Source: Pseudomonadota bacterium (GTDB lineage: Bacteria; Pseudomonadota; Gammaproteobacteria; Nitrosococcales; Methylophagaceae). From it: a stretch of DNA of 64,000 nucleotides. Where the stretch lies: assembly GCA_030576275.1 (NCBI GenBank), contig JALIBN010000012.1:62001-126000 (forward strand). The letters run 5' to 3'. The position numbers were made by a program, and so were the translations under genes. Below are positions 1 through 64,000 of this stretch, piece after piece. Under the pieces are notes generated by a model. It saw only the letters and a list, made by a program, of their open reading frames with translations, had not been told where the DNA came from and ran no database searches. The first letter of the stretch is position 1; each line of letters starts with the position of its first letter.

Positions 1-42
1 AAACAATACAAACAAAACACTTAAATAAAAGTAGCGAATCAT
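1..42 (-). CDS. N-terminal edge of a leftward gene, product unknown (partial)
   Basis: On the minus strand an ATG at 42 follows a GAGGA ribosome-binding site seven bases upstream and opens a frame that runs off the left edge. The 14 visible residues (Met-Ile-Arg-Tyr then mostly Leu, Val and Phe) look like the start of a signal peptide or membrane segment. In related bacteria a LysM-type exported protein is often divergent from def, so that is one possibility, but nothing visible here proves it. The call rests on the start signal alone. Confidence 0.4.
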   Translation of the reverse strand, partial: MIRYFYLSVLFVLF

Positions 43-332
43 CAAAATATCCTCATGGATAACTAAATAATTGTCTTAAATCTTGATAAGCACAGACAAC
101 ACTAAAATCATAGTGTGTTATAAGCGCGAAGAGGAATCAAGCTTCATGACTAAATTTGATCAATCTAAATACTCTTATCCTTAATAAATTCGATGATTAT
201 TGATGCTCGATATCTATATAGGATGCCACCTTGGCAACTAAGTACTTGCCGCTTAATAGCCCTCATGTTATAAGCTTATTAAACATTTACTATTGTAGCT
301 CACTTCACTTTGAATATTCAGGATATTGCCAT

Positions 333-650
333 ATGAAACGTCTTATTTTTCCTTTAGTCGCGCTAACAGCACTAGTTAGCGCAAATTCGGCCTTTGCAGC
401 AGGTGATGTGACAGCAGGAAAAGCCAAAACAGCATTATGCGCAAGCTGTCATGGTGCAGATGGTATCGCTGTTATGGGCATGTATCCTAACCTTGCAGGT
501 CAAAATGAAGCTTATCTAATCTCGGCTTTAACAGCTTACCGCGGTAAACAACGCAATGGTGGAATGGCGGCAATTATGCAAATGCAAGCCGCTAATTTAT
601 CAGATGCTGACATTGAAGACATAGCGGCTTATTTTTCCAGCTTAAAATAG
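333..650 (+). CDS. small periplasmic class I cytochrome c (c553/c5-like)
   Basis: A 105-residue monoheme cytochrome c. Residues 1-22 form a signal peptide ending in an Ala-Phe-Ala-type cleavage site. The heme attachment motif CASCH lies at 36-40, followed by the typical Pro-Asn-Leu-Ala-Gly-Gln region and a C-terminal helix ending in AAYFSSLK; one of the methionines around 75-85 should be the sixth heme ligand. It probably acts as a soluble periplasmic electron carrier. An in-frame start at 231 would add residues that spoil the signal peptide, so the ATG at 333 is preferred. It stands alone, with a hairpin downstream. The physiological partner cannot be read from the sequence. Confidence 0.85.
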
Positions 651-667
651 CGTTATCTGCTAATAAT

Positions 668-731
668 TGATGCAACAGATCACCTTAGTTGCGATGGCTA
701 AGGGCTTAGCTCGTTCTGTTGCATCATTTTG
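668..731 (+). terminator. branched hairpin after the cytochrome c gene
   Basis: A perfect 12-bp inverted repeat (668-679 with 715-726) encloses a second 6-bp hairpin (683-688 with 698-703) and is followed by a short T stretch. It lies 17 bases after the cytochrome stop, so it probably ends that transcript. The T-run is short, so some other structured role is possible. Confidence 0.5.
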
Positions 732-955
732 CAGAGTGTTTTTTATAGCAAAAATAGTCTTAAAGACCAACGAAACAACAATCTCAACTTGAAAGATTTC
801 TCTTCCCCCACCAGTCAGTTACAATGAGCTCTATATAGGATAAGTATTTTTAGTCAGGGCACGGCGGAAAAGATAGCTCTTTTCAAAGAGTCTCGTAATA
901 GTTATCCGATTAAATGACCCGTTTTGGTCAATTGTTTAATCTTATAGGTTTATTT

Positions 956-1459
956 ATGGCGCTACTTGAAATACTTCATTTTCCCGATCAACGCTTACGC
1001 AAAAAAGCGACAGCGGTTACCGAAATAACAGCCAAAATTCGTCAACTAGCAGAAGACATGCTAGAAACGATGTATGACGCACCTGGAGTGGGCTTGGCGG
1101 CCAATCAAGTTAATGTGCAAAAACGTATTGTTGTTATTGATGTCTCAGAAGACAAATCATCACCTCTAATTTTCATCAACCCTGAAATTATCAATAAACA
1201 AGGTGAACGTGAGCACGAGGAAGGTTGTCTATCCGTACCAGAGGCTTATGAATTGGTTACGCGAGCTGACACGGTGCGAGTTAAGGCTCTCAATCTGGAT
1301 GGTGTCGCCTTTGAGCTAGATGCCGATGAGTTATTAGCGACGTGTATTCAGCATGAAATTGATCATCTGGATGGCAAGTTATTTGTTGATTATCTTAGTA
1401 ATTTAAAACGGCAACGCATTAAAAAACGTTTAGAAAAACAATTCAAACAACAACGCTAG
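956..1459 (+). CDS. def: peptide deformylase
   Basis: Removes the formyl group from the N-terminal methionine of new proteins. All three family motifs are present: GVGLAANQ at 44-51, EGCLS at 89-93 with metal ligand Cys91, and HEIDH at 133-137 with the two histidine ligands and catalytic Glu. The 167-residue length is normal. I chose the ATG at 956 because it gives the usual N-terminus (Met-Ala-Leu-Leu-Glu-Ile-Leu); an upstream ATG at 914 would add 14 unusual residues. It is followed after 7 bases by fmt, the classic def-fmt pair, whose products add and remove the same formyl group. Confidence 0.97.
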
Positions 1460-1466
1460 GATAACG

Positions 1467-2396
1467 ATGCGCATCATTTTTGCTGGAACCCCTGACTTTG
1501 CAGCAGAAACACTCAAAGCCCTATTAAGCACAAATCATGAAATTTGTGCTGTTTATACCCAGCCAGATCGTCCTTCAGGCCGCGGCCGAAAATTGACAGC
1601 TAGCCCAGTAAAACAATTAGCCCTAGAACATGATATTCCTGTCGAACAACCTCTGAATTTCAAAGAAGATGAAGCGAAACAAATATTAGCCAATTATCAA
1701 GCTGACCTCATGATCGTCGTCGCTTATGGCTTATTATTGCCGCCATCAGTGCTTGATACGCCCTCCTTAGGCTGTATTAATGTTCACGCCTCTTTACTGC
1801 CTCGCTGGCGTGGAGCAGCCCCCATTCAACGGGCAATTCTTGCAGGAGATACAGAAACTGGCGTTTGTATTATGCAAATGGAAGCAGGCTTGGATACTGG
1901 CCCAGTATTGTCGCGAGCAAGTTGCCCGATTAATATTGATGATACAGCGCAAACGTTACATGATCGACTCGCTGTTTTAGGGGCTGACACGCTATTAGCC
2001 GCCCTACCAAACATCGTCGAACTTCAAAGCAAGGCTCAAGCCCAAAATGATGAATTGACATGCTATGCCGCCAAATTACTAAAACCAGAAGCCGAAATTG
2101 ATTGGCAACAGTCTGCTGACCAACTTGTTCGTCAAATACAAGCGTTTAATCCGTGGCCTGTGGCACAAACAAACTGGCAAGATCAGGTCTTTAGGATTTG
2201 GTCGGCATCCCTAGTTAATGAAAAAAGTTCAGTTGCTCCGGGTGAAATTATCATCGTAAACAAAGACAGCATTGATGTTGCAACCGGTAATGGCGTAATA
2301 CGTCTAAAGCAAATTCAACTACCAGGGAAACGCGCCATGCCCGTTGCTGACTTTTTGAATGCAAATACAATAATGGCGGGTGAGCATTTTGGCTAA
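1467..2396 (+). CDS. fmt: methionyl-tRNA formyltransferase
   Basis: Formylates initiator Met-tRNA using 10-formyltetrahydrofolate. The 309-residue protein has an N-terminal Rossmann-like catalytic domain with Asn105, His107 and Asp143 in the positions of the known catalytic triad, the SLLPRWRGAAP loop after His107, and a C-terminal OB-type tRNA-binding domain from about 205. It lies 7 bases after def and its end overlaps rsmB by 17 bases, so def, fmt and rsmB are probably cotranscribed. Confidence 0.97.
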   Translation: MRIIFAGTPDFAAETLKALLSTNHEICAVYTQPDRPSGRGRKLTASPVKQLALEHDIPVEQPLNFKEDEAKQILANYQADLMIVVAYGLLLPPSVLDTPSLGCINVHASLLPRWRGAAPIQRAILAGDTETGVCIMQMEAGLDTGPVLSRASCPINIDDTAQTLHDRLAVLGADTLLAALPNIVELQSKAQAQNDELTCYAAKLLKPEAEIDWQQSADQLVRQIQAFNPWPVAQTNWQDQVFRIWSASLVNEKSSVAPGEIIIVNKDSIDVATGNGVIRLKQIQLPGKRAMPVADFLNANTIMAGEHFG

Positions 2397-3699
2397 ACCT
2401 CAAAAACACACCGCCCGTGCCAGCGCTGCTCGCGTAATCGCGGAGGTTATTCAGAAAAAACACTCACTTAATGGTGTGTTAACCGCCGCATTAACCTCTC
2501 TGCCGGACAATGACCGTAGTTTATGCCAACAGCTTTGTTATGGTGTCATTCGCTGGCAGCCACAATTGGAAGCGATCAGCCAAAGCTTACTCACCAAATC
2601 ATTACGCGCCAAGGATGCCGATATTGCAGCACTCCTACTCTGTGGCATCTATCAACTGCGTAATATGCGAGTGCCCTCACATGCCGCGATCTCAGAAACA
2701 GTCAATGCTTGCAAAACCTTAGGTAAACCTTGGGCGACCGGATTACTAAATGCCTCGTTACGCAATTATCAGCGTCAGCATGAACAAATTGAAATTGAAA
2801 TTTTACAACAAGAATCGGCTCAATACGCCCATCCCGATTGGCTAATTCAACGCTTTAAACAAGATTGGCCTGAACAATGGCCAGCTATATTAGAAGCAAA
2901 TAATCTCCAGCCTCCGATGATGTTACGCGTTAACAAACAACATGGGTCACGCCAAGACTATTTGGCCAGTTTGGCTCAAGCGAAAATTGATGCCAGTGCC
3001 ATTGAATTCTGCTCAGAGGGGGTATTATTAGATACACCTTGTGATGTATTTCAATTGCCTGGATTTGCTGATGGTGATGCGTCTGTCCAAGATGGTGCCG
3101 CACAATTGGTCGCTGAATTACTCGACTTAAAACCCAATTTACGGATCCTCGATGCTTGTGCTGCACCAGGCGGTAAAACCTGTCACATATTGGAACAATT
3201 TCCCGATAATCACATGGTCGCCCTAGATATTGACCCGCGTAGATTGCTACAAATCAAACAAAATACCGATCGTCTGAAGCTTAATGCCGAATTAATCGCA
3301 TCAGATGCGGTTGATGTAGCTAACTGGTGGGATGGCCAACTCTTTGACCGAATTTTAATCGATGCACCCTGTTCCGGAACCGGCGTAATTCGTCGACACC
3401 CAGATATCAAGCTACTTCGCAGACCAGATGATATTGCCACGCTTGCCGAGCAACAACAGCAATTACTCAATAAATTATGGCCGCTACTTAAACCTGACGG
3501 CGTATTGATTTACACTACTTGCTCAGCACTGAAACAAGAAAACGAAGAACAAGTAGCAATTTTTTTACAGCATCATCCAGAAGCGAAGGAAAATGCAATC
3601 TCACCCAGCCCAGCTGAACGTCGATCATTTGGTTATCAACGTTTGCCTGGTGACAACATGTTAGATGGTTTTTATTATGCCAGCCTCAGTCATCGCTAA
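2380..3699 (+). CDS. rsmB: 16S rRNA (cytosine-967-C5)-methyltransferase
   Basis: Methylates C967 of 16S rRNA. The 439-residue protein has an N-terminal NusB-like RNA-binding domain (about 8-135) and a C-terminal SAM-dependent methyltransferase domain. The SAM loop DACAAPGGKT is near residue 258, the motif DAPCSGTG with one catalytic cysteine near 328, and TTCS with the second cysteine near 380. The start is GTG at 2380, inside the end of fmt; a TTG three codons later is an alternative. The fmt-rsmB order is widespread in Proteobacteria. Confidence 0.96.
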   Translation: MSILAKPQKHTARASAARVIAEVIQKKHSLNGVLTAALTSLPDNDRSLCQQLCYGVIRWQPQLEAISQSLLTKSLRAKDADIAALLLCGIYQLRNMRVPSHAAISETVNACKTLGKPWATGLLNASLRNYQRQHEQIEIEILQQESAQYAHPDWLIQRFKQDWPEQWPAILEANNLQPPMMLRVNKQHGSRQDYLASLAQAKIDASAIEFCSEGVLLDTPCDVFQLPGFADGDASVQDGAAQLVAELLDLKPNLRILDACAAPGGKTCHILEQFPDNHMVALDIDPRRLLQIKQNTDRLKLNAELIASDAVDVANWWDGQLFDRILIDAPCSGTGVIRRHPDIKLLRRPDDIATLAEQQQQLLNKLWPLLKPDGVLIYTTCSALKQENEEQVAIFLQHHPEAKENAISPSPAERRSFGYQRLPGDNMLDGFYYASLSHR

Positions 3700-4255
3700 A
3701 ATTTATGGGTTCCTCGCACTACTGTTCTTTCTGAGCAGTATTAATGCTGTTAGGGCAACCACATTCGACATACCCTCTGCCCACATCTCTAAAATCGGCA
3801 ATGGTCATGTACTCAATGCAACAATAAACTATCCACTAACTCCGCGAGTGATTGAAGCACTTGATAACGGCATACCCATCATTTTTTTCCAAGAGTTTAA
3901 GCTCCTCGATATCACCCCCCTGTTGGGAGAATATTGGCAGTGGGAAGAAACGCTATGGCAGACTAAAATCCGCTATGAATTACGCTACCATGCCTTAGCC
4001 CAACAATATATTTTACAAGACCTCGCCACCGGAAAAGAGAGCCACTTTCCCTCGCTTGAAGGCACCCTACACGCCTTAGGAAAAGTCCAAAATTTCACAT
4101 TACCTCCAGAACACCTGGTCAACACCAATGACCTGACATTTCTACTTCGAAGCGGCATTGATTTATACGCATTACCCACGCCAATGCGTCCGGGTGCAAT
4201 CATTTCAAGTAAATGGCATCTCACCAGCCCGTGGACACCAGCACAGTGGCATTAG
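3665..4255 (+). CDS. DUF4390 family exported protein
   Basis: A 196-residue protein with an N-terminal hydrophobic segment (about residues 12-30) that looks like a signal peptide or anchor, then a mainly beta-strand body rich in aromatics. Size, sequence style and position between rsmB and a ntrY-like kinase match the DUF4390 family. The family function is not established; its constant linkage to the NtrY-type kinase suggests a role in sensing or envelope signalling, which is inference. The start overlaps rsmB by 35 bases; an ATG four codons later (3677) is also possible. The end overlaps the kinase gene by 43 bases, implying translational coupling. Confidence 0.8.
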   Translation: MVFIMPASVIAKIYGFLALLFFLSSINAVRATTFDIPSAHISKIGNGHVLNATINYPLTPRVIEALDNGIPIIFFQEFKLLDITPLLGEYWQWEETLWQTKIRYELRYHALAQQYILQDLATGKESHFPSLEGTLHALGKVQNFTLPPEHLVNTNDLTFLLRSGIDLYALPTPMRPGAIISSKWHLTSPWTPAQWH

Positions 4256-6408
4256 ACTTTATCAAACGTTTTAGCTCTGGCACGGCACCCTATTTTTCAC
4301 TAGCAGCCTTATTACTGCCGCTGGCTTATTTGCTCAGTGCCGCCACTCAAGACAGTTCGAGATTTAATGACTTATTTTTAATCATTTTTGGACTGGGTAT
4401 CGCCACCCTACTTTTGTTAATGGCAATCTTAAGTCGTAGCCTATTTCGACTTTACCGTGATTTCAAAAGTAACCAGGCGGGATCGAGACTGACGGTTCGC
4501 CTTGTAAGTTTATTTGTATTACTCATTCTAGTATCAACAACCGTTGTTTATAGTTTTTCTATGCACTTTTTGCATCGCGGCATTAATAGTTGGTTTGATG
4601 TCAAAGTCGAGCAAGCCCTTAATGACTCGCTAGAATTAAGTCGTTCAGCTTTCGGCATTCGTATGCGGACCCTGCTAAGGCAGACCCGAATGATGGCGGG
4701 ATTGTTAAATGAGTTACCACAACAAGATGTTAACCATAACTTACGTGAGTTATCAAAACTCAGTGGCGCGATAGAGCTTAGTCTGTGGACAATGGATGGC
4801 CAACTGATTACGTCAAGCATGGAAAACACCGTAATATTTATCCCCAGTCGCCCCAGCGAAACGATTTTTCACCAACTAGAAACACAAGATGCTTATATAT
4901 CGCTAGATCCTGAACAAGATAATTTACAACTAAGAGCTGCCGTTCTGCTGCCACCGAAACAAGGCATACTTCAGACGCGCTTTTTACAAGTTATATTTCC
5001 GGTTAATGATCGCCTTAGCGAACTAGGTAAAACTGTTCAAGAAGCCTATACCGATTACAAAGAGCTCAGTTATCTACGGAAACCACTGATCAGCGTCTTC
5101 ACACTGACACTGAGTCTGATTGTATTACTTACCATACTAACTTCAATCTGGTTCGCCATTTGGATCTCCCGCCGGATAGTAGAACCCTTACAGGCGCTTG
5201 CGGCAGGAACACAATCCGTCGCATCAGGTAATTACGATACACAACTCGATGTCTCTGGACATGATGAAATCGGTTTCTTAGTTCGTTCATTTAACCAAAT
5301 GACCCAACGACTAACATCGTCACGCAATGCGACGGAACAGAGTCACCGCTTATTAGAACAACAAACCAACTATCTCACCACCGTATTAGGGAGTTTATCC
5401 AGTGGTGTAATTACGATAGATAACAGGCTGTTTTTACGTACAGCCAATATCGCTAGTAGCAAAATATTGCACCTTAATCTGCAACAACGGCTAGAAAGTA
5501 CCGTCGACAGACTTGCCTCTCAGGCCCCGCACTTACTTATTTTTACCCAGCTTATCGAGCAAAAAATAGCACAAGGTGAAAGTTGGCAACAACAGATTGA
5601 GCTACAAAAGAAAAAATCTATGCAAACCCTGATGTGTCGGGGCACTCCACTGCCTAATAATAATGGTTGGGTGATTATTTTTGATGATGTCACCACGCTA
5701 TTACAAGCACAACGAAATGCCGCTTGGGGCGAGGTTGCAAGGCGTTTGGCGCATGAAATAAAAAACCCCCTTACACCGATCCAACTTTCTGCTGAACGTT
5801 TACAGCATAAATATTTGCCGATGCTACCCGCCGATCAATCCAGCACTTTAACCAAGCTCACTAATACCATCGTACAACAAGTTGAAGCCATGAAAAATAT
5901 GGTGAATGATTTTTCTGATTATGCGCGGAACCCAGGCCTACAATTAAAAATACAGCCTATAGGTAAGCTTATAAGTGAAGTACTTGCTCTCTATCAAAGC
6001 AATACCAGTCATCAGTTCATCTTATTAAAAAGCCCGCAAGACATCTCTCTCAATATTGATAGTGTTCGCTTCAGACAAATACTGCATAATTTGCTTAAGA
6101 ATGCGATCGAAGCCAGTGAAGATGCTCATTTAGCGGTTGATATCATCGTCAGCTATCAGGCCGTAACACAGGATAATATTCCATGGCTTGAAATTAGTAT
6201 CACTGATCATGGGCCAGGCATTCCCGCCAATATGGAAAATAAGCTGTTTGAACCATATGCTAGCAATAAAACAAAAGGCACAGGACTCGGCCTTGCCATC
6301 GTTCAAAAGATTGTTGAAGAACATGGCGGTCACGTTTGGGCTGAAAACCTCACTCCTTCTGGAGCGAGTATAATCATACGATTACCTTTGGAGGGTGCTA
6401 TACCGTGA
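4213..6408 (+). CDS. NtrY-like membrane sensor histidine kinase
   Basis: Membrane histidine kinase of 731 residues. Hydrophobic segments lie near 28-48, 52-75, 98-118 and 292-318, with a periplasmic or extracytoplasmic stretch between the last two. A HAMP domain (about 318-370) and a PAS-like region (about 385-495) follow, then the phosphoacceptor motif LAHEIKNPLTP near 513 and the ATPase domain with an Asn-box (LLKNAIEAS), DHGPGIP and GTGLGLAIV. This is the NtrY architecture. It overlaps the next gene, its likely partner regulator, by 4 bases. NtrY homologues have been linked to nitrogen or redox sensing; which signal applies here cannot be told. Confidence 0.9.
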   Translation: MASHQPVDTSTVALDFIKRFSSGTAPYFSLAALLLPLAYLLSAATQDSSRFNDLFLIIFGLGIATLLLLMAILSRSLFRLYRDFKSNQAGSRLTVRLVSLFVLLILVSTTVVYSFSMHFLHRGINSWFDVKVEQALNDSLELSRSAFGIRMRTLLRQTRMMAGLLNELPQQDVNHNLRELSKLSGAIELSLWTMDGQLITSSMENTVIFIPSRPSETIFHQLETQDAYISLDPEQDNLQLRAAVLLPPKQGILQTRFLQVIFPVNDRLSELGKTVQEAYTDYKELSYLRKPLISVFTLTLSLIVLLTILTSIWFAIWISRRIVEPLQALAAGTQSVASGNYDTQLDVSGHDEIGFLVRSFNQMTQRLTSSRNATEQSHRLLEQQTNYLTTVLGSLSSGVITIDNRLFLRTANIASSKILHLNLQQRLESTVDRLASQAPHLLIFTQLIEQKIAQGESWQQQIELQKKKSMQTLMCRGTPLPNNNGWVIIFDDVTTLLQAQRNAAWGEVARRLAHEIKNPLTPIQLSAERLQHKYLPMLPADQSSTLTKLTNTIVQQVEAMKNMVNDFSDYARNPGLQLKIQPIGKLISEVLALYQSNTSHQFILLKSPQDISLNIDSVRFRQILHNLLKNAIEASEDAHLAVDIIVSYQAVTQDNIPWLEISITDHGPGIPANMENKLFEPYASNKTKGTGLGLAIVQKIVEEHGGHVWAENLTPSGASIIIRLPLEGAIP

Positions 6409-7685
6409 GTCAAGACAAACCGTTAATTTTGGTTGTTGATGATGAGCCTGATATTCGGGAGCTTGTTAAAGACATTCTTGAGGATGAGGGTTACCGTGTT
6501 GTTATTGCTGGCGATGGCACTGATGCCCGCGCAGCTTTTTCTTCGAACTCACCCAACCTTATCTTGCTCGATATTTGGATGCCTGACGTTGATGGCATTA
6601 GTCTACTCAAAGAATTTAAACAGCAAGATCCGAGCATAACCATCGTTATGATGTCGGGACATGGCACAATTGAAACAGCTGTAGAAGCGACTCGCCTTGG
6701 CGCCTATGATTTTATTGAAAAACCGCTATCAATGGCAAAACTACTGCGTAGTATTGAGCTTGCTCTTGAAAGCAGTAACAAAAAAGCCGCTATTAGACAA
6801 CACTATGCTCAAGCTCCTGTAGGAAAAAGCCCTCAAATAACACTGTTACGAGAGCAATCTCAGCGTGTGGCACAACATGACATGCCCATTTTATTGCAAG
6901 GCGAAGGTGGCACGGGTAAGCACTGTTATGCTCACTACTTACACAGCTTAGGCAAGTTTTCTTCAGGTAAATTTATTGAAATAACGCCAGCTAGTTTTCC
7001 AACAGACAGCCTTAAGCTCACTTCACTAGCCCATAATAATTGCTTGTTTATTAACGATCTCTCACTGTTACCAACCGCAGCTCAAGCACTCCTCTCTCAC
7101 CTGCTTAATACCCAGAAGCTCGCTGATTGCCAATTAATTTGTGCCACCCAATATTCTTTAGACTTGGCCGTTAACAATGGTAGTTTTTCTGAAGGCTTGT
7201 TATACCAGCTCAACAGCATTACGCTTGCAATTCCAGCCTTACGTGATCATATCGAAGATATTCCTGAATTGATTCATCACTTTGTCGATGAGCAAACCAC
7301 CGAATCAGACATGCCCTACCGCCACTTTACCGTTGCAGCACAAAACCGCTTACGCAATCATCCATGGCAAGGTAACGTGCTTGAGCTGAAAAATGTTATT
7401 CAACGTTTATTGGTACTTGGCGAATTAGATGATATTGACGTTACGGAAGTGGATCAAACTTTACGCGAGACCTCTGAACAACAAACTCAGGCCAACGAAT
7501 TAAACAGCATTAATTACGACTTACCTCTACGTGAGGCAAGAGAACAATTTGAACGCATTTATTTATTACACAAATTACAAGAAACAGAAGGTAATGTAGG
7601 TAAAGCAGCAAAGCTTGCAGGCATGGAACGCACTCATCTATATCGCAAGCTTCGCTCGTTAGATATTGATAGTAAACAGGTTTAA
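6405..7685 (+). CDS. NtrX-like response regulator with a degenerate AAA+ domain
   Basis: A 426-residue regulator. The receiver domain (1-120) is intact: Asp12, Asp13, phosphoacceptor Asp56, Ser84 and Lys106. The central AAA+ domain keeps a Walker A loop (GEGGTGK, 166-172), but the segment that should hold GAFTGA is missing and Walker B reads LFIND (214-218) where active family members have Asp-Glu. The C-terminus has a Fis-type helix-turn-helix (about 398-421). It probably binds DNA as a phosphorylation-controlled regulator but should not activate sigma-54 polymerase. The start is GTG, overlapping ntrY. NtrX proteins without GAFTGA are known from Alphaproteobacteria. Confidence 0.9.
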   Translation: MSQDKPLILVVDDEPDIRELVKDILEDEGYRVVIAGDGTDARAAFSSNSPNLILLDIWMPDVDGISLLKEFKQQDPSITIVMMSGHGTIETAVEATRLGAYDFIEKPLSMAKLLRSIELALESSNKKAAIRQHYAQAPVGKSPQITLLREQSQRVAQHDMPILLQGEGGTGKHCYAHYLHSLGKFSSGKFIEITPASFPTDSLKLTSLAHNNCLFINDLSLLPTAAQALLSHLLNTQKLADCQLICATQYSLDLAVNNGSFSEGLLYQLNSITLAIPALRDHIEDIPELIHHFVDEQTTESDMPYRHFTVAAQNRLRNHPWQGNVLELKNVIQRLLVLGELDDIDVTEVDQTLRETSEQQTQANELNSINYDLPLREAREQFERIYLLHKLQETEGNVGKAAKLAGMERTHLYRKLRSLDIDSKQV

Positions 7686-7694
7686 GGTAGTAAT

Positions 7695-9068
7695 ATGAAA
7701 ATTCTTATTCTCGGAGCCGGACAAGTTGGCGCTTCCGTAGCAGCATCTCTTGTAAGTGAAAATGATGATATTACTGTCGTTGACTCAAATAGTGAGCTAT
7801 TACTAAAACTACAAGATCACTACGATATTCGGACCATTCAAGGCCATGCTTCTCATCCGGATATACTAGCGCAGGCAGGTGCCGCGGATGCTGACCTGAT
7901 TTTAGCCGTCACCAACAGTGATGAAACGAATATGATCGCCTGCCAAATTTGTCATAGTCTCTATAAAACGCCGACAAAGATCGCCAGAATTCGAAGCACA
8001 GAATACCTATCCAAGCCGGAACTGTTTGGCAATGATGCTATCGCAATTGATATGCTGATCAGCCCAGAACAAATTGTTACTGATTATATTGAAAGATTAA
8101 TTAATCACCCCAACGCACTACAGGTTCTTGATTTTGCTGAAGGTAAAGTCCAGCTAGTTGCCATGAAAGCCTTTCACGGCGGCCCACTTGTTGGTAGCCC
8201 CTTATCCGATCTACGCATTCATATTCCAAAAACTCCGACACGTGTCGCCGCTATATTTAGAAATGGTTATCCGATCATTCCTAAAGGAAAAACTGTTATT
8301 GAAGCAGATGACGAAGTCTTTTTTATAGCCGCCAAAAATGATATTCATTCCGTAATGAGTGAACTTCGTCGAATGGATAAACCCTATAAACGTATTATGC
8401 TTGCCGGTGGCGGCCATATAGGCGAACGACTCGCCAAAGCACTAGAAAATGATTATCAGGTCAAGGTCATTGAATCTAATCCAAAACGCGCAGAATTCTT
8501 ATCAGAAGAACTGTCAAATACAATCGTTTTATTGGGCGACGTAGCAAATGAAGAATTACTACAAGAAGAAGATATCGATAAAGTCGATTTATTCTGTGCA
8601 CTTACTAATGACGATGAAGCGAATATTCTGTCAGCGATGCTCGCAAAACGCTTAGGTGCTCGAAAGGTATTATCATTAATTAACCGTGCGGCATACGTTG
8701 ATTTAATTGAAAGTAGCAGTATTGATATCGCGCTATCACCACAACAAGCAACCATTGGCAGTCTGTTGGCACATATTCGCCGTGGCGACATTGTAGCGGT
8801 ACACTCTCTACGACGTGGCGCAGCTGAAGCAATGGAAGCGATCGCTCATGGTGATAAAAACTCATCGCTAGTTGTAGGTCGTCGTATTGATGAAATCAAG
8901 CTACCGCCAGGCACAACGATTGGCGCCATTGTCCGAGGTGAACAGGTAATAATCACTCACCATGACAGCGTGATCGAGGCGGAAGATCATGTCATTTTAT
9001 TCCTAATACATAAACGTTACGTCAAAGAAGTTGAACGTTTATTCCAAGTAGGATTTACTTTCTTCTAA
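7695..9068 (+). CDS. trkA: Trk potassium uptake regulatory protein TrkA
   Basis: Peripheral, NAD-binding gating subunit of the Trk K+ uptake system. The 457 residues form two tandem halves, each an RCK-N domain followed by RCK-C. The dinucleotide-binding glycine motifs are GAGQVGAS at about 7-14 and GGGHIGER near 238. Length matches the family. It starts 9 bases after the ntrX-like gene, the usual rsmB-ntrYX-trkA neighbourhood. The membrane subunit TrkH is not in this window. Confidence 0.96.
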
Positions 9069-9631
9069 TGCTTATGGAACAATCATTACAACATCATTTC
9101 CTTATTGCTATGCCGACATTGATAGATTCATTTTTCTATCGATCGGTAATATATATTTGTGAGCATAATGAAGATGGCGCCATGGGACTGATCATTAATC
9201 GTCCCACTCAAATCATGCTCGAGGAACTCTTTACGCATTTGGAGATAGACAATCTTTCACCCATCACCAAAACTACCTCGGTATTATTTGGCGGTCCAGT
9301 ACAAAAAGAGCAAGGCATGATTATTCATGACAGTCATCATCAATGGATAAGTACTAAAGCATTAGATGATGAGTTATACCTAACAACCTCGACTGATATT
9401 TTAGAATCCGTTGGCACGCCCGCTGGTCCAGACAACTTTTTAATCACGCTCGGTTACGCTGGCTGGGAAACCGGTCAACTAGAACAGGAATTAGCCGACA
9501 ATAGCTGGCTCACAGTACCTGCAAACAAGGACATCTTATTTAAGACTCCTGCCGATCAACGCTGGTTAGCGGCAGGTAAGTTATTAGGCGTTGATATGAA
9601 TCTTATGACACTTTCAATGGGACATGCATGA
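9068..9631 (+). CDS. yqgE: YqgE/AlgH family protein
   Basis: A soluble 187-residue protein of the UPF0301 (AlgH/YqgE) family, recognised from the N-terminal core with the GLIINRPT segment and the later GGPVQ and LGYAGW motifs. The biochemical role is unknown. The start ATG overlaps the trkA stop (TAATG); a second ATG two codons later (9074) is equally good. Its end overlaps ruvX by 4 bases, the conserved yqgE-yqgF pair, so cotranscription is likely. Confidence 0.93.
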   Translation: MLMEQSLQHHFLIAMPTLIDSFFYRSVIYICEHNEDGAMGLIINRPTQIMLEELFTHLEIDNLSPITKTTSVLFGGPVQKEQGMIIHDSHHQWISTKALDDELYLTTSTDILESVGTPAGPDNFLITLGYAGWETGQLEQELADNSWLTVPANKDILFKTPADQRWLAAGKLLGVDMNLMTLSMGHA

Positions 9632-10047
9632 CCACTCCTCGCACACTACTTGGTTTTGACTTTGGACTAAAAAATATTGGTGTAGCTGTTGGCCAAGAGC
9701 TCACTGGCAGTGCTAGCGGAATTGCTGTTATTAAAGCGCGTGATGGCATTCCCGATTGGAATGACATAAAAAAAGTAATCGAACAATGGAAGCCTCAGCT
9801 GTTAATCGTTGGCCTCCCACTTAACATGGATGGCACTGAGCAAGATATGACGGCAGCATGCCGAAAGTTTGGCAATAGACTCAATGGCCGCTTTCAACTT
9901 CCGGTTGAATGGCAAGATGAACGACTAAGCACCTATGAGGCATTGGAACAACTAGGCATTCGTGACAAAATGCAATCCAAACGACGGGGTGATGTTGATC
10001 GCATCTCTGCACAACTTATTCTTCAATCATGGTTGAATCAACAATGA
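9628..10047 (+). CDS. ruvX: RuvX/YqgF family RNase H-fold nuclease
   Basis: A 139-residue RNase H-fold protein of the YqgF family. It is known as a putative Holliday junction resolvase and implicated in 16S rRNA 5' maturation. The first acidic motif GFDFGLKNIGVAVG (8-21) with Asp11 is present, as are the LIVGLPLNMDG motif near 65 and the C-terminal DERLST and DRISA segments with further acidic residues. The start overlaps yqgE by 4 bases and the stop overlaps the pyrR start in an ATGA arrangement. Confidence 0.94.
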   Translation: MTTPRTLLGFDFGLKNIGVAVGQELTGSASGIAVIKARDGIPDWNDIKKVIEQWKPQLLIVGLPLNMDGTEQDMTAACRKFGNRLNGRFQLPVEWQDERLSTYEALEQLGIRDKMQSKRRGDVDRISAQLILQSWLNQQ

Positions 10048-10580
10048 CAATACCTGCAACGAACACTGACATCCGAACCTTGCTTCTTGCTATGGCGGAC
10101 GAAATAAACCAAGCACTAGAGGGCAAAAAGCCTTTACTAATAGGCATTCACACTGGTGGCGTTTGGGTCGCAAAGCAACTCGCAGAAATTTTAGGCGCTG
10201 ATTTCTTTGACGCACCTCTAGGAACGCTCAATATTGCCTATTATCGAGATGACTTCACCCGTATTGGCATGCATCCACAAGTAACGCCTTCAGATCTGCC
10301 TTTTGCCGTAGATGACCGTCATTTATTGTTGGTGGATGATGTTTTATATAGTGGTCGAACTATCCGTGCAGCACTTAACGAAATTTTTGATTATGGCAGA
10401 CCAGCAAGTGTCACCCTCGCGGTACTGATAGAGCGAAATGGTCGTGAGTTGCCGATACAGGCTGACATTATAGGTCAGTCACTCACCATGACCGAGAATG
10501 AACACATTAAACTAAACAATAACAATGGCTTAACATTAACACTGTCGACAGAAAAAGCAGGGGAAAGTGATGTCGCATAA
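10044..10580 (+). CDS. pyrR: PyrR-type phosphoribosyltransferase/regulator
   Basis: PyrR family protein, a uracil phosphoribosyltransferase that in some bacteria also attenuates pyr operon transcription. The PRPP loop [13 protein letters not shown] sits near residue 95. I chose the ATG at 10044, which overlaps the ruvX stop (ATGA), over one five codons upstream at 10029; neither has a clear ribosome-binding site. No attenuator-like leader with PyrR-binding features is visible upstream of pyrB, because the two genes overlap, so RNA-binding regulation in cis is unlikely here. It lies directly before pyrB, as in Pseudomonas-type pyr operons. Confidence 0.92.
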
Positions 10581-11544
10581 TCAACTTACCGAAAGCGGAC
10601 GCCTCCATCATTTTCTCAGCATTGAAGGGCTAAAACGCCCCTTATTAACAGAAATAATGGACCGCGCTGAGCAGTTTTCTAGCATTTCTCATCAACAAGT
10701 TAAAAAGGTGCCACTATTACGTGGCAAAACGATTGTGAATCTATTTTTTGAAAATAGCACACGTACCCGCACCACTTTTGAACTAGCGGCAAAGCGCCTC
10801 TCTGCTGATGTCATCAGCCTAAATATTAATACCTCATCAGCTTCAAAAGGTGAAAGCCTTCGTGACACTCTACATAACTTAGAAGCTATGCATAGTGATA
10901 TGTTTGTTGTTCGCCACCATCAGAGCGGTGCGGCTGAGTTTATCGCACAACATGTTGCCCCACATGTCAGTGTGATTAATGCCGGCGATGGCTGCCATGC
11001 TCATCCAACCCAAGCCATGTTGGATATGTTCACCATTCGTCGTCACAAACAGCATTTCCCAGACCTTCGCGTTGCTATCATTGGTGACATATTACATTCC
11101 CGTGTTGCTCGCTCTCAAATTCAAGCTTTAGCCACTCTTGGTGTAGGCGAAATTCGAGTTATTGCCCCCAAAACCTTGTTACCCACCGACTGTAAAACGC
11201 TAGGCGTACATGTTTACCATGATATGAACGCCGGATTAAAAGACGTAGACGTAGTAATTACTCTCAGATTACAGAATGAAAGAATGCAGGGTGCACTTTT
11301 GCCTAGCTCTAAAGAATATTATCAATGTTATGGTTTAACCGAACGAAAATTAAGCCTAGCTAAACCGGATGCGATAGTAATGCATCCAGGTCCAATTAAC
11401 CGTGGCGTTGAAATCGCGTCTGCAGTAGCTGATGGCCCACAATCTGTTATCTTAGAACAAGTTACACATGGCATCGCCGTACGAATGGCAATCATGTCAA
11501 TGACACTCGGTTCACAAGCAGAACTTTATGAGGTGACGGCATGA
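10570..11544 (+). CDS. pyrB: aspartate carbamoyltransferase catalytic subunit
   Basis: Condenses carbamoyl phosphate with aspartate, the committed step of pyrimidine synthesis. The 324-residue protein has the carbamoyl-phosphate motif Ser-Thr-Arg-Thr-Arg-Thr (63-68), the HPTQAMLD motif and the C-terminal [10 protein letters not shown] loop. The ATG at 10570 is preferred because AGGGG lies about six bases upstream; a GTG one codon earlier is possible. The gene begins inside the end of pyrR and overlaps pyrC' by 4 bases. Pairing with a non-catalytic dihydroorotase homologue is typical of class A transcarbamoylases. Confidence 0.96.
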
Positions 11545-12839
11545 ATCTTCACATAAAAAATGGTCGTGTAATAGATCCTGCAAGCCAAATTGATGCCCAA
11601 CAAGATATCTTTATCCGTGATGGCAAAATTGTCGCTATCAGCACTCATCTTGATGGCTTCGTAGCTGACCAAACAATTGATGCCACAGGTTTAATTGTCT
11701 GCCCAGGATTAGTTGATTTAAATGCCCGTCTTCGCGAACCTGGGCAAGAACATACAGCAACAATTGAAAGTGAAACACTCGCTGCGGTAGCCGGCGGTAT
11801 AACCTCACTTTGCGTCCCTCCTGACACGGATCCAGTAATTGACACGCCTGCCGTCGTAGAGCTAATTGAAGATCGCGCTAAAAAAGCGGGTCGAGCCATG
11901 GTTTACACCATCGGTGCGTTGACACAAAGATTACAAGGTGAATTACTGACTGAAATGGCGGCGCTCAAAATGGCGGGCTGTATAGGTGTAAGCAATGGTC
12001 TAGCGCCAATTAAAAACAGTCTTATTTTACGCCGAGCGATGGAATACGCAGCGACACTGGATCTAACGTTATTTATCAATTCTGTCGATCCTTGGCTTCA
12101 AGGTAATGGCTGTGTCCATGAAGGCTCTATAAGTGCCAGATTAGGACTCACTGGCATCCCAGAAACAGCTGAAACGATTGCTGTAGCCCGCGACCTCCTA
12201 TTGATTGAACTAACTGGAGTACGCGCTCACTTTCATAATATATCCTGTGGTAAAACTGTATTACTGATTAAGGATGCACAAAACAAGGGCCTAGCAGTCA
12301 CTGCTGATGTCAGCGCTCATCATCTTCATCTTTGTGAGCATGATATTGGCAATTACGACACGCTTAGTCACGTTATGCCACCATTACGCAGTATTCGTGA
12401 TCGAGAACAATTACAGCAGGGTCTACGTGAGGGCATCATTTCGGCGATAAGCTCCCATCATCAACCACTAGACAATGATGCCAAACTCGGCCCATTTGCA
12501 GACACAGCGCCAGGAATTTCAGGCCTAGAAACATTACTCGCACTGACCATGAAATTAGTTGATGATGAGGAAATATCACTACATCAAGCCATAGCCAGCC
12601 TGACATCTCACCCTGCTGACATTCTCGGCATTGATGCCGGCCAACTAAAAGTAGGCGCTCAAGCAGACATTTGTATTTTCAACCCGAATATTTACAATGA
12701 ATGCCAACCAAATTACTTTGTAAGTGCAGGCAAAAACAGTCCATTTTCTGGCTGGTTATTTAATAACAAAGTCAGTCACACAATATTTGATGGCAAACTG
12801 GTCTATGAGCAGGATAAAATTCACAGTATTGCTGTCTAA
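11541..12839 (+). CDS. non-catalytic dihydroorotase-like subunit (PyrC'/PyrX)
   Basis: A 432-residue amidohydrolase-fold protein homologous to dihydroorotase. The metal-binding His-x-His that should follow Val-Asp-Leu is replaced by Asn61-Ala62-Arg63, although the flanking LREPG loop remains. The later motif that normally reads Asp-His-Ala-Pro is Ser-Ser-His-His-Gln-Pro. It should therefore bind no zinc and be inactive. In Pseudomonas such a PyrC' is a structural partner needed to assemble aspartate transcarbamoylase, and its position directly after pyrB, overlapping by 4 bases, fits that role. A working dihydroorotase must be encoded elsewhere. Confidence 0.92.
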
Positions 12840-12875
12840 CTGACAGTTATCTAAACGTCATAAAGAGACTCACAA

Positions 12876-13340
12876 ATGAATATTAAAAAATTAGCCGCAT
12901 TAAGCATAATATCCAGTAGCTTGGCACTAAGCGGTTGCGCAAGCAGCTTACAAGGCGATACTTATTCTCGTGACGATGCCCGTCAAGTACAAAACGTACA
13001 ATACGGCACCGTTGATGCCGTGCGCATGGTAATAATTGAAGGCACTAAAACCCCTATCGGTACAGCAGCTGGCGCCGTAGTTGGTGGTGTCGCTGGTAGC
13101 ACTGTTGGTGGAGGTAAAGGCTCAATCATTGCTGGGGTTCTTGGCGCCGTTGCCGGTGGCTTAGCGGGTAGTGCCGCCGAAGAAGCGATTACCAAAAAAC
13201 AAGGCGTAGAATTGGTTATCCATAAAAATTCTGGGGAAACCATTTCAGTCGTACAACAATATGAACCTAATAATCCATTCCAAGTTGGCGACCGCGTACG
13301 CCTAATGACGCTCAATGGTGAAGTTCGCGTAACCCGATAA
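12876..13340 (+). CDS. SlyB/Pcp-like outer membrane lipoprotein with glycine zipper
   Basis: A 154-residue lipoprotein. The signal peptide ends in a lipobox (Leu-Ser-Gly-Cys, Cys at about 21). The middle (about 60-105) is a glycine-zipper segment with repeated Gly-x-x-x-Gly in two hydrophobic hairpins, followed by a small C-terminal beta domain. This layout matches the SlyB/Pcp family, thought to stabilise the outer membrane. It follows pyrC' after 36 bases, with AAAGAGA upstream of the ATG, but probably has its own promoter given the different function. Confidence 0.88.
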   Translation: MNIKKLAALSIISSSLALSGCASSLQGDTYSRDDARQVQNVQYGTVDAVRMVIIEGTKTPIGTAAGAVVGGVAGSTVGGGKGSIIAGVLGAVAGGLAGSAAEEAITKKQGVELVIHKNSGETISVVQQYEPNNPFQVGDRVRLMTLNGEVRVTR

Positions 13341-13362
13341 ACCACTTTTTCGAGAACACGAG

Positions 13363-13542
13363 ATGATAGCTATAAACAGATTGATTGCAGGCTCAATAGC
13401 ATTATTTTTGCTATTAACCATCACGGCTTGCTCATCAGAAGTAGGTAGCGATCAATGGTGCGCTGACATGAAAGCAACACCATCAGGTGACTGGTCGGCG
13501 AACCAAGCGTCAGATTTTGCCAAACACTGCATATTGAAATAA
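13363..13542 (+). CDS. DUF3012-type small lipoprotein
   Basis: A 59-residue protein. A positively started signal peptide ends at a lipobox (Ile-Thr-Ala-Cys, Cys23). The mature part carries the pattern Trp-Cys-x-Asp-Met, then Gly-Asp-Trp-x-x-Asn-x-Ala and a terminal Lys-His-Cys, which matches small DUF3012 lipoproteins as I recall them. The two conserved cysteines after the lipobox could form a disulfide. The function is unknown. It lies 22 bases after the glycine-zipper lipoprotein, with GAG upstream of the ATG, and its stop is 5 bases before the next gene. Confidence 0.75.
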   Translation: MIAINRLIAGSIALFLLLTITACSSEVGSDQWCADMKATPSGDWSANQASDFAKHCILK

Positions 13543-13547
13543 ATTTC

Positions 13548-14300
13548 ATGCCTAAGACTAAACTTTACGCACTTGATTTCGATGGTGTTATCTGTGATAG
13601 CGCCATCGAAACAGGAATGACAGGCTGGAAAGTAGCCAGTCAACTCTGGCCAGATATGCCGACCGAAATACCTGTTGATATGCTAGAAAAATTTCGGCAA
13701 GTTAGGCCAGTCATGGAAACAGGCTATGAAGCGATACTAATAATGCGAAAGCTTTTTGAGGGTACCGCTCCTCGCCTTTTATTAGATCAATTTGCTATTC
13801 AGATTAAAACCATCATCAGGCGTGATGAGCTTAACGTAGCAGGTCTTAAACGTCGCTTTGGCGAACACCGCGACATCTGGATACATGATCATCTTGATGA
13901 ATGGATTATGATGAATCCGCTGTTTGAGGGCATTGCTGAAAAGCTACGCAAAATTGATCATCAGCTCACGTATATCATAACCACTAAACAAGAGCGTTTT
14001 GTCAGCCAAATACTTAAAGCAAATAACATTATATTTCCTGAAAAACACATTTACGGCCTAGAGCGCGAATTAAGTAAGCAACAAATTTTAGCCGATTTAT
14101 CAGCAAGTCATCTCGATCATCAAATTGTCTTTGTAGAAGATCGGCTTCCCACACTGATTATTGTTAATGATGATAGTCGTTTAGCTAAGGTGCAATTGTA
14201 TTTTGCCGATTGGGGTTACAACACCGAACAGGACAAGCTAGCAGCAAAAGAACAAACATCTATAACGACTATCAATCTCGCTGAGATACTTGTTTTGTAA
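13548..14300 (+). CDS. HAD superfamily hydrolase
   Basis: A 250-residue haloacid dehalogenase-like protein. Motif I is LDFDGVICDS near residues 8-17 with the nucleophile and acid/base aspartates. A helical cap follows (about 25-130). Motif II is ITTK near 145 and motif IV is FVEDR near 195. It is probably a small-molecule phosphatase, with unknown substrate. Spacing to the lipoprotein upstream is 5 bases, so they may share a transcript. Confidence 0.85.
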   Translation: MPKTKLYALDFDGVICDSAIETGMTGWKVASQLWPDMPTEIPVDMLEKFRQVRPVMETGYEAILIMRKLFEGTAPRLLLDQFAIQIKTIIRRDELNVAGLKRRFGEHRDIWIHDHLDEWIMMNPLFEGIAEKLRKIDHQLTYIITTKQERFVSQILKANNIIFPEKHIYGLERELSKQQILADLSASHLDHQIVFVEDRLPTLIIVNDDSRLAKVQLYFADWGYNTEQDKLAAKEQTSITTINLAEILVL

Positions 14301-14323
14301 GTAACAATTAAGTCTAGGCTATT

Positions 14324-15508
14324 ATGCTGGTAGCTATGTTAAAAACATTTTTAATAAGGCTCCGCATAATGGATGGATCAAGAAATTTTTACGTTAGACT
14401 TTCTGCCGCTTTGATTGCAAGCCCTTTGAGTAAATCGACTATGCCTAATGTCTTCTTATTAGTTATAACCGCTGCCATATCAATGACTACGGCTTGCACT
14501 GAACAAGCGGCTCCGATCGAAAAGACGGCCAAACCACATCTCGTTGAAATAATCACAGCACAAAGCCAGACTTTAACTATCGAACGCCAACGCAACGGTA
14601 CATTAAAAGCGCTACGCGAAATCCAGATTTACAATCAAGAAGAAGGTCAAATTACGGCTCTACCCTTTTATGAAAATGATCGGGTGAAAAAAGACGATAT
14701 CGTCGCTAAACTTGATGATCGCTTACTAATGGCACAACTGGAACGCACTCAGGCATTAAGACGCAAAGCAGAACAAGACCTGTTGCGCTTTAAAAACTTG
14801 GCCGCCAAAGGTTTAACACCGCAAACTGAGATCACTAGGGTGGAAACAGAACTTGCGGTGGCTAAAGCAGATGAGCATGCGCTATTAACCCGCATAGATT
14901 TCACCGTTATCCGTGCACCAATATCAGGTATTGTCAGCGAACGACATAGTGAACAAGGTAATATTGCGGAACGCTATAGCCACTTATTGACGCTTTCCGA
15001 CCAAAGCTCTCTAATTACTGAAGTCGCAGTATCAGAATTACTTATTAATAAATTGCACGTCGGCGATAAACCAAGGTTTTCGATTGATGCCTTAGGCATT
15101 ATAGCGCCTCCTTTACACGGCACAATTACTCGGATCTACCCCAATCTGGATCCTTTTACTCGTACCGGTACCGTTGAAATCACCCTCAAACCCGTTCCGA
15201 CAGGTGCTAGACCAGGCCAATTGGTTCGCGTTACCTTAAAAACAGAACAAGCTAAACGCTTATTAATACCTTTCACCTCACTTCGACATTCAACTCAGGG
15301 TGATTATGTCTTCACTATAGATAGTGAGCAAAAGGCACAAAGAACGCCCGTAGTCACTGGTTTAAATGTAAATGATCAAGTCGAGATTGTCAGCGGCTTA
15401 AGCGAGGGTGCGGCTATTGTAGTTCGTGGTTATACTAATCTTCATGCCAACAAAGAAGTAACCGTAGTAAATGTTCCTGCGCTAGCAGAGCAAACGCCGA
15501 ATGAATAA
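14324..15508 (+). CDS. RND efflux pump periplasmic adaptor (membrane fusion protein)
   Basis: A membrane fusion protein that links an inner-membrane RND pump to an outer-membrane channel. The mature part shows a biotinyl-lipoyl-like half motif, an alpha-helical hairpin with LRRKAEQDLLRF, the returning lipoyl half with IRAPISGIVSERH, a beta-barrel domain and a membrane-proximal domain. A hydrophobic stretch near residues 42-57 ends in Met-Thr-Thr-Ala-Cys, a weak lipobox. The start is uncertain: ATG codons at 14324, 14336, 14369 and 14441 are in frame. The gene overlaps the pump gene by 8 bases. Confidence 0.9.
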   Translation: MLVAMLKTFLIRLRIMDGSRNFYVRLSAALIASPLSKSTMPNVFLLVITAAISMTTACTEQAAPIEKTAKPHLVEIITAQSQTLTIERQRNGTLKALREIQIYNQEEGQITALPFYENDRVKKDDIVAKLDDRLLMAQLERTQALRRKAEQDLLRFKNLAAKGLTPQTEITRVETELAVAKADEHALLTRIDFTVIRAPISGIVSERHSEQGNIAERYSHLLTLSDQSSLITEVAVSELLINKLHVGDKPRFSIDALGIIAPPLHGTITRIYPNLDPFTRTGTVEITLKPVPTGARPGQLVRVTLKTEQAKRLLIPFTSLRHSTQGDYVFTIDSEQKAQRTPVVTGLNVNDQVEIVSGLSEGAAIVVRGYTNLHANKEVTVVNVPALAEQTPNE

Positions 15509-18500
15509 AAGTAGCATTGCAGCATGGTCGATTCGTCACCCAATAGGCGTCAGCATGATCGCCTTAACGGTAGTGATCATCGGGCTTTTTACCCTCACCC
15601 GCCTAGCCATCGACCTCTTACCAGAAATTATCTATCCCGAGGTTCGCGTCCGTATTATTGATAATGGCGTACCGGCATCAGTACTGGAAGACAGTATTAC
15701 TCGACAATTAGAAGAACAACTGGCGATCACTGAAGACTTAATTGGCATTCAGTCACATACTGAACGCGGTATAGCGACAGTTGATCTCTCATTTGATTAT
15801 GGCAAAGATATTGATATCGCACTACGTGATGCCAGCACTCGACTTGATAGGGCAAAACGCTTTTTACCCGACACCATCGATCCACCGACAATTTACAAGT
15901 TAGATCCCTCTCAAATTCCGGTAATGGAATTTGTTATTAGTTCGGAGTTACGAGACGATACCGAACTACGGAGCTGGGTGGATGATGTTTTTAGTAAGTG
16001 GTTTATAAATGTGCCAGGTGTTGCTTCAGCCGAAGTAGGTGGTGGGCTGATTCGCGAAATTCAAGTTATTCCTGACCAACAACGTTTGGCTGGCATCGGT
16101 CTAAGTTATAAAGACATTATTGATGCGCTGCAAACATCGAATAAAGATGAAGCTATGGGTCGTTTGCAAATGCCCTCCCATGAAATTACAGGACGCATTA
16201 GCGGTCGTTTAAACTCCCTCAAAGACATTAAAAATCTAGCCATTGCTCACAATGCCGGTAATACCGTTTATTTAAGTGATGTAGCACAAATCATCGACAC
16301 CAATGTAGAAGAACGGGTTAAGGTTCGTGCTGATGGCATAAGTGGCGTCAAACTATCCATACAAAAACAACCTACCGCCAATACCACGGCTGTCGTTGAA
16401 GACGTCAAAGAGCGCCTTACTTGGCTCAAAACACAAAATATTCTGCCAGAAGATGTCACGCTAACCACGGTTAGCGATCAGTCGATATATATTCTGCAAT
16501 CCCTAAAAAATGCCAGTCTTGCCGCCATTACCGGTGCCTTTTTAGCCATGGCGATAGTCTACCTTTTCCTCGGAAATTTACGTCGGACACTAATTATTGG
16601 TAGTGCCATCCCTATTGCAATCATGTTTACCTGTGTATTAATGGGGCTAGGGGGGTTAACACTAAACATTATGACTCTAGGTGGTTTAGCGCTTGGCGTG
16701 GGTATGCTGGTTGATAACACCATTGTGATGTTGGAAAACATTTATCGTCATCAACGTGACAATGCCAATTCATTTACCGCAAGCACAGAAGGTGCTAACG
16801 AAGTCACCAGCGCCATTATCGCCTCCACATCAACAAATCTATCAGCCGTTCTGCCATTCTTGTTTATTGGCGGCCTTACTGGCCTACTGTTTAGCGAATT
16901 GATCTTTACGATTTCAGTAGCCATTTTTGCCTCCATGATCATTGCTATCACCTTAGTCCCTGCTTACGCCGCGAAAGTGACTAATATTAAAACGAACCGA
17001 ATCAGACAAACCATTGACCATACTGTTGATACCTTGCAACGTACTTACGCCTGCATTATTGCTGTCTTATTGAGGTTTCGCTGGTTAGTGATAATCAGCT
17101 TTATTACTGGCTTAGCGTTTAGCATTCCTGTTTTCCTAAGCGGCAAACACATCGTGTTGCCTAATTTAGATGACGGCCTTATTACCGTTAGAATATCAGG
17201 AGATACTGGGGTGTCATTGGCTAAAATGGATCAAAAAACACAGCTTATTGAAGGCTTGTTTTCCGACCAAGCTGAAACTGAAACACTCTATACCTTAGTC
17301 GGTGGCTCTGTTTACGGACGTTCGCAACGAGAAACGCCAAGTCAAGCCAGTATTACCGTGCAATTAAAACCTCTGCCAGAACGCCTTATTAGTAGCGGCG
17401 AATGGATCAAACGGATGGATAAACTCATTGCCAAACAACAATTAGCAGGCTTTGAAGTAAGGATGTCACAACGCGGTATTCGGGGTATTCGCACCAACCG
17501 AGGCGATGAAGATATTAGCTTGCGCCTACAAGGCGCTAATGATGTTCAGCTTAAATTACTAGCCGACGATATCGCTGACAAAATGCGCCTTATTCCTGGT
17601 ATTAGTAACGTAACGCACTCAGCCGAAGATGAACAGTTCGAGTTGGCGATGACATTAGATCGAGAACGAGCTGCCAGCTTAGGCGTCAACTTGCAAGATA
17701 TAAAACAAGCGACCCAAATTGCATTGCAAGGTGTGATTGTCAGTGATTATCTCGATAACGACAAAAGCTACGATATCCGCCTTCGACTACCTCAATCTGA
17801 GATAACCAGCCCTCAAGATATGGAGTCGATCTTATTATTTCCTGCCAAAGATAATACGGCCCCTATTTACCTAGGATCAGTCGCGAACATTGAATTACTC
17901 AAATCGCCAATTAGCATCCTGCGCGACAATCAAATGCGTATTGTTGAACTGACCGCTTCACTTAGTGATGGCACTACTCTCGGCGAAGCATTAAATTCAC
18001 TCAAGGAACTTCGATCACAGATAATATTACCCAAGGGTTACACCCTTTACGATGGCGGTTCTCAAAAAGCACTACAAGATCAGCAAAGATTAACCGAACT
18101 CCTGTTACTGCTTGCACTATTTTTAGTTTTTGTAGTGATGGCCATTCAATATGAATCCTTGCTCAACCCATTGATTATTATTCTCAGCGTGCCGTTTACT
18201 GCCATAGGCATTGCCTTAGCAATAGATGTATTAGCACTTCCACTCTCGATGCCAGTCTGGCTGGGCATGATCATGTTGGTTGGCATCGTGGTTAATAACG
18301 CCATATTACTGGTTGAATATATTGAAATCGAGCGAGAAAAAGGAAACGATATAACATCCGCGATTGTTGCGGCGGCTCGCTTACGGCTTCGCCCCATCTT
18401 AATGACGACACTCAGTACGGTAGTCGGCATGATACCCCTGGCTTTGGGCTGGGGGGAAGGCGCGGAAATGTTACAACCGCTAGCAATCACTGTCGTCTGG

Positions 18501-18605
18501 GGCTTAAGCTTTTCGATGTTCGTCAGTTTATTGCTTGTACCAATTATGTATCATTTATTGCATTCACTTAAATCAAGAGAAGTACAACAATCGGTGATGA
18601 CTTAA
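15501..18605 (+). CDS. RND family efflux transporter, inner-membrane pump
   Basis: A 1034-residue RND transporter with the expected two-fold layout: TM1, a large periplasmic loop, TM2-6, TM7, a second loop and TM8-12. TM4 contains the proton-relay aspartate in GVGMLVDNTIVMLENI, and the second half has a related GIVVNNAILLVEYIE segment. It uses proton influx to expel substrates, with the upstream adaptor as partner. The family member type is AcrB/MdtB-like (HAE1), but substrates cannot be inferred. No outer-membrane factor is encoded next to it. A strong terminator follows. Confidence 0.95.
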   Translation: MNKSSIAAWSIRHPIGVSMIALTVVIIGLFTLTRLAIDLLPEIIYPEVRVRIIDNGVPASVLEDSITRQLEEQLAITEDLIGIQSHTERGIATVDLSFDYGKDIDIALRDASTRLDRAKRFLPDTIDPPTIYKLDPSQIPVMEFVISSELRDDTELRSWVDDVFSKWFINVPGVASAEVGGGLIREIQVIPDQQRLAGIGLSYKDIIDALQTSNKDEAMGRLQMPSHEITGRISGRLNSLKDIKNLAIAHNAGNTVYLSDVAQIIDTNVEERVKVRADGISGVKLSIQKQPTANTTAVVEDVKERLTWLKTQNILPEDVTLTTVSDQSIYILQSLKNASLAAITGAFLAMAIVYLFLGNLRRTLIIGSAIPIAIMFTCVLMGLGGLTLNIMTLGGLALGVGMLVDNTIVMLENIYRHQRDNANSFTASTEGANEVTSAIIASTSTNLSAVLPFLFIGGLTGLLFSELIFTISVAIFASMIIAITLVPAYAAKVTNIKTNRIRQTIDHTVDTLQRTYACIIAVLLRFRWLVIISFITGLAFSIPVFLSGKHIVLPNLDDGLITVRISGDTGVSLAKMDQKTQLIEGLFSDQAETETLYTLVGGSVYGRSQRETPSQASITVQLKPLPERLISSGEWIKRMDKLIAKQQLAGFEVRMSQRGIRGIRTNRGDEDISLRLQGANDVQLKLLADDIADKMRLIPGISNVTHSAEDEQFELAMTLDRERAASLGVNLQDIKQATQIALQGVIVSDYLDNDKSYDIRLRLPQSEITSPQDMESILLFPAKDNTAPIYLGSVANIELLKSPISILRDNQMRIVELTASLSDGTTLGEALNSLKELRSQIILPKGYTLYDGGSQKALQDQQRLTELLLLLALFLVFVVMAIQYESLLNPLIIILSVPFTAIGIALAIDVLALPLSMPVWLGMIMLVGIVVNNAILLVEYIEIEREKGNDITSAIVAAARLRLRPILMTTLSTVVGMIPLALGWGEGAEMLQPLAITVVWGLSFSMFVSLLLVPIMYHLLHSLKSREVQQSVMT

Positions 18606-18636
18606 AATTAGAAATGGTAAATTTCAGGCATAAAAA

Positions 18637-18674
18637 AACCCATCACTTTTATACAAGTGATGGGTTATTTTATT
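18637..18674. terminator. bidirectional terminator between the RND operon and tRNA-Asp
   Basis: A perfect 12-bp inverted repeat (18637-18648 with 18655-18666) with a 6-base loop. On the plus strand it is followed by TATTTTATT; on the minus strand a run of seven A residues before the stem gives a U-tract. It can end the rightward RND operon and the leftward tRNA-Asp transcript. Confidence 0.88.
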
Positions 18675-18718
18675 AACAAAACACGTCATTGTTCAAACAC
18701 TTGTTTTGTATCAATTAA

Positions 18719-18795
18719 TGGCGGAGCGGACGGGACTCGAACCCGCGACCTCCGGCGTGACAGGCCAGCATTCTAACCAGCTGAACTACCGCTCC
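18719..18795 (-). tRNA. tRNA-Asp (GTC)
   Basis: On the minus strand a 77-base cloverleaf folds with acceptor GGAGCGG/CCGCTCC, a D-arm with AGCTGGTTAGAA, the anticodon loop CTGTCAC (anticodon GTC, aspartate), and a T-arm with GGTTCGAGTCC. The discriminator G and the CCA tail are encoded. It is a single gene transcribed toward the terminator at 18637. Confidence 0.97.
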
Positions 18796-19153
18796 ACACC
18801 AACCTGTTAAGCGTTCAGAGCCTAACAAGAAGCGGAAATAATACAGTAATTAATCCGAAGATGTTAGTGTTAATTTTTTCAATCTTCTAATGAGAGCATC
18901 TTGTAGCAAAAACATGTTGATTGCACTCAAATTTATACAATAAATATAGTCTTACTTTTAGCTAAGCGTTGCACCTTTTATTCAAAATTAACGAACGATT
19001 TGCGTTTAAAATTCAGCCACTAAGTATTCAATAAACGGCCAAACACAGCATAATCAGTAGAGATCAGTTTAGCTATTGTTGCCGAACTAATTAACTGCCA
19101 GTTCATCTAAAGCAGGTAAACTAACTATCTATTCTAAAATCAGGAGTAACAAT
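18796..19153. other. intergenic region without a recognised gene
   Basis: AT-rich spacer between the divergent tRNA-Asp and LEA-type lipoprotein genes. It should hold both promoters, but I could not assign -35/-10 elements convincingly. I see no ORF with coding character, repeat or RNA gene. Confidence 0.6.
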
Positions 19154-19621
19154 TTGACCCTATTTAAATGCGTATCCGTCGTATTTTTGATGATATTTCT
19201 TGCCGCCTGTGCCGGTTTGACGCCTAACTACGAAAAACCACAAGTCAATGTTACCTCGTTCACCTTAGCGCCTAATTCATCAGGGCTAGCACCTCGCTTT
19301 AATATCGGCTTACAGATCATCAATCCAAATCGCACTGCACTGCCTTTGGTAGGTATGAGTTATTCGGTTGAAGTTGAAGGTAATCGGATTTTAAGTGGCG
19401 CCGAGCCTAACTTGCCGCGGATAGAAGGTTATAGCTCGGCGGATATTGTCATTCAAGCCAGTCCAGATTTATTTGGTAGCGCACGTTTACTCAATCAACT
19501 ATTCTCTGGTCAACGTGATGAACTGAACTACTTATTCAAAGCACGCCTTGATGTCGGTACCTTAATGCCTTATATAAATATTGAAGAAGAAGGCAGTTTT
19601 GGCCTCACCAATGGCCAATAA
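19154..19621 (+). CDS. LEA type 2 (LEA14-like) lipoprotein
   Basis: A 155-residue exported protein with a lipobox (Leu-Ala-Ala-Cys, Cys at about 19) and a beta-sandwich body containing FNIGLQIINPNRTALPL and GMSYSVEVEG, the pattern of the LEA14/WHy domain. Homologues in Proteobacteria are small envelope lipoproteins of unknown exact role. The start is TTG at 19154, with AGGAG at 19142-19146 about seven bases upstream. Confidence 0.85.
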   Translation: MTLFKCVSVVFLMIFLAACAGLTPNYEKPQVNVTSFTLAPNSSGLAPRFNIGLQIINPNRTALPLVGMSYSVEVEGNRILSGAEPNLPRIEGYSSADIVIQASPDLFGSARLLNQLFSGQRDELNYLFKARLDVGTLMPYINIEEEGSFGLTNGQ

Positions 19622-19709
19622 CTATCGAGATATTTTAGCTATATTAAGCTTGTCAGCGTGTTATTAAGCCTGCTTTGTTATCATCCGCTATTAAAGAGCA
19701 AACTCCACA

Positions 19710-20231
19710 ATGAAAACTAACGCTGGTCCACCAACACTAAGTAAACCCGTTATTACCCTAATATGGATTGTATTGTTAGGCGTGTGTACAGTTCTTTTTA
19801 ACGGCCTATTAGATAATATTAACAACCCTAATAAAGATCTAACCATTACCCTTAATGATGCGGGCAATAAAGAAGTCGTACTAGAAAGAAATCGCTATGG
19901 TCATTATGTAGCAAGCGGCGAGATTAACAATCAACCAGTAGAGTTTCTGTTAGATACAGGTGCTACATTAGTCGCCATACCTGAGCACATTGCAAAACAA
20001 TTAAATTTAAATAAAGGTCGGGCCTTTCAGTCGCAAACAGCAAATGGTAGTAGCCAGTCATATGCGACTACTATTGATAGAGTAACCTTAGGCGGTATTG
20101 TGATGACAAACGTGCCGGCAAGCATTAGCTCTGGAATGGAGTTCGATGAAATTCTATTAGGCATGTCTTTCTTAAAACACTTACATCTGATGCAACAAGG
20201 CAAACAGCTCAGAATTAGCGTGCCAGATTAA
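19710..20231 (+). CDS. membrane-anchored retropepsin-like aspartic protease (TIGR02281 type)
   Basis: A 173-residue protein with one N-terminal membrane helix (about 14-34) and a single-lobe retropepsin-like domain. The active-site motif FLLDTGATLVAIP, with catalytic Asp-Thr-Gly, is near residue 80, and the second conserved block ILLGMSFL is near 150. Members are clan AA aspartic proteases that work as dimers; the substrate is unknown. It faces the periplasm if the helix is an uncleaved anchor. Confidence 0.87.
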   Translation: MKTNAGPPTLSKPVITLIWIVLLGVCTVLFNGLLDNINNPNKDLTITLNDAGNKEVVLERNRYGHYVASGEINNQPVEFLLDTGATLVAIPEHIAKQLNLNKGRAFQSQTANGSSQSYATTIDRVTLGGIVMTNVPASISSGMEFDEILLGMSFLKHLHLMQQGKQLRISVPD

Positions 20232-20297
20232 GCAAAATATGATTATGAAGGTCGCTGTAAATTCAATCTAACCCCCAACCTATTATTTGATAACAAG

Positions 20298-20963
20298 ATG
20301 AAACTATTTGAAACCTTAAAACAACGAAAAGCCGTTAGAGCCTATTTAGACAAACCCGTTGAAAAAGAAATGATTCACGCTATTCTTGATGCCGCTCGGC
20401 ATGCGCCTTCAGGCGTCAACACACAGCCTTGGCAAGTCGCGGTAGTAACGGGCAACAGCAAAAAAACATTACAAACTAAAATAGAAACCGCCTTTCGTGC
20501 TGGCAACACAGGCAAAGCCGACTATGAATACTACCCAACGCAATGGATAGAGCCCTTCAAGTCACGCCGAAAAGACTGTGGCTTACTGATGTATCAAACA
20601 CTGAAAATTGAGCGTGCCGATAAGCAACGCCAAATGGAGCAATGGGCTACCAACTACCGTGCATTTGATGCTCCCGTGATGTTACTTTTTTTCATGGATG
20701 AGCATATGCAAACCGGATCGTATATGGATTACGGCATGTTCCTGCAATCAGTTATGTTAGCGGCTGTCGATCTCGGATTGGCGACTTGCCCACAAGCATC
20801 TATTGCTGATTATCCTGAAATCATAAAATCAGAATTAGGTTACTTAGATAATAGAGTCTTGTTATGTGGAATGGCCCTAGGCTATGAAGACAAAAATGCC
20901 CTTGTAAATAGTTACCGTACAACTAGAGCAGACGTAACATCATTTACTGACTATTTCGATTGA
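20298..20963 (+). CDS. nitroreductase family flavoprotein
   Basis: An FMN-dependent oxidoreductase of 221 residues. The N-terminal FMN-phosphate site QRKAVRAY (about 9-16) and the APSGVNTQPWQ motif (about 37-47) are typical of the nitroreductase fold, and the C-terminal ALGYED segment matches. It would reduce nitro compounds or quinones with NAD(P)H; the natural substrate is unknown. It follows the protease after 66 bases with no obvious terminator, so cotranscription is possible. Confidence 0.92.
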   Translation: MKLFETLKQRKAVRAYLDKPVEKEMIHAILDAARHAPSGVNTQPWQVAVVTGNSKKTLQTKIETAFRAGNTGKADYEYYPTQWIEPFKSRRKDCGLLMYQTLKIERADKQRQMEQWATNYRAFDAPVMLLFFMDEHMQTGSYMDYGMFLQSVMLAAVDLGLATCPQASIADYPEIIKSELGYLDNRVLLCGMALGYEDKNALVNSYRTTRADVTSFTDYFD

Positions 20964-21213
20964 AGTCACTTGTAAATACTAGCTTTTCCTTGACCAATAT
21001 AGGAGCCGGTTGATACTAAACGTCATAGTCAAAAACGAGAATATCTTCTAATAATGGTCTCAAAAATCATTAATACGGAAAGGGGTACACCCCAGACTTA
21101 TGGGCTCCAGGCCATCATTCCCCCCCCAGTCAACAGAAGACACAACATTTTTACTGAGATAACCTGCTTGATTTTTTGTTGCAAAATATTAGTCACGACA
21201 AAGATATTGATGC

Positions 21214-21241
21214 AGCCCCAGTACGTTAATAAACTGGGGCT
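21214..21241. terminator. hairpin between convergent genes
   Basis: A 9-bp GC-rich inverted repeat (21214-21222 with 21233-21241) lies between the nitroreductase end and the leftward DJ-1 gene end. Neither strand has a good U-tract after it, so it is a hairpin of uncertain termination strength. Confidence 0.35.
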
Positions 21242-21260
21242 ATCGATAGACAAGTATCAG

Positions 21261-21935
21261 TTATTGGCTAAGTTGCTTAACAATAGCTTGGCCAACGGCA
21301 TGAGCACTCCCTGGATTTTGCCCCGTAATGACCCGACCATCCTCGATAACAAACTCGCCCCAAGGCTGTACTTTAGAATAGCGACCTGCAATTCGTGTTA
21401 ACGACTCTTCGAGTAAAAATGGGATATCGTTAATGGTTCCATAATCTATCTCTTCTTCGCGTGTAAATCCCGTAACCGATTTGCTAGCCAGAAGTTTTTC
21501 ACCAGAACTTAGCGTAATCGGTAAAAAGCCTGCAGGGCCATGACAAACAGCTCCTAATATTCCGCCGTTTTCATAGTGCACCGCACTTAGTTTAGCGAAG
21601 TCCTCATTGGTTGCTAGATCAGATAGCAAGCCGAAACCACCAGGATAAAAAATAGCATCGTAACTCTCAATATTAAGGTGTTCTACTGGAATAGTATTAT
21701 TAATGCGGTTTTGAAATGCTTTATCATTCAATATACTTTCGTTAATTTTATCACCATCAATGTCAGTGCCATAAATAGGTGCCTTACCCCCGTTGATTGA
21801 AGCTATATCATATTCCACTCCATTTTCTATAAACACATGTACAGCATGAGTTAACTCCGGAGCATAAGTGCCATTTTCTTGATCGGTTTCACCCAGCGTC
21901 GCATGATTAGTTACGGGTATTAATACTTTTTTCAT
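21261..21935 (-). CDS. DJ-1/PfpI superfamily protein (class I glutamine amidotransferase-like)
   Basis: A 224-residue DJ-1/PfpI-fold protein. The nucleophile elbow GAVCHGP puts the reactive cysteine at about 131, followed by His132, and an acidic residue in TYAPEL (about 27) supplies the partner glutamate. The size and the extended N-terminus resemble the Hsp31-like group associated with glyoxalase III or deglycase activity. GAGGAAA lies upstream of the ATG. It is monocistronic as far as visible. The precise substrate is unknown. Confidence 0.9.
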   Translation of the reverse strand: MKKVLIPVTNHATLGETDQENGTYAPELTHAVHVFIENGVEYDIASINGGKAPIYGTDIDGDKINESILNDKAFQNRINNTIPVEHLNIESYDAIFYPGGFGLLSDLATNEDFAKLSAVHYENGGILGAVCHGPAGFLPITLSSGEKLLASKSVTGFTREEEIDYGTINDIPFLLEESLTRIAGRYSKVQPWGEFVIEDGRVITGQNPGSAHAVGQAIVKQLSQ

Positions 21936-22369
21936 ATTTATTTCCTCTTTGAACCCGCCGGCTCGTTAGTTTAATGAAGAATTATTTTAGCGCATCCCTA
22001 TAATACTGATTATATCTTCTGATTGTAAAATACTATTGTTCTATGCAACAACGAATCGCAGACGAACAATGAGAAGAGTTCTGAATTTGTCACCGTGGCT
22101 GAAAGCCAATGTTTGACTTTGGACATTTAAAGGCTCACTGGCAGTGGAGAAGCAATAATGCCACTGAAGTAGTAAAGGTCTAAGCCCCTGTATTTTTTGC
22201 AATTTCGGGCACATTTGGTAACCGCTTATTGAATTAATTACTTTTCCGATTGGGAGGAAGAATAAGCGTTAAATACTCTTGGTCATAGCTAATATTTTAA
22301 ATACTCATCAATGAGAACCAACATTAGCGGCAATCAAATAGTGACGGCAGACCCATGAGGTTTATTTAC
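21936..22369. other. intergenic region, no gene recognised
   Basis: Between the leftward DJ-1 gene and the ycaO stop. It should hold the DJ-1 promoter near its right-hand neighbour. I found no convincing ORF, RNA fold, repeat or transposase remnant in about 430 bases. Confidence 0.5.
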
Positions 22370-24112
22370 CTACTTCCAATTTTTGGCTTTAGCTTGCTGT
22401 AACTTTTCATAGCCCGCTAACAATGCTGTATGGCGTTCAAAACCTTCCAAACTCAAGCCAGGGCAATGCAAGTTGTGGAAAACTTTTTTACCTTCAACAA
22501 TGGCAATTCCATCGGTGACGTTATCTTGGCCATACATAAGTGCTAAGCCGTGTTCATATTCAGCATACTCACGTTCGTCATCTTGTTGAATTTCTAGCAA
22601 GGCTTTTAAACAACGATAATGACGGATATTGGCTTCACTCGCTTGACCAAGTGCTAGGCACCAGTCAATCCAATCCATTGCTTCTTCATCTTGCATCGCT
22701 AAACATAACATCGCTTTAATTTCACCTAAGCGGATCTCAGACCACAAGGTAGCTGGATCAGGGGCCAAACCTATAAACGGTGCAACTGGGGTTTGATCGT
22801 TATACCCCCCCTCTTCCAAGCGTTCCAATATGTCTCGCCATTGTTCGGCATCGCCATCTTTTAGCGTTAAGAAATCTTCACGGAATAAAGCACCTTCATT
22901 ATTGTTTTCCCAAACCAATTCATCAACAGGATAAATGTCTGACATTCCTGGCACTAAAATTCGGCAAGCATAGACATCTAAATGTTCATAGTCAGCAATA
23001 TAAATATCAAAGCCCATTTCATGGATTTTGTTCGTTAAATAGGTAAATTCGTCGGCGGTTTTGCTGTCATGTTCCCAATCATTAAATTCAAAATCAGGCG
23101 TGCTTCGGAAAAAGTCGTTTGAAATATAACCACTAGAATCAATAAAGTGCATTTCTAAATTGGCGGGCGATGAGACTTCATCTTGATCGAATGTAGGCGG
23201 ATGAAATACATCTAACTGATCTAAGCTACGGCCCTGCAATAACTCGGTAACAGTTCGCTCTAAGGCAACTTCAAAACTAGGATGAGCACCAAAAGACGCA
23301 AATACCGAACCATCTTTAGGATTAATCAGCGTCACACTCATTACTGGATATTCGCCACCCAAAGAAGCATCGGCGACTTTAAGCGAGTAACCATGCGACT
23401 CTAATTCTTCAATGGCTTCTTTGATTAGAGGGAAACGATTGATAACCTCGGCAGGCACTTCGGGTAAACAGATCCCTTCGGCAATAATTCTATTTTTCAC
23501 ATAGCGTTCAAATACTTCTGATAAACCCTGTACACGTGCTTCGTTTTTAGTATTACCTGCTGACATGCCGTTACTAACAAAAATATTGCCAATGACATTA
23601 ATCGGAATATAAATAGATTTGCCATCTCTTAGCCGAAGATAAGGTGCCGCACAAATACCACGCTCACCAATGCCAGAATTAGTATCAACTAACATGGCTG
23701 GTGTTAATTCACCATCAGGATCAAAGTGCGCCCATAACGACTCATCCATCAAGCCATCAGGCATTTCATCACCCGTTGAATCGAACCATTGCTCATTCGG
23801 GTAATGTACAAAATCATTATTGCAGTGCTGATCGCCTAAGTAAAAATCAGCAAAGAAGTAGTTACAGCTTAAACGCTCAAAATATTCACCTAAAGCACTA
23901 GCTAAACATGCTTTTTTAGTGCTACCTTTGCCATTAGTAAACATGATCGGGCAACTTTTATCACGAATATGAACCGAATACACATTACTCACGGGGTTAA
24001 GCCATGATGCCTCTTGAATATCAAAGCCAAAGGACTTTAATTTAGTCTGCATGGTGGCGATACTTGTTTCCAAGTCGCTATCCTTACCTTTAATGAATGT
24101 TTTTTCAGTCAT
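22370..24112 (-). CDS. ycaO: YcaO-type ATP-dependent cyclodehydratase-like protein
   Basis: A 580-residue protein closely resembling E. coli YcaO in length and order. The N-terminal YcaO domain carries the ATP/Mg motifs GKGSTKKACLASALGEYFERL near 80 and SAGNTKNEARVQGLSEVFERY near 195, and the C-terminal part (about 430-575) is a helical, TPR-like domain ending KLQQAKAKNWK. YcaO proteins activate backbone amides with ATP; the E. coli protein has been genetically tied to RimO-dependent methylthiolation of ribosomal protein S12. No azoline-type peptide precursor or maturase lies nearby, so this is the housekeeping type rather than a RiPP enzyme. Confidence 0.93.
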   Translation of the reverse strand: MTEKTFIKGKDSDLETSIATMQTKLKSFGFDIQEASWLNPVSNVYSVHIRDKSCPIMFTNGKGSTKKACLASALGEYFERLSCNYFFADFYLGDQHCNNDFVHYPNEQWFDSTGDEMPDGLMDESLWAHFDPDGELTPAMLVDTNSGIGERGICAAPYLRLRDGKSIYIPINVIGNIFVSNGMSAGNTKNEARVQGLSEVFERYVKNRIIAEGICLPEVPAEVINRFPLIKEAIEELESHGYSLKVADASLGGEYPVMSVTLINPKDGSVFASFGAHPSFEVALERTVTELLQGRSLDQLDVFHPPTFDQDEVSSPANLEMHFIDSSGYISNDFFRSTPDFEFNDWEHDSKTADEFTYLTNKIHEMGFDIYIADYEHLDVYACRILVPGMSDIYPVDELVWENNNEGALFREDFLTLKDGDAEQWRDILERLEEGGYNDQTPVAPFIGLAPDPATLWSEIRLGEIKAMLCLAMQDEEAMDWIDWCLALGQASEANIRHYRCLKALLEIQQDDEREYAEYEHGLALMYGQDNVTDGIAIVEGKKVFHNLHCPGLSLEGFERHTALLAGYEKLQQAKAKNWK

Positions 24113-24186
24113 GATTTCGTTACTTTTGGTTGCTGAGAAAAGAAGTCATCAAATAAGACCCCATCTTTTCTTAGGTTTAAATTATT

Positions 24187-24942
24187 TTATTGTTTTTGGG
24201 GCTTTTCTACACCTATCGCACCATCAGAACGTGCTTTTAAATAGGCATATAATTGATCAAGATTTTCCATAACCTCAACATTAGCGTTCCACGATGGCAT
24301 GCTGCCGATCCTGCCAGATTTACCATTTTTAACCGTATCGTAAAATTGTTCTTTTGAAATAAACTTCAAACTTTCAGCTAGATCTGGGCCCGCCATCCCT
24401 TGGCCATAAGTACCATGACAACGTGCACACCAATTACGGAATAATTTAAATCCCGCATAACTGCTTGCATCCAGCTTGTTGCCATCGACAACACTATAAA
24501 GCCCTTCCGCCGTCGACGCTGTTTTTGTTGATTCAACTGTTGCCATGAGAGCTTCCGTCACCGGGATTGCTGGTTGTTCAATCACTTCCGTTTCGTCTGC
24601 CGCTACTGTCGCTTCAAGCGTTGAAACAGCTTCTTTTACCGTTGACTCAGTAGCAACAACAACTTCTTCAGCCTTATCATCCACCATTGTGACTAAGGGT
24701 GTTTGTTGTTTGGTCACTGCATCTTCTGTCTCATCAACGGGTGCAGTATCAATCACTTTTTCTCTAGCAAGCTCTGCTGTAGCTAGCTCTTCAGTCATTT
24801 CATCTGCTGGTTGGGCTAGTTGTTCAGCGATTTGTTTTGTTTTGTAACCTTCATCACCACTCTTTAGTGCAGGTAAGAACACTACAATAATGAGCACCAG
24901 AAAGACAGCGCATGCCGCAATTATTACTTTAATATTTTTCAT
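24187..24942 (-). CDS. membrane-tethered cytochrome c with a long acidic linker
   Basis: A 251-residue protein. An N-terminal hydrophobic helix (about 6-25) lacks a clear cleavage site and is probably an anchor. It is followed by about 130 residues rich in Ala, Glu, Thr and Val with little predicted order, then a class I cytochrome c domain with the heme site CARCH near 172-176 and a methionine-containing GSMPSW loop. This is an inner-membrane, periplasm-facing electron carrier on a flexible tether. GGAGA precedes the ATG. It lies upstream of ycaO (same strand, 74-base gap), though a functional link is not evident. Confidence 0.88.
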   Translation of the reverse strand: MKNIKVIIAACAVFLVLIIVVFLPALKSGDEGYKTKQIAEQLAQPADEMTEELATAELAREKVIDTAPVDETEDAVTKQQTPLVTMVDDKAEEVVVATESTVKEAVSTLEATVAADETEVIEQPAIPVTEALMATVESTKTASTAEGLYSVVDGNKLDASSYAGFKLFRNWCARCHGTYGQGMAGPDLAESLKFISKEQFYDTVKNGKSGRIGSMPSWNANVEVMENLDQLYAYLKARSDGAIGVEKPQKQ

Positions 24943-25131
24943 CTTTATCTCCTTATTGTTGTTCTGTTAATACATCTAAATAATAGCACTTAGCTTACAA
25001 GACTGCATAAACTACGATGCTATAAGCGCTTTATGCCGCAGTAACCCTCCTCAATATGAGATAATACGGCGCAAATAAATGAGGCGTGCTTTTCATATAT
25101 GGAAGCAAGCTTTCTCAACCAAGGTTTTATG

Positions 25132-25704
25132 ATGACTATTGAACAAACATTATTAGCGCGAAGCGCCTCAAAATGTGAATTGTGCAGCTCTGAATCAAAT
25201 TTATCCCTGTATGAAGTGCCGCCTGTGGCTGATGCCAACGCTGATAATTGCGTTCTTGTTTGTGATACCTGTACTGATCAAATTGAAAACCCAGAAAACG
25301 TTAATCCGAATCACTGGCATTGTTTAAATGACAGCATGTGGACAACCGTTCCAGCCGTTCAAGTCATGGCATGGCGTCAACTTAAACGCTTAAATACTGA
25401 AGTTTGGGCGCAAGATCTACTTGATATGCTGTATTTAGATGAAGAAACGCAAATATGGGCCTCCGCCATGACAACAGCTGAAGCCAATGCTGAAAGTAGC
25501 TCGGTTGACAGTAATGGCGCGACATTAAATGCTGGTGACAGCGTGACACTTATTAAAGATCTTGATGTTAAAGGCGCGGGCTTCACAGCTAAACGCGGCA
25601 CTTTAGTAAAAGCCATTTCATTGACTGACAACCCTGAACACATCGAAGGCCGTGTTAATGGCACACGTATAGTGTTACTCACTAAATTCTTAAAGAAAGC
25701 CTAA
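25132..25704 (+). CDS. PhnA (YjdM-like) domain protein
   Basis: A 190-residue cytoplasmic protein. The N-terminus has a zinc-ribbon-like CELC near 15 and a second CDTC, and the C-terminal 55 residues (SVTLIKDLDVKG to LTKFLKK) form the PhnA/YjdM domain. Despite the name, this family is not shown to hydrolyse phosphonates and its role is unknown. ATG codons at 25099, 25129 and 25132 are in frame; AAGG at 25121 gives the best spacing to 25132. Confidence 0.85.
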   Translation: MTIEQTLLARSASKCELCSSESNLSLYEVPPVADANADNCVLVCDTCTDQIENPENVNPNHWHCLNDSMWTTVPAVQVMAWRQLKRLNTEVWAQDLLDMLYLDEETQIWASAMTTAEANAESSSVDSNGATLNAGDSVTLIKDLDVKGAGFTAKRGTLVKAISLTDNPEHIEGRVNGTRIVLLTKFLKKA

Positions 25705-25869
25705 AACCAAATCCCCAAAACAGATGCACTCGCAATTAAAACGGTGAGTACATAAGGTGGTTAATCTAACCATAAACCACACAACAGGTTCTATATGATG
25801 ATTTGATCAAATGGGACACCATTAAAAAGCGTTGATTACCAATTCAACAATTAAAGAGATATACAATCT

Positions 25870-27147
25870 ATGAGCTTTGCCTCACTGGGCTTATCTGCCC
25901 ACATTCTTAAAGCAGTAGCAGAAAAAGGCTACGAAACACCATCAGCTATCCAACTACAAGCAATACCAGCCGTACTTGAAGGTAAAGATGTTATGGCTGC
26001 CGCCCAAACAGGCACCGGAAAAACAGCAGGCTTTACCTTGCCGATCTTAGAGTTATTATCAAAAGGCGAACAGGCTAAACCCAATCAAGTTCGTTGTTTA
26101 ATTTTAACCCCTACCCGCGAATTGGCGGCACAAGTCGGAGAAAGTGTTGCCATGTATGGCAAAAATTTACCACTACGCTCAGCAATTGTCTTTGGTGGTG
26201 TGAAAATCAACCCACAAATGATGAAGCTACGTAAGGGTGTTGATATTCTGGTTGCTACACCTGGTCGTTTACTCGATTTATTCCAACAAAATGCCGTGCG
26301 GTTTAATCAACTTGAAATTTTGGTGTTAGATGAAGCCGATCGCATGTTGGATATGGGCTTTATTAACGATATTCGCAAAATATTGGCTGTTTTACCTAAA
26401 ATCCGCCAAAACTTGATGTTTTCTGCAACGTTTTCAACTCCAATCCGTAACCTTGCAAAAGGCTTAGTGAATAATCCTGTTGAGATCTCGGTCAGCCCAG
26501 CCAACACTACAGTGAAATCGGTAGAGCAGTTCATTCATCCTGTGGATAAGTCGAAAAAAATAGCCTTATTGATTCATTTAATTACGGAAAATAATTGGCA
26601 TCAAGTTTTAGTGTTTTCTCGAACAAAACATGGCGCCAATAAGATAACTAAATTACTTGATGCTACCGGCCTAAAATCAGCCGCTATTCATGGTAATAAA
26701 AGTCAAAATGCCCGTACCAAAGCATTAGCTGATTTTAAATCAGGCAAAGTCCAAGTATTGGTTGCTACTGATATTGCCGCACGCGGTATAGATATTGATC
26801 AACTGCCACACGTCGTCAACTTCGACTTACCAGATGTACCTGAGGACTATGTACATCGTATAGGACGTACTGGCCGTGCTAGTGCAACCGGCCAAGCGGT
26901 ATCATTGGTCAGTGCAGATGAGCTCAAACAATTATCTGATATCGAACGTGTAATAGGCGAACTACTTGAACGTAAAGTGATTGAAGGTTTTGAACCGGTC
27001 AATAAACTGTATGAAACACGTTTAAATACTCGCCCAGCTAAAGATAAAAAGCCTAAAAGACCTCATGTTGGTCACCGTGATGGACAACGTTCTGGTGAAA
27101 ATGCTCAGGGCCATAAAGCCGGCGCCGGCAGATCTCGCCGCGGCTAA
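25870..27147 (+). CDS. rhlE: DEAD-box RNA helicase, RhlE type
   Basis: ATP-dependent RNA helicase of 425 residues with the full motif set: Q-motif, AQTGTGKT (I), PTRELAAQV (Ia), TPGRLLD (Ib), DEAD (II), SAT (III), [10 protein letters not shown] (V) and HRIGRTGR (VI). The C-terminal tail from about 385 is basic and glycine-rich. The short, basic tail and motif spacing fit RhlE rather than DbpA or SrmB. Likely roles are rRNA maturation or RNA turnover. A terminator hairpin follows. Confidence 0.9.
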
Positions 27148-27170
27148 TTTATACGCCAGATAATGAAATG

Positions 27171-27206
27171 TATTAGCGTGCTATTTAAGGCACGCTAATA
27201 GTTTTA
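27171..27206 (+). terminator. terminator after the RhlE-type helicase gene
   Basis: A perfect 11-bp inverted repeat (27171-27181 with 27190-27200) with an 8-base loop, followed by GTTTTAT. It is 23 bases after the stop codon. Confidence 0.8.
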
Positions 27207-27580
27207 TCGCTATAAAATAGATAGTTTTAAACACTGTTCATTTCTTATGAATCAGCAACCCAACCACTGTCAAACACATTTTAGTAGTAACCTCCCCACC
27301 GCAATAACAGATAGTAAGCCGCCAATCACCTATCCGCCTATTTTTATGCCCCATCCTTAATTTAGGTTTAGTATTAAACTTAACGATCTTTTTACGTCAA
27401 CTATCTAATTTAATATCAGGTTACAAACTCGCAGAGCATTAGGATTTTATTGACGTATATGGACTATTCAATACAGTTAGGCGTTATACAGTAAGTAATG
27501 TTGTTGGTTGGTAGTTGGATGCCAGCGGCTTTTGTAGAAAACGCTCCATCTTAATCGCCTTACTAAATATCCTTGATACA
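27207..27580. other. intergenic region between convergent genes, nothing recognised
   Basis: About 370 bases of AT-rich sequence between the helicase terminator and the end of the leftward DoxX gene. I see no ORF with coding character and no RNA gene. Confidence 0.5.
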
Positions 27581-27964
27581 TTAAACTGCGTTTTTATTTT
27601 GTAACCTCTCCGGCGCAATTGACCGCCAGATAAACCAAACATATAGAAATTGAAATGGTAAACGTAGATATAACAACAACGCTGACATATCTGGGTACTT
27701 TTCAGGATGTAGCGCCATATTTATATTCGCGGGATAAACAGCAATAACTAACAAAATCAATCCATAAGCAGCAAAAATTCGAGTTTTTGGTATTAAAATA
27801 CCTATTGCACCTAAAATTTCAAATATCCCGCTACTCATTACTAACTCTTTGTGAAAACTCAAGTAGTCAGGCATAGCTAAAATAAAAAAATCTACATATA
27901 CAAAGTGTGCAATACCACCAGTAAGGAAAAACAGAGCAATTATTAGTAGTGGGATTCGTGGCAT
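27581..27964 (-). CDS. DoxX-like integral membrane protein
   Basis: A 127-residue membrane protein with four hydrophobic segments (about 4-22, 42-60, 66-84 and 92-112). The N-terminal Gly-Gly-x-x-His-Phe and the GIFEILGAIGIL segment match the DoxX/DoxX-like family. Function is unknown; some relatives take part in redox or disulfide-related membrane complexes. It is separated from the fbp gene by about 90 bases on the same strand. Confidence 0.8.
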   Translation of the reverse strand: MPRIPLLIIALFFLTGGIAHFVYVDFFILAMPDYLSFHKELVMSSGIFEILGAIGILIPKTRIFAAYGLILLVIAVYPANINMALHPEKYPDMSALLLYLRLPFQFLYVWFIWRSIAPERLQNKNAV

Positions 27965-28053
27965 GGTTTATTCTCTGTACTTACTTTGATAAACAGCTTG
28001 TTATTAACCGGGAAAAATTTCGTATAAAAAGATAATTGACTAAAATATTGGCG

Positions 28054-29064
28054 TTATTTTTCTTTGTGATAACGCATCACGCGTTCCACTTCATTTTTTG
28101 AACCTAAAATAACCGGTACGCGCTGGTGAAGGCCTTCAGGTTTAATATCAATTATCCGTTGATAAGCTGTTGAGCTAACACCCCCTGCTTGTTCAACAAT
28201 AAAGCTCATTGGATTAGCTTCATACAACAAACGTAATTTACCACCTTGGGTAGTTGGTTTGCTATCGAGCGGGTACAGAAAAATACCGCCGCGCGTCAGC
28301 ACGCGATAAACTTCAGCAACCATTGATGCGACCCAACGCATATTGAAGTTCTTTTCACGGCTACCATCCATGCCTTGAACACATTCTTCTATATAACGTT
28401 GTACCGGTGCTTCCCAGAACCGTTGGTTAGACATATTGATGGCAAACTCAGCCGTATCTTCGGGAATAGTCATATTGGGATGGGTGAGAATGAACTCACC
28501 GACATCACGATCGAGCGTGAAACCATTAACCCCTTGTCCTGTGGTCAAGATCATCATCGTTGTTGGGCCATAAACACAAAAACCAGCACATACTTGCTCA
28601 GATCCTTTTTGCATAAAATCTTCAACGGTGGGATTCGTTACGCCTTCTGGACAGCGTAATATAGAGAAAATTGTGCCAACTGATAGATTGATATCAATAT
28701 TTGATGAACCATCTAAGGGATCAAAGGCAATCAAATATTGACCTTTAGGCATATTGGCAGGAATTTGAATGATTTCTTCAATTTCTTCCGAAGCCATGGC
28801 TGCAAGGTGACCCGTCCATTTAAGATGATCGACCATGACATCGTTGGTGATGATATCAAGCTTCTTTTGTACTTCACCTTGTACGTTTTCAGATTCAGCC
28901 GCACCACCGATCCCGATAATGCCACTACGATTAACCAGGTGTGAGATCTTTTTACACGCACTAACAATATCGTTCAAAAGCCCCGACATTTCACCGGTCG
29001 AGTTTTTGTGGACACGTTGCTGTTCAATAATGAATTGAGTTATTGATTTACCTATGTCGGACAT
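28054..29064 (-). CDS. fbp: fructose-1,6-bisphosphatase, class I
   Basis: Hydrolyses fructose 1,6-bisphosphate to fructose 6-phosphate. The 336-residue protein has the metal site [10 protein letters not shown] near 110-120, an upstream acidic Glu-Glu motif, and the substrate-binding segment [11 protein letters not shown] with catalytic loop residues. GGAGG-type sequence precedes the ATG. It serves gluconeogenesis and could serve a ribulose monophosphate or Calvin cycle; phosphoribulokinase is encoded 15 kb away. It lies downstream of the fhc cluster on the same strand, but a 310-base gap with a hairpin separates them. Confidence 0.95.
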
Positions 29065-29168
29065 TACTTACCTCCTCGGATACGACTCATTGCGTTGCGT
29101 CATTACATTCATTTTGATTGTACTCGTGTCTTTGGTAAATCAAAAGTTGAATGGGTTCCCATTAGATA

Positions 29169-29280
29169 CATGCAGGAATGACGGAAAGATTAAGGCGAGT
29201 GAGAACGATATGAGTGATGACGGCTACCGTGCAGGAATGAGATAAGTAGGAACGGAATAATTCGTCATTCCAGCCTACGT
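29169..29280. repeat. possible REP-like or decayed MITE element
   Basis: Upstream of fbp, the motif GCAGGAATGA occurs twice (near 29172 and 29231) and its inverse CGTCATTCC occurs at 29263-29271, next to CAGCCTACGTG. Inverted GGAATGACG/CGTCATTCC arms are common in dispersed bacterial intergenic repeats. Only one locus is visible here, so dispersal cannot be shown. Confidence 0.35.
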
Positions 29281-29326
29281 GTTTTGAATCACAGTTTCTG
29301 TCAACAATGATGGTAACTTTGTATGG

Positions 29327-29370
29327 TCTGCCATCCTTATGTCAGTTGCTAATAACAAAAGGATGGCAGA
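29327..29370 (-). terminator. long hairpin directly after fhcC
   Basis: A perfect 12-bp inverted repeat (29327-29338 with 29359-29370) with a 20-base loop sits 3 bases beyond the fhcC stop on the minus strand. There is no U-tract after it, so it may be a weak terminator or a 3' end stabiliser of the fhc mRNA. Confidence 0.5.
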
Positions 29371-29373
29371 AAG

Positions 29374-30189
29374 TTAAATCTTAACTAAAATTTCACCCAT
29401 ACCAATGCCACCTAAATCGCCAGCATAACGTTGTACTCGAGAGAAAGATTTAGTTTTAGCAAATTGACTATCTAGTTTAGCAAATGAATTAAACAATAAT
29501 GGTAAAAAAGCCAAAGTATGAGGGCCACAATCATTAAAGTTAGCTGGAATCCCTTGCTTTGGTGCTTTGTTTAATAAAACCGTGCCCCGCTTCATTCCGT
29601 AACCGAGATGTGTACCTACATTCCCTAATACCGCAATCGTGCCAGAGATCATTCTGGCAGCACAATAATCACCGGCATTACCTTCAATTAAGATCATTCC
29701 ACGACGCATATGGTCACCTGCACGAGCGCCAGTATCGCCAGTAATAATAACGGTACCACCTGTCATTCCATTTTTATAACCTGAGCGAGCACCACCAACA
29801 AATTCACCAGCATTACCATTGATTTTAATCAGCCCTGATTTCATTTCACAGGCGGTATAAATCCCTGTATTACCTGTTACTTCAATCTGACCACCTTCTA
29901 AGAATAAACCTAGATAAGCACCCACATTACCAGCAACGGTAATATTGCCTGTGGTCATATTACGACCAATAAAATCAAGTTTGTCCGTGCTGTTAGCAAA
30001 TTTAATATCAGCAGTATTTTCACCTGATATATCAAATAAACTATCAACACGAGCCGTGCTATTACCTGTTACTAATTCAAGCAATGCAATCTCAGAAACA
30101 GACTTACCCACAAGTAGATCCGGCGTTAATGATGAGCAATCAATGCGTTGTGCAGGTGATGTTTTAAGCGCGAATGTTAATGGGCTCAT
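29374..30189 (-). CDS. fhcC: formyltransferase/hydrolase complex subunit C
   Basis: A 271-residue protein homologous to formylmethanofuran dehydrogenase subunit C and to the C-terminal domain of glutamate synthase. The middle (about 70-210) is a right-handed beta-helix made of repeats of the type Gly-Asn-x-Gly with Met-x-x-Gly turns. It is a structural subunit of the Fhc complex, which releases formate from the formyl-cofactor during formaldehyde oxidation. It is the last gene of the cluster and overlaps fhcD by 4 bases. Confidence 0.94.
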   Translation of the reverse strand: MSPLTFALKTSPAQRIDCSSLTPDLLVGKSVSEIALLELVTGNSTARVDSLFDISGENTADIKFANSTDKLDFIGRNMTTGNITVAGNVGAYLGLFLEGGQIEVTGNTGIYTACEMKSGLIKINGNAGEFVGGARSGYKNGMTGGTVIITGDTGARAGDHMRRGMILIEGNAGDYCAARMISGTIAVLGNVGTHLGYGMKRGTVLLNKAPKQGIPANFNDCGPHTLAFLPLLFNSFAKLDSQFAKTKSFSRVQRYAGDLGGIGMGEILVKI

Positions 30190-31085
30190 GCCATAATCTC
30201 CTGCAAATGAAAGTGGAATGGACCTAATTTACCACCATAGTTACCGGCACTAATACGACGAATACCATTTTCAGCGCCTAAATCACATACAGCTTGAATA
30301 CCAACTCGCATCGCTTTATCAATATCTTCTTTGGTTAAACCATCAATAACGATTTCCATTACTGATTCAATTTCTGGTGATAAATCACTTTTAGTTTGAC
30401 CTTTCAATGTTGGGCAGAAGGCATCATTAGTAGAAGCATTTAAGGCTTTGAATTTTGAGCCTACTTTTGAACCAGAGCGCACAACGCCACCAGGGAAGGG
30501 CATAATGACATTTGCAATTTTTCTCATTTCTACAATGGCCGCTTCGCAGGCTGTTAACGCTTGCTCTTGTGATTCAGCCAATACTAAGAAGTTACCACCA
30601 CCGACGGAATCATGCACGCCTGTTTTTTCTTGCGTTAAGAACTCTCCATCCATAACCGGTATCCGCCAATAACGCTTGCCATCGATCATTTTTGAAATTT
30701 GGAAGCCATCACCGAAGTAACGTAGATTTTGGCCTAATGCGATTTCTTTTTCAGGATTATCTAAACCAGAAAATAGAGAAGATGTAGGTGATGTAAGTAC
30801 ACACTGTCCTGCTCGGGTCTCTACTTGTTTTGCTAAACTTTTTCCACCCATTGCAAATATCAGAATTGACACACCTGGACGACCATCAGGCGTTTCACTC
30901 TCATCAAGCTCGCGCTCAATACCTGCTTCACAACCACAAGCAATAACTGAAGTAGCAAAACCTGTGAACGCTTGGGCTGAGATCATCGCCCACTTAGCAT
31001 TTAATGCAGTGATGATTAATCGAGTGCCTTTCATTGGAAAGGCTTCTGCGAAGGTTGCATCAATTGTTACGCCGTTGATAATCAT
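30186..31085 (-). CDS. fhcD: formylmethanofuran:tetrahydromethanopterin formyltransferase
   Basis: Moves the formyl group from formyl-tetrahydromethanopterin to the methanofuran-like cofactor (methylofuran in methylotrophs). The 299-residue length and motifs, including the N-terminal NGVTIDATFAEAFPMKGTR, the internal GRPGVSI segment and FPGGVVRSGSKVGSK, match Ftr/FhcD. It is the second-last gene of the fhc operon, overlapping fhcA and fhcC by 4 bases each. Confidence 0.95.
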   Translation of the reverse strand: MIINGVTIDATFAEAFPMKGTRLIITALNAKWAMISAQAFTGFATSVIACGCEAGIERELDESETPDGRPGVSILIFAMGGKSLAKQVETRAGQCVLTSPTSSLFSGLDNPEKEIALGQNLRYFGDGFQISKMIDGKRYWRIPVMDGEFLTQEKTGVHDSVGGGNFLVLAESQEQALTACEAAIVEMRKIANVIMPFPGGVVRSGSKVGSKFKALNASTNDAFCPTLKGQTKSDLSPEIESVMEIVIDGLTKEDIDKAMRVGIQAVCDLGAENGIRRISAGNYGGKLGPFHFHLQEIMA

Positions 31086-32749
31086 ATCGGGCCTCCTACA
31101 TGTAAAGGCTGCACAGTCAAACTACCTCGGCCATCATCAATAATCTCATCGTCACTAATTTTGAAGTTACCCATTTTTTGGGTGTGATATTTATCAAAAT
31201 ATGGTTTTAATGATTTTTCAATACTAATGTCATACTCAGGTTTAACAACATGAGTTGTTCCCCATGTAACTTCAATCAAATTACCATCCTTAACAACCAT
31301 TGTGCCGTCTTTGAATACATAATCTGGTGTAGTAAACATTTTTTCACGATCAGCATCATCTGTATACACCGTGATATCAGCTGCACCACCAATACCTAAA
31401 TGACCTCGATCTGCCAAGCCGACTAATTTAGCGGCACCAGCACGTGTCATGATCGCAATTTCATACAAAGTATATTCACGATCAAGAGATGCTAAGTGAC
31501 TCGCTTTTTGAGCTTCAGGATGCAAGGTCGATAAAATATCGTTACGGAAAGTCTTATCCATCAATAGTCTAATAAGATGTGGATAACTCGTAAACGGTGC
31601 TCCATTTGGATGATCTGTTGTTAAAAATACCCGCCATGGATCATCAACCATTAAGAAGGTTTCCAAACCAATCATCCACTGTAAGGCATTCACATAACTC
31701 TGATCTTTATATTTAAATGGCAATACACCACAACCGGCATCACATTCGATATCCATACAAACCCATTTATTAGGATGAGCATGAGGATGTGCGGCATGTT
31801 GACGCATACTATCGCCAGATGCAGTAACCGTTTGACCAAATAAGATCTGACCGACATCGACGGTGATATTTTTATGTCTATTAATTGCTTCAGCTATTTG
31901 TGCAGAACCCGACGAAAACTTAAAGTCACCCTCAGTCCCATAACTATGGAACTGAATATGGGTCATATGCATAGGTAAACCTTCAATACCATCCATTGTA
32001 TCTAGGGTAGTATTCATATTACCTGGCACACCCAAGTTACAACCATGCACATGCAAAGGATGTGGCACACCTAATTCTTTAACTGCTCGTGCAAGGCGTA
32101 ATAATATTTCACGCGGTGTAACACCATAAAACTGATTATTTTCATCCAAATCTAGTTTGCGTTGATTAAATTTAAACGCATTAATACCACCTGGATTAAC
32201 AACTTTCACACCAATGGCATGACTTTGATTCATCGTCCAAGCGACATAATTATTAATAGATTCTTGATCTTTATTGGCAGCCATCATACGAAGTAGGAAA
32301 TCATCACTACCCAACATGACATAACCACCTTTATCAATGATCGGCGTGTCATGCATTTCCATATGTGCTTGGCGAGCATTAATAGGCAAAATGGCGGGTT
32401 CAAAACCTGCTGTGTAGCCCATCTCCGCATAACGATAACCTGCGGTTAAAGTACTCGGAGCCGCGTGTCCACTACCGCTACGCATTAATTCAGTGCGTGC
32501 TACAACATCTGCCGCATGATCTTCTGGCAACATCGTGCGAGCAATATTGATCTTACCCCCACCAATATGAGTGTGCATATCAATCGCACCCGCCATAATA
32601 ACTTTGCCACGAACATCAATTTCTTCATCGATTCTAGTGTCGTCAGGACGATTTGCAATTCGACCATCAAGAATATAAATATCACGTACTTCATTTTCTA
32701 TTCCGTGAGCTGGATCGTAAATCCTGCCACCCGTTAGTTTTTTTAACAT
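31082..32749 (-). CDS. fhcA: formyltransferase/hydrolase complex subunit A (amidohydrolase)
   Basis: Catalytic hydrolase subunit that frees formate from the formyl cofactor. The 555-residue amidohydrolase-fold protein has the binuclear metal site His-x-His in GAIDMHTHIGG near residue 50, later histidines in HVHGCN and HMTHIQFH, and the C-terminal TTDHPNGAPF motif. The ATG at 32749 is preferred: an in-frame TTG at 32782 would overlap fhcB and push the GAGG site into the coding region. It is third in transcription order after the pterin dehydratase-like gene and fhcB. Confidence 0.95.
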   Translation of the reverse strand: MLKKLTGGRIYDPAHGIENEVRDIYILDGRIANRPDDTRIDEEIDVRGKVIMAGAIDMHTHIGGGKINIARTMLPEDHAADVVARTELMRSGSGHAAPSTLTAGYRYAEMGYTAGFEPAILPINARQAHMEMHDTPIIDKGGYVMLGSDDFLLRMMAANKDQESINNYVAWTMNQSHAIGVKVVNPGGINAFKFNQRKLDLDENNQFYGVTPREILLRLARAVKELGVPHPLHVHGCNLGVPGNMNTTLDTMDGIEGLPMHMTHIQFHSYGTEGDFKFSSGSAQIAEAINRHKNITVDVGQILFGQTVTASGDSMRQHAAHPHAHPNKWVCMDIECDAGCGVLPFKYKDQSYVNALQWMIGLETFLMVDDPWRVFLTTDHPNGAPFTSYPHLIRLLMDKTFRNDILSTLHPEAQKASHLASLDREYTLYEIAIMTRAGAAKLVGLADRGHLGIGGAADITVYTDDADREKMFTTPDYVFKDGTMVVKDGNLIEVTWGTTHVVKPEYDISIEKSLKPYFDKYHTQKMGNFKISDDEIIDDGRGSLTVQPLHVGGPI

Positions 32750-32765
32750 AATTATTGTTCGCCTC

Positions 32766-34040
32766 TTATAACGCTTGTTCAACGGCGGTTAGTACATCAA
32801 ATGTACTAGGCAAACCACTGTCACGTAATTTTCTTAATGGTACTGATACGACACTATCAGTTCGGAAAGCATGTCCTACATGATCAATACCCGGAGTACC
32901 CACTGGGATAAAGACTTCAGGTTCCTTTTCAAACGCCATACCAGAACGACCTAAAACAATCGTTTTTGCTGTTGATTTTGGTGGTGTCTTATCAATGTTA
33001 AAACTTGAAATCCACACTAAAGTATCCACCTCGTCTTCAGCTAACATCCGATTGGAATTAGCGAGATAAGGATCGTAATCTGGATATCCGCGACTAAAGC
33101 TAGTTCGCATTGGAAAACCTGATTGCCAGGCAGACACTTGGTTTGCAGTCGTTTCACCATCTTTACCTGATAAAGGTAAACCGCTAGAACGTGTTTTTAA
33201 GTTTAAATCTTTAACCATTTCACATATAGTCTGAACAGTGACTTCAGCATGATCAAAATCAAGCATGCTTGCCGCCCATGTCACAACTGAATATTTAGCA
33301 TTTTTAAGTTGTTCAGCCAAGTCAGTTAAAACACTAACTTCAATACCACCAACACTTTTGGCTTGTATCGACTTGCCTTTAACTAATGCGCGTAATACAG
33401 ATAGCACTTCTGGTAAATTGGCAGTATCAAAGGCCAAAACTTGAGCTTTTTTACCTTTTGGTGAGGTTGATGCCTCTCCTGATGGCGCTGTACCAAGATA
33501 AACCACTTGCCGTGATTCGATATCTTGATTAAACATACTTTCTTTGTTCCACACCATGCGTTCAAAAAATCTAGGGAAACCAACTTCAATATCACTACCA
33601 ATGACCAGTAACAAATCCACACGATTTTTAACTTCGGTTAATGTCGTTGTCATCCAACCAGTATCTTGCAATACCAATATATTCTTGAAGCTGTGAGTTG
33701 AAAACATATGATCAATAGTTGCACGACTCTTATCTGCTAAAGCCATCGCCGAACGAGCACCATTTAGATCAGTAGCCATACCTCCAATAACCGGCTGTTT
33801 GCTTGTCCTTAGTAAATCAGCTATATGTTTAACTGCTTTATCTAAAGAAACTGCCTGACCTTTCACTCGAGGTGACAGGTCAGTAATTGGTGTCTCAAAT
33901 CCTTTTTTAGTTACAGCATCACCATTTTTAATCACGGTGACGGTGTTTCCATCTACTTTGATAGTGAGATCATCTGATGCAATACCACAAAATGGGCTAG
34001 ACACTTCTAACCACATTCCTGAATCAGTCATTTCAGTCAT
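32766..34040 (-). CDS. fhcB: formyltransferase/hydrolase complex subunit B
   Basis: A 424-residue homologue of the catalytic molybdo/tungstopterin subunit of archaeal formylmethanofuran dehydrogenase. Where archaeal proteins have a cluster-binding multi-cysteine motif near the N-terminus, this one has a single cysteine in PFCGIASDDL (Cys18). This fits the bacterial form, which is thought to have lost redox activity and to act structurally in Fhc. The ATG at 34040 has AAGGAT upstream and avoids the overlap that an in-frame start at 34148 would cause. Confidence 0.93.
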   Translation of the reverse strand: MTEMTDSGMWLEVSSPFCGIASDDLTIKVDGNTVTVIKNGDAVTKKGFETPITDLSPRVKGQAVSLDKAVKHIADLLRTSKQPVIGGMATDLNGARSAMALADKSRATIDHMFSTHSFKNILVLQDTGWMTTTLTEVKNRVDLLLVIGSDIEVGFPRFFERMVWNKESMFNQDIESRQVVYLGTAPSGEASTSPKGKKAQVLAFDTANLPEVLSVLRALVKGKSIQAKSVGGIEVSVLTDLAEQLKNAKYSVVTWAASMLDFDHAEVTVQTICEMVKDLNLKTRSSGLPLSGKDGETTANQVSAWQSGFPMRTSFSRGYPDYDPYLANSNRMLAEDEVDTLVWISSFNIDKTPPKSTAKTIVLGRSGMAFEKEPEVFIPVGTPGIDHVGHAFRTDSVVSVPLRKLRDSGLPSTFDVLTAVEQAL

Positions 34041-34050
34041 AGTTGTATCC

Positions 34051-34428
34051 TTAATCGTACTTAATATATTTAAAGCGTGGATCAGAAGGGGTGCCTTCAA
34101 AAGGACTTCCATCTTCTTTGGCTGGTTGCCATTGCACAACTTTTTCAATCATTTTTGCTAATTCGAAATCTTTATCTGTGATCCCTTTAGCGCTATGTGT
34201 CGTTAATTTTACAATGACAAACGCATACGATGCTGAAATATCAGGGTGATGCCAAGCAGCTTCTGCTAAATGACCCACCGTATTAACCACCATTAAGGTA
34301 CCTTTCCAACCACTGGTTTTATATTTACGACGGATCCAACCATTTTCAAAATACCAAGCAGGTAGTTCTGTTGCTATTTTTTCGGCAACTTCTTCTTCAG
34401 AATAGATTTTTTCATTTGTGTCAGTCAT
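34051..34428 (-). CDS. pterin-4a-carbinolamine dehydratase-like protein
   Basis: A 125-residue protein of the PCD/DCoH family. The active-site motif His-His-Pro-Asp near 60-63 and the LTTHSAKGIT segment near 77-86 are intact. The usual role is dehydration of 4a-hydroxy-tetrahydropterin. Here it sits 10 bases upstream of fhcB on the same strand, so it is very probably the first gene of the fhc operon. A role with tetrahydromethanopterin (a pterin) or its biosynthesis is a reasonable inference but is not shown. Confidence 0.88.
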   Translation of the reverse strand: MTDTNEKIYSEEEVAEKIATELPAWYFENGWIRRKYKTSGWKGTLMVVNTVGHLAEAAWHHPDISASYAFVIVKLTTHSAKGITDKDFELAKMIEKVVQWQPAKEDGSPFEGTPSDPRFKYIKYD

Positions 34429-34479
34429 TACAATTCACCTTTAATATTATTTGTGACGGGAATACCCTAATTTTTTTGA

Positions 34480-35037
34480 CTAACCATTTTTAGCGCGCAT
34501 TAGTAAAGAATCAATACTGTTTTCTTTTAATTGTTTTTGTAGCGCATCAGCTTTATCTCTACCTATAACAGGTCCAATCTGGACGCGATGCCAAGTGTCT
34601 TTATTATCAATGGTTACTGTTTGTACTCTAGATTCGACACCTAAAAATGCCAGCTTTGCTTTATAAGCATCCGCATCGGCAGCTTTACGAAAAGAGCCAA
34701 CTTGCAATAAATAACTGACTTTATCGACTGCTTTGTCAATATTTTCTGTCGGCGTTGTTGGTAAGGTTATAACCGGGGGTTGTGTTTTTTTAGGTGTTTC
34801 AACCACAACCTCCATTTCAGGTAATAAGGTATAAAACTCAAACGTAGGTTCTACGCCATTCTTGTTTTTACTGACCTTTTTATCAATTGCTTTTTTTTCT
34901 GGTGTCATAACTTTTGGATCATCTTTTATATGTAGTAAAAACATAATAAAAGCACCCACAGCAAAACTGAGAAACATAGGTCCCCATGGCATGGATTTTT
35001 TGGGTGCCGAATTTCGTGAATTTCGTTTTTCTGCCAC
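34480..35037 (-). CDS. SPOR domain membrane protein
   Basis: A 185-residue protein with a basic cytoplasmic tail, one membrane helix (about 18-40), a Pro/Thr/Lys-rich periplasmic linker and a C-terminal SPOR domain (about 105-180) starting at SYLLQVGSFRKAADAD. SPOR domains bind denuded glycan strands at division septa. It begins directly at the argS stop, the common argS-SPOR pair of Gammaproteobacteria where the neighbour is often a FtsN-like protein. Confidence 0.9.
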   Translation of the reverse strand: MAEKRNSRNSAPKKSMPWGPMFLSFAVGAFIMFLLHIKDDPKVMTPEKKAIDKKVSKNKNGVEPTFEFYTLLPEMEVVVETPKKTQPPVITLPTTPTENIDKAVDKVSYLLQVGSFRKAADADAYKAKLAFLGVESRVQTVTIDNKDTWHRVQIGPVIGRDKADALQKQLKENSIDSLLMRAKNG

Positions 35038-36798
35038 TTACATAGTCTCCGGTGTTGATACACCCATAACAGTTAAACCGTTATAAATTACTTGTTTAAC
35101 AGCAGAAACCAAGGTTAACCGCGCCTGACTCAACTCAAGATCATCAATAATAAAATGATGTGCATTATAATAAGTGTGAAAATCACGAGATAAATCCATC
35201 AAGTAATGTGCCAATATATGCGGCGTATGATTCAATGCTGACGATTCAATTACTTCTGGATAGCGCGCTAATGCGGTTAATAATGCTTGCTCATGTTCTT
35301 CAACTAAGCGAGTTAAGTGTATTTCACCTTGTACTTGATCCCATACCAAATTACGTTCAGCTAGTTGTCTAAATACACTACAAACACGTGCATAAGCATA
35401 TTGCACATAATAAACAGGATTATCAGTACTTTGTGTTTTCGCTAGTTCTAAATCAAAATCCATATGTTGATCAGCACCACGTAAAACATAAAAGAAACGA
35501 GCAGCATCTTTACCTACTTCTTCTCTTAATTCACGCAAGGTAACAAAATCACCACTACGCGTCGACATTGCTACTTTTTCAGATCCACGATACAACACCG
35601 CAAACTGAACTAATAATACTTTTAGTCTATCTGCATTTTCATTCATCGCTTCTAAAGACGCTTTTACACGAGGTACATAGCCATGGTGATCTGACCCCCA
35701 GATATCAATTACGGTATCAAAACCGCGATTGAATTTATTCAAATGATAAGCAATGTCTGAAGCAAAATAAGTTGTTTGGCCATTATCACGTACTACAACA
35801 CGATCTTTTTCATCACCATAATCAGTTGATCTAAACCACCAAGCACCGTCTTTTTCATATAATGATTTTGAATTTTTTAAGGTTTCAATCGCTTGATCGA
35901 TAACACCCGATTCCATTAATGAACGTTCTGAAAACCATTCATCATAAACTGTACCAAAATCTGCTAAATCAGCACGAATATCAGCCAAAATTGAATTTAA
36001 ACCTAAATCAAATAACTGACGATATCCCGACTCACCTAATAATGTTTTTGCCTTATTGGTTAATCCATCAATGTGCAGTTCTTTATCTCCACCTTGTGGT
36101 TCATCAAGAGGAACGTCAGCAAAAATCTCACTTGCTTGATATCGAAAGAGTTCACCTTTATCTGCTTTTAACGTAGCTGCTATATCTAAAACATAATCCC
36201 CTTTGTAAGCATTACTAGGGAAAGTAAATTGTTCGCCACAGGCATCTAAATAACGTAACCAAACGCTGGTTGCCAAAATATCCATCTGCCGACCTGCATC
36301 ATTTACATAATATTCACGATGAACATCAAACCCTGCAGCCATTAATAAACTACTGACCACAGAACCGTAAGCGGCACCACGACCATGACCAACATGTAGT
36401 GGGCCAGTAGGATTAGCCGACACAAATTCAACTTGAACGCGTTTTCCTTTACCTACTTGGCTACGACCAAACGTATTTCCAGAGGCTAATACATCTTTAA
36501 CGATTTGTTGAGTTGATTTTGCTGACAAAAAGAAGTTAATAAAACCAGGTCCAGCGATATCAATTCTATCAATGAAATCAACATCCTTCATCGAATCAAC
36601 CAATAAATTAGCTATTTGGCGAGGATTCATTTTGGCTGGTTTTGCTAACATCATGGCGATATTGCATGCAAAATCACCGTGTAATTTATCTTTAGTGCGT
36701 TCAATTTGTATTTCTGGCAAATCAACTTCAGAAAGCTTTTCCTGTTGAATAAGGTCCGTTAATGCAGTTTGAATTATTTTTATAAGCTGGGCTTTCAA
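35038..36798 (-). CDS. argS: arginyl-tRNA synthetase
   Basis: Charges tRNA-Arg. The 586-residue class Ia synthetase has an N-terminal Add-1 domain, the HIGH signature as [11 protein letters not shown] near 130, a degenerate KMSKS region (VAMSTRSG near 402) as in most ArgRS, and a C-terminal DALR anticodon-binding domain ending at MGVSTPETM. Its promoter must lie in the unusual DnaA-box-rich region upstream (36799-37371). Confidence 0.97.
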
Positions 36799-37371
36799 TG
36801 TCGTAAAACCTGATATTAATTAAGTCGTGTTATTTTAACTGATCATGAGTTATTGATCACAGAGAGAAAATTGAACTAGCTATGTTTTTGGTCATTTCAG
36901 CTTAGACGATTATGTTTTTTTTAATGCTTTTTTTACCTAGTTTTTGAAATTTGCGGGATATTAGCTTTTAATAATCATTAATATAGTTTTAAAAAGATAA
37001 TGATGTTGATGTTTTATGCCTGTGGGTATGTGGGTAATATTTTAAATTAGTTTAATATTAACAACTTATAAATCATCAGATCTGTTAATAAATGAGTTGG
37101 TTAATCAATGATCTCCTGTGGATAACTAAGCTACTTATCCACAGCCAAAGTTATCCACAAGTTATGCTCAAATTTATAAGGTATTTATACAGGAGTTATC
37201 TTTGACTACTTTGGGAGTCATAAACTAATTTAAATAATTTTAAAATAAACTTAATTCGACTGAAAATAAAATATTTAAAATTAATCACTTATAGTTACTT
37301 ATGCAGTAATATTAAAATTTAGCGGGAATGTTCTATAAATAAACATTGTTTAAAGCAACTTGGAATTTAGC
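36799..37371. other. AT-rich intergenic region with DnaA boxes; candidate replication origin (copy A)
   Basis: Very AT-rich region between argS and the priA stop. Three perfect TTATCCACA boxes lie at 37117-37125 (minus), 37135-37143 (plus) and 37151-37159 (plus), with a one-mismatch box at 37029-37037 (minus). GATC sites occur at 36841, 36855, 37079 and 37110. To the right (about 37200-37330) there is an extremely AT-rich stretch suited to unwinding. The segment 36991-37205 resembles 39577-39790 across priA. It may be oriC or half of it, a DnaA-titrating site, or a DnaA-regulated argS promoter. Confidence 0.55.
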
Positions 37372-39558
37372 TTAAAGTAAATCAAGCGGATCAATATCGA
37401 TTGACCATCTTACTTTTCGAGTTAACTTTAAAGATCCAATAGCAGGCATGAAATGATGAAGTAATTGATGTAAGGGTTTTCGTTGTTGGGACAATAATAA
37501 TAATTGTGCTCGATAACGACCTGCCCGTCTTTCCATAATGGCTGGAACGGGTCCCATAACAAGTACTTCTTGTTGCGTCGCCTGGTGGAAAAGACCTGAA
37601 ACATCACTTAAAAACTGCATGGCTAAAGATACGTCTTGCGATTCAGCACGAATGACACATAACGATCCTGTTGGTGGCATCGCCATCATTTTTCTTTCGG
37701 CTAAGATTTTTTGTGCTGTAAAAGCATAACCATGGTTAATAATATCTTGCCAAAATTCATGTTGTGGCTGGCTAGTTTGAATAAATACTTCGCCCTTTTT
37801 ATCACCACGCCCTGCTCGGCCTGTTACTTGAATAATTAATTGAGCTAAGGATTCTGTTGATCGAAAATCAGCACTAAATAAACCCTGATCAGCATCCAAT
37901 ACACCAACAAGCGTTACATTATGAAAGTCGTGACCTTTGGCTAACATTTGTGTACCAACCAATATTTTGGCACCACCTTGTCTAATTTCATTAACAATAT
38001 CGGCGAAAGCATTCACTTTTTGAGTACTATCTCGATCAATACGTAATACCGGGATTTCAGGAAAATAAGCCTGTAAAGTATGTTCTACTTGCTCCGTACC
38101 AGCGCCATAGGTTTTTAAATCAGTCGCTTGACAGGTCGGACATTTATCAACTAATCGCTGAATTAATCCACAATGATGGCAACACAAAATATTTCGTCGT
38201 TGATGAACTATCATTCTGGCATCACAATGTGAACAGGTCGCTTGCCAACCACAATCATGACACATTAAAACCGGTGCAAAACCCCGACGATTGATAAACA
38301 ATAAAACTTGGTTACCGGCTGAAAGTTGAGTTTTTATAGCCTGATACAAAACGGTTGAAATACCACTATTGGCTGAGGGGCCACGGCTATCAATCAATTT
38401 TATTTTAGGCATACTGGCGCCTGTGGCACGCTGATTCAAAATTAATAACTGATAACGCTGCTGTTCAACGTTGTATAAACTTTCTAGTGAAGGTGTGGCA
38501 CTACCCATCACAATAGGTATGTTAGCCCTCTGAGCGCGAATTAAAGCTACATTACGAGCATGATAACGTAACCCATCTTGTTGTTTATAAGATGCATCAT
38601 GTTCCTCATCAATAATAATTAAACCTAAGTTTGGCAGTGGTGTAAATACTGCTGAACGTGTACCAATTACTATATCAGCTAAAGCGGCTTTAGCTAATAG
38701 CCAGGATTGTTTGCGTTCGCCATCGGAAACTGCTGAATTCAAAATGACAATACGAGCAGCTAAACGCTGTTTAAATCGTTCAACAAATTGGGTAGTTAAA
38801 CCAATCTCAGGTATTAATATTAATATTTGCTTACCAGCCGCCACCATATTTTCAGAAAGTTGCATATACACTTCAGTTTTGCCACTTCCGGTGACCCCTT
38901 GTAATAAATATGGAGCGAAGAGTGCTCGTGACTGCCAAACATTTTCTACTGCGGTTTTCTGTTCGTCATTAAGTTGACAATGTTCGATTGGATTTTGGGT
39001 AATCAAAGGTTGTTTTATGTGCTGGAACGAATTGACTACTTTTTTTTCTTCTAAGCCCAGCAATGAAGTTCGACACTGACCTAACTGTTGATAAATAAAT
39101 TTTTGACTAACACCTTCTGAATACTCTTTTAATAAAGTGATTAACGCGTTTTGTTTTTTGCCTAATTTACTTTCTATAACCGAGGAAGTAAGTTGCCAAT
39201 AAGTTTCAGTTTCTAATTCAGCGGTTTCACCAAGGCGTATTTTTTTAGGTAAAACGGTTTGAAAACAATCACCAATAGGGTGGTGATAATAATCACTCAA
39301 CCATTGAGTCAAAGATAATAAGTCCGCAGACAGAATAGCGTGTAGATCGATAGCTTCAATTATTGTTTTTAGCTTAGCGGTATCACTCTCTTCATCAGAT
39401 TTTTTAATGTTAACAACGATACCTATTAACTCTCTACTTGCAAAAGGTACTTTGACACGCATGCCGGTTTGCCAAGTTATCTCAGAATTATTAGGCAGAT
39501 AATCAAAAGATAATCTTAGAGGACATGGCAGTGCAATTTGTAGAATTGTGAGTTTCAT
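37372..39558 (-). CDS. priA: primosomal protein N' (replication restart helicase)
   Basis: 3'-to-5' DNA helicase that reloads the replisome at forks. The 728-residue protein has an N-terminal DNA-binding domain, Walker A GVTGSGKTE near 222, the DEEH box (IIDEEHDASYKQQ) near 322, and a zinc-binding insert with eight cysteines in CHDCGW, CSHCDA, CCHHCG and CPTC (about 430-475), followed by helicase motifs V and VI (LVGTQMLAKG, QVTGRAGR). It is flanked on both sides by related DnaA-box clusters. Confidence 0.96.
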   Translation of the reverse strand: MKLTILQIALPCPLRLSFDYLPNNSEITWQTGMRVKVPFASRELIGIVVNIKKSDEESDTAKLKTIIEAIDLHAILSADLLSLTQWLSDYYHHPIGDCFQTVLPKKIRLGETAELETETYWQLTSSVIESKLGKKQNALITLLKEYSEGVSQKFIYQQLGQCRTSLLGLEEKKVVNSFQHIKQPLITQNPIEHCQLNDEQKTAVENVWQSRALFAPYLLQGVTGSGKTEVYMQLSENMVAAGKQILILIPEIGLTTQFVERFKQRLAARIVILNSAVSDGERKQSWLLAKAALADIVIGTRSAVFTPLPNLGLIIIDEEHDASYKQQDGLRYHARNVALIRAQRANIPIVMGSATPSLESLYNVEQQRYQLLILNQRATGASMPKIKLIDSRGPSANSGISTVLYQAIKTQLSAGNQVLLFINRRGFAPVLMCHDCGWQATCSHCDARMIVHQRRNILCCHHCGLIQRLVDKCPTCQATDLKTYGAGTEQVEHTLQAYFPEIPVLRIDRDSTQKVNAFADIVNEIRQGGAKILVGTQMLAKGHDFHNVTLVGVLDADQGLFSADFRSTESLAQLIIQVTGRAGRGDKKGEVFIQTSQPQHEFWQDIINHGYAFTAQKILAERKMMAMPPTGSLCVIRAESQDVSLAMQFLSDVSGLFHQATQQEVLVMGPVPAIMERRAGRYRAQLLLLSQQRKPLHQLLHHFMPAIGSLKLTRKVRWSIDIDPLDLL

Positions 39559-39576
39559 TAATAGTAATATAAGTTA

Positions 39577-39790
39577 TTTAAAAGATATTGATGATGATGT
39601 TTAGTGCCTGTGGATATGTTAGTAAGACATTATTTCGTTTTTAATTCAATTTGTTATTGTTAAATTTTAGTGTGTATAACTAAAAAGACTATATTGAATA
39701 ACCTGTGGATAACCATACAAGTTATCCACAGGTAAAGTTATCCACATATTATGATCAATTTTATATCGTGTTTATACAAAGGTTATATTT
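39577..39790. repeat. DnaA-box cluster upstream of priA (copy B of the repeat)
   Basis: Perfect TTATCCACA boxes at 39704-39712 (minus), 39722-39730 (plus) and 39738-39746 (plus), a TTATACACA box at 39671-39679 (minus) and a one-mismatch box at 39609-39617. The spacing of the three perfect boxes (18 then 16 bases) is identical to copy A, and flanks align by eye at roughly seven in ten bases over about 90 bp. The right end includes the last codons of the leftward Na/Pi transporter gene. The priA promoter must lie here. Confidence 0.65.
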
Positions 39791-41430
39791 TCATCTATTT
39801 GGTCTTTATTTTGATCTGTGACATCAATATTAAGTGTTTCAAAATGGATAAAAGCTTTTACTGATTGCTGTAGAAGTCGTCTTATTTGGCTAATAGTAGC
39901 CATGGTTTTATCCATTTTAGCGATAGATAATTTTCCCTCAGCACCGCGGCGCAATAACAGAGATTTTAATGATTGATACTCAGATTCAAGTGTATTCAAT
40001 TCATTTTTGAGAGTGTCTTCTTGATCGGTTTTTTGTCCAATATTGGCATGATTTAGTAAAACAACACTGTGTTTGTAAAACATATTTATTTGATCTTGAA
40101 TACTAGTATTTATTGCTGTTTCCACCTTTTTCTTATCAGCATTAATGTTGACGGCTAGTTCAGAAATAGCATCATAATATTGTGATATTCGAATAATACT
40201 TGGTAAGGCATCCGCGACTTCTTCGCTTAAGTTTTGTTTATATAACTCAGAAGTATAATCACCAATGGCAGTTGTTAATTTTTCAACGACAGAATCCTTT
40301 ACCGCCATGTTATTAATTGTTGTTTCAAAGTTAATACTATCTTTTGCCATGGCAAGTGAGTAATGACCGACTCTCTGCAGTTCTTTGTATAAAGCATGTA
40401 TTGCTAAATAAGGTATTGTTAAAGCATTTTTATCTAAATACCTCGGTGTAGCTTCATCTTCATCTTGAGTCTTAAAGCGACCAGATAACCATAAGACCAA
40501 TTTATCTGCCAATGGCCACATCAATAACACACCCAAAACATTAAAAATTGTGTGAAATAGTGCGAGCGTAGTCGTACTGGCATCACCTAAATGAAATAAA
40601 TCTTGGAAAAAGAGGATGGCGGTTATAAGTGGTGATAATAAAACAAGTGAAACTATAGCAGTAACCAAGTTAAAAATAACATGACTAGCCACCACTCTTT
40701 TGGCGACCGGATTAGCACCAAAAGATGAAAATATTGCTGTGGTTGTCGTGCCGAGATTACTACCAATGGCAATTGCCGCAGCGGGTAACAGGGTCATTAC
40801 ACCACCAGATAATGCCGTTAATGTAATCGCAAGGGTGACGCTAGATGATTGCATTAAGAGGGTGATTAAAAATCCCAAACCGGTATATATTAAAATATTT
40901 TTAATACCAATTTCACCGCTACTCGTTAAAGAAACCTGATCACCAAGTATAGAAAAGGTCTCTTTAAGCACATCAATGCCCATAAAGAGAATGCCAAAAC
41001 CTACTAATGCTTGGCCTATAGCACCAATATGACAGTCACCTTTAGCGAGCTTTATTACCATCCCAATACCAATCATTGGTAATGCAAACGCACTTATTTT
41101 GAAGTTAAACCCTATTAAGGTCACTAACCAACCAGTCGTTGTTGTACCAATATTACTGCCAAAAATAATCCAGATGGCACGTCTTAAACTCAATAAACCG
41201 GCATTGGTAAAACCAATGGTTGCTATGGTTACCGCGCTGGATGATTGAATTAAAGACGTTAAAAAAATACCGACGCCTAAACCACGTAGTCGAGTATTAG
41301 TCCAGTGATGTAATAATTGATTAAGTGTGCTTCCTGCAGCCATTTTAAGGCCATCGGACATTAACCACATGCCAAGTAAAAATAAACCTAAACCACCAAT
41401 ACCAGCACCGATCATTGGAAAAAGTGTCAT
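39772..41430 (-). CDS. Na/Pi cotransporter family protein with PhoU-like tail
   Basis: A 552-residue membrane protein. The N-terminal part (about 1-310) has eight or so hydrophobic segments in two Na_Pi_cotrans repeats, each with a QSSS motif (LTSLIQSSSAVT near 60, LMQSSSVTLA near 195) typical of the NptA/YjbB group. The C-terminal part (about 340-540) is helical and PhoU-like. It probably moves phosphate with sodium; YjbB-type members can export phosphate. It is divergent from folA. Confidence 0.9.
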   Translation of the reverse strand: MTLFPMIGAGIGGLGLFLLGMWLMSDGLKMAAGSTLNQLLHHWTNTRLRGLGVGIFLTSLIQSSSAVTIATIGFTNAGLLSLRRAIWIIFGSNIGTTTTGWLVTLIGFNFKISAFALPMIGIGMVIKLAKGDCHIGAIGQALVGFGILFMGIDVLKETFSILGDQVSLTSSGEIGIKNILIYTGLGFLITLLMQSSSVTLAITLTALSGGVMTLLPAAAIAIGSNLGTTTTAIFSSFGANPVAKRVVASHVIFNLVTAIVSLVLLSPLITAILFFQDLFHLGDASTTTLALFHTIFNVLGVLLMWPLADKLVLWLSGRFKTQDEDEATPRYLDKNALTIPYLAIHALYKELQRVGHYSLAMAKDSINFETTINNMAVKDSVVEKLTTAIGDYTSELYKQNLSEEVADALPSIIRISQYYDAISELAVNINADKKKVETAINTSIQDQINMFYKHSVVLLNHANIGQKTDQEDTLKNELNTLESEYQSLKSLLLRRGAEGKLSIAKMDKTMATISQIRRLLQQSVKAFIHFETLNIDVTDQNKDQIDENITFV

Positions 41431-41555
41431 AAAACCCCTAATATAATTAAGTGGTAATAAAATTTATTTTAATAATACCTTATCCTGAGAACCGTCCGAA
41501 TAATCTTCGACAAGTGTTATTCTATATTTAATATTATTTTTAGGATGTTTTGGGT

Positions 41556-42050
41556 ATGAAACTAGCAATTATTGTGGCCACAGATGAGCAAGGTTTAATT
41601 GGCAAAAATAATGACTTGCCATGGAAGTTATCGGCTGATTTACAATATTTTCGTCGGGTTACCATGGGAAAACCCATTATTATGGGTCGTAATACTCATG
41701 ACTCAATTGGTCGAGCATTACCGGGCAGAAAAAATATTATTGTGACTAAAAATAAAGCCTATCAAGCTGAAGGCTGCACTGTTGTACATTCAGTTAATGA
41801 TGCGTTGTTAGCTTGTGAGCAAGTAAAGGAAGTCATGGTGATGGGCGGGGCATCGTTGTACGAACAATTTTTACCAAAAGCCGACAAATTGTACTTAACT
41901 CAGGTTCATGCTTCAGTTACGGGAGGAGATACTTGGTTTCCTGAGTGGCATAAAAATGAATGGTCAGAAATAAGTAGAGAAGATTATCTAGCCGATGAGA
42001 AAAATGGTTACGCTTATAGTTTTATTGTCTATGAAAAAATAAAGAAGTAA
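41556..42050 (+). CDS. folA: dihydrofolate reductase
   Basis: Reduces dihydrofolate to tetrahydrofolate with NADPH. The 164-residue protein has the N-terminal motif GLIGKNNDLPW with the Met20-loop equivalent, catalytic Asp in SADLQYFRR (about 27), the MGRNTHDSIGRALPGR loop and the VMGGASLYEQFLP segment. ATG at 41556 is preferred, with AGGA at 41542; a TTG two codons earlier is possible. It is divergent from the phosphate transporter gene. Confidence 0.95.
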   Translation: MKLAIIVATDEQGLIGKNNDLPWKLSADLQYFRRVTMGKPIIMGRNTHDSIGRALPGRKNIIVTKNKAYQAEGCTVVHSVNDALLACEQVKEVMVMGGASLYEQFLPKADKLYLTQVHASVTGGDTWFPEWHKNEWSEISREDYLADEKNGYAYSFIVYEKIKK

Positions 42051-42090
42051 GTTGTTTTAAGGTGGGGTTGGATATTAATTATAGTAATGA

Positions 42091-42136
42091 GTGTTGAGCC
42101 GAGAGTAACCTTATTAGGTAGATCTCGACTTAACAC
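42091..42136. terminator. hairpin between convergent folA and TIGR02647-type gene
   Basis: Arms 42091-42104 and 42123-42136 pair over 14 bases with two G-U wobbles and an 18-base loop. It lies between two convergent genes, so it may terminate one or both transcripts. U-tracts are modest. Confidence 0.4.
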
Positions 42137-42152
42137 CCCTTTAGCTTTTAAC

Positions 42153-42392
42153 TTATGTGTTAGGTGTTAAAAGACGTAATGCAGCTTGAGTATGTTCAGC
42201 TGCTTCATGCCCTAAATCGGTTAAGTAACCACCATCTTCACTATCAACCAAGCCTTTTTCATGTAAACGTTTGATGGCATTTACCAAACCATCACGGGCA
42301 GTATCATGAACTTTAATGCCTTCTTGTGTGCTATCTAAATTGTAGCGAAGTAATAATTCAATTTCATCGACTAGTTCTTGTTTAATGCTCAT
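42153..42392 (-). CDS. TIGR02647 family small protein
   Basis: A 79-residue helical protein. The N-terminal segment ELVDEIELLLRYNLDSTQEGIKVH and the C-terminal GGYLTDLGHEAAEHTQAALRLL match the TIGR02647 family, sometimes annotated as DNA-binding, found in Gammaproteobacteria. In Pseudomonas a similar small gene lies between hemN and anr, as I recall; here a dead hemN remnant lies just upstream on the same strand. The function is unknown. Confidence 0.8.
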   Translation of the reverse strand: MSIKQELVDEIELLLRYNLDSTQEGIKVHDTARDGLVNAIKRLHEKGLVDSEDGGYLTDLGHEAAEHTQAALRLLTPNT

Positions 42393-42511
42393 CTTTTTTT
42401 CCTGTTTTATTGTGGCGACAGTTAATCCTACGCTGATTTTTAAAAATTACTATTGGATATTTAAGTGAGTTACTAAAAGCATCGACTTAAATTACCTTAG
42501 AAAAACGATGT

Positions 42512-42897
42512 TCAGTTTTTTTTCTGAAGATGAAAATCAAAAGCCATGCAGATATTTCTGATTAATAAACGACCTGCTGGAAGCACCTCTATTTTATCTT
42601 GGTCATAAGTTAATAGGCCATCGGTAGCTAATGGGTCAAGTTGTGGGAAGACAGACATAGGCAAAATATTCGCTAAAGTTAATTCCCAGTAGTTTTTCAA
42701 TGGCTTTAATCTTTAATGAAAAGACGCAAATTAGTCATGTAATAAAGGTGCGGCGAATTTTATCATCTTCATTTAAGGTGACACCCCTGAAAACTGGGAT
42801 CTTATTATTGCTGAGGCTTGTCGCATAATCTTCTAGCGTGCATTTATTTTGTGAATAGGAATCACCAACACTGCCAGTTGAAGTGCTACCGTCTGAC
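42512..42897 (-). pseudogene. hemN: decayed 3' part of hemN (oxygen-independent coproporphyrinogen III oxidase)
   Basis: Minus-strand reading in pieces gives a clear HemN C-terminus. From about 42889: GDSYSQNKCTLEDYATSL, then KIPVFRGVTLNEDDKIRR, an in-frame TGA near 42738, then LICVFSLKIKAIEKLLGIN and FSEYFA. A frameshift near 42665 follows, then QLDPLATDGLL and GRLLIRNICMAFDFHL to a TGA at 42512. HemN normally ends with RNICM-x-FD-x-L. Only about the last 130 of some 455 codons are recognisable; the radical-SAM part is gone. Translation of even the C-terminal piece would need a TTG start at 42700. Confidence 0.85.
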
Positions 42898-43074
42898 AAC
42901 CATCAGTTCACGCATTGTTTATATTCATGCAATAGAACTCAAATAGACAATAATTAAAATGTATTTACTTTGCAATAAGTAACTGGTTTTTGACCTCAAT
43001 CTAAAGATTATCCGTATATAAGTGCCTGTCTAAGGTATCATTATGGGTTTTATTGATTCATTCTGGCAGGTTTT

Positions 43075-44367
43075 ATGAAGGTATTGGTTATTGGTGGTGG
43101 TGGACGTGAACATGCATTAGCGTGGAAATTGATTCAATCACCGCGTTGCTCACAAGTTTATGTTGCACCAGGTAATCCTGGCACTCGCAATGAGCCAAAC
43201 GTTGATAATGTTGCGATTGCTGTTGATGATATTGCTGGCCTAGTGTCTTTTGCCAAAGATAATGCCATTGAACTTACGATTGTTGGCCCCGAAGTTCCTT
43301 TAGTTATGGGCGTTGTTGATGCCTTTACTGAGGCAGGATTACGTTGTTTCGGCCCCACAAAGGAGGCCGCTCAATTAGAAGCGTCAAAAAGTTTCACTAA
43401 GGATTTTTTGGCGCGCCACAAGATTCCAACGGCAGCATATCAAGTGTTTACTGAGATTGAACCTGCTGCGGCTTATATCAAACAACAAGGTACACCCATA
43501 GTTGTAAAAGCGGATGGTTTAGCTGCTGGCAAAGGTGTTATTGTTGCGCTGACAGAACAACAAGCGATCACTGCTGTTGAAGACATGTTGTCAGGCAACG
43601 CCTTTGGTGATGCTGGTCATCGGGTTGTTATTGAAGAGTTTATGACCGGCGAAGAAGCAAGCTTCATTGTAATGGTAGATGGCAAACACATTCTTCCGCT
43701 AGCAACATCTCAGGACCATAAAGCACGAGATAATGGTGATCAAGGCCCTAATACCGGCGGCATGGGTGCATATTCACCTGCACCTGTTGTTACACCCGAA
43801 GTCTACAATCGCATTATGGCTGAAGTTATTGAGCCGACAGTAAAAGGTATGGCTGAAGATGGCCGACCTTATACCGGTTTCTTGTATGCTGGAGTGATGA
43901 TTGATGAGCATGGTGCGCCACGAGTAGTTGAATATAACTGCCGTTTTGGTGATCCAGAAACACAACCCATTTTGATGCGCTTACAATCCGACTTAATTCC
44001 GCTATGTGAAGCAGCACTTGATGGAAAATTAGACACGGTAGAAGCACAATGGGACACTCGAGCTGCGGTAGGGGTTGTTTTAGCCGCTGGTGGTTATCCT
44101 GATACCTATAAGAAAGGCACGGTTATTCATGGCTTAGATATGGCTGATAGTGATGATGCGAAAGTATTTCACGCAGGCACTGCACTCATTAACGGTGATG
44201 TTGTGACTGCTGGTGGTCGTGTTTTATGTGCTACGGCATTAGGAGATACAGTTGCCGAAGCACAAAGCAAAGCGTATAAAACAGTTAAGTATATAACTTG
44301 GCAAGATATGTATTACCGCACTGATATAGCTTATCGCGCGGTGGCAAGAGAACAACAAAATAGTTAG
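43075..44367 (+). CDS. purD: phosphoribosylamine-glycine ligase (GAR synthetase)
   Basis: Second step of purine synthesis. The 430-residue ATP-grasp enzyme has the N-terminal VIGGGGREHALAWK, the ATP-grasp loop VVKADGLAAGKGVIVA near 142-157, the HKARDNGDQGPNTGGMGAYSPAP signature near 222-245 and the metal site VVEYNCRFGDPETQ near 285. Length is normal. purH, a frequent upstream partner, is absent; instead the hemN remnant lies upstream. Confidence 0.97.
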   Translation: MKVLVIGGGGREHALAWKLIQSPRCSQVYVAPGNPGTRNEPNVDNVAIAVDDIAGLVSFAKDNAIELTIVGPEVPLVMGVVDAFTEAGLRCFGPTKEAAQLEASKSFTKDFLARHKIPTAAYQVFTEIEPAAAYIKQQGTPIVVKADGLAAGKGVIVALTEQQAITAVEDMLSGNAFGDAGHRVVIEEFMTGEEASFIVMVDGKHILPLATSQDHKARDNGDQGPNTGGMGAYSPAPVVTPEVYNRIMAEVIEPTVKGMAEDGRPYTGFLYAGVMIDEHGAPRVVEYNCRFGDPETQPILMRLQSDLIPLCEAALDGKLDTVEAQWDTRAAVGVVLAAGGYPDTYKKGTVIHGLDMADSDDAKVFHAGTALINGDVVTAGGRVLCATALGDTVAEAQSKAYKTVKYITWQDMYYRTDIAYRAVAREQQNS

Positions 44368-44506
44368 GTTTTGGCATGAAAAATCTTTTTTATCAGATCA
44401 AGTTACTTTGCTAAAAAGCATATTTAGCCCGTAAAAAGTCGGTATGATTCAAAATAAAGGGTGCGAGAGCCTCTTAATGCAAACCAACCTTAAAGCAGGA
44501 GACTGA

Positions 44507-45379
44507 ATGTCTGTATCCCACCCGATTATTGCTGTGACTGGTTCGTCTGGTGCTGGCACATCTACTGTTAAACATGCATTTGAAGATATTTTTCGACGCG
44601 GCGGAATTAAGCCAGTAATTGTTGAAGGTGATAGTTTTCACAGATACGATCGTACGGAAATGGGTGCTGCAGTAGAAGCAGCAGAAGCCAAAGGAGATGC
44701 TTTAACGCATTTCGGTCCTGAAGCAAACTGTTTAGATCGTTTAGAAAATTTATTTCAAACTTATTCTGAAACGGGTAGAGGTGAAAAACGCTACTACATT
44801 CACGATGAAAATGAGGGCGCTAAGTATGGTCAAGCGCCAGGAACCTTTACGCCTTGGGAAGAAATTGACGGGGATAATGACTTGTTGTTTTATGAGGGGC
44901 TACACGGTGCTATCGTGACTGACGAGGTTAATATACCTAAGTTTGTTGATTTGTTAATCGGCGTTGTACCTGTAATCAATTTGGAATGGATTCAGAAAGT
45001 GAAGCGTGATTGTGCTAATCGTGGTTATTCACAAGAGGCGGTAGTTGATATTATCCTTAAGAGGATGCCTGATTATATCCATCACATTACCCCGCAATTC
45101 TCGCGTACCCACATTAATTTTCAACGCGTACCGTTAATTGATACTTCAAACCCTTTTGTGATGCGTGAAATTCCAACGGCCGATGAAAGCTTAGTTGTCA
45201 TTCGTTTTAAAGATCCTAAACAAGCTGATTTTCCTTATTACCTCAAGATGTTAAAAGATTCTTTCATGTCTCGACCTAATAATATGGTGGTACCGGCAGT
45301 AAAATTGGGCTTAGCTATGGAAATTATCTTGACGCCATTTATCGAAGAAATGATGATTAGAAAACGTCAGCGGGGCTAA
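44507..45379 (+). CDS. prk: phosphoribulokinase
   Basis: Phosphorylates ribulose 5-phosphate to ribulose 1,5-bisphosphate. The 290-residue proteobacterial class I enzyme has the P-loop GSSGAGTST (12-20), EGDSFHRYDRTEM near 41, FYEGLHG near 130 and the HITPQFSRTHINFQRVP segment. It resembles both Calvin-cycle CbbP and the E. coli PrkB paralogue, so the sequence does not by itself show autotrophy. GGAG lies about six bases before the ATG. No RuBisCO gene occurs in this window. It stands alone between purD and tsaC. Confidence 0.9.
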   Translation: MSVSHPIIAVTGSSGAGTSTVKHAFEDIFRRGGIKPVIVEGDSFHRYDRTEMGAAVEAAEAKGDALTHFGPEANCLDRLENLFQTYSETGRGEKRYYIHDENEGAKYGQAPGTFTPWEEIDGDNDLLFYEGLHGAIVTDEVNIPKFVDLLIGVVPVINLEWIQKVKRDCANRGYSQEAVVDIILKRMPDYIHHITPQFSRTHINFQRVPLIDTSNPFVMREIPTADESLVVIRFKDPKQADFPYYLKMLKDSFMSRPNNMVVPAVKLGLAMEIILTPFIEEMMIRKRQRG

Positions 45380-45462
45380 GCTACAAAAGTTAACCAAGTT
45401 TGATTACAATGATGTTGCCGCAGGTAGGCGGTATCGTTATTTTAAGGGTATTGAAATAAGCC

Positions 45463-46934
<1,472 letters not shown>

Positions 46935-47191
46935 AAAACCAAGTAATCGCTCCAATATTCAGCTAGACAGTGGTAATAGCAGACTCTTTCCGAGTAGCTA
47001 TGATCTTTCATTCATTTATCGATGCTCATTATTCTTAGGTAGTCGGGAATCCACAAGGCAGTGGCTATATCAACTGCCCATGGATTGCTCTTTTCATGGC
47101 AATGACGAAGCGGAAACTCACACCTTTAGTGATTACAGCTATATAAGACATTAGCTTACCAAAGCTAGGCAATTCATAATTGACAGGCAAA
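46935..47191. other. intergenic region after hemF, nothing recognised
   Basis: About 260 bases before a strong terminator. Frames present lack coding character or a start signal. Confidence 0.5.
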
Positions 47192-47218
47192 AAAAGACCC
47201 TCGATTGAGGGTCTTTTG
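47192..47218. terminator. bidirectional terminator between hemF and ompW
   Basis: An 11-bp perfect inverted repeat (47192-47202 with 47207-47217) with a four-base GATT loop, A-run on the left and T-run on the right. It fits termination of both the rightward hemF and leftward ompW transcripts. Confidence 0.88.
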
Positions 47219-47244
47219 ATTTGTTCGTTTAACTAAGAAAAATA

Positions 47245-47922
47245 TTAGAAACGACGACCTACACCGATACCATATAAAAATGGGTTGATATCTGCAGAGA
47301 TTTGTTGCGCACTTCCTGCAGCAGTATTTGAGAATTTAGCTGTAGTATCGATTTGGATATATTTCACATCTAAGTTAACAAACCAGTCATCATTTATAGC
47401 AATATCAACACCAGCTTGTGCTGCTAAACCCCAAGAGTCTTCTAATTTAACTTTTGCTCCAGCACCAGGTAATTCTGAACCAGCAACTTTTTCATCAAAG
47501 AAGTAAGTGTAGTTCACACCAGCACCGATATAAGGGCGAATATTTGAATCAGGAGCAAAGTGATATTGCAATGTCAATGTCGGTGGTAAAACTTTTGTAT
47601 CAATAACATCACCTAAACCTGCCCAGCCTTTTTCACCTGTCACGGTGTGTTCTGAATAACCAAGAATTAATTCAATCCCCCAGTTACGGTCAACCATATA
47701 TGTAATATCTAATTCAGGAACCGTGTCTGAATCAACTTTAACACCTCGAAGTCCACTATCAACACCGTTTAGGGTTAAGGTTCCGCTATCATCATTAGGG
47801 TTAACATTGATGATACGACCACGCACCAACCAATCACCTGCTTCATAGGCCATTGCTGGTGTAGCTATAGCTGAAAGACCTGTTGCTGCTAAAAGCGCAA
47901 TTGCTAATTTTGTTACTTTCAT
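47245..47922 (-). CDS. ompW: OmpW family outer membrane protein
   Basis: A 225-residue, eight-stranded beta-barrel porin-like protein. Signal peptide 1-25 ends in Ala-Met-Ala. The mature start EAGDWLVRGRIINVNPND, the GIELILGYSEHTV strand, LPPTLTLQYHF, IRPYIGAGVNYTYFF and the terminal GVGRRF with C-terminal Phe are typical of OmpW. AGGAG precedes the ATG. Family members admit small hydrophobic compounds. In enterics OmpW responds to FNR, and an FNR-type site is seen upstream here. Confidence 0.94.
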   Translation of the reverse strand: MKVTKLAIALLAATGLSAIATPAMAYEAGDWLVRGRIINVNPNDDSGTLTLNGVDSGLRGVKVDSDTVPELDITYMVDRNWGIELILGYSEHTVTGEKGWAGLGDVIDTKVLPPTLTLQYHFAPDSNIRPYIGAGVNYTYFFDEKVAGSELPGAGAKVKLEDSWGLAAQAGVDIAINDDWFVNLDVKYIQIDTTAKFSNTAAGSAQQISADINPFLYGIGVGRRF

Positions 47923-47973
47923 TTTTGCTTCTCCTGAAGAAAATTTAAAACTGTTCCCAATGATTAGATGCTG

Positions 47974-48014
47974 ATCATACGAGCATAGTGATTAATCACA
48001 TTGATCTCGGTCAA
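47974..48014 (-). promoter_or_regulatory. FNR/Anr-type site and -10 element upstream of ompW
   Basis: On the minus strand TTGACCGAGATCAA (48014-48001) differs from the FNR consensus TTGAT-N4-ATCAA at one base. A TATGAT hexamer at 47979-47974 falls where the -10 element would be if the FNR site is centred at -41.5, the class II activator arrangement. A perfect 12-bp palindrome GTGATTAATCAC (47989-48000) lies between. The FNR-type regulator is encoded about 100 bases further on. Confidence 0.6.
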
Positions 48015-48106
48015 TAAAACGGTTAAAAGTATTTCTTATATGCTCAGGAGTCGAAAATGCATTTTTTACGCCAAGTCTTTAAATAGCGTTAATTTTGTAG
48101 TGCTTA

Positions 48107-48856
48107 TTAGCCACATAATCCTTTTATTTTTGCTATGTCGCGCAAGACAATTCCTTTGCCGAGAATGGTGATTAAGCCCTCTTCTTGAAAACGTGAAAAT
48201 ACGCGACTCACTGTTTCAACAGCTAAACCAAGATGATTGGCTATGTCTCCTCGAGACATGGTGAGGTGAAATTCGGTAGCAGAAAACCCGCGATCGCTAA
48301 AACGTTTAGAAAATGACAATAAAAAAGTAGCGAGTTTTTCATCGGCTGTTTTTTTACCGAGCAACAACATGAGGCTTTTATCGCCTAATAATTCCTTGCT
48401 TAAGCGACTAAGTAGCTGAATTTGTAGTTGCGGCATGCCCTTACCGAGTTCCTGTAATGAATCAAAAGGAAGCTCGCAAACACTGCTGGTTTCTAAGGCT
48501 TTGGCATTTGATTGGTAAGACTCTTGATAAAGCGCATCCAAACCAATAAATTCGCCGGGGAAATAAAAACCAGTGACTTGATCGCGACCGTTAGTTGCTG
48601 AAATCGTGGTTTTAAATGAGCCCGACCGAACTACATATAACGATTTAAAGGCATGTTCGGTGGTAAACAGTGCCTCGCCTCGCTTATGGCTTTGACTGCG
48701 CTGGATAATTTTATCTAACTGCGCAAGGTCCTCATTATGAAGGCCTAATGGTAAACACAACCGATACAGTGAACATTCTTGACAGGCAACGCGGTGATCA
48801 TGCTCAAGCTTAGCCATATCTTTGAATAGAGGGGTCACATTGTTCATTTGTGCCAT
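48107..48856 (-). CDS. fnr: FNR/Anr-type oxygen-sensing transcription regulator
   Basis: A 249-residue Crp/Fnr family regulator. The cluster ligands are all present: Cys25, Cys28 and Cys34 in [10 protein letters not shown] and a fourth cysteine at about 127, so it should hold an oxygen-labile [4Fe-4S] cluster. The sensor beta-roll includes the conserved [13 protein letters not shown]. The recognition helix near 215 has Val-Glu-Thr-Val-Ser-Arg, with the Glu and Ser-Arg that read TTGAT half sites. It activates or represses genes at low oxygen. It is divergent from hisB. Confidence 0.95.
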
Positions 48857-48955
48857 GACAAATCCTATGTATTAGATAATAATTATCATACCGCTTCAAA
48901 CCACTCACCGAAACAGTTATTATTCCTTATTTATTGTAGTTTAGGAAAAACCATA

Positions 48956-49546
48956 ATGTCTCGTATTGCAACTATTGCACGTAACACGCTGGAAACCCAA
49001 ATTGAGGTGACATTAAACCTTGATGGTAGCGGCCAATTTTCTGCGGAAACGGGTGTTCCTTTTCTTGACCATATGATGGAGCAGATTGCGCGCCACGGTT
49101 TATTTGATCTGAATGTAAAAGCTAACGGCGATTTGCAAATTGACGCTCATCACACTGTTGAAGATATTGGTATAACGATTGGTCAAGCTATAAAAAAAGC
49201 CTTAGGTGATAAAAAAGGCGTAGTTCGCTACGGCCATGCATATGTGCCTTTAGATGAGGCATTATCACGAGTTGTCTTAGATTTGTCAGGTCGGCCAGGT
49301 TTTGAGTACGGCGTCACCTTTAACCGTGACAAAATTGGTGAATTTGATGTCGATTTGTTTTATGAGTTCTTTCAAGGATTAGTTAACCACGCGGGTCTTA
49401 CCTTACATATTGATTGTTTAAAAGGCCGTAATGCGCACCATATTGCAGAAACCATCTTCAAAGCCTTTGGGCGAGCTTTACGCATGGCTGTAACATTAGA
49501 TCAGCGCGCATTAGAACAGTTGCCATCAACAAAAGGTGCATTATAA
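48956..49546 (+). CDS. hisB: imidazoleglycerol-phosphate dehydratase
   Basis: Sixth step of histidine synthesis. The 196-residue monofunctional enzyme has the metal-binding His clusters [10 protein letters not shown] near 62-71 and GRNAHHIAE near 162, and FLDHMMEQ near 35. The ATG at 48956 is chosen because AGGAAA lies about nine bases upstream and it gives the usual start (Met-Ser-Arg-Ile-Ala); an in-frame start at 48848 would overlap the fnr start region. It is the first of hisBHAFIE. Confidence 0.96.
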
Positions 49547-49617
49547 TTCGCTGATATCTTGTTTTCCCTTTATTACGTAAAATAGATTTTTATCACATAC
49601 TTTTTATCAGGTTATTT

Positions 49618-50262
49618 ATGCGTCGCGTAGCAGTTATTGATTATGGCATGGGCAATTTACGCTCAGTCTCCAAAGCACTTGAAGCTGTTGCGGGTGATGT
49701 GACTGTCGAAGTGACCTCAGATCCTACTCGTATTCTAACTGCCTGCCATGTCGTATTCCCTGGTGTTGGTGCTATGCGTGATTGTGTTGCAGAATTAAAG
49801 CGCTTAGAGTTAGAGGATGTTATTCGACGTGTTATCAGTAATGGCACTCCAACATTAGGCATCTGCCTCGGTATGCAAGCAATGCTTAGTCACAGTGAAG
49901 AAAATTCCGGCACTGAAGGTTTAAATATTATTGCCGGTAATGTTCGTCATTTTGATATTAAGCCCAGCGCTAATGGTGAGCACCTGAAAGTACCGCATAT
50001 GGGGTGGAACCAAGTTCATCAAACATCTATTCACCCTTTGTGGCATAAAATCGAACAAGACAGTCGTTTTTATTTTGTACATAGTTATTTTGTTGCTCCA
50101 GAAGATGCCGCTGTAACGGCGGCAACGACGGCTTATCCTGATGCTTTCGCATCTGCTATTCATAAAGACAACGTGTTTGCGGTGCAATTTCATCCAGAAA
50201 AAAGCCAACATGCTGGGCTGCAATTACTTGAAAATTTTTTAAACTGGGACGGCAAGTCCTAA
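49618..50262 (+). CDS. hisH: imidazole glycerol phosphate synthase, glutaminase subunit
   Basis: Releases ammonia from glutamine for HisF. The 214-residue class I amidotransferase has the nucleophile Cys83 in GICLGMQAM, the HSYF segment near 160, and the His/Glu dyad in QFHPEKSQHAG near 190. It pairs with hisF two genes downstream, with hisA between them, a usual order. Confidence 0.97.
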   Translation: MRRVAVIDYGMGNLRSVSKALEAVAGDVTVEVTSDPTRILTACHVVFPGVGAMRDCVAELKRLELEDVIRRVISNGTPTLGICLGMQAMLSHSEENSGTEGLNIIAGNVRHFDIKPSANGEHLKVPHMGWNQVHQTSIHPLWHKIEQDSRFYFVHSYFVAPEDAAVTAATTAYPDAFASAIHKDNVFAVQFHPEKSQHAGLQLLENFLNWDGKS

Positions 50263-50296
50263 ACCTTAATATGCTGATAAATTTGGAGAAATCTTT

Positions 50297-51046
50297 ATGT
50301 TGTTAATCCCTGCCATTGATCTAAAAGAAGGTCACTGTGTTCGCTTGCGTCAGGGACGCATGGAAGATAATACGGTCTTTTCAGAAGATCCCCTCGCGGT
50401 TGCCCGCAGATGGGTGGAAGCTGGAGCCAAACGTTTACATATCGTTGATCTAGATGGTGCTTTTGCAGGTAAACCTGTTAATGCCAAGGTTATCCATCAA
50501 ATATGTAAAGCTTTCCCAAATCTTGATGTACAAATTGGTGGTGGTATTCGTGATGAAGATACTATTCAAACGTATCTTGATGCCGGCGTACGTTACGTTA
50601 TAATCGGTACCAAAGCCGTCAATGTTCCTCATTTTGTAGGCGATGTCTGTGCAGAATTCCCAGGCCATATCATTGTCGGACTTGATGCTAAAGACGGCAA
50701 AGTAGCAATAGATGGCTGGTCAAAATTATCACATCACGATGTCACTGATATTGCCAAACGTTTTGAGCAAGATGGTGTTGAAGCTATTATTTACACAGAT
50801 ATTAGTCGTGATGGCATGATGCAAGGGGTTAACCTTGAATCAACGCGTGATTTAGCGCGGGCAATCAATATTCCTGTTATCGCCTCGGGCGGTGTCACTG
50901 ATTATAATGATGTCAAGGCGTTATGCCACTACGAAAGCGAAGGTGTAATGGGTGCGATTGTTGGTCGTGCGATATATGAAGGTACGATTGACCTAGCTGA
51001 AGGCCAAGCGCTAGCTGATCGTCTTAATCCGCCTGCACAATTATAA
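50297..51046 (+). CDS. hisA: phosphoribosylformimino-5-aminoimidazole carboxamide ribotide isomerase
   Basis: Amadori isomerase of histidine synthesis. The 249-residue TIM barrel has catalytic Asp8 in PAIDLKEG and the second Asp in TDISRDGM near 170, with phosphate-binding GGGIRD near 81 and ASGGVTDY near 197. It follows hisH after 34 bases with GGAG upstream of the ATG. Confidence 0.97.
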
Positions 51047-51060
51047 ATTAGGTTCACATT

Positions 51061-51834
51061 ATGGGTCTGGCTAAACGTATTATTCCTTGTCTCGATGTTG
51101 ATAATGGTCGTGTTGTTAAAGGCGTGCAGTTTGTTGATATCCGTGATGCCGGCGATCCTGTTGAAGTGGCAAAACGATACGATTTACAAGGCGCTGATGA
51201 GATTACGTTTTTAGATATCACCGCAACCCACCACAACCGAAGCACGATGGTTGAAGTTGTTGAACAAGTCGCCAGCCAAGTGTTTATACCATTAACTGTA
51301 GGCGGTGGAATTCGGACTGTCGAAGATATTCGTCGCATGTTAAATGCTGGTGCAGATAAAGTTGGTATTAACTCTGCCGCCGTTACTAATCCTGAATTTG
51401 TACGTGAGGCCGCTCAACGATTTGGTTCACAATGCATAGTCGTAGCGATTGATGCTAAACGAGTTTCAAGTGAAGGTGAAGCCCCTCGCTGGGAGATATT
51501 TACTCACGGTGGTCGTACGGCAACTGGCATTGATGCTATCGAATGGGCAAAAAAAATGGTTGATTTCGGCGCAGGTGAAATATTACTGACCAGTATGGAT
51601 CGAGATGGTACGAAATCTGGATTTGATTTGGAGTTAACGCGTGCAGTAAGCGATGCTGTTGCCGTACCAGTTATTGCATCAGGTGGTGTAGGTAAGCTAC
51701 AAGACTTAACTGATGGCGTAAAACTTGGCCGTGCTGATGCCGTCCTAGCCGCCAGTATTTTCCACTTTGGAGAACACACGGTACAGGAAGCCAAACAACA
51801 AATGGCGAGTCAAGGTCTAGAGGTTAGGCTGTAA
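51061..51834 (+). CDS. hisF: imidazole glycerol phosphate synthase, cyclase subunit
   Basis: Cyclase partner of HisH making IGP and AICAR. The 257-residue TIM barrel shows Asp11 in [22 protein letters not shown] near 51, the phosphate site [13 protein letters not shown] near 81, Asp130 in VAIDAKRV and [10 protein letters not shown] near 203. It lies 15 bases after hisA and its stop overlaps the hisI start. Confidence 0.98.
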
Positions 51835-52232
51835 TGGCTTGGCTTGATCAGGTTAAATGGAATGATGACGGCTTAGTTCCTGTTATTACACAGGAGCTTT
51901 CAACAAAACAAGTACTCACTTTAGCGTGGATGAATAGAGAATCGCTTCAACTCACGGTTGATACTGGTCACGCTGTCTATTGGTCTCGCTCTCGTCAAAA
52001 ACTATGGCACAAAGGTGAACAATCAGGCAATCAGCAGCAAATTAAATCTATTCGTTTAGATTGTGATTGTGACGCCGTTTTATTAGAAGTGGTGCAAGTG
52101 GGTGGCATTGCCTGCCATACTGGTCGCCACCATTGTTTCTATCAGCAATTAGTTGATGGTGAATGGCAAACTACTGAAACCGTTCTAAAAGACCCAAAAG
52201 AGATGTACAAACCAAAAGAGACGTCCAAATGA
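51834..52232 (+). CDS. hisI: phosphoribosyl-AMP cyclohydrolase
   Basis: Opens the purine ring of PR-AMP. The 132-residue stand-alone enzyme has ATP-proximal [17 protein letters not shown] near 45-61 and the zinc ligands in [11 protein letters not shown] near 78 and [10 protein letters not shown] near 94. HisI and HisE are separate genes here, unlike the fused enterobacterial protein; they overlap by 4 bases. Confidence 0.97.
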
Positions 52233-52546
52233 GTGACATATTAAAAAAGCTAGCTGAAGTATTAGAGTCTCGTAAAGATGCTGCCCCTGATAGCTCTTAT
52301 GTTGCCAGTCTATATCATGCCGGCACCGATAAAATATTAAAAAAACTAGGAGAAGAAGCCACTGAAACCGTTATTGCTGGCAAAGGTGGTAATCGAGAAG
52401 AAATCATCTATGAAACAGCTGATTTATGGTTTCACAGTTTAGTTTTATTGGCCCATAATAACATTGACCATCAAGAGGTTCTTGATGAACTCGATCGCCG
52501 ATTTGGCTTGTCAGGTATTGCAGAAAAAGCCAGCCGAGATAAATAG
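52229..52546 (+). CDS. hisE: phosphoribosyl-ATP pyrophosphatase
   Basis: Hydrolyses PR-ATP to PR-AMP. The 105-residue MazG-like helical protein has the metal-binding pattern [17 protein letters not shown] near 37-53 and [15 protein letters not shown] near 61. It is the last his gene of the cluster; hisG, hisD and hisC are not in this window. Confidence 0.96.
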
Positions 52547-52557
52547 AGGGACAAATA

Positions 52558-52896
52558 ATGACGGATTGTATTTTTTGTAAAATAATTGCTGGCGATATTC
52601 CTTCAGCTAAAGTCTATGAAGACGATCAGATCTTTGTATTTAAAGATATTAATCCTAAAGCTGCGGTTCATTTATTAGTAGTCCCCAAAATTCATCTTGA
52701 TAGCTTAGAGAGCTTGACTGGGGAACATCAAGCGCTAATCGGTCATATGATATTGAAATTACCTGAGTTAGCTAAAGCGCAAGGATTGAATAATGGCTTT
52801 CGGACTATTATCAATACTGGCCCGGACGGCGGGCAAGAAGTCGGGCATATACATATACATATACTCGGCGGAAAAGGTTTAGCTAAATTTAATTAA
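52558..52896 (+). CDS. HIT family nucleotide hydrolase (HinT-like)
   Basis: A 112-residue histidine triad protein. The triad HIHIHILGG is near 96-104, and the N-terminus CIFCKIIAGDIPSAKVYED is typical of the HinT/PKCI branch. It probably hydrolyses adenosine phosphoramidates. It lies 11 bases after hisE, and the his-HIT-tatABC order is common in Gammaproteobacteria. Confidence 0.94.
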   Translation: MTDCIFCKIIAGDIPSAKVYEDDQIFVFKDINPKAAVHLLVVPKIHLDSLESLTGEHQALIGHMILKLPELAKAQGLNNGFRTIINTGPDGGQEVGHIHIHILGGKGLAKFN

Positions 52897-53049
52897 AGCT
52901 AAAAATATTCTCATTATTTTGGTGATTTTTTCGCTAGAATTATTGTTTAAACGTTTATCGATAGATCACGCTAGAATAGGTGTCAATTGTTGTGATACAA
53001 AAGACACAAACGCTGAAATTAGGTTCAGTTGAAATATTAGGAGAAAATT

Positions 53050-53289
53050 ATGGGATTCGGCGGCATTGGCATTTGGCAGTTATTGATTGTTTTAGTCATT
53101 ATTATCTTATTATTTGGTACCAAAAAATTACGCTCACTTGGTGGTGATTTGGGTAGTGCCATCAAAAACTTTAAACAATCAATAAATGATGGTGAAGAGC
53201 AAGCTAAAAATAAAGATGAAAATATACTCAAACACTCTGATGAAAGCGCGCAGGCTCAAGATAAACAGAAAGATAAGCACACGAGCTAA
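53050..53289 (+). CDS. tatA: twin-arginine translocase subunit TatA
   Basis: Pore-forming subunit for export of folded proteins. The 79-residue protein has a short N-terminal TM helix (about 8-21), the conserved [21 protein letters not shown] hinge and amphipathic helix (about 22-42) and an acidic, lysine-rich tail. AGGAGA lies just before the ATG. First of tatABC. Confidence 0.95.
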
Positions 53290-53294
53290 CGTCT

Positions 53295-53627
53295 GTGTTT
53301 GATATTGGTTTTTGGGAGTTACTGCTCATTGCGTTAGTCGCATTGGTCGTTGTCGGGCCTGAGCGTCTACCCAAATTAATTCGTGTTACGGGCTTATGGT
53401 TAGGCCGAGCTAATGCGTCTGTACAGTCAATTCGTAGTGAAATATCACGAGAGTTACGTGCCGAAGAGCTTAAACAAGCGCTTAATAAAACGGTAGATGT
53501 TTCAGATATCAATAATATAATGGACGTTGAACCAAAACCTGCGTCATCAGCTCCTGAGAAAGAACCGTCAACCCCTGAGAAAGAAGTATCAACTCCTGCA
53601 AAAAAGGATGAGAATGGAAACGGATAA
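53295..53627 (+). CDS. tatB: twin-arginine translocase subunit TatB
   Basis: Forms the TatBC receptor for twin-arginine signal peptides. The 110-residue protein starts with FDIGFWELLLIALVALVVVGPERLP, including the Glu8 and Gly-Pro hinge, then an amphipathic helix and a tail with three Pro-Glu-Lys/Pro-Ala-Lys type repeats (about 88-104). The start is GTG at 53295. It overlaps tatC by 14 bases. Confidence 0.95.
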   Translation: MFDIGFWELLLIALVALVVVGPERLPKLIRVTGLWLGRANASVQSIRSEISRELRAEELKQALNKTVDVSDINNIMDVEPKPASSAPEKEPSTPEKEVSTPAKKDENGNG

Positions 53628-54357
53628 TCAACAGCCATTGATATCCCACCTGATTGAACTTCGAGACCGCCTACTCCGAGGTGTGGTCGCCGTATTGATC
53701 TTTGCCGCCTGCTTATTACCCTTCTCTAATGATCTATATCATTTCTTAGCAGAGCCATTATTACGCCATTTGCCAGAATCAAGTAGCATGATAGCCACTG
53801 AAGTGGCTTCGCCGTTCTTGACGCCCTTTAAGCTCACTTTAAGTATCGCCATACTGATGGCTGTACCGGTACTGCTCTATCAATTGTGGGCATTTATTGC
53901 GCCAGGGCTATATGACAACGAACGTAAGATTGTCTTTCCCTTACTGTTTGCTAGCACAGCACTGTTTTTCCTTGGGATTGTATTTGCGTACTATGCTGTT
54001 TTCCCTTTGATCTTCGGTTTTTTAACGCAAGCAGCACCAGAAGGAGTGGCGATTATGACCGATATCAGCAGTTATTTAGACTTTGTCTTAAAACTGTTTT
54101 TTGCTTTTGGTTTGGCATTTGAAGTGCCCATCGCCACCTTATTATTAATTTGGACAGGCGCTTCAAGCGTAGAAAGCCTAAAAGAGAAACGGCCTTACAT
54201 TATTGTCGGGGCTTTTGTTATTGGCATGTTATTAACTCCGCCGGATATTATTTCTCAAACTTTATTAGCCCTACCAATCTGGTTATTATTTGAGCTAGGT
54301 TTATTTTGTGCTCGATGGTTACCCAAGAAACAAGATGAAACCGCACCAGAAACCTAG
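53614..54357 (+). CDS. tatC: twin-arginine translocase subunit TatC
   Basis: Six-helix membrane receptor for Tat substrates. The 247-residue protein has the conserved N-terminus PLISHLIELRDRLLRG (about 7-22), the first periplasmic loop with FLTPFKLT, and LYQLWAFIAPGLYDNERK near 94. The ATG at 53614 has AAGG six bases upstream; an in-frame TTG at 53527 would bury it in tatB. Confidence 0.96.
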   Translation: METDNQQPLISHLIELRDRLLRGVVAVLIFAACLLPFSNDLYHFLAEPLLRHLPESSSMIATEVASPFLTPFKLTLSIAILMAVPVLLYQLWAFIAPGLYDNERKIVFPLLFASTALFFLGIVFAYYAVFPLIFGFLTQAAPEGVAIMTDISSYLDFVLKLFFAFGLAFEVPIATLLLIWTGASSVESLKEKRPYIIVGAFVIGMLLTPPDIISQTLLALPIWLLFELGLFCARWLPKKQDETAPET

Positions 54358-54455
54358 CATCAGAATTAAATGAAACCTCTTTTCTGTGAGCCCTAGCCTC
54401 ATCAGTTTTAATTACATGATTTTATGGGGAATAACTGTTATACCAAAACAAAATA

Positions 54456-54800
54456 TTATTTTGTATAACGCATTCTGGTGCCATGTTCTAAGGATAATAA
54501 AATCTCATCAGCAGGGATTTCTGAAGGGAAAAAGGCACCTGAAATCTTTGCGCCATGAATACTGGCCCCCTCCAAGCTAACACAGTGAGAGAAATCTACG
54601 CCGCGTAAGTCTGCTTGACGAAAATAACTATTGGAGAAATCCAGTCCTACGGTATTAATGCTTCTTAAGTTAATGTGTCGAAAATCACATCCTACCAATT
54701 CAGCTTTTTCACCTGCAACAACACGCTGATTAAATTCGGCCACTTTACCGTCACGTAATAAACGATACAAAGAATTGTCTGAAATTATAGGTTCAGCCAT
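54456..54800 (-). CDS. pentapeptide repeat protein
   Basis: A 114-residue protein. Residues about 37-92 form roughly ten pentapeptide repeats of the A(D/N)LxX type (for example VGCDF, RQADL, RGVDF, EGASI), which fold as a right-handed quadrilateral beta-helix. The N-terminal 35 residues are helical. It has no signal peptide. Members of this superfamily vary in function, some acting as DNA mimics; none can be assigned. It follows the gene at 54817 by 16 bases and is likely cotranscribed. Confidence 0.8.
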   Translation of the reverse strand: MAEPIISDNSLYRLLRDGKVAEFNQRVVAGEKAELVGCDFRHINLRSINTVGLDFSNSYFRQADLRGVDFSHCVSLEGASIHGAKISGAFFPSEIPADEILLSLEHGTRMRYTK

Positions 54801-54816
54801 CAGTTGTTATTACTCC

Positions 54817-55065
54817 TTATGCTGTGATGTCAATACTACCGCCAGGATTATCAGGGTTAAAAGCTGACTCTTGAGCTTCTTGGGCTTCCCCAACTACGCC
54901 AGCATTACTAATTGTTGTTGATGGTTGCTCGCTCGCCGTAACGGTGTTTTGGGTCTCACTATTACTTTGTGCTGGCGTAACTCTTCCTTGTAGCAAACTT
55001 TCTTGGCTTAAGGGATTGGTTAATGTCGGCTGACCACTTAATGGTGAAATACCAGGAATTTCCAT
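54817..55065 (-). CDS. small low-complexity protein of unknown function
   Basis: An 82-residue protein. The start is ATG at 55065, with AAAGGAG eight bases upstream. It has no signal peptide or membrane helix, is rich in Ser, Thr, Gln, Glu and Gly, has no cysteine, and ends in Asn-Pro-Gly-Gly-Ser-Ile-Asp-Ile-Thr-Ala. I do not recognise the family. The strong ribosome-binding site and tight link to the pentapeptide protein gene support its being real. Confidence 0.6.
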   Translation of the reverse strand: MEIPGISPLSGQPTLTNPLSQESLLQGRVTPAQSNSETQNTVTASEQPSTTISNAGVVGEAQEAQESAFNPDNPGGSIDITA

Positions 55066-55537
55066 CTTGCTCTCCTTTAGAACCGGCTTGAAAAGAATTA
55101 TATTCTGGTGACCATTGATGATGCATTTTATTTTAGTCATCAGCCCCGTAAACTATTGGCGAGGATCAATATTAACTAATAGCATACGCCAAAATGTCTA
55201 AAATAGGCAATGCACAATTTGATCTCACTTGATGCCTAAGCAGTGACTTTTCGTAGGAGAAAAGTATTTAAGGTTTTAACAAAATATAGTTGCTGAGTTT
55301 TTAGAGTATGAAGTTCAAGACTGATAAGGTTTGGATCGTTTAATGCCTTCGCTTGATATTCCTGCATGGGTAGTTATTGTATATACGAACAGGCATAGAA
55401 TAGAGCCAGTTTAGGTATAAATAAAAATGCATCATATGCGAGCTCTTGATCTAACTCTTTGATGTATTTAGCTCGTTAATATCGTTGTATACGAAAAGTA
55501 ATTTAAACAAAAGCTTCTAATGACCGCGTAGATTATG
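55066..55537. other. intergenic region before tRNA-Leu, no gene recognised
   Basis: Divergent spacer between the leftward small gene and tRNA-Leu. I see no convincing ORF, repeat or RNA gene. Confidence 0.5.
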
Positions 55538-55543
55538 TATAAT
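55538..55543 (+). promoter_or_regulatory. -10 element of the tRNA-Leu promoter
   Basis: A perfect TATAAT 12 bases before the mature tRNA 5' end. The -35 candidate about 17 bases upstream (TTCTAA) is weak. Confidence 0.6.
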
Positions 55544-55555
55544 TTCTCGCTTGAT

Positions 55556-55642
55556 GCCTGGGTGGTGAAATTGGTAGACACAAGGGACTTAAAATCCCTC
55601 GGCTTCACGGCCGTGCCGGTTCGATTCCGGCCCTAGGTACCA
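55556..55642 (+). tRNA. tRNA-Leu (TAA)
   Basis: An 87-base tRNA with a long variable arm typical of class II tRNAs. The acceptor is GCCTGGG/CCTAGGT, the D-loop has TTGGTAGACAC, the anticodon loop CTTAAAA gives anticodon TAA (leucine), the T-arm has GGTTCGATTCC, and the CCA end is encoded. Confidence 0.97.
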
Positions 55643-55649
55643 TCATATA

Positions 55650-55690
55650 TCGAAGCCTCAGTAGTTTATTCTGCTGGGGCTTTTTTATTG
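55650..55690 (+). terminator. terminator after tRNA-Leu (copy 1 of a repeated hairpin)
   Basis: An imperfect hairpin of about 11 bp from AGCCTCAGTAG to CTGCTGGGGCT, followed by a T-run of six. A near-identical sequence (about 37 of 41 bases) recurs at 56672-56712. Confidence 0.85.
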
Positions 55691-55732
55691 GGAGTAGCGT
55701 AAAATTGATCTAAAAATAAAAAGGTTACTTCA

Positions 55733-56662
55733 ATGCCGGATATCGTTGTCATGTTTTTTCTGCTCGGGCTTATTGCGGGCGTTGTTAAGTCTGATCTAGA
55801 AGTACCGAAAGCGGCTTATGACGTTCTCAGTCTTCTTTTGATGCTAACTATCGGGTTGAAAGGAGGTATGGCGCTTTATGGGGCAATGGGATGGCACTTG
55901 GTACCTGAACTCTTTGGCATTGCGTGCTTAGGCTTCTTAATCCCTGCAATGTTATATCCTATATTACGAAAAGTTATCAAACTTAATCTTGCAGACAGTA
56001 TCAGTTTTTCTGCTCATTACGGCTCGGTCAGTGCGGGTACATTTGCTGTTGCATTGTCTTATGCTGAATCACAGTCATTGGTGATGGGCGGGCAAGAAAC
56101 ATTATATTTAGTTTTACTTGAGCTCCCAGCGATCCTTTTTGGGTTGATTTTATTCAACAAATTATCTCCACAAAAAAAGCAGTCATCCTACACGCACATT
56201 GTGCATGAAACATTTACAAATAGGAGCGTTATACTCCTTATCGGAGGGGTTATTATCGGCTCTCTATATGGCCCAATTCAAGGTGCCTCTGTTACAGACT
56301 TGTATACAACAGCGTTTAAAGGTTTGTTAGCATTATTTTTATTAGAAATGGGTTTGGTGGCGGCGACTGCATTGTCACAAATCTCTTTCGATAAGTGGCG
56401 AATAGTTTTGTTTTCGCTATTAATGCCGCCTTTATTAGCTTTTTTAGGTATTCAGGTTGGGTCTCTAATCGGATTACCTAATGGTTCAATCTTGATCTTG
56501 GCCTGTTTGACCGCGAGCGCTTCTTATATTGCTGCTCCTGTAGCAATTAGAGCCGCTATTCCTCAAGCAGATATAGGTTTGGTGATGCTGGCATCATTAG
56601 GTTTAACTTTTCCATTCAATGTCCTTATAGGAATACCTATGTATCATAGTTGGATTAATTAG
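55733..56662 (+). CDS. SbtA-type sodium-dependent bicarbonate transporter family protein
   Basis: A 309-residue membrane protein with about ten hydrophobic segments in two inverted halves. The N-terminal half has LTIGLKGGMALYG and HYGSVSAGTFAVAL, the second half LALFLLEMGLVAA and LTASASYIAAPVAIR, matching the SbtA (DUF897) family. Cyanobacterial SbtA takes up bicarbonate with sodium; many proteobacterial relatives are uncharacterised. It lies between two near-identical terminators directly after tRNA-Leu. No SbtB-like PII gene is adjacent. Confidence 0.85.
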   Translation: MPDIVVMFFLLGLIAGVVKSDLEVPKAAYDVLSLLLMLTIGLKGGMALYGAMGWHLVPELFGIACLGFLIPAMLYPILRKVIKLNLADSISFSAHYGSVSAGTFAVALSYAESQSLVMGGQETLYLVLLELPAILFGLILFNKLSPQKKQSSYTHIVHETFTNRSVILLIGGVIIGSLYGPIQGASVTDLYTTAFKGLLALFLLEMGLVAATALSQISFDKWRIVLFSLLMPPLLAFLGIQVGSLIGLPNGSILILACLTASASYIAAPVAIRAAIPQADIGLVMLASLGLTFPFNVLIGIPMYHSWIN

Positions 56663-56671
56663 CATGGCTCT

Positions 56672-56712
56672 TCGAAGCCTGAGTAGTTTATTCTACTGAG
56701 GCTCTTTTATTG
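56672..56712 (+). terminator. terminator after the SbtA-type gene (copy 2)
   Basis: AGCCTGAGTAG pairs with CTACTGAGGCT with one mismatch, followed by CTTTTATTG. It starts 10 bases after the stop and repeats the tRNA-Leu terminator. Confidence 0.82.
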
Positions 56713-56820
56713 TATGTTGATAATGACATGCATAAATAAACATGACCTTATTAGCCTTTTAAGTAGAGACTAGTTTAAGTTGTTATATAAGTGAATAATT
56801 AAGGATGATCATCTACTTCA

Positions 56821-56940
56821 ATGTCTAAAATAATCCCCCCAACTTTAGCATCCAATTTAATCCTAAACGATAAGGAATATGAAGTTGTTCCTCGTAGGCG
56901 CTTTGAAAGACGCGGCGTCAGTGAGGCGGTATCCTGTTAA
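56821..56940 (+). CDS. possible 39-residue basic protein, unknown
   Basis: An ATG frame ending inside the first arm and loop of the inverted repeat at 56927. The product has a run Pro-Arg-Arg-Arg-Phe-Glu-Arg-Arg near its C-terminus. AAGGA lies 15 bases upstream, too far for a good start. I do not recognise it; it may be a remnant. Confidence 0.25.
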   Translation: MSKIIPPTLASNLILNDKEYEVVPRRRFERRGVSEAVSC

Positions 56941-56957
56941 TCCTGAACAGGATACCG
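56927..56957. repeat. perfect 12-bp inverted repeat
   Basis: CGGTATCCTGTT (56927-56938) and its exact complement (56946-56957) enclose a 7-base loop. An A-rich stretch rather than a T-run follows on the plus strand, so it is not a standard terminator for rightward transcripts. It sits between two tiny ORFs. Confidence 0.85.
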
Positions 56958-56968
56958 AAAACAAAAAT

Positions 56969-57100
56969 ATGAAAGTTCAAAAACCGGATCGCAAACATAC
57001 CAATTTGTTGACAGAAGATGAACGCCGCCAGTCTGCCAGACGTACTTCAAGGCCAACATTACTCAGTGTTGATGAAATAGCCACATTACGTAAAAAATAA
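56969..57100 (+). CDS. possible 43-residue basic protein, unknown
   Basis: An ATG frame 11 bases after the inverted repeat. The product is highly charged (Lys/Arg/Glu) with no membrane segment and ends LLSVDEIATLRKK, which reads like a real helix. The frame stays open upstream to 56879. There is no good ribosome-binding site. No family recognised. Confidence 0.35.
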   Translation: MKVQKPDRKHTNLLTEDERRQSARRTSRPTLLSVDEIATLRKK

Positions 57101-57155
57101 ATTGATTTTACCGTGGTGTCCGTTCGACTCCAACCCTTCTAGCTTGTTTTATTTT

Positions 57156-57177
57156 AAAAAAAGCATCAGAAGCTTTT
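57156..57177 (-). terminator. terminator after tesA
   Basis: On the minus strand AAAAGC (57177-57172) and GCTTTT (57164-57159) form a short stem followed by more T residues, just beyond the tesA stop at 57181. Confidence 0.45.
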
Positions 57178-57180
57178 AAT

Positions 57181-57804
57181 CTACTTATCCTCATCGAGTA
57201 AAGGCTGTAGATAGCGCAAGATATTTTGCAGTACCAGAGGTTGGCCGTCTTTATTCGGGTGCAGTCCATCATCTTGCATCAAGGTTTTATTGAGTGCAAC
57301 GCCCTCTAGCATAAAAGGCAGGTAGGCTAGCTTGTACTTATTTGCGATTTTCTCGTACAACTCAAAAAACATTTCCGTGTAACGTTTGCCGTAGTTTTGT
57401 GGGATTTTATTTCCGATCAAAAGCACCTTCGCATTAGATTGATGAGCTTGTTCAATCATTTTTTCAAGGTTTTTAGCTGTTTGATCTAGAGGGTAACCTC
57501 GTAAAGCATCATTAGCCCCCAACTCTAAAATAATCCAAGAAGGTTTATATTCTGAGAGAAGTTGCCCAAAACGGGATAAGCCACCTTGAGAAGTCTCACC
57601 GCTGACACTGGCATTCACTACTTTAATTTCAGGATTAGGTTTAGAAAGTTGATTTTCGAGTAAACTAACCCAGCCCGCTTCTTGTCGTAAGTTATAGGCG
57701 GCACTTAAACTATCCCCCATGACAAGTAACGTTGATGCTGAAGTAAAGTTAGCGAATAACAAGCTAACAGTCAAAAAAAGCAACAATTGTCTTTTAAAAA
57801 ACAT
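57181..57804 (-). CDS. tesA: SGNH-type arylesterase / lysophospholipase (TesA-like)
   Basis: A 207-residue exported SGNH hydrolase. Signal peptide about 1-23; nucleophile Ser32 in MGDSLSAAYN, oxyanion Gly in the VSGE region near 68, Asn in LGANDALRG near 97, and the Asp/His pair in DDGLHPNKDG near 182. It hydrolyses acyl esters or thioesters in the periplasm. It is divergent from ybbA-ybbP, the conserved tesA/ybbAP arrangement of Gammaproteobacteria. Confidence 0.93.
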   Translation of the reverse strand: MFFKRQLLLFLTVSLLFANFTSASTLLVMGDSLSAAYNLRQEAGWVSLLENQLSKPNPEIKVVNASVSGETSQGGLSRFGQLLSEYKPSWIILELGANDALRGYPLDQTAKNLEKMIEQAHQSNAKVLLIGNKIPQNYGKRYTEMFFELYEKIANKYKLAYLPFMLEGVALNKTLMQDDGLHPNKDGQPLVLQNILRYLQPLLDEDK

Positions 57805-57830
57805 AAAAACCTTATTTAAAGTGAAACGCC

Positions 57831-58511
57831 ATGACTGTAAAGACTGCGATTAAAGTAACTAATTTAACTCATACCGTTACTGCAAATACAGGAGACTTGA
57901 CTATATTGAAAGGAATCAACATAGACATCAAGGAAGGCGAGTCAGTTGCAATCGTGGGTGCTTCTGGGTCAGGTAAGTCGACTTTACTCGGTTTATTGGC
58001 AGGCCTAGATGTTAATACGTCAGGTGAAATTGCACTTTATGAACAAGCGTTCTCTAGTATGGATGAAGAGCAACGTGCCTTAATGCGCGGCCAATACGTT
58101 GGTTTTATTTTTCAATCTTTTCACCTTTTACCTAGCCTTCAAGCGGTTGAAAATGTCATGTTGCCTGCGGAGCTAAAAGGCGATAAGAATGCCCGTAAAA
58201 ACGCGGAAGCATTATTAGAAAAAGTTGGCTTATCTCATCGCTTAACTCACTATCCTAATCAGCTTTCTGGTGGCGAACAGCAACGAGTAGCGATCGCTCG
58301 GGCTTTTGCTTCTAGCCCTAAAATCCTATTTGCTGATGAACCGACAGGGAATCTTGATGAAGGAAATGGCAAAATTATTATTGATCAGCTGTTTGAGCTT
58401 AATCAGTCTCAAGGCACAACACTGGTGATGGTAACGCATGACAATGAATTGGCGAAAAAGTGTGATCGCCAGTTGGTAATGTCTGCTGGCCAACTAGTGG
58501 AAAAAGAATAA
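57831..58511 (+). CDS. ybbA: ABC transporter ATP-binding protein YbbA
   Basis: A 226-residue ATPase of the MacB/LolD group. Walker [10 protein letters not shown] near 43-51, Q-loop FQSFHLLPS near 94, signature LSGGEQQR near 145 and Walker [15 protein letters not shown] near 164 are intact. It powers the FtsX-type permease YbbP encoded directly downstream (1-base overlap). The substrate is unknown, though linkage to tesA hints at a lipid or toxic ester role. Confidence 0.94.
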
Positions 58512-60970
58512 TGAGTTTTGCATTTCGATTATTGCTAAGAGACATACGTAGTGGCGATATTCTCACCCTGATCATCGCGCTGATTATTTCCGTTGGCACC
58601 GTCACCGCAATCAGTTTATTTATCGATAGACTTCAGCTTTCCTTCGAGCAAGAGTCTGCCAGCCTAATGGCCGCTGATCGCTTAATTCGCTCCGATGACG
58701 AGATTCCAAAAACGTGGCAAGTCAAGGCTAGGGAATTGTCTCTTCAGCTGGCTGAAAATACGTCCTTTAGTACGATGATATTTGCAGGTGACGCCCTGCA
58801 ACTAAGTCAGTTAAGTGCAGTAACAGACAGTTACCCTTTAAAGGGTGCCTATTTAGCAGACGACAGCTTATTTGGCACAGGAAAATCGTTTACCAAGCCA
58901 CCACAAAAAGGTGAGGTGTGGTTGTCATCTAGGCTCGCAAGTCTATTGAATGTTAGGATTGGTCAGCAGGTAGAAGTGGGGGAATCTAAATTAACGGTTG
59001 CCAAATATTTAGTGAGAGATCCCGGATCTAGTAGCTCTGCATTTGCTATAGCACCACGTGCGGTGATGAATATGGCGGATCTAGCATCTACTCAAGTCAT
59101 TATTCCTGGTAGCCGAGTCCGTTACTCCCTTTTACTCGCAGGGGAACGTGCTGCTCTGGATGACTATGAAACCTGGGTAACACCTCAATTGGATGAGGGG
59201 CAAAGCTGGCGAACGCCGACACAAAAAGGAGAGCGTATTGGTGACACAATAGGCAAAGCGGAATCCTTTTTATTACTGGCAGGTACCTTGGCCGTTATCC
59301 TGTCTGGAATTGCGATGGCACTTGCCTCGGTACGATTTGTAAAACGCCATTTGATGCAGGTCGCCGTCTTAAAAACCTTAGGAGCGACACCAAAGTTGTT
59401 GGTTAAGATGTTCTTCATACAATTCACGTTACTTTTTGTAATTGGCGTTGTAATAGGTTTGGTTGTTGGTTGGGGAATACAGGGCCTTATTTCATCACTT
59501 TTATCAGGATTAATGTCAACTTCGTTGCCAGAACCTTCTATCAGTCGTTTATGGCTTGGCGTGGCAACAGGCTTCATTTCTATGGTCGCTTTTTGCTTGC
59601 CACTGATGCAACGCCTTATCAAAATCTCGCCTATGTCGGTCTTGCAACCTAGCTTAAGGTTTGAACAAAATACCCTCGTCATTTACAGCATTGGCTTTAT
59701 CGGTATGTATGGGCTGATGTGTCTTTATACAAAAGGATTTTTATTGCCCACTATTATGACGCTAGCATTAGTGGGTATTGGGCTGTTAGTCACTGTAATT
59801 GGCTTTACCGTTTTTAGGTTGGGCCGTTCTTTAACTTCTGGTGCTACTAGTGGGTGGCAGATTGGTCTTGCCTCACTTTATAGAAGGCTCGTACCAAATC
59901 TTTTTCAATTACTAGTGTTCACACTGATTATAATGCTGGGTTTGATCTTGGTTGGCGTGAAGTCCAGCCTAGTTGCAGACTGGCAACAACAGTTGCCAGA
60001 AGATGCCCCTAACCACTATTTGTTCAATGTCCAAGCTGATCAAATCGATCAAATCAACACGGCAACCGATCAACTAGGGATATTAAGATCGGACTGGTTT
60101 CCCATGGTTCGAGGTCGAGTCATATCTGCAAATGGCGAAAGTATTCAAACGCTTTATCCTGAAGAAAAAGGCGAGCCAGAAATATATGAGCGCGAGCTGA
60201 ACCTCACATGGTCAGATACCTTAGGTAAAGGCAATAAGCTGGTGTCTGGTGATTTGGCTACTAATGGACTCTCTATTGAGCAGCGAGTAGCGCAAGAGGC
60301 CAATCTTAGGATGGGTGATACCTTAACCCTGAACATTGGCGGTAATATCATCACATTACCCATCACCTCAATTCGTACGGTTGACTGGGGATCGATGCAA
60401 CCTAACTTTTATCTTATTTTGCCTAAAGAAACATTACAGGACTATCCGGCCAACTTTGTGAGTAGTTCGTTTATTAGCGATGACAACGCTCAGTCTTTTT
60501 ATAAAGCGATGTCTCAGTTTGCAACCGTTTCCATTCTCAATATTGGTGACCTTTTGAAACAAGTACAAAACGTCATAAGACAGTTATCTCAAGCAATTCA
60601 GCTGGTGTTGCTATGCATCTTAAGTGCTGGTGGCTTGGTATTGCTATCGAGCGTACGTTCAACTTTAGAGGAGCGATTAGAAGAAGGCGCGCTGTTACGT
60701 GTTTTAGGCGCAAGGAAAACCTTGGTGCAACAAGCTCTTTTTGTAGAGTTTGGCGCTCTGGGCCTGTTTTCAGGACTTATTGCGGCGGCTGGAGCTGAGG
60801 CTTGCCTGTATGGCTTACAAGTGTTTGTATTTCAATCTCAGGCCAGTTGGCATCTCATGCTATGGGGACTGGGTCCATTGATTGGTGTTTTTATTATTTC
60901 CGCCATTGGTCTATTTGCCAGCAGGAAGGTATTAAACGTGCCACCCATGCATTTGTTGCGTGAATTCTAA
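58511..60970 (+). CDS. ybbP: FtsX-like ABC permease YbbP
   Basis: An 819-residue permease with an N-terminal helix (about 15-37), a large periplasmic domain, three FtsX-core helices (about 250-370), further helices (about 390-490), a second periplasmic domain and a last FtsX core (about 690-810). The KTLGATPKLL and RVLGARKTLV cytoplasmic coupling motifs precede each core. This double-FtsX layout is YbbP. It works with YbbA, probably as a mechanotransmitting or extracting transporter. Confidence 0.93.
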   Translation: MSFAFRLLLRDIRSGDILTLIIALIISVGTVTAISLFIDRLQLSFEQESASLMAADRLIRSDDEIPKTWQVKARELSLQLAENTSFSTMIFAGDALQLSQLSAVTDSYPLKGAYLADDSLFGTGKSFTKPPQKGEVWLSSRLASLLNVRIGQQVEVGESKLTVAKYLVRDPGSSSSAFAIAPRAVMNMADLASTQVIIPGSRVRYSLLLAGERAALDDYETWVTPQLDEGQSWRTPTQKGERIGDTIGKAESFLLLAGTLAVILSGIAMALASVRFVKRHLMQVAVLKTLGATPKLLVKMFFIQFTLLFVIGVVIGLVVGWGIQGLISSLLSGLMSTSLPEPSISRLWLGVATGFISMVAFCLPLMQRLIKISPMSVLQPSLRFEQNTLVIYSIGFIGMYGLMCLYTKGFLLPTIMTLALVGIGLLVTVIGFTVFRLGRSLTSGATSGWQIGLASLYRRLVPNLFQLLVFTLIIMLGLILVGVKSSLVADWQQQLPEDAPNHYLFNVQADQIDQINTATDQLGILRSDWFPMVRGRVISANGESIQTLYPEEKGEPEIYERELNLTWSDTLGKGNKLVSGDLATNGLSIEQRVAQEANLRMGDTLTLNIGGNIITLPITSIRTVDWGSMQPNFYLILPKETLQDYPANFVSSSFISDDNAQSFYKAMSQFATVSILNIGDLLKQVQNVIRQLSQAIQLVLLCILSAGGLVLLSSVRSTLEERLEEGALLRVLGARKTLVQQALFVEFGALGLFSGLIAAAGAEACLYGLQVFVFQSQASWHLMLWGLGPLIGVFIISAIGLFASRKVLNVPPMHLLREF

Positions 60971-61171
60971 TTTATAGGCACTTGCATTTATATCCAGTGT
61001 GCTACTTGGCGTGACGGAGATGTATCTATTTAGTCTACGTGTAACATTTGCCAAAGGTCGAGTATAACTAAATTCAGCAGCTTAATAATTTTAATTTTTT
61101 CAGTTTGAGCTACCTTGCTCCAGTGCCTTTGGTGACAGAGTTAAGATAGCTAATGATAATTGCAGTTTATG

Positions 61172-61206
61172 AAAGCCTCAATCCCTTCAGGGCTTGAGGC
61201 TTTTTG
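61172..61206 (+). terminator. terminator after ybbP
   Basis: A 10-bp perfect outer stem (61172-61181 with 61194-61203) with a small inner CCCT/AGGG stem and a T-run. Confidence 0.85.
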
Positions 61207-61831
61207 TTGGGTGACCATTGTGGATAAGCTTGGTTAATCTTATGTCAAGTAGGCACCTAACAGGTATTTTCTCGTGTTAAACCTACAAAAACTCGCCTTT
61301 GTTAATAGCGCCTAGCTCAGACATCATAGTCAACCAGCTCTTATCAAGTTTTCCAGAGACAACATCAGTGATTTTCCACGACTCATGTACGATAAAAAAG
61401 CCTCATTGCACCAAAATATAATCTATCGATCAATATTAGTGCGTAAATGTAGGGATACTCTAGGTTCAACTTATGCTTAAAATCGCTCATGGTAAATTAA
61501 TCGACGTCTTATTTTTAGGGATAACGGCCGTTTTATCGGTGATGGAATGCTTAAAGAACTTAGTGATGAAAAACGTCACTGCTTGGGTAGCCATGCCCTT
61601 TTAAAACCCTACTCAGGTTTAAAATACGCTTGCTTAGACTATTAACACAATAGAGCCAAAATAGTTTAATAAATCCCTATTATTAACTGGGTCAATAAAC
61701 TCCGCAGTGATAATGATTAAGAGCATATTGAGATTGATGGCACAAAATATGTATTAGTTTAATTACAAACAAAAATTGATTTCAGCTTTAAGCCTTGTTT
61801 GTTGTTACCTCTCTCTCTCTTGTAACTTTTT
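61207..61831 (+). other. probably degraded coding region, not identified
   Basis: About 620 bases ending in a strong rightward terminator but without an intact gene. Short frames read like eroded coding sequence, for example GMLKELSDEKRHCLGSHALLKPYSG near 61540-61615, but stops interrupt every frame. A CT dinucleotide run lies at about 61808-61820. I cannot name an ancestor. Confidence 0.3.
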
Positions 61832-61866
61832 GGGTAAACCTACTATAAGGTTTACCCTTTTTTTTA
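61832..61866 (+). terminator. strong terminator with no intact gene upstream
   Basis: A perfect 10-bp stem (61832-61841 with 61848-61857), 6-base loop and a run of eight T residues. Confidence 0.85.
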
Positions 61867-61892
61867 GCCCGACTAACTTCTAAAGTTGTGAC

Positions 61893-62360
61893 TGGTTACC
61901 CAGATGTGTCTTACTCCTCCGTTACAAATCTGCATGCAATGATGAATAAAATACCGCTTATTAACAAAGAGGCTCAAACAAGCATTAGTTGGCTGTAACC
62001 GAATGGACGAAAATACTGCGGTGTTTCTTCTTGAGCTGGATTATCTTAAAACACTAAATAGTAACTTAGGGCATGTTGTTGGTTTTCTTGCTTTTGCAAG
62101 AAGTAGCGCAGCGTCTTACCCAATGTAACCTTGAAGGATATACTGCGCAACGGATAGGCAGTGATGAATTTGTGGTGCTATTGGAAGATTTAAGGAGGCA
62201 ATCGTTTGAGGCGGCATTTCAAACGGAAGTAATTGCTCAACAAATACTGTACTCATGCCCATCAACCCTATCGCCTTGATGGGCATGAGTATCATCTTAG
62301 TCCCATTATAGGAGTTACACTATTCAACGATCATGGAGCTGTAATAGACGTCATAACCTT
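61893..62360 (+). pseudogene. decayed GGDEF (diguanylate cyclase) domain gene
   Basis: Three reading frames together rebuild a GGDEF domain. Frame 1 near 62030 gives LELDYLKTLNSNLGHVVG. Frame 2 from 62073 gives FLLLQEVAQRLTQC, then RIGSDEFVVLLEDL, the signature with GSDEF in place of GGDEF. Frame 3 from about 62264 gives QPYRLDGHEYH then IIGVTLFNDHGAVIDV. At least two frameshifts separate them, and no downstream EAL domain or upstream sensor part is intact. Translation of the middle piece alone would be meaningless. Confidence 0.8.
62250..62291. repeat. perfect 16-bp inverted repeat inside the GGDEF pseudogene
   Basis: TACTCATGCCCATCAA (62250-62265) and its exact complement (62276-62291) around a 10-base loop. 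The right arm encodes expected GGDEF sequence (LDGHEY), whereas the left arm replaces what should be the end of the QIL-x-ALN helix, so the left arm was probably copied from the right. Confidence 0.85.
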
Positions 62361-62456
62361 ACCATATGGAAACTTATTATCCTGAAATTAGGTCATAAAT
62401 TGGAATGAGTTATTATTGTGTTATTTCTGAATCATATTTCTGTTGGGGTTGTTCAT

Positions 62457-63755
62457 TTGAGTAGAAAAATTGCTGTGATCGGCTCTGGTATTGCAGGTAT
62501 GGCCAGCGCTTGGCTCCTAGGTAGGGATTATCAAGTCACTTTAATCGATAAAAATAATTATATTGGCGGACATACTAATACGGTGTCTGTTTCTGATCCT
62601 GTGACAGGTAAGGCGCTAGCGGTTGATACTGGCTTTATCGTTTATAACGAACCCAATTATCCTAATTTAGTTGGATTGTTTAATTCTCTTGGCGTGCAAT
62701 CTCGTCCGACAACCATGTCATTTGCAGCTTCTATTATGGATTCAGGTCTCGAGTATGCAGGCAGTGATCTCAACACCTTATTTGCTCAGCGAAGAAACTT
62801 ATTATCACCCCGCTTTTTGAAATTAGTTTATGACATTGTAAGGTTTAATCGAGCTGCAAAAGCACTGATTAACGATACCAAATTGAGCTCAGAATTAACT
62901 CTGGGTGAGTTTTTACAATTGCATAAGATCGGCAAGGCCATGCAGAACGATTATCTGCTACCAATGGCTGCCGCTATTTGGTCATGTCCACCCAATCAAA
63001 TGGCGGCATTTCCTGCGAGAAGTTTTGCACAATTTTTTGATAATCATGGCTTGCTTAATGTTAAAGATCGGCCTCAATGGCGAACCGTGATGGGGGGTAG
63101 CCAAGCTTATGTTGCCAAACTACTCAATTCTTTTTCAGGTCAAATTATTACTAATAATGGCGTCGTTAAGGTTGATCGGACAGCAGACCTCGTAACACTT
63201 ACCCTTTCAGATGGCCAACAACTAGAGTTTGATGACGTCATTATTGCTACGCATGCAGATGAAGCCTTAGCAATGTTAGCTGAAGCAACCAATGATGAGC
63301 AGCGTTATTTGTCTGCATTTCGTTATCAAGCAAATGACACTTATCTTCATACCGATGAACGTTTGATGCCTAAGCTTAAAACGGTATGGTCTTGTTGGAA
63401 TTATATTGCTAACAAAAGTGACGAGATTACCCCTGCTGTATCAGTCAGTTACTGGATGAATGCACTACAAGGTCTTGATACAACGTCCGATTATTTCGTC
63501 AGTTTAAATCCTATAACGGCTGTCGATCCCGCTAAAGTCATCAAACGAATTCATTACATGCACCCCGTATTTGATAATGTCGCGATGTCGGCTCAAAAGC
63601 AACTTGAATGTCTACAAGGTAAACAACATACATGGTATGCCGGTAGCTACTTTGGATATGGTTTTCATGAAGATGCATTAAGCTCTGCGGTATCGGTTGC
63701 TAAATCATTTGGTATTGACATCCCATGGGAAAGCACTAAAGGTGGGAGCGTATGA
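62457..63755 (+). CDS. FAD-dependent amine oxidase-like protein (NAD(P)-binding)
   Basis: A 432-residue flavoprotein. The dinucleotide-binding motif VIGSGIAGMASAWLLG lies at about 6-21 with LIDKNNYIGGHTNTV following, and a C-terminal FAD segment WYAGSYFGYGFHEDAL near 400. It overlaps a DUF1365 gene by 4 bases; in related bacteria this pair plus a cyclopropane-synthase-like methyltransferase forms a light- or singlet-oxygen-induced lipid modification cluster. I prefer the TTG at 62457, with GGGG nine bases upstream, giving Met-Ser-Arg-Lys-Ile-Ala; a GTG at 62418 is in frame. Confidence 0.87.
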   Translation: MSRKIAVIGSGIAGMASAWLLGRDYQVTLIDKNNYIGGHTNTVSVSDPVTGKALAVDTGFIVYNEPNYPNLVGLFNSLGVQSRPTTMSFAASIMDSGLEYAGSDLNTLFAQRRNLLSPRFLKLVYDIVRFNRAAKALINDTKLSSELTLGEFLQLHKIGKAMQNDYLLPMAAAIWSCPPNQMAAFPARSFAQFFDNHGLLNVKDRPQWRTVMGGSQAYVAKLLNSFSGQIITNNGVVKVDRTADLVTLTLSDGQQLEFDDVIIATHADEALAMLAEATNDEQRYLSAFRYQANDTYLHTDERLMPKLKTVWSCWNYIANKSDEITPAVSVSYWMNALQGLDTTSDYFVSLNPITAVDPAKVIKRIHYMHPVFDNVAMSAQKQLECLQGKQHTWYAGSYFGYGFHEDALSSAVSVAKSFGIDIPWESTKGGSV

Positions 63756-64000
63756 GTAGCCTATTATACTTCGGCAATGTGATGCATCAACGGATGATGC
63801 CAATGCGCTATCGTTTTAACTATAAGGTGTTTGGCTTGTTGCTAGATATCGATTCCATTCAGCAAGAAGCTCAGGCAATGACATGGTTCAGCTTTAACCG
63901 CTTTAACTTGCTGAGTGTAAAAACCAAAGATCATGGTGCTTGCGATCAGTCGTCATGGCGGTCATGGGTTTCAAATATATTAGCGGATAGCGGTTTAAAC
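63752..64000 (+). CDS. DUF1365 family protein (partial, runs off the right edge)
   Basis: The 83 visible residues begin SSLLYFGNVMHQRMMPMRYRFNYKVFGLLLD-like and contain WFSFNRFNLLS and the KDHG motif, the pattern of DUF1365 proteins that follow an FAD oxidoreductase. The ATG overlaps the upstream stop (ATGA). The catalytic role is not established; related clusters make modified membrane fatty acids. Confidence 0.85.
   Translation, partial: MSSLLYFGNVMHQRMMPMRYRFNYKVFGLLLDIDSIQQEAQAMTWFSFNRFNLLSVKTKDHGACDQSSWRSWVSNILADSGLN

Follow-up and report, generated by a model that had tools for sequence, protein, structure and literature searches.

Described replication origins

Bipartite replication origins contain two clusters of DnaA boxes, one of which holds the unwinding element, and usually lie around dnaA (PMC4285127; Epsilonproteobacteria, PMC5043019). 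The cause of origin splitting is not known, according to a review (PMC4285127). In the DoriC database, more than one candidate oriC is listed for chromosomes such as that of Acidaminococcus fermentans; these putative double origins consist of a duplicated dnaA region or of distant dnaA, parB, and hemE sites, with none at priA, and a review finds no evidence that two functional origins are used on one bacterial chromosome (PMC4403523). The text of a survey of gammaproteobacterial origins does not mention priA (PMC7174414), and a Francisella genome paper names priA and dnaA among the marker genes near oriC (PMC5859110). A search of open-access papers found no publication that places oriC at priA or describes a Methylophaga origin, and DoriC may contain an automatic prediction at this site. 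The default indicator gene of Ori-Finder 2022 is dnaA (PMC10225481), and origin finders with this default could misplace the Methylophagaceae origin.

The window analyzed here is a 64-kb stretch of DNA (C12:62001-126000) from a 2.37-Mb assembly of 34 contigs (G000). Judged from its sequence, it very probably contains the oriC of a Methylophaga-related gammaproteobacterium, in the form of two DnaA-box arrays beside priA: array B would be the ancestral copy, moved from the dnaA-dnaN spacer, and array A a later duplicate. Like E. coli oriC, which lies at mnmG/gidA-mioC, each copy is about 250 bp long, contains TTATCCACA boxes, is not beside dnaA, and has a candidate unwinding region to the left of a left-facing box (PMC10225481 and general knowledge). 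It differs from E. coli oriC in its neighboring genes, its duplication, and the lack of a detected SeqA in G000. The locus shares left- then right-facing DnaA boxes, AT-rich DNA, and a skew minimum with the proteobacterial dnaA-dnaN oriC, as found in a sister family. Unlike that origin, it is located at priA-folA, 75-215 kb from dnaA, contains no recognizable CTA-type DnaA-trio, and has a second copy in some species. Two DnaA-box clusters with one gene between them also characterize the bipartite origins of Bacillus subtilis and Helicobacter pylori (PMC4285127, PMC5043019), but there the intervening gene is dnaA and the clusters are unlike parts, whereas here it is priA and the clusters are homologous, complete copies.

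Two homologous DnaA-box arrays flank priA

Array A (36963..37212, plus strand) occupies the argS-priA spacer and array B (39549..39800, plus strand) lies upstream of priA. The left end of array B overlaps the first priA codons, and its right end overlaps the last codons of a Na/Pi-cotransporter gene. The arrays are 2.6 kb apart, with priA between them, and match the family profile with 185.6 bits (A) and 166.9 bits (B). Each contains a core triplet of perfect TTATCCACA boxes, located on the plus strand at 37117..37159 in A (boxes at 37117 minus, 37135 plus, and 37151 plus) and at 39704..39746 in B (39704 minus, 39722 plus, and 39738 plus). The start-to-start spacings are exactly 18 and 16 in both. 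The original prediction, made from the window's sequence, had described these three boxes on each side of priA, and their positions, orientation order, and spacing are all exactly as it gave them.

It also reported extra boxes upstream of the triplets, which were found at 37029, 39609, and 39671, all on the minus strand. In array A, the left box pair (37021..37037, minus strand) consists of ATACCCACA and TTACCCACA, the latter at 37029; in array B, the left box is ATATCCACA (39609..39617, minus strand). Both positions are conserved in an alignment of 38 array copies. The middle box of B, TTATACACA (39671..39679, minus strand), reads TGTtgATAA in related genomes. Within G000, A and B are 63% identical over a stretch of about 270 bp, which extends from -170 to +100 relative to the triplet and not further, so the similarity of their flanks is real but longer and weaker than the 90 bp at 70% first estimated.

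The 64-kb window contains nine perfect TTATCCACA boxes; 0.69 would be expected by chance, and every dinucleotide shuffle gave fewer than nine. All 34 contigs together contain 47 perfect boxes, none of which are paired closer than about 550 bp outside arrays A and B, and no second DnaA-box cluster was seen elsewhere in this whole-assembly search. The pattern TGTGGATAA-9-TTATCCACA-7-TTATCCACA occurs twice in G000, and the backward control of the triplet pattern has no occurrences in any of the genomes searched.

Four GATC sites had been noted near A; all exist (36841, 36855, 37079, and 37110), but only 37079 and 37110 are inside the element. The G000 genome encodes a D12-class adenine methyltransferase (C30:2436-3122), and no SeqA was found in it; therefore, if the GATC sites of the arrays are methylated, SeqA would not mediate their action.

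Element anatomy and candidate unwinding DNA

The anatomy of the element was read from the 38-copy alignment. In its left part, AT-rich DNA is followed rightward by TTTAAAAGAT, a period-3 block resembling GATTATGATGTTGATGATTA, TGCC, and a tandem left-facing box pair, in this order. To the right of these come the middle left-facing box, the core triplet, a TTATGATCA-like element, TTTTAT, and TTATACA..AGTTAT elements. The whole series is found in both A and B, and individual weak elements differ among species.

In terms of predicted stability, each of the five least stable 60-bp segments of the window lies within or next to one of the two arrays, which places unstable AT-rich DNA next to the boxes. 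One of the five is the candidate unwinding element of A (36957..37016), which is AT-rich, adjoins the left boxes, and holds a period-3 GAT/GTT block; its counterpart in B (39535..39594) is another. An alternative candidate site for A is located just to its right (37225..37284) and is the least stable 60 bp of the window.

The DnaA-trio, a series of 5′-CTA-3′ type repeats next to a DnaA box, is common among bacterial oriC sequences and not universal. No canonical CTA-type trio is recognizable by eye in the 38-copy alignment of the Methylophagaceae element. A conserved period-3 GAT/GTT/TAT block adjoins the left boxes (36995-37013 and 39584-39599); as read by eye from the alignment, it occupies the place of the trio with a polarity opposite to 5′-CTA-3′. 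In H. pylori, reversing the polarity of the DnaA-trio inhibited unwinding (PMC8235120). The array region contains no known RNA element.

This anatomy suggests how initiation may proceed. DnaA would load on the left box pair, the middle box, the core triplet, and the weaker right-hand boxes, and would open the unstable, AT-rich stretch next to the left boxes, in which the conserved GAT/GTT/TAT repeat lies. Helicase would then be loaded, and forks would depart in both directions.

GC skew points to a probable origin at the arrays

The cumulative GC skew of the window drops to about 39 kb and rises afterwards, giving a clean minimum. Along the contig, of which 226 kb are covered, the minimum falls at about window position 41,508, which is 1.8 kb to the right of array B. 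In relatives, for which skew was taken from sampled stretches, the local minimum is 1.5 kb (G033), about 7 kb (G034), or 28 kb (G018) from the array. Samples of the 2.27-Mb contig of G034 contain a single minus-to-plus switch, at the array, and a single plus-to-minus switch near 1.3 Mb.

Two relatives have single-contig chromosomes, G060 (2,697,465 bp) and G063 (3,106,976 bp), and the main minus-to-plus switch of both is at the array, with some single 10-kb samples of G060 near zero. Their dnaN genes are 122 kb (G060) and 215 kb (G063) from the array, within a replichore. One check proposed for the predicted origin, a skew minimum at the arrays, came out in its favor in the window and the contig, and both complete chromosomes switch skew at the array. 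Searches for a competing locus returned no other box cluster, and a dnaA locus with neither cluster nor skew switch.

Location, conservation, skew switch, predicted instability, and box geometry can all be read from the sequences. Because skew, geometry, instability, and conservation agree and no other cluster is present, the G000 arrays are very probably the chromosomal origin.

Probable relocation from the dnaA-dnaN spacer

In G000, dnaA-dnaN is on a separate contig with rnpA, yidC, and mnmE. This contig has no perfect DnaA boxes and its skew is monotonic. The gap between dnaA and dnaN is about 15 bp and box-free in the two Methylophagaceae genomes checked. An origin at dnaA is ruled out by the box-free contig, the 15-bp gap, and the monotonic skew. 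Across Methylophagaceae, the array is 75-215 kb from dnaA-dnaN and 12-125 kb from recF-gyrB.

In the sister family, a box cluster occupies the dnaA-dnaN spacer of all four genomes in which this spacer was read (G036, G038, G039, and G041). Trio repeats of the CTA type can be made out close to the cluster, and argS-priA is about 12-22 kb from this dnaA-dnaN origin. Since the sister family has an ordinary dnaA-dnaN origin and the Methylophagaceae spacer is closed and box-free, the origin appears to have moved to priA in the family ancestor. Relocation to priA with closure of the old dnaA-dnaN spacer is the simplest reading, and it would offer a before-and-after view of an origin that left dnaA for a replication-restart gene.

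One conserved array and a probably recurrent second copy

The triplet is present in 50 of 57 Methylophagaceae genomes and in none of six sister-family genomes; five of the seven Methylophagaceae genomes without it are less than 90% complete. Relatives that carry names, from a second collection, are Methylophaga and 'Piscirickettsiaceae' metagenome bins. Box spacing is kept across the family, as the conservation check of the original prediction had called for. Wherever the contig allows, array B has priA on one side and, on the other, either folA or a Na/Pi-cotransporter gene that precedes folA.

Array A is found in the argS-priA spacer of six genomes of one genus: G000, G001, G006, G008, G028, and, in a weaker form, G020. 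The other genomes examined yielded no relic of it. In a tree of PriA and ArgS, a single clade of the A-bearing genomes is rejected (p-AU 0.0006), and a tree of the elements puts the A copies in three places, with a borderline one-clade p-AU of 0.048. Since the A-bearing genomes are not one clade, array A probably arose more than once. Array A is probably a later duplicate of B, with recurrent duplication as the simplest reading of the trees; one old gain followed by several losses is possible. G033 carries two arrays in tandem within the priA-folA spacer (L132 6666-6907 and 6990-7233), which is a second kind of origin duplication. No trace of a duplication route, such as a left-over priA fragment, was found in the flanks above shuffled controls. 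The identities, 63% for A-B within G000 and 94% for A-A between G000 and G001, rule out that the two arrays have undergone recent gene conversion.

The A triplets of G000 and G006 are 93% identical while the neighboring A-priA spacer is 54% identical, which indicates that array A is constrained. Array A nevertheless diverges faster than B, with A-A and B-B identities of 0.70 and 0.77 between G000 and G006, and of 0.70 and 0.85 between G008 and G028. Because most relatives lack A and it evolves faster than B, array A may be dispensable.

Proposed twin copies and alternative explanations

Two box arrays around one gene at a 2.6-kb spacing, both conserved in G000, G001, and G006, recall a true Bacillus/Helicobacter-type bipartite origin, in which A and B would cooperate, DnaA would loop out priA, and only one array would unwind. 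Known bipartite origins have unlike parts with an unwinding element in one (PMC4285127), whereas here neither copy lacks a conserved element, both have very unstable DNA, and most of Methylophagaceae has B alone; a bipartite origin is therefore unlikely. The original prediction of such an origin is upheld by skew, conservation, and box clusters as far as an origin is concerned, but not in its bipartite part. Twin, complete-looking copies fit the data better than a split origin since no element of B is missing from A and since relatives with one copy get by without A. In this lineage, DnaA may assemble on either copy; A would then be a second origin, 2.6 kb away from B, with a redundant, auxiliary, or titrating role. 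That the copies are twin, independently competent oriC sequences on a natural chromosome, duplicated more than once around priA, is a tentative proposal. If true, origin redundancy would exist in nature, perhaps as a stage on the way to split origins.

It is somewhat doubtful that B alone initiates and that A is a decoy left by origin duplication, acting as a DnaA-titrating (datA-like) site or as a DnaA-controlled argS promoter. Array A is upstream of argS, changes faster than B, and is not universal as B is; yet a decoy could do without the unwinding-region features that A retains, and A outscores B on the family profile in G000. It is highly improbable that neither array is an origin and that the chromosome starts elsewhere, with DnaA-controlled promoters or titration sites at A and B. 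A leftward gene does follow each array, and B overlaps the priA start, but the main skew switch of two complete chromosomes is at the array, the genome has no other box cluster, and dnaA-dnaN has neither boxes nor a skew switch. A datA-like site would be a box cluster away from the origin, and both arrays are at the skew minimum. The promoter-only and datA-like readings for both arrays, raised as alternatives in the original prediction, were rejected because they leave the skew unexplained.

In Methylophagaceae, a family of methanol users, the origin thus appears to lie beside priA and not dnaA, with two complete-looking copies in this species and a few relatives, for which no earlier description was found. 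The origin is single in some close relatives, and in others it is present as tandem copies or as copies with a gene between them, so species comparison and single deletions offer a test of what a second copy does; why some bacterial origins are split thereby becomes a testable question in this family.

Neighboring genes

The gene between the arrays, priA (37372..39558, minus strand), has orthologues 59-95% identical beside the array in related genomes. Its left neighbor is argS (35038..36798, minus strand), and folA (41550..42050, plus strand) is the first rightward gene past the origin; the order of both is kept in relatives. The gene map bears out the early observation that each array precedes a leftward gene, argS for A and priA for B. 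The Na/Pi-cotransporter gene (window 39772-41430) is located between array B and folA here and in some genomes, and is absent from this place in others.

In Methylophagaceae, recF-gyrB is separated from dnaA-dnaN. In G033, G034, and G035, sites resembling parS lie at a distance of 12-15 kb from the array. In several family members, two parS-like sites separated by about 635 bp are located upstream of gyrB, inside recF or at its edge, as at C12:227039 and 227675 in G000 and C3:375114 and 375747 in G034 (L177:13114 and 13747).
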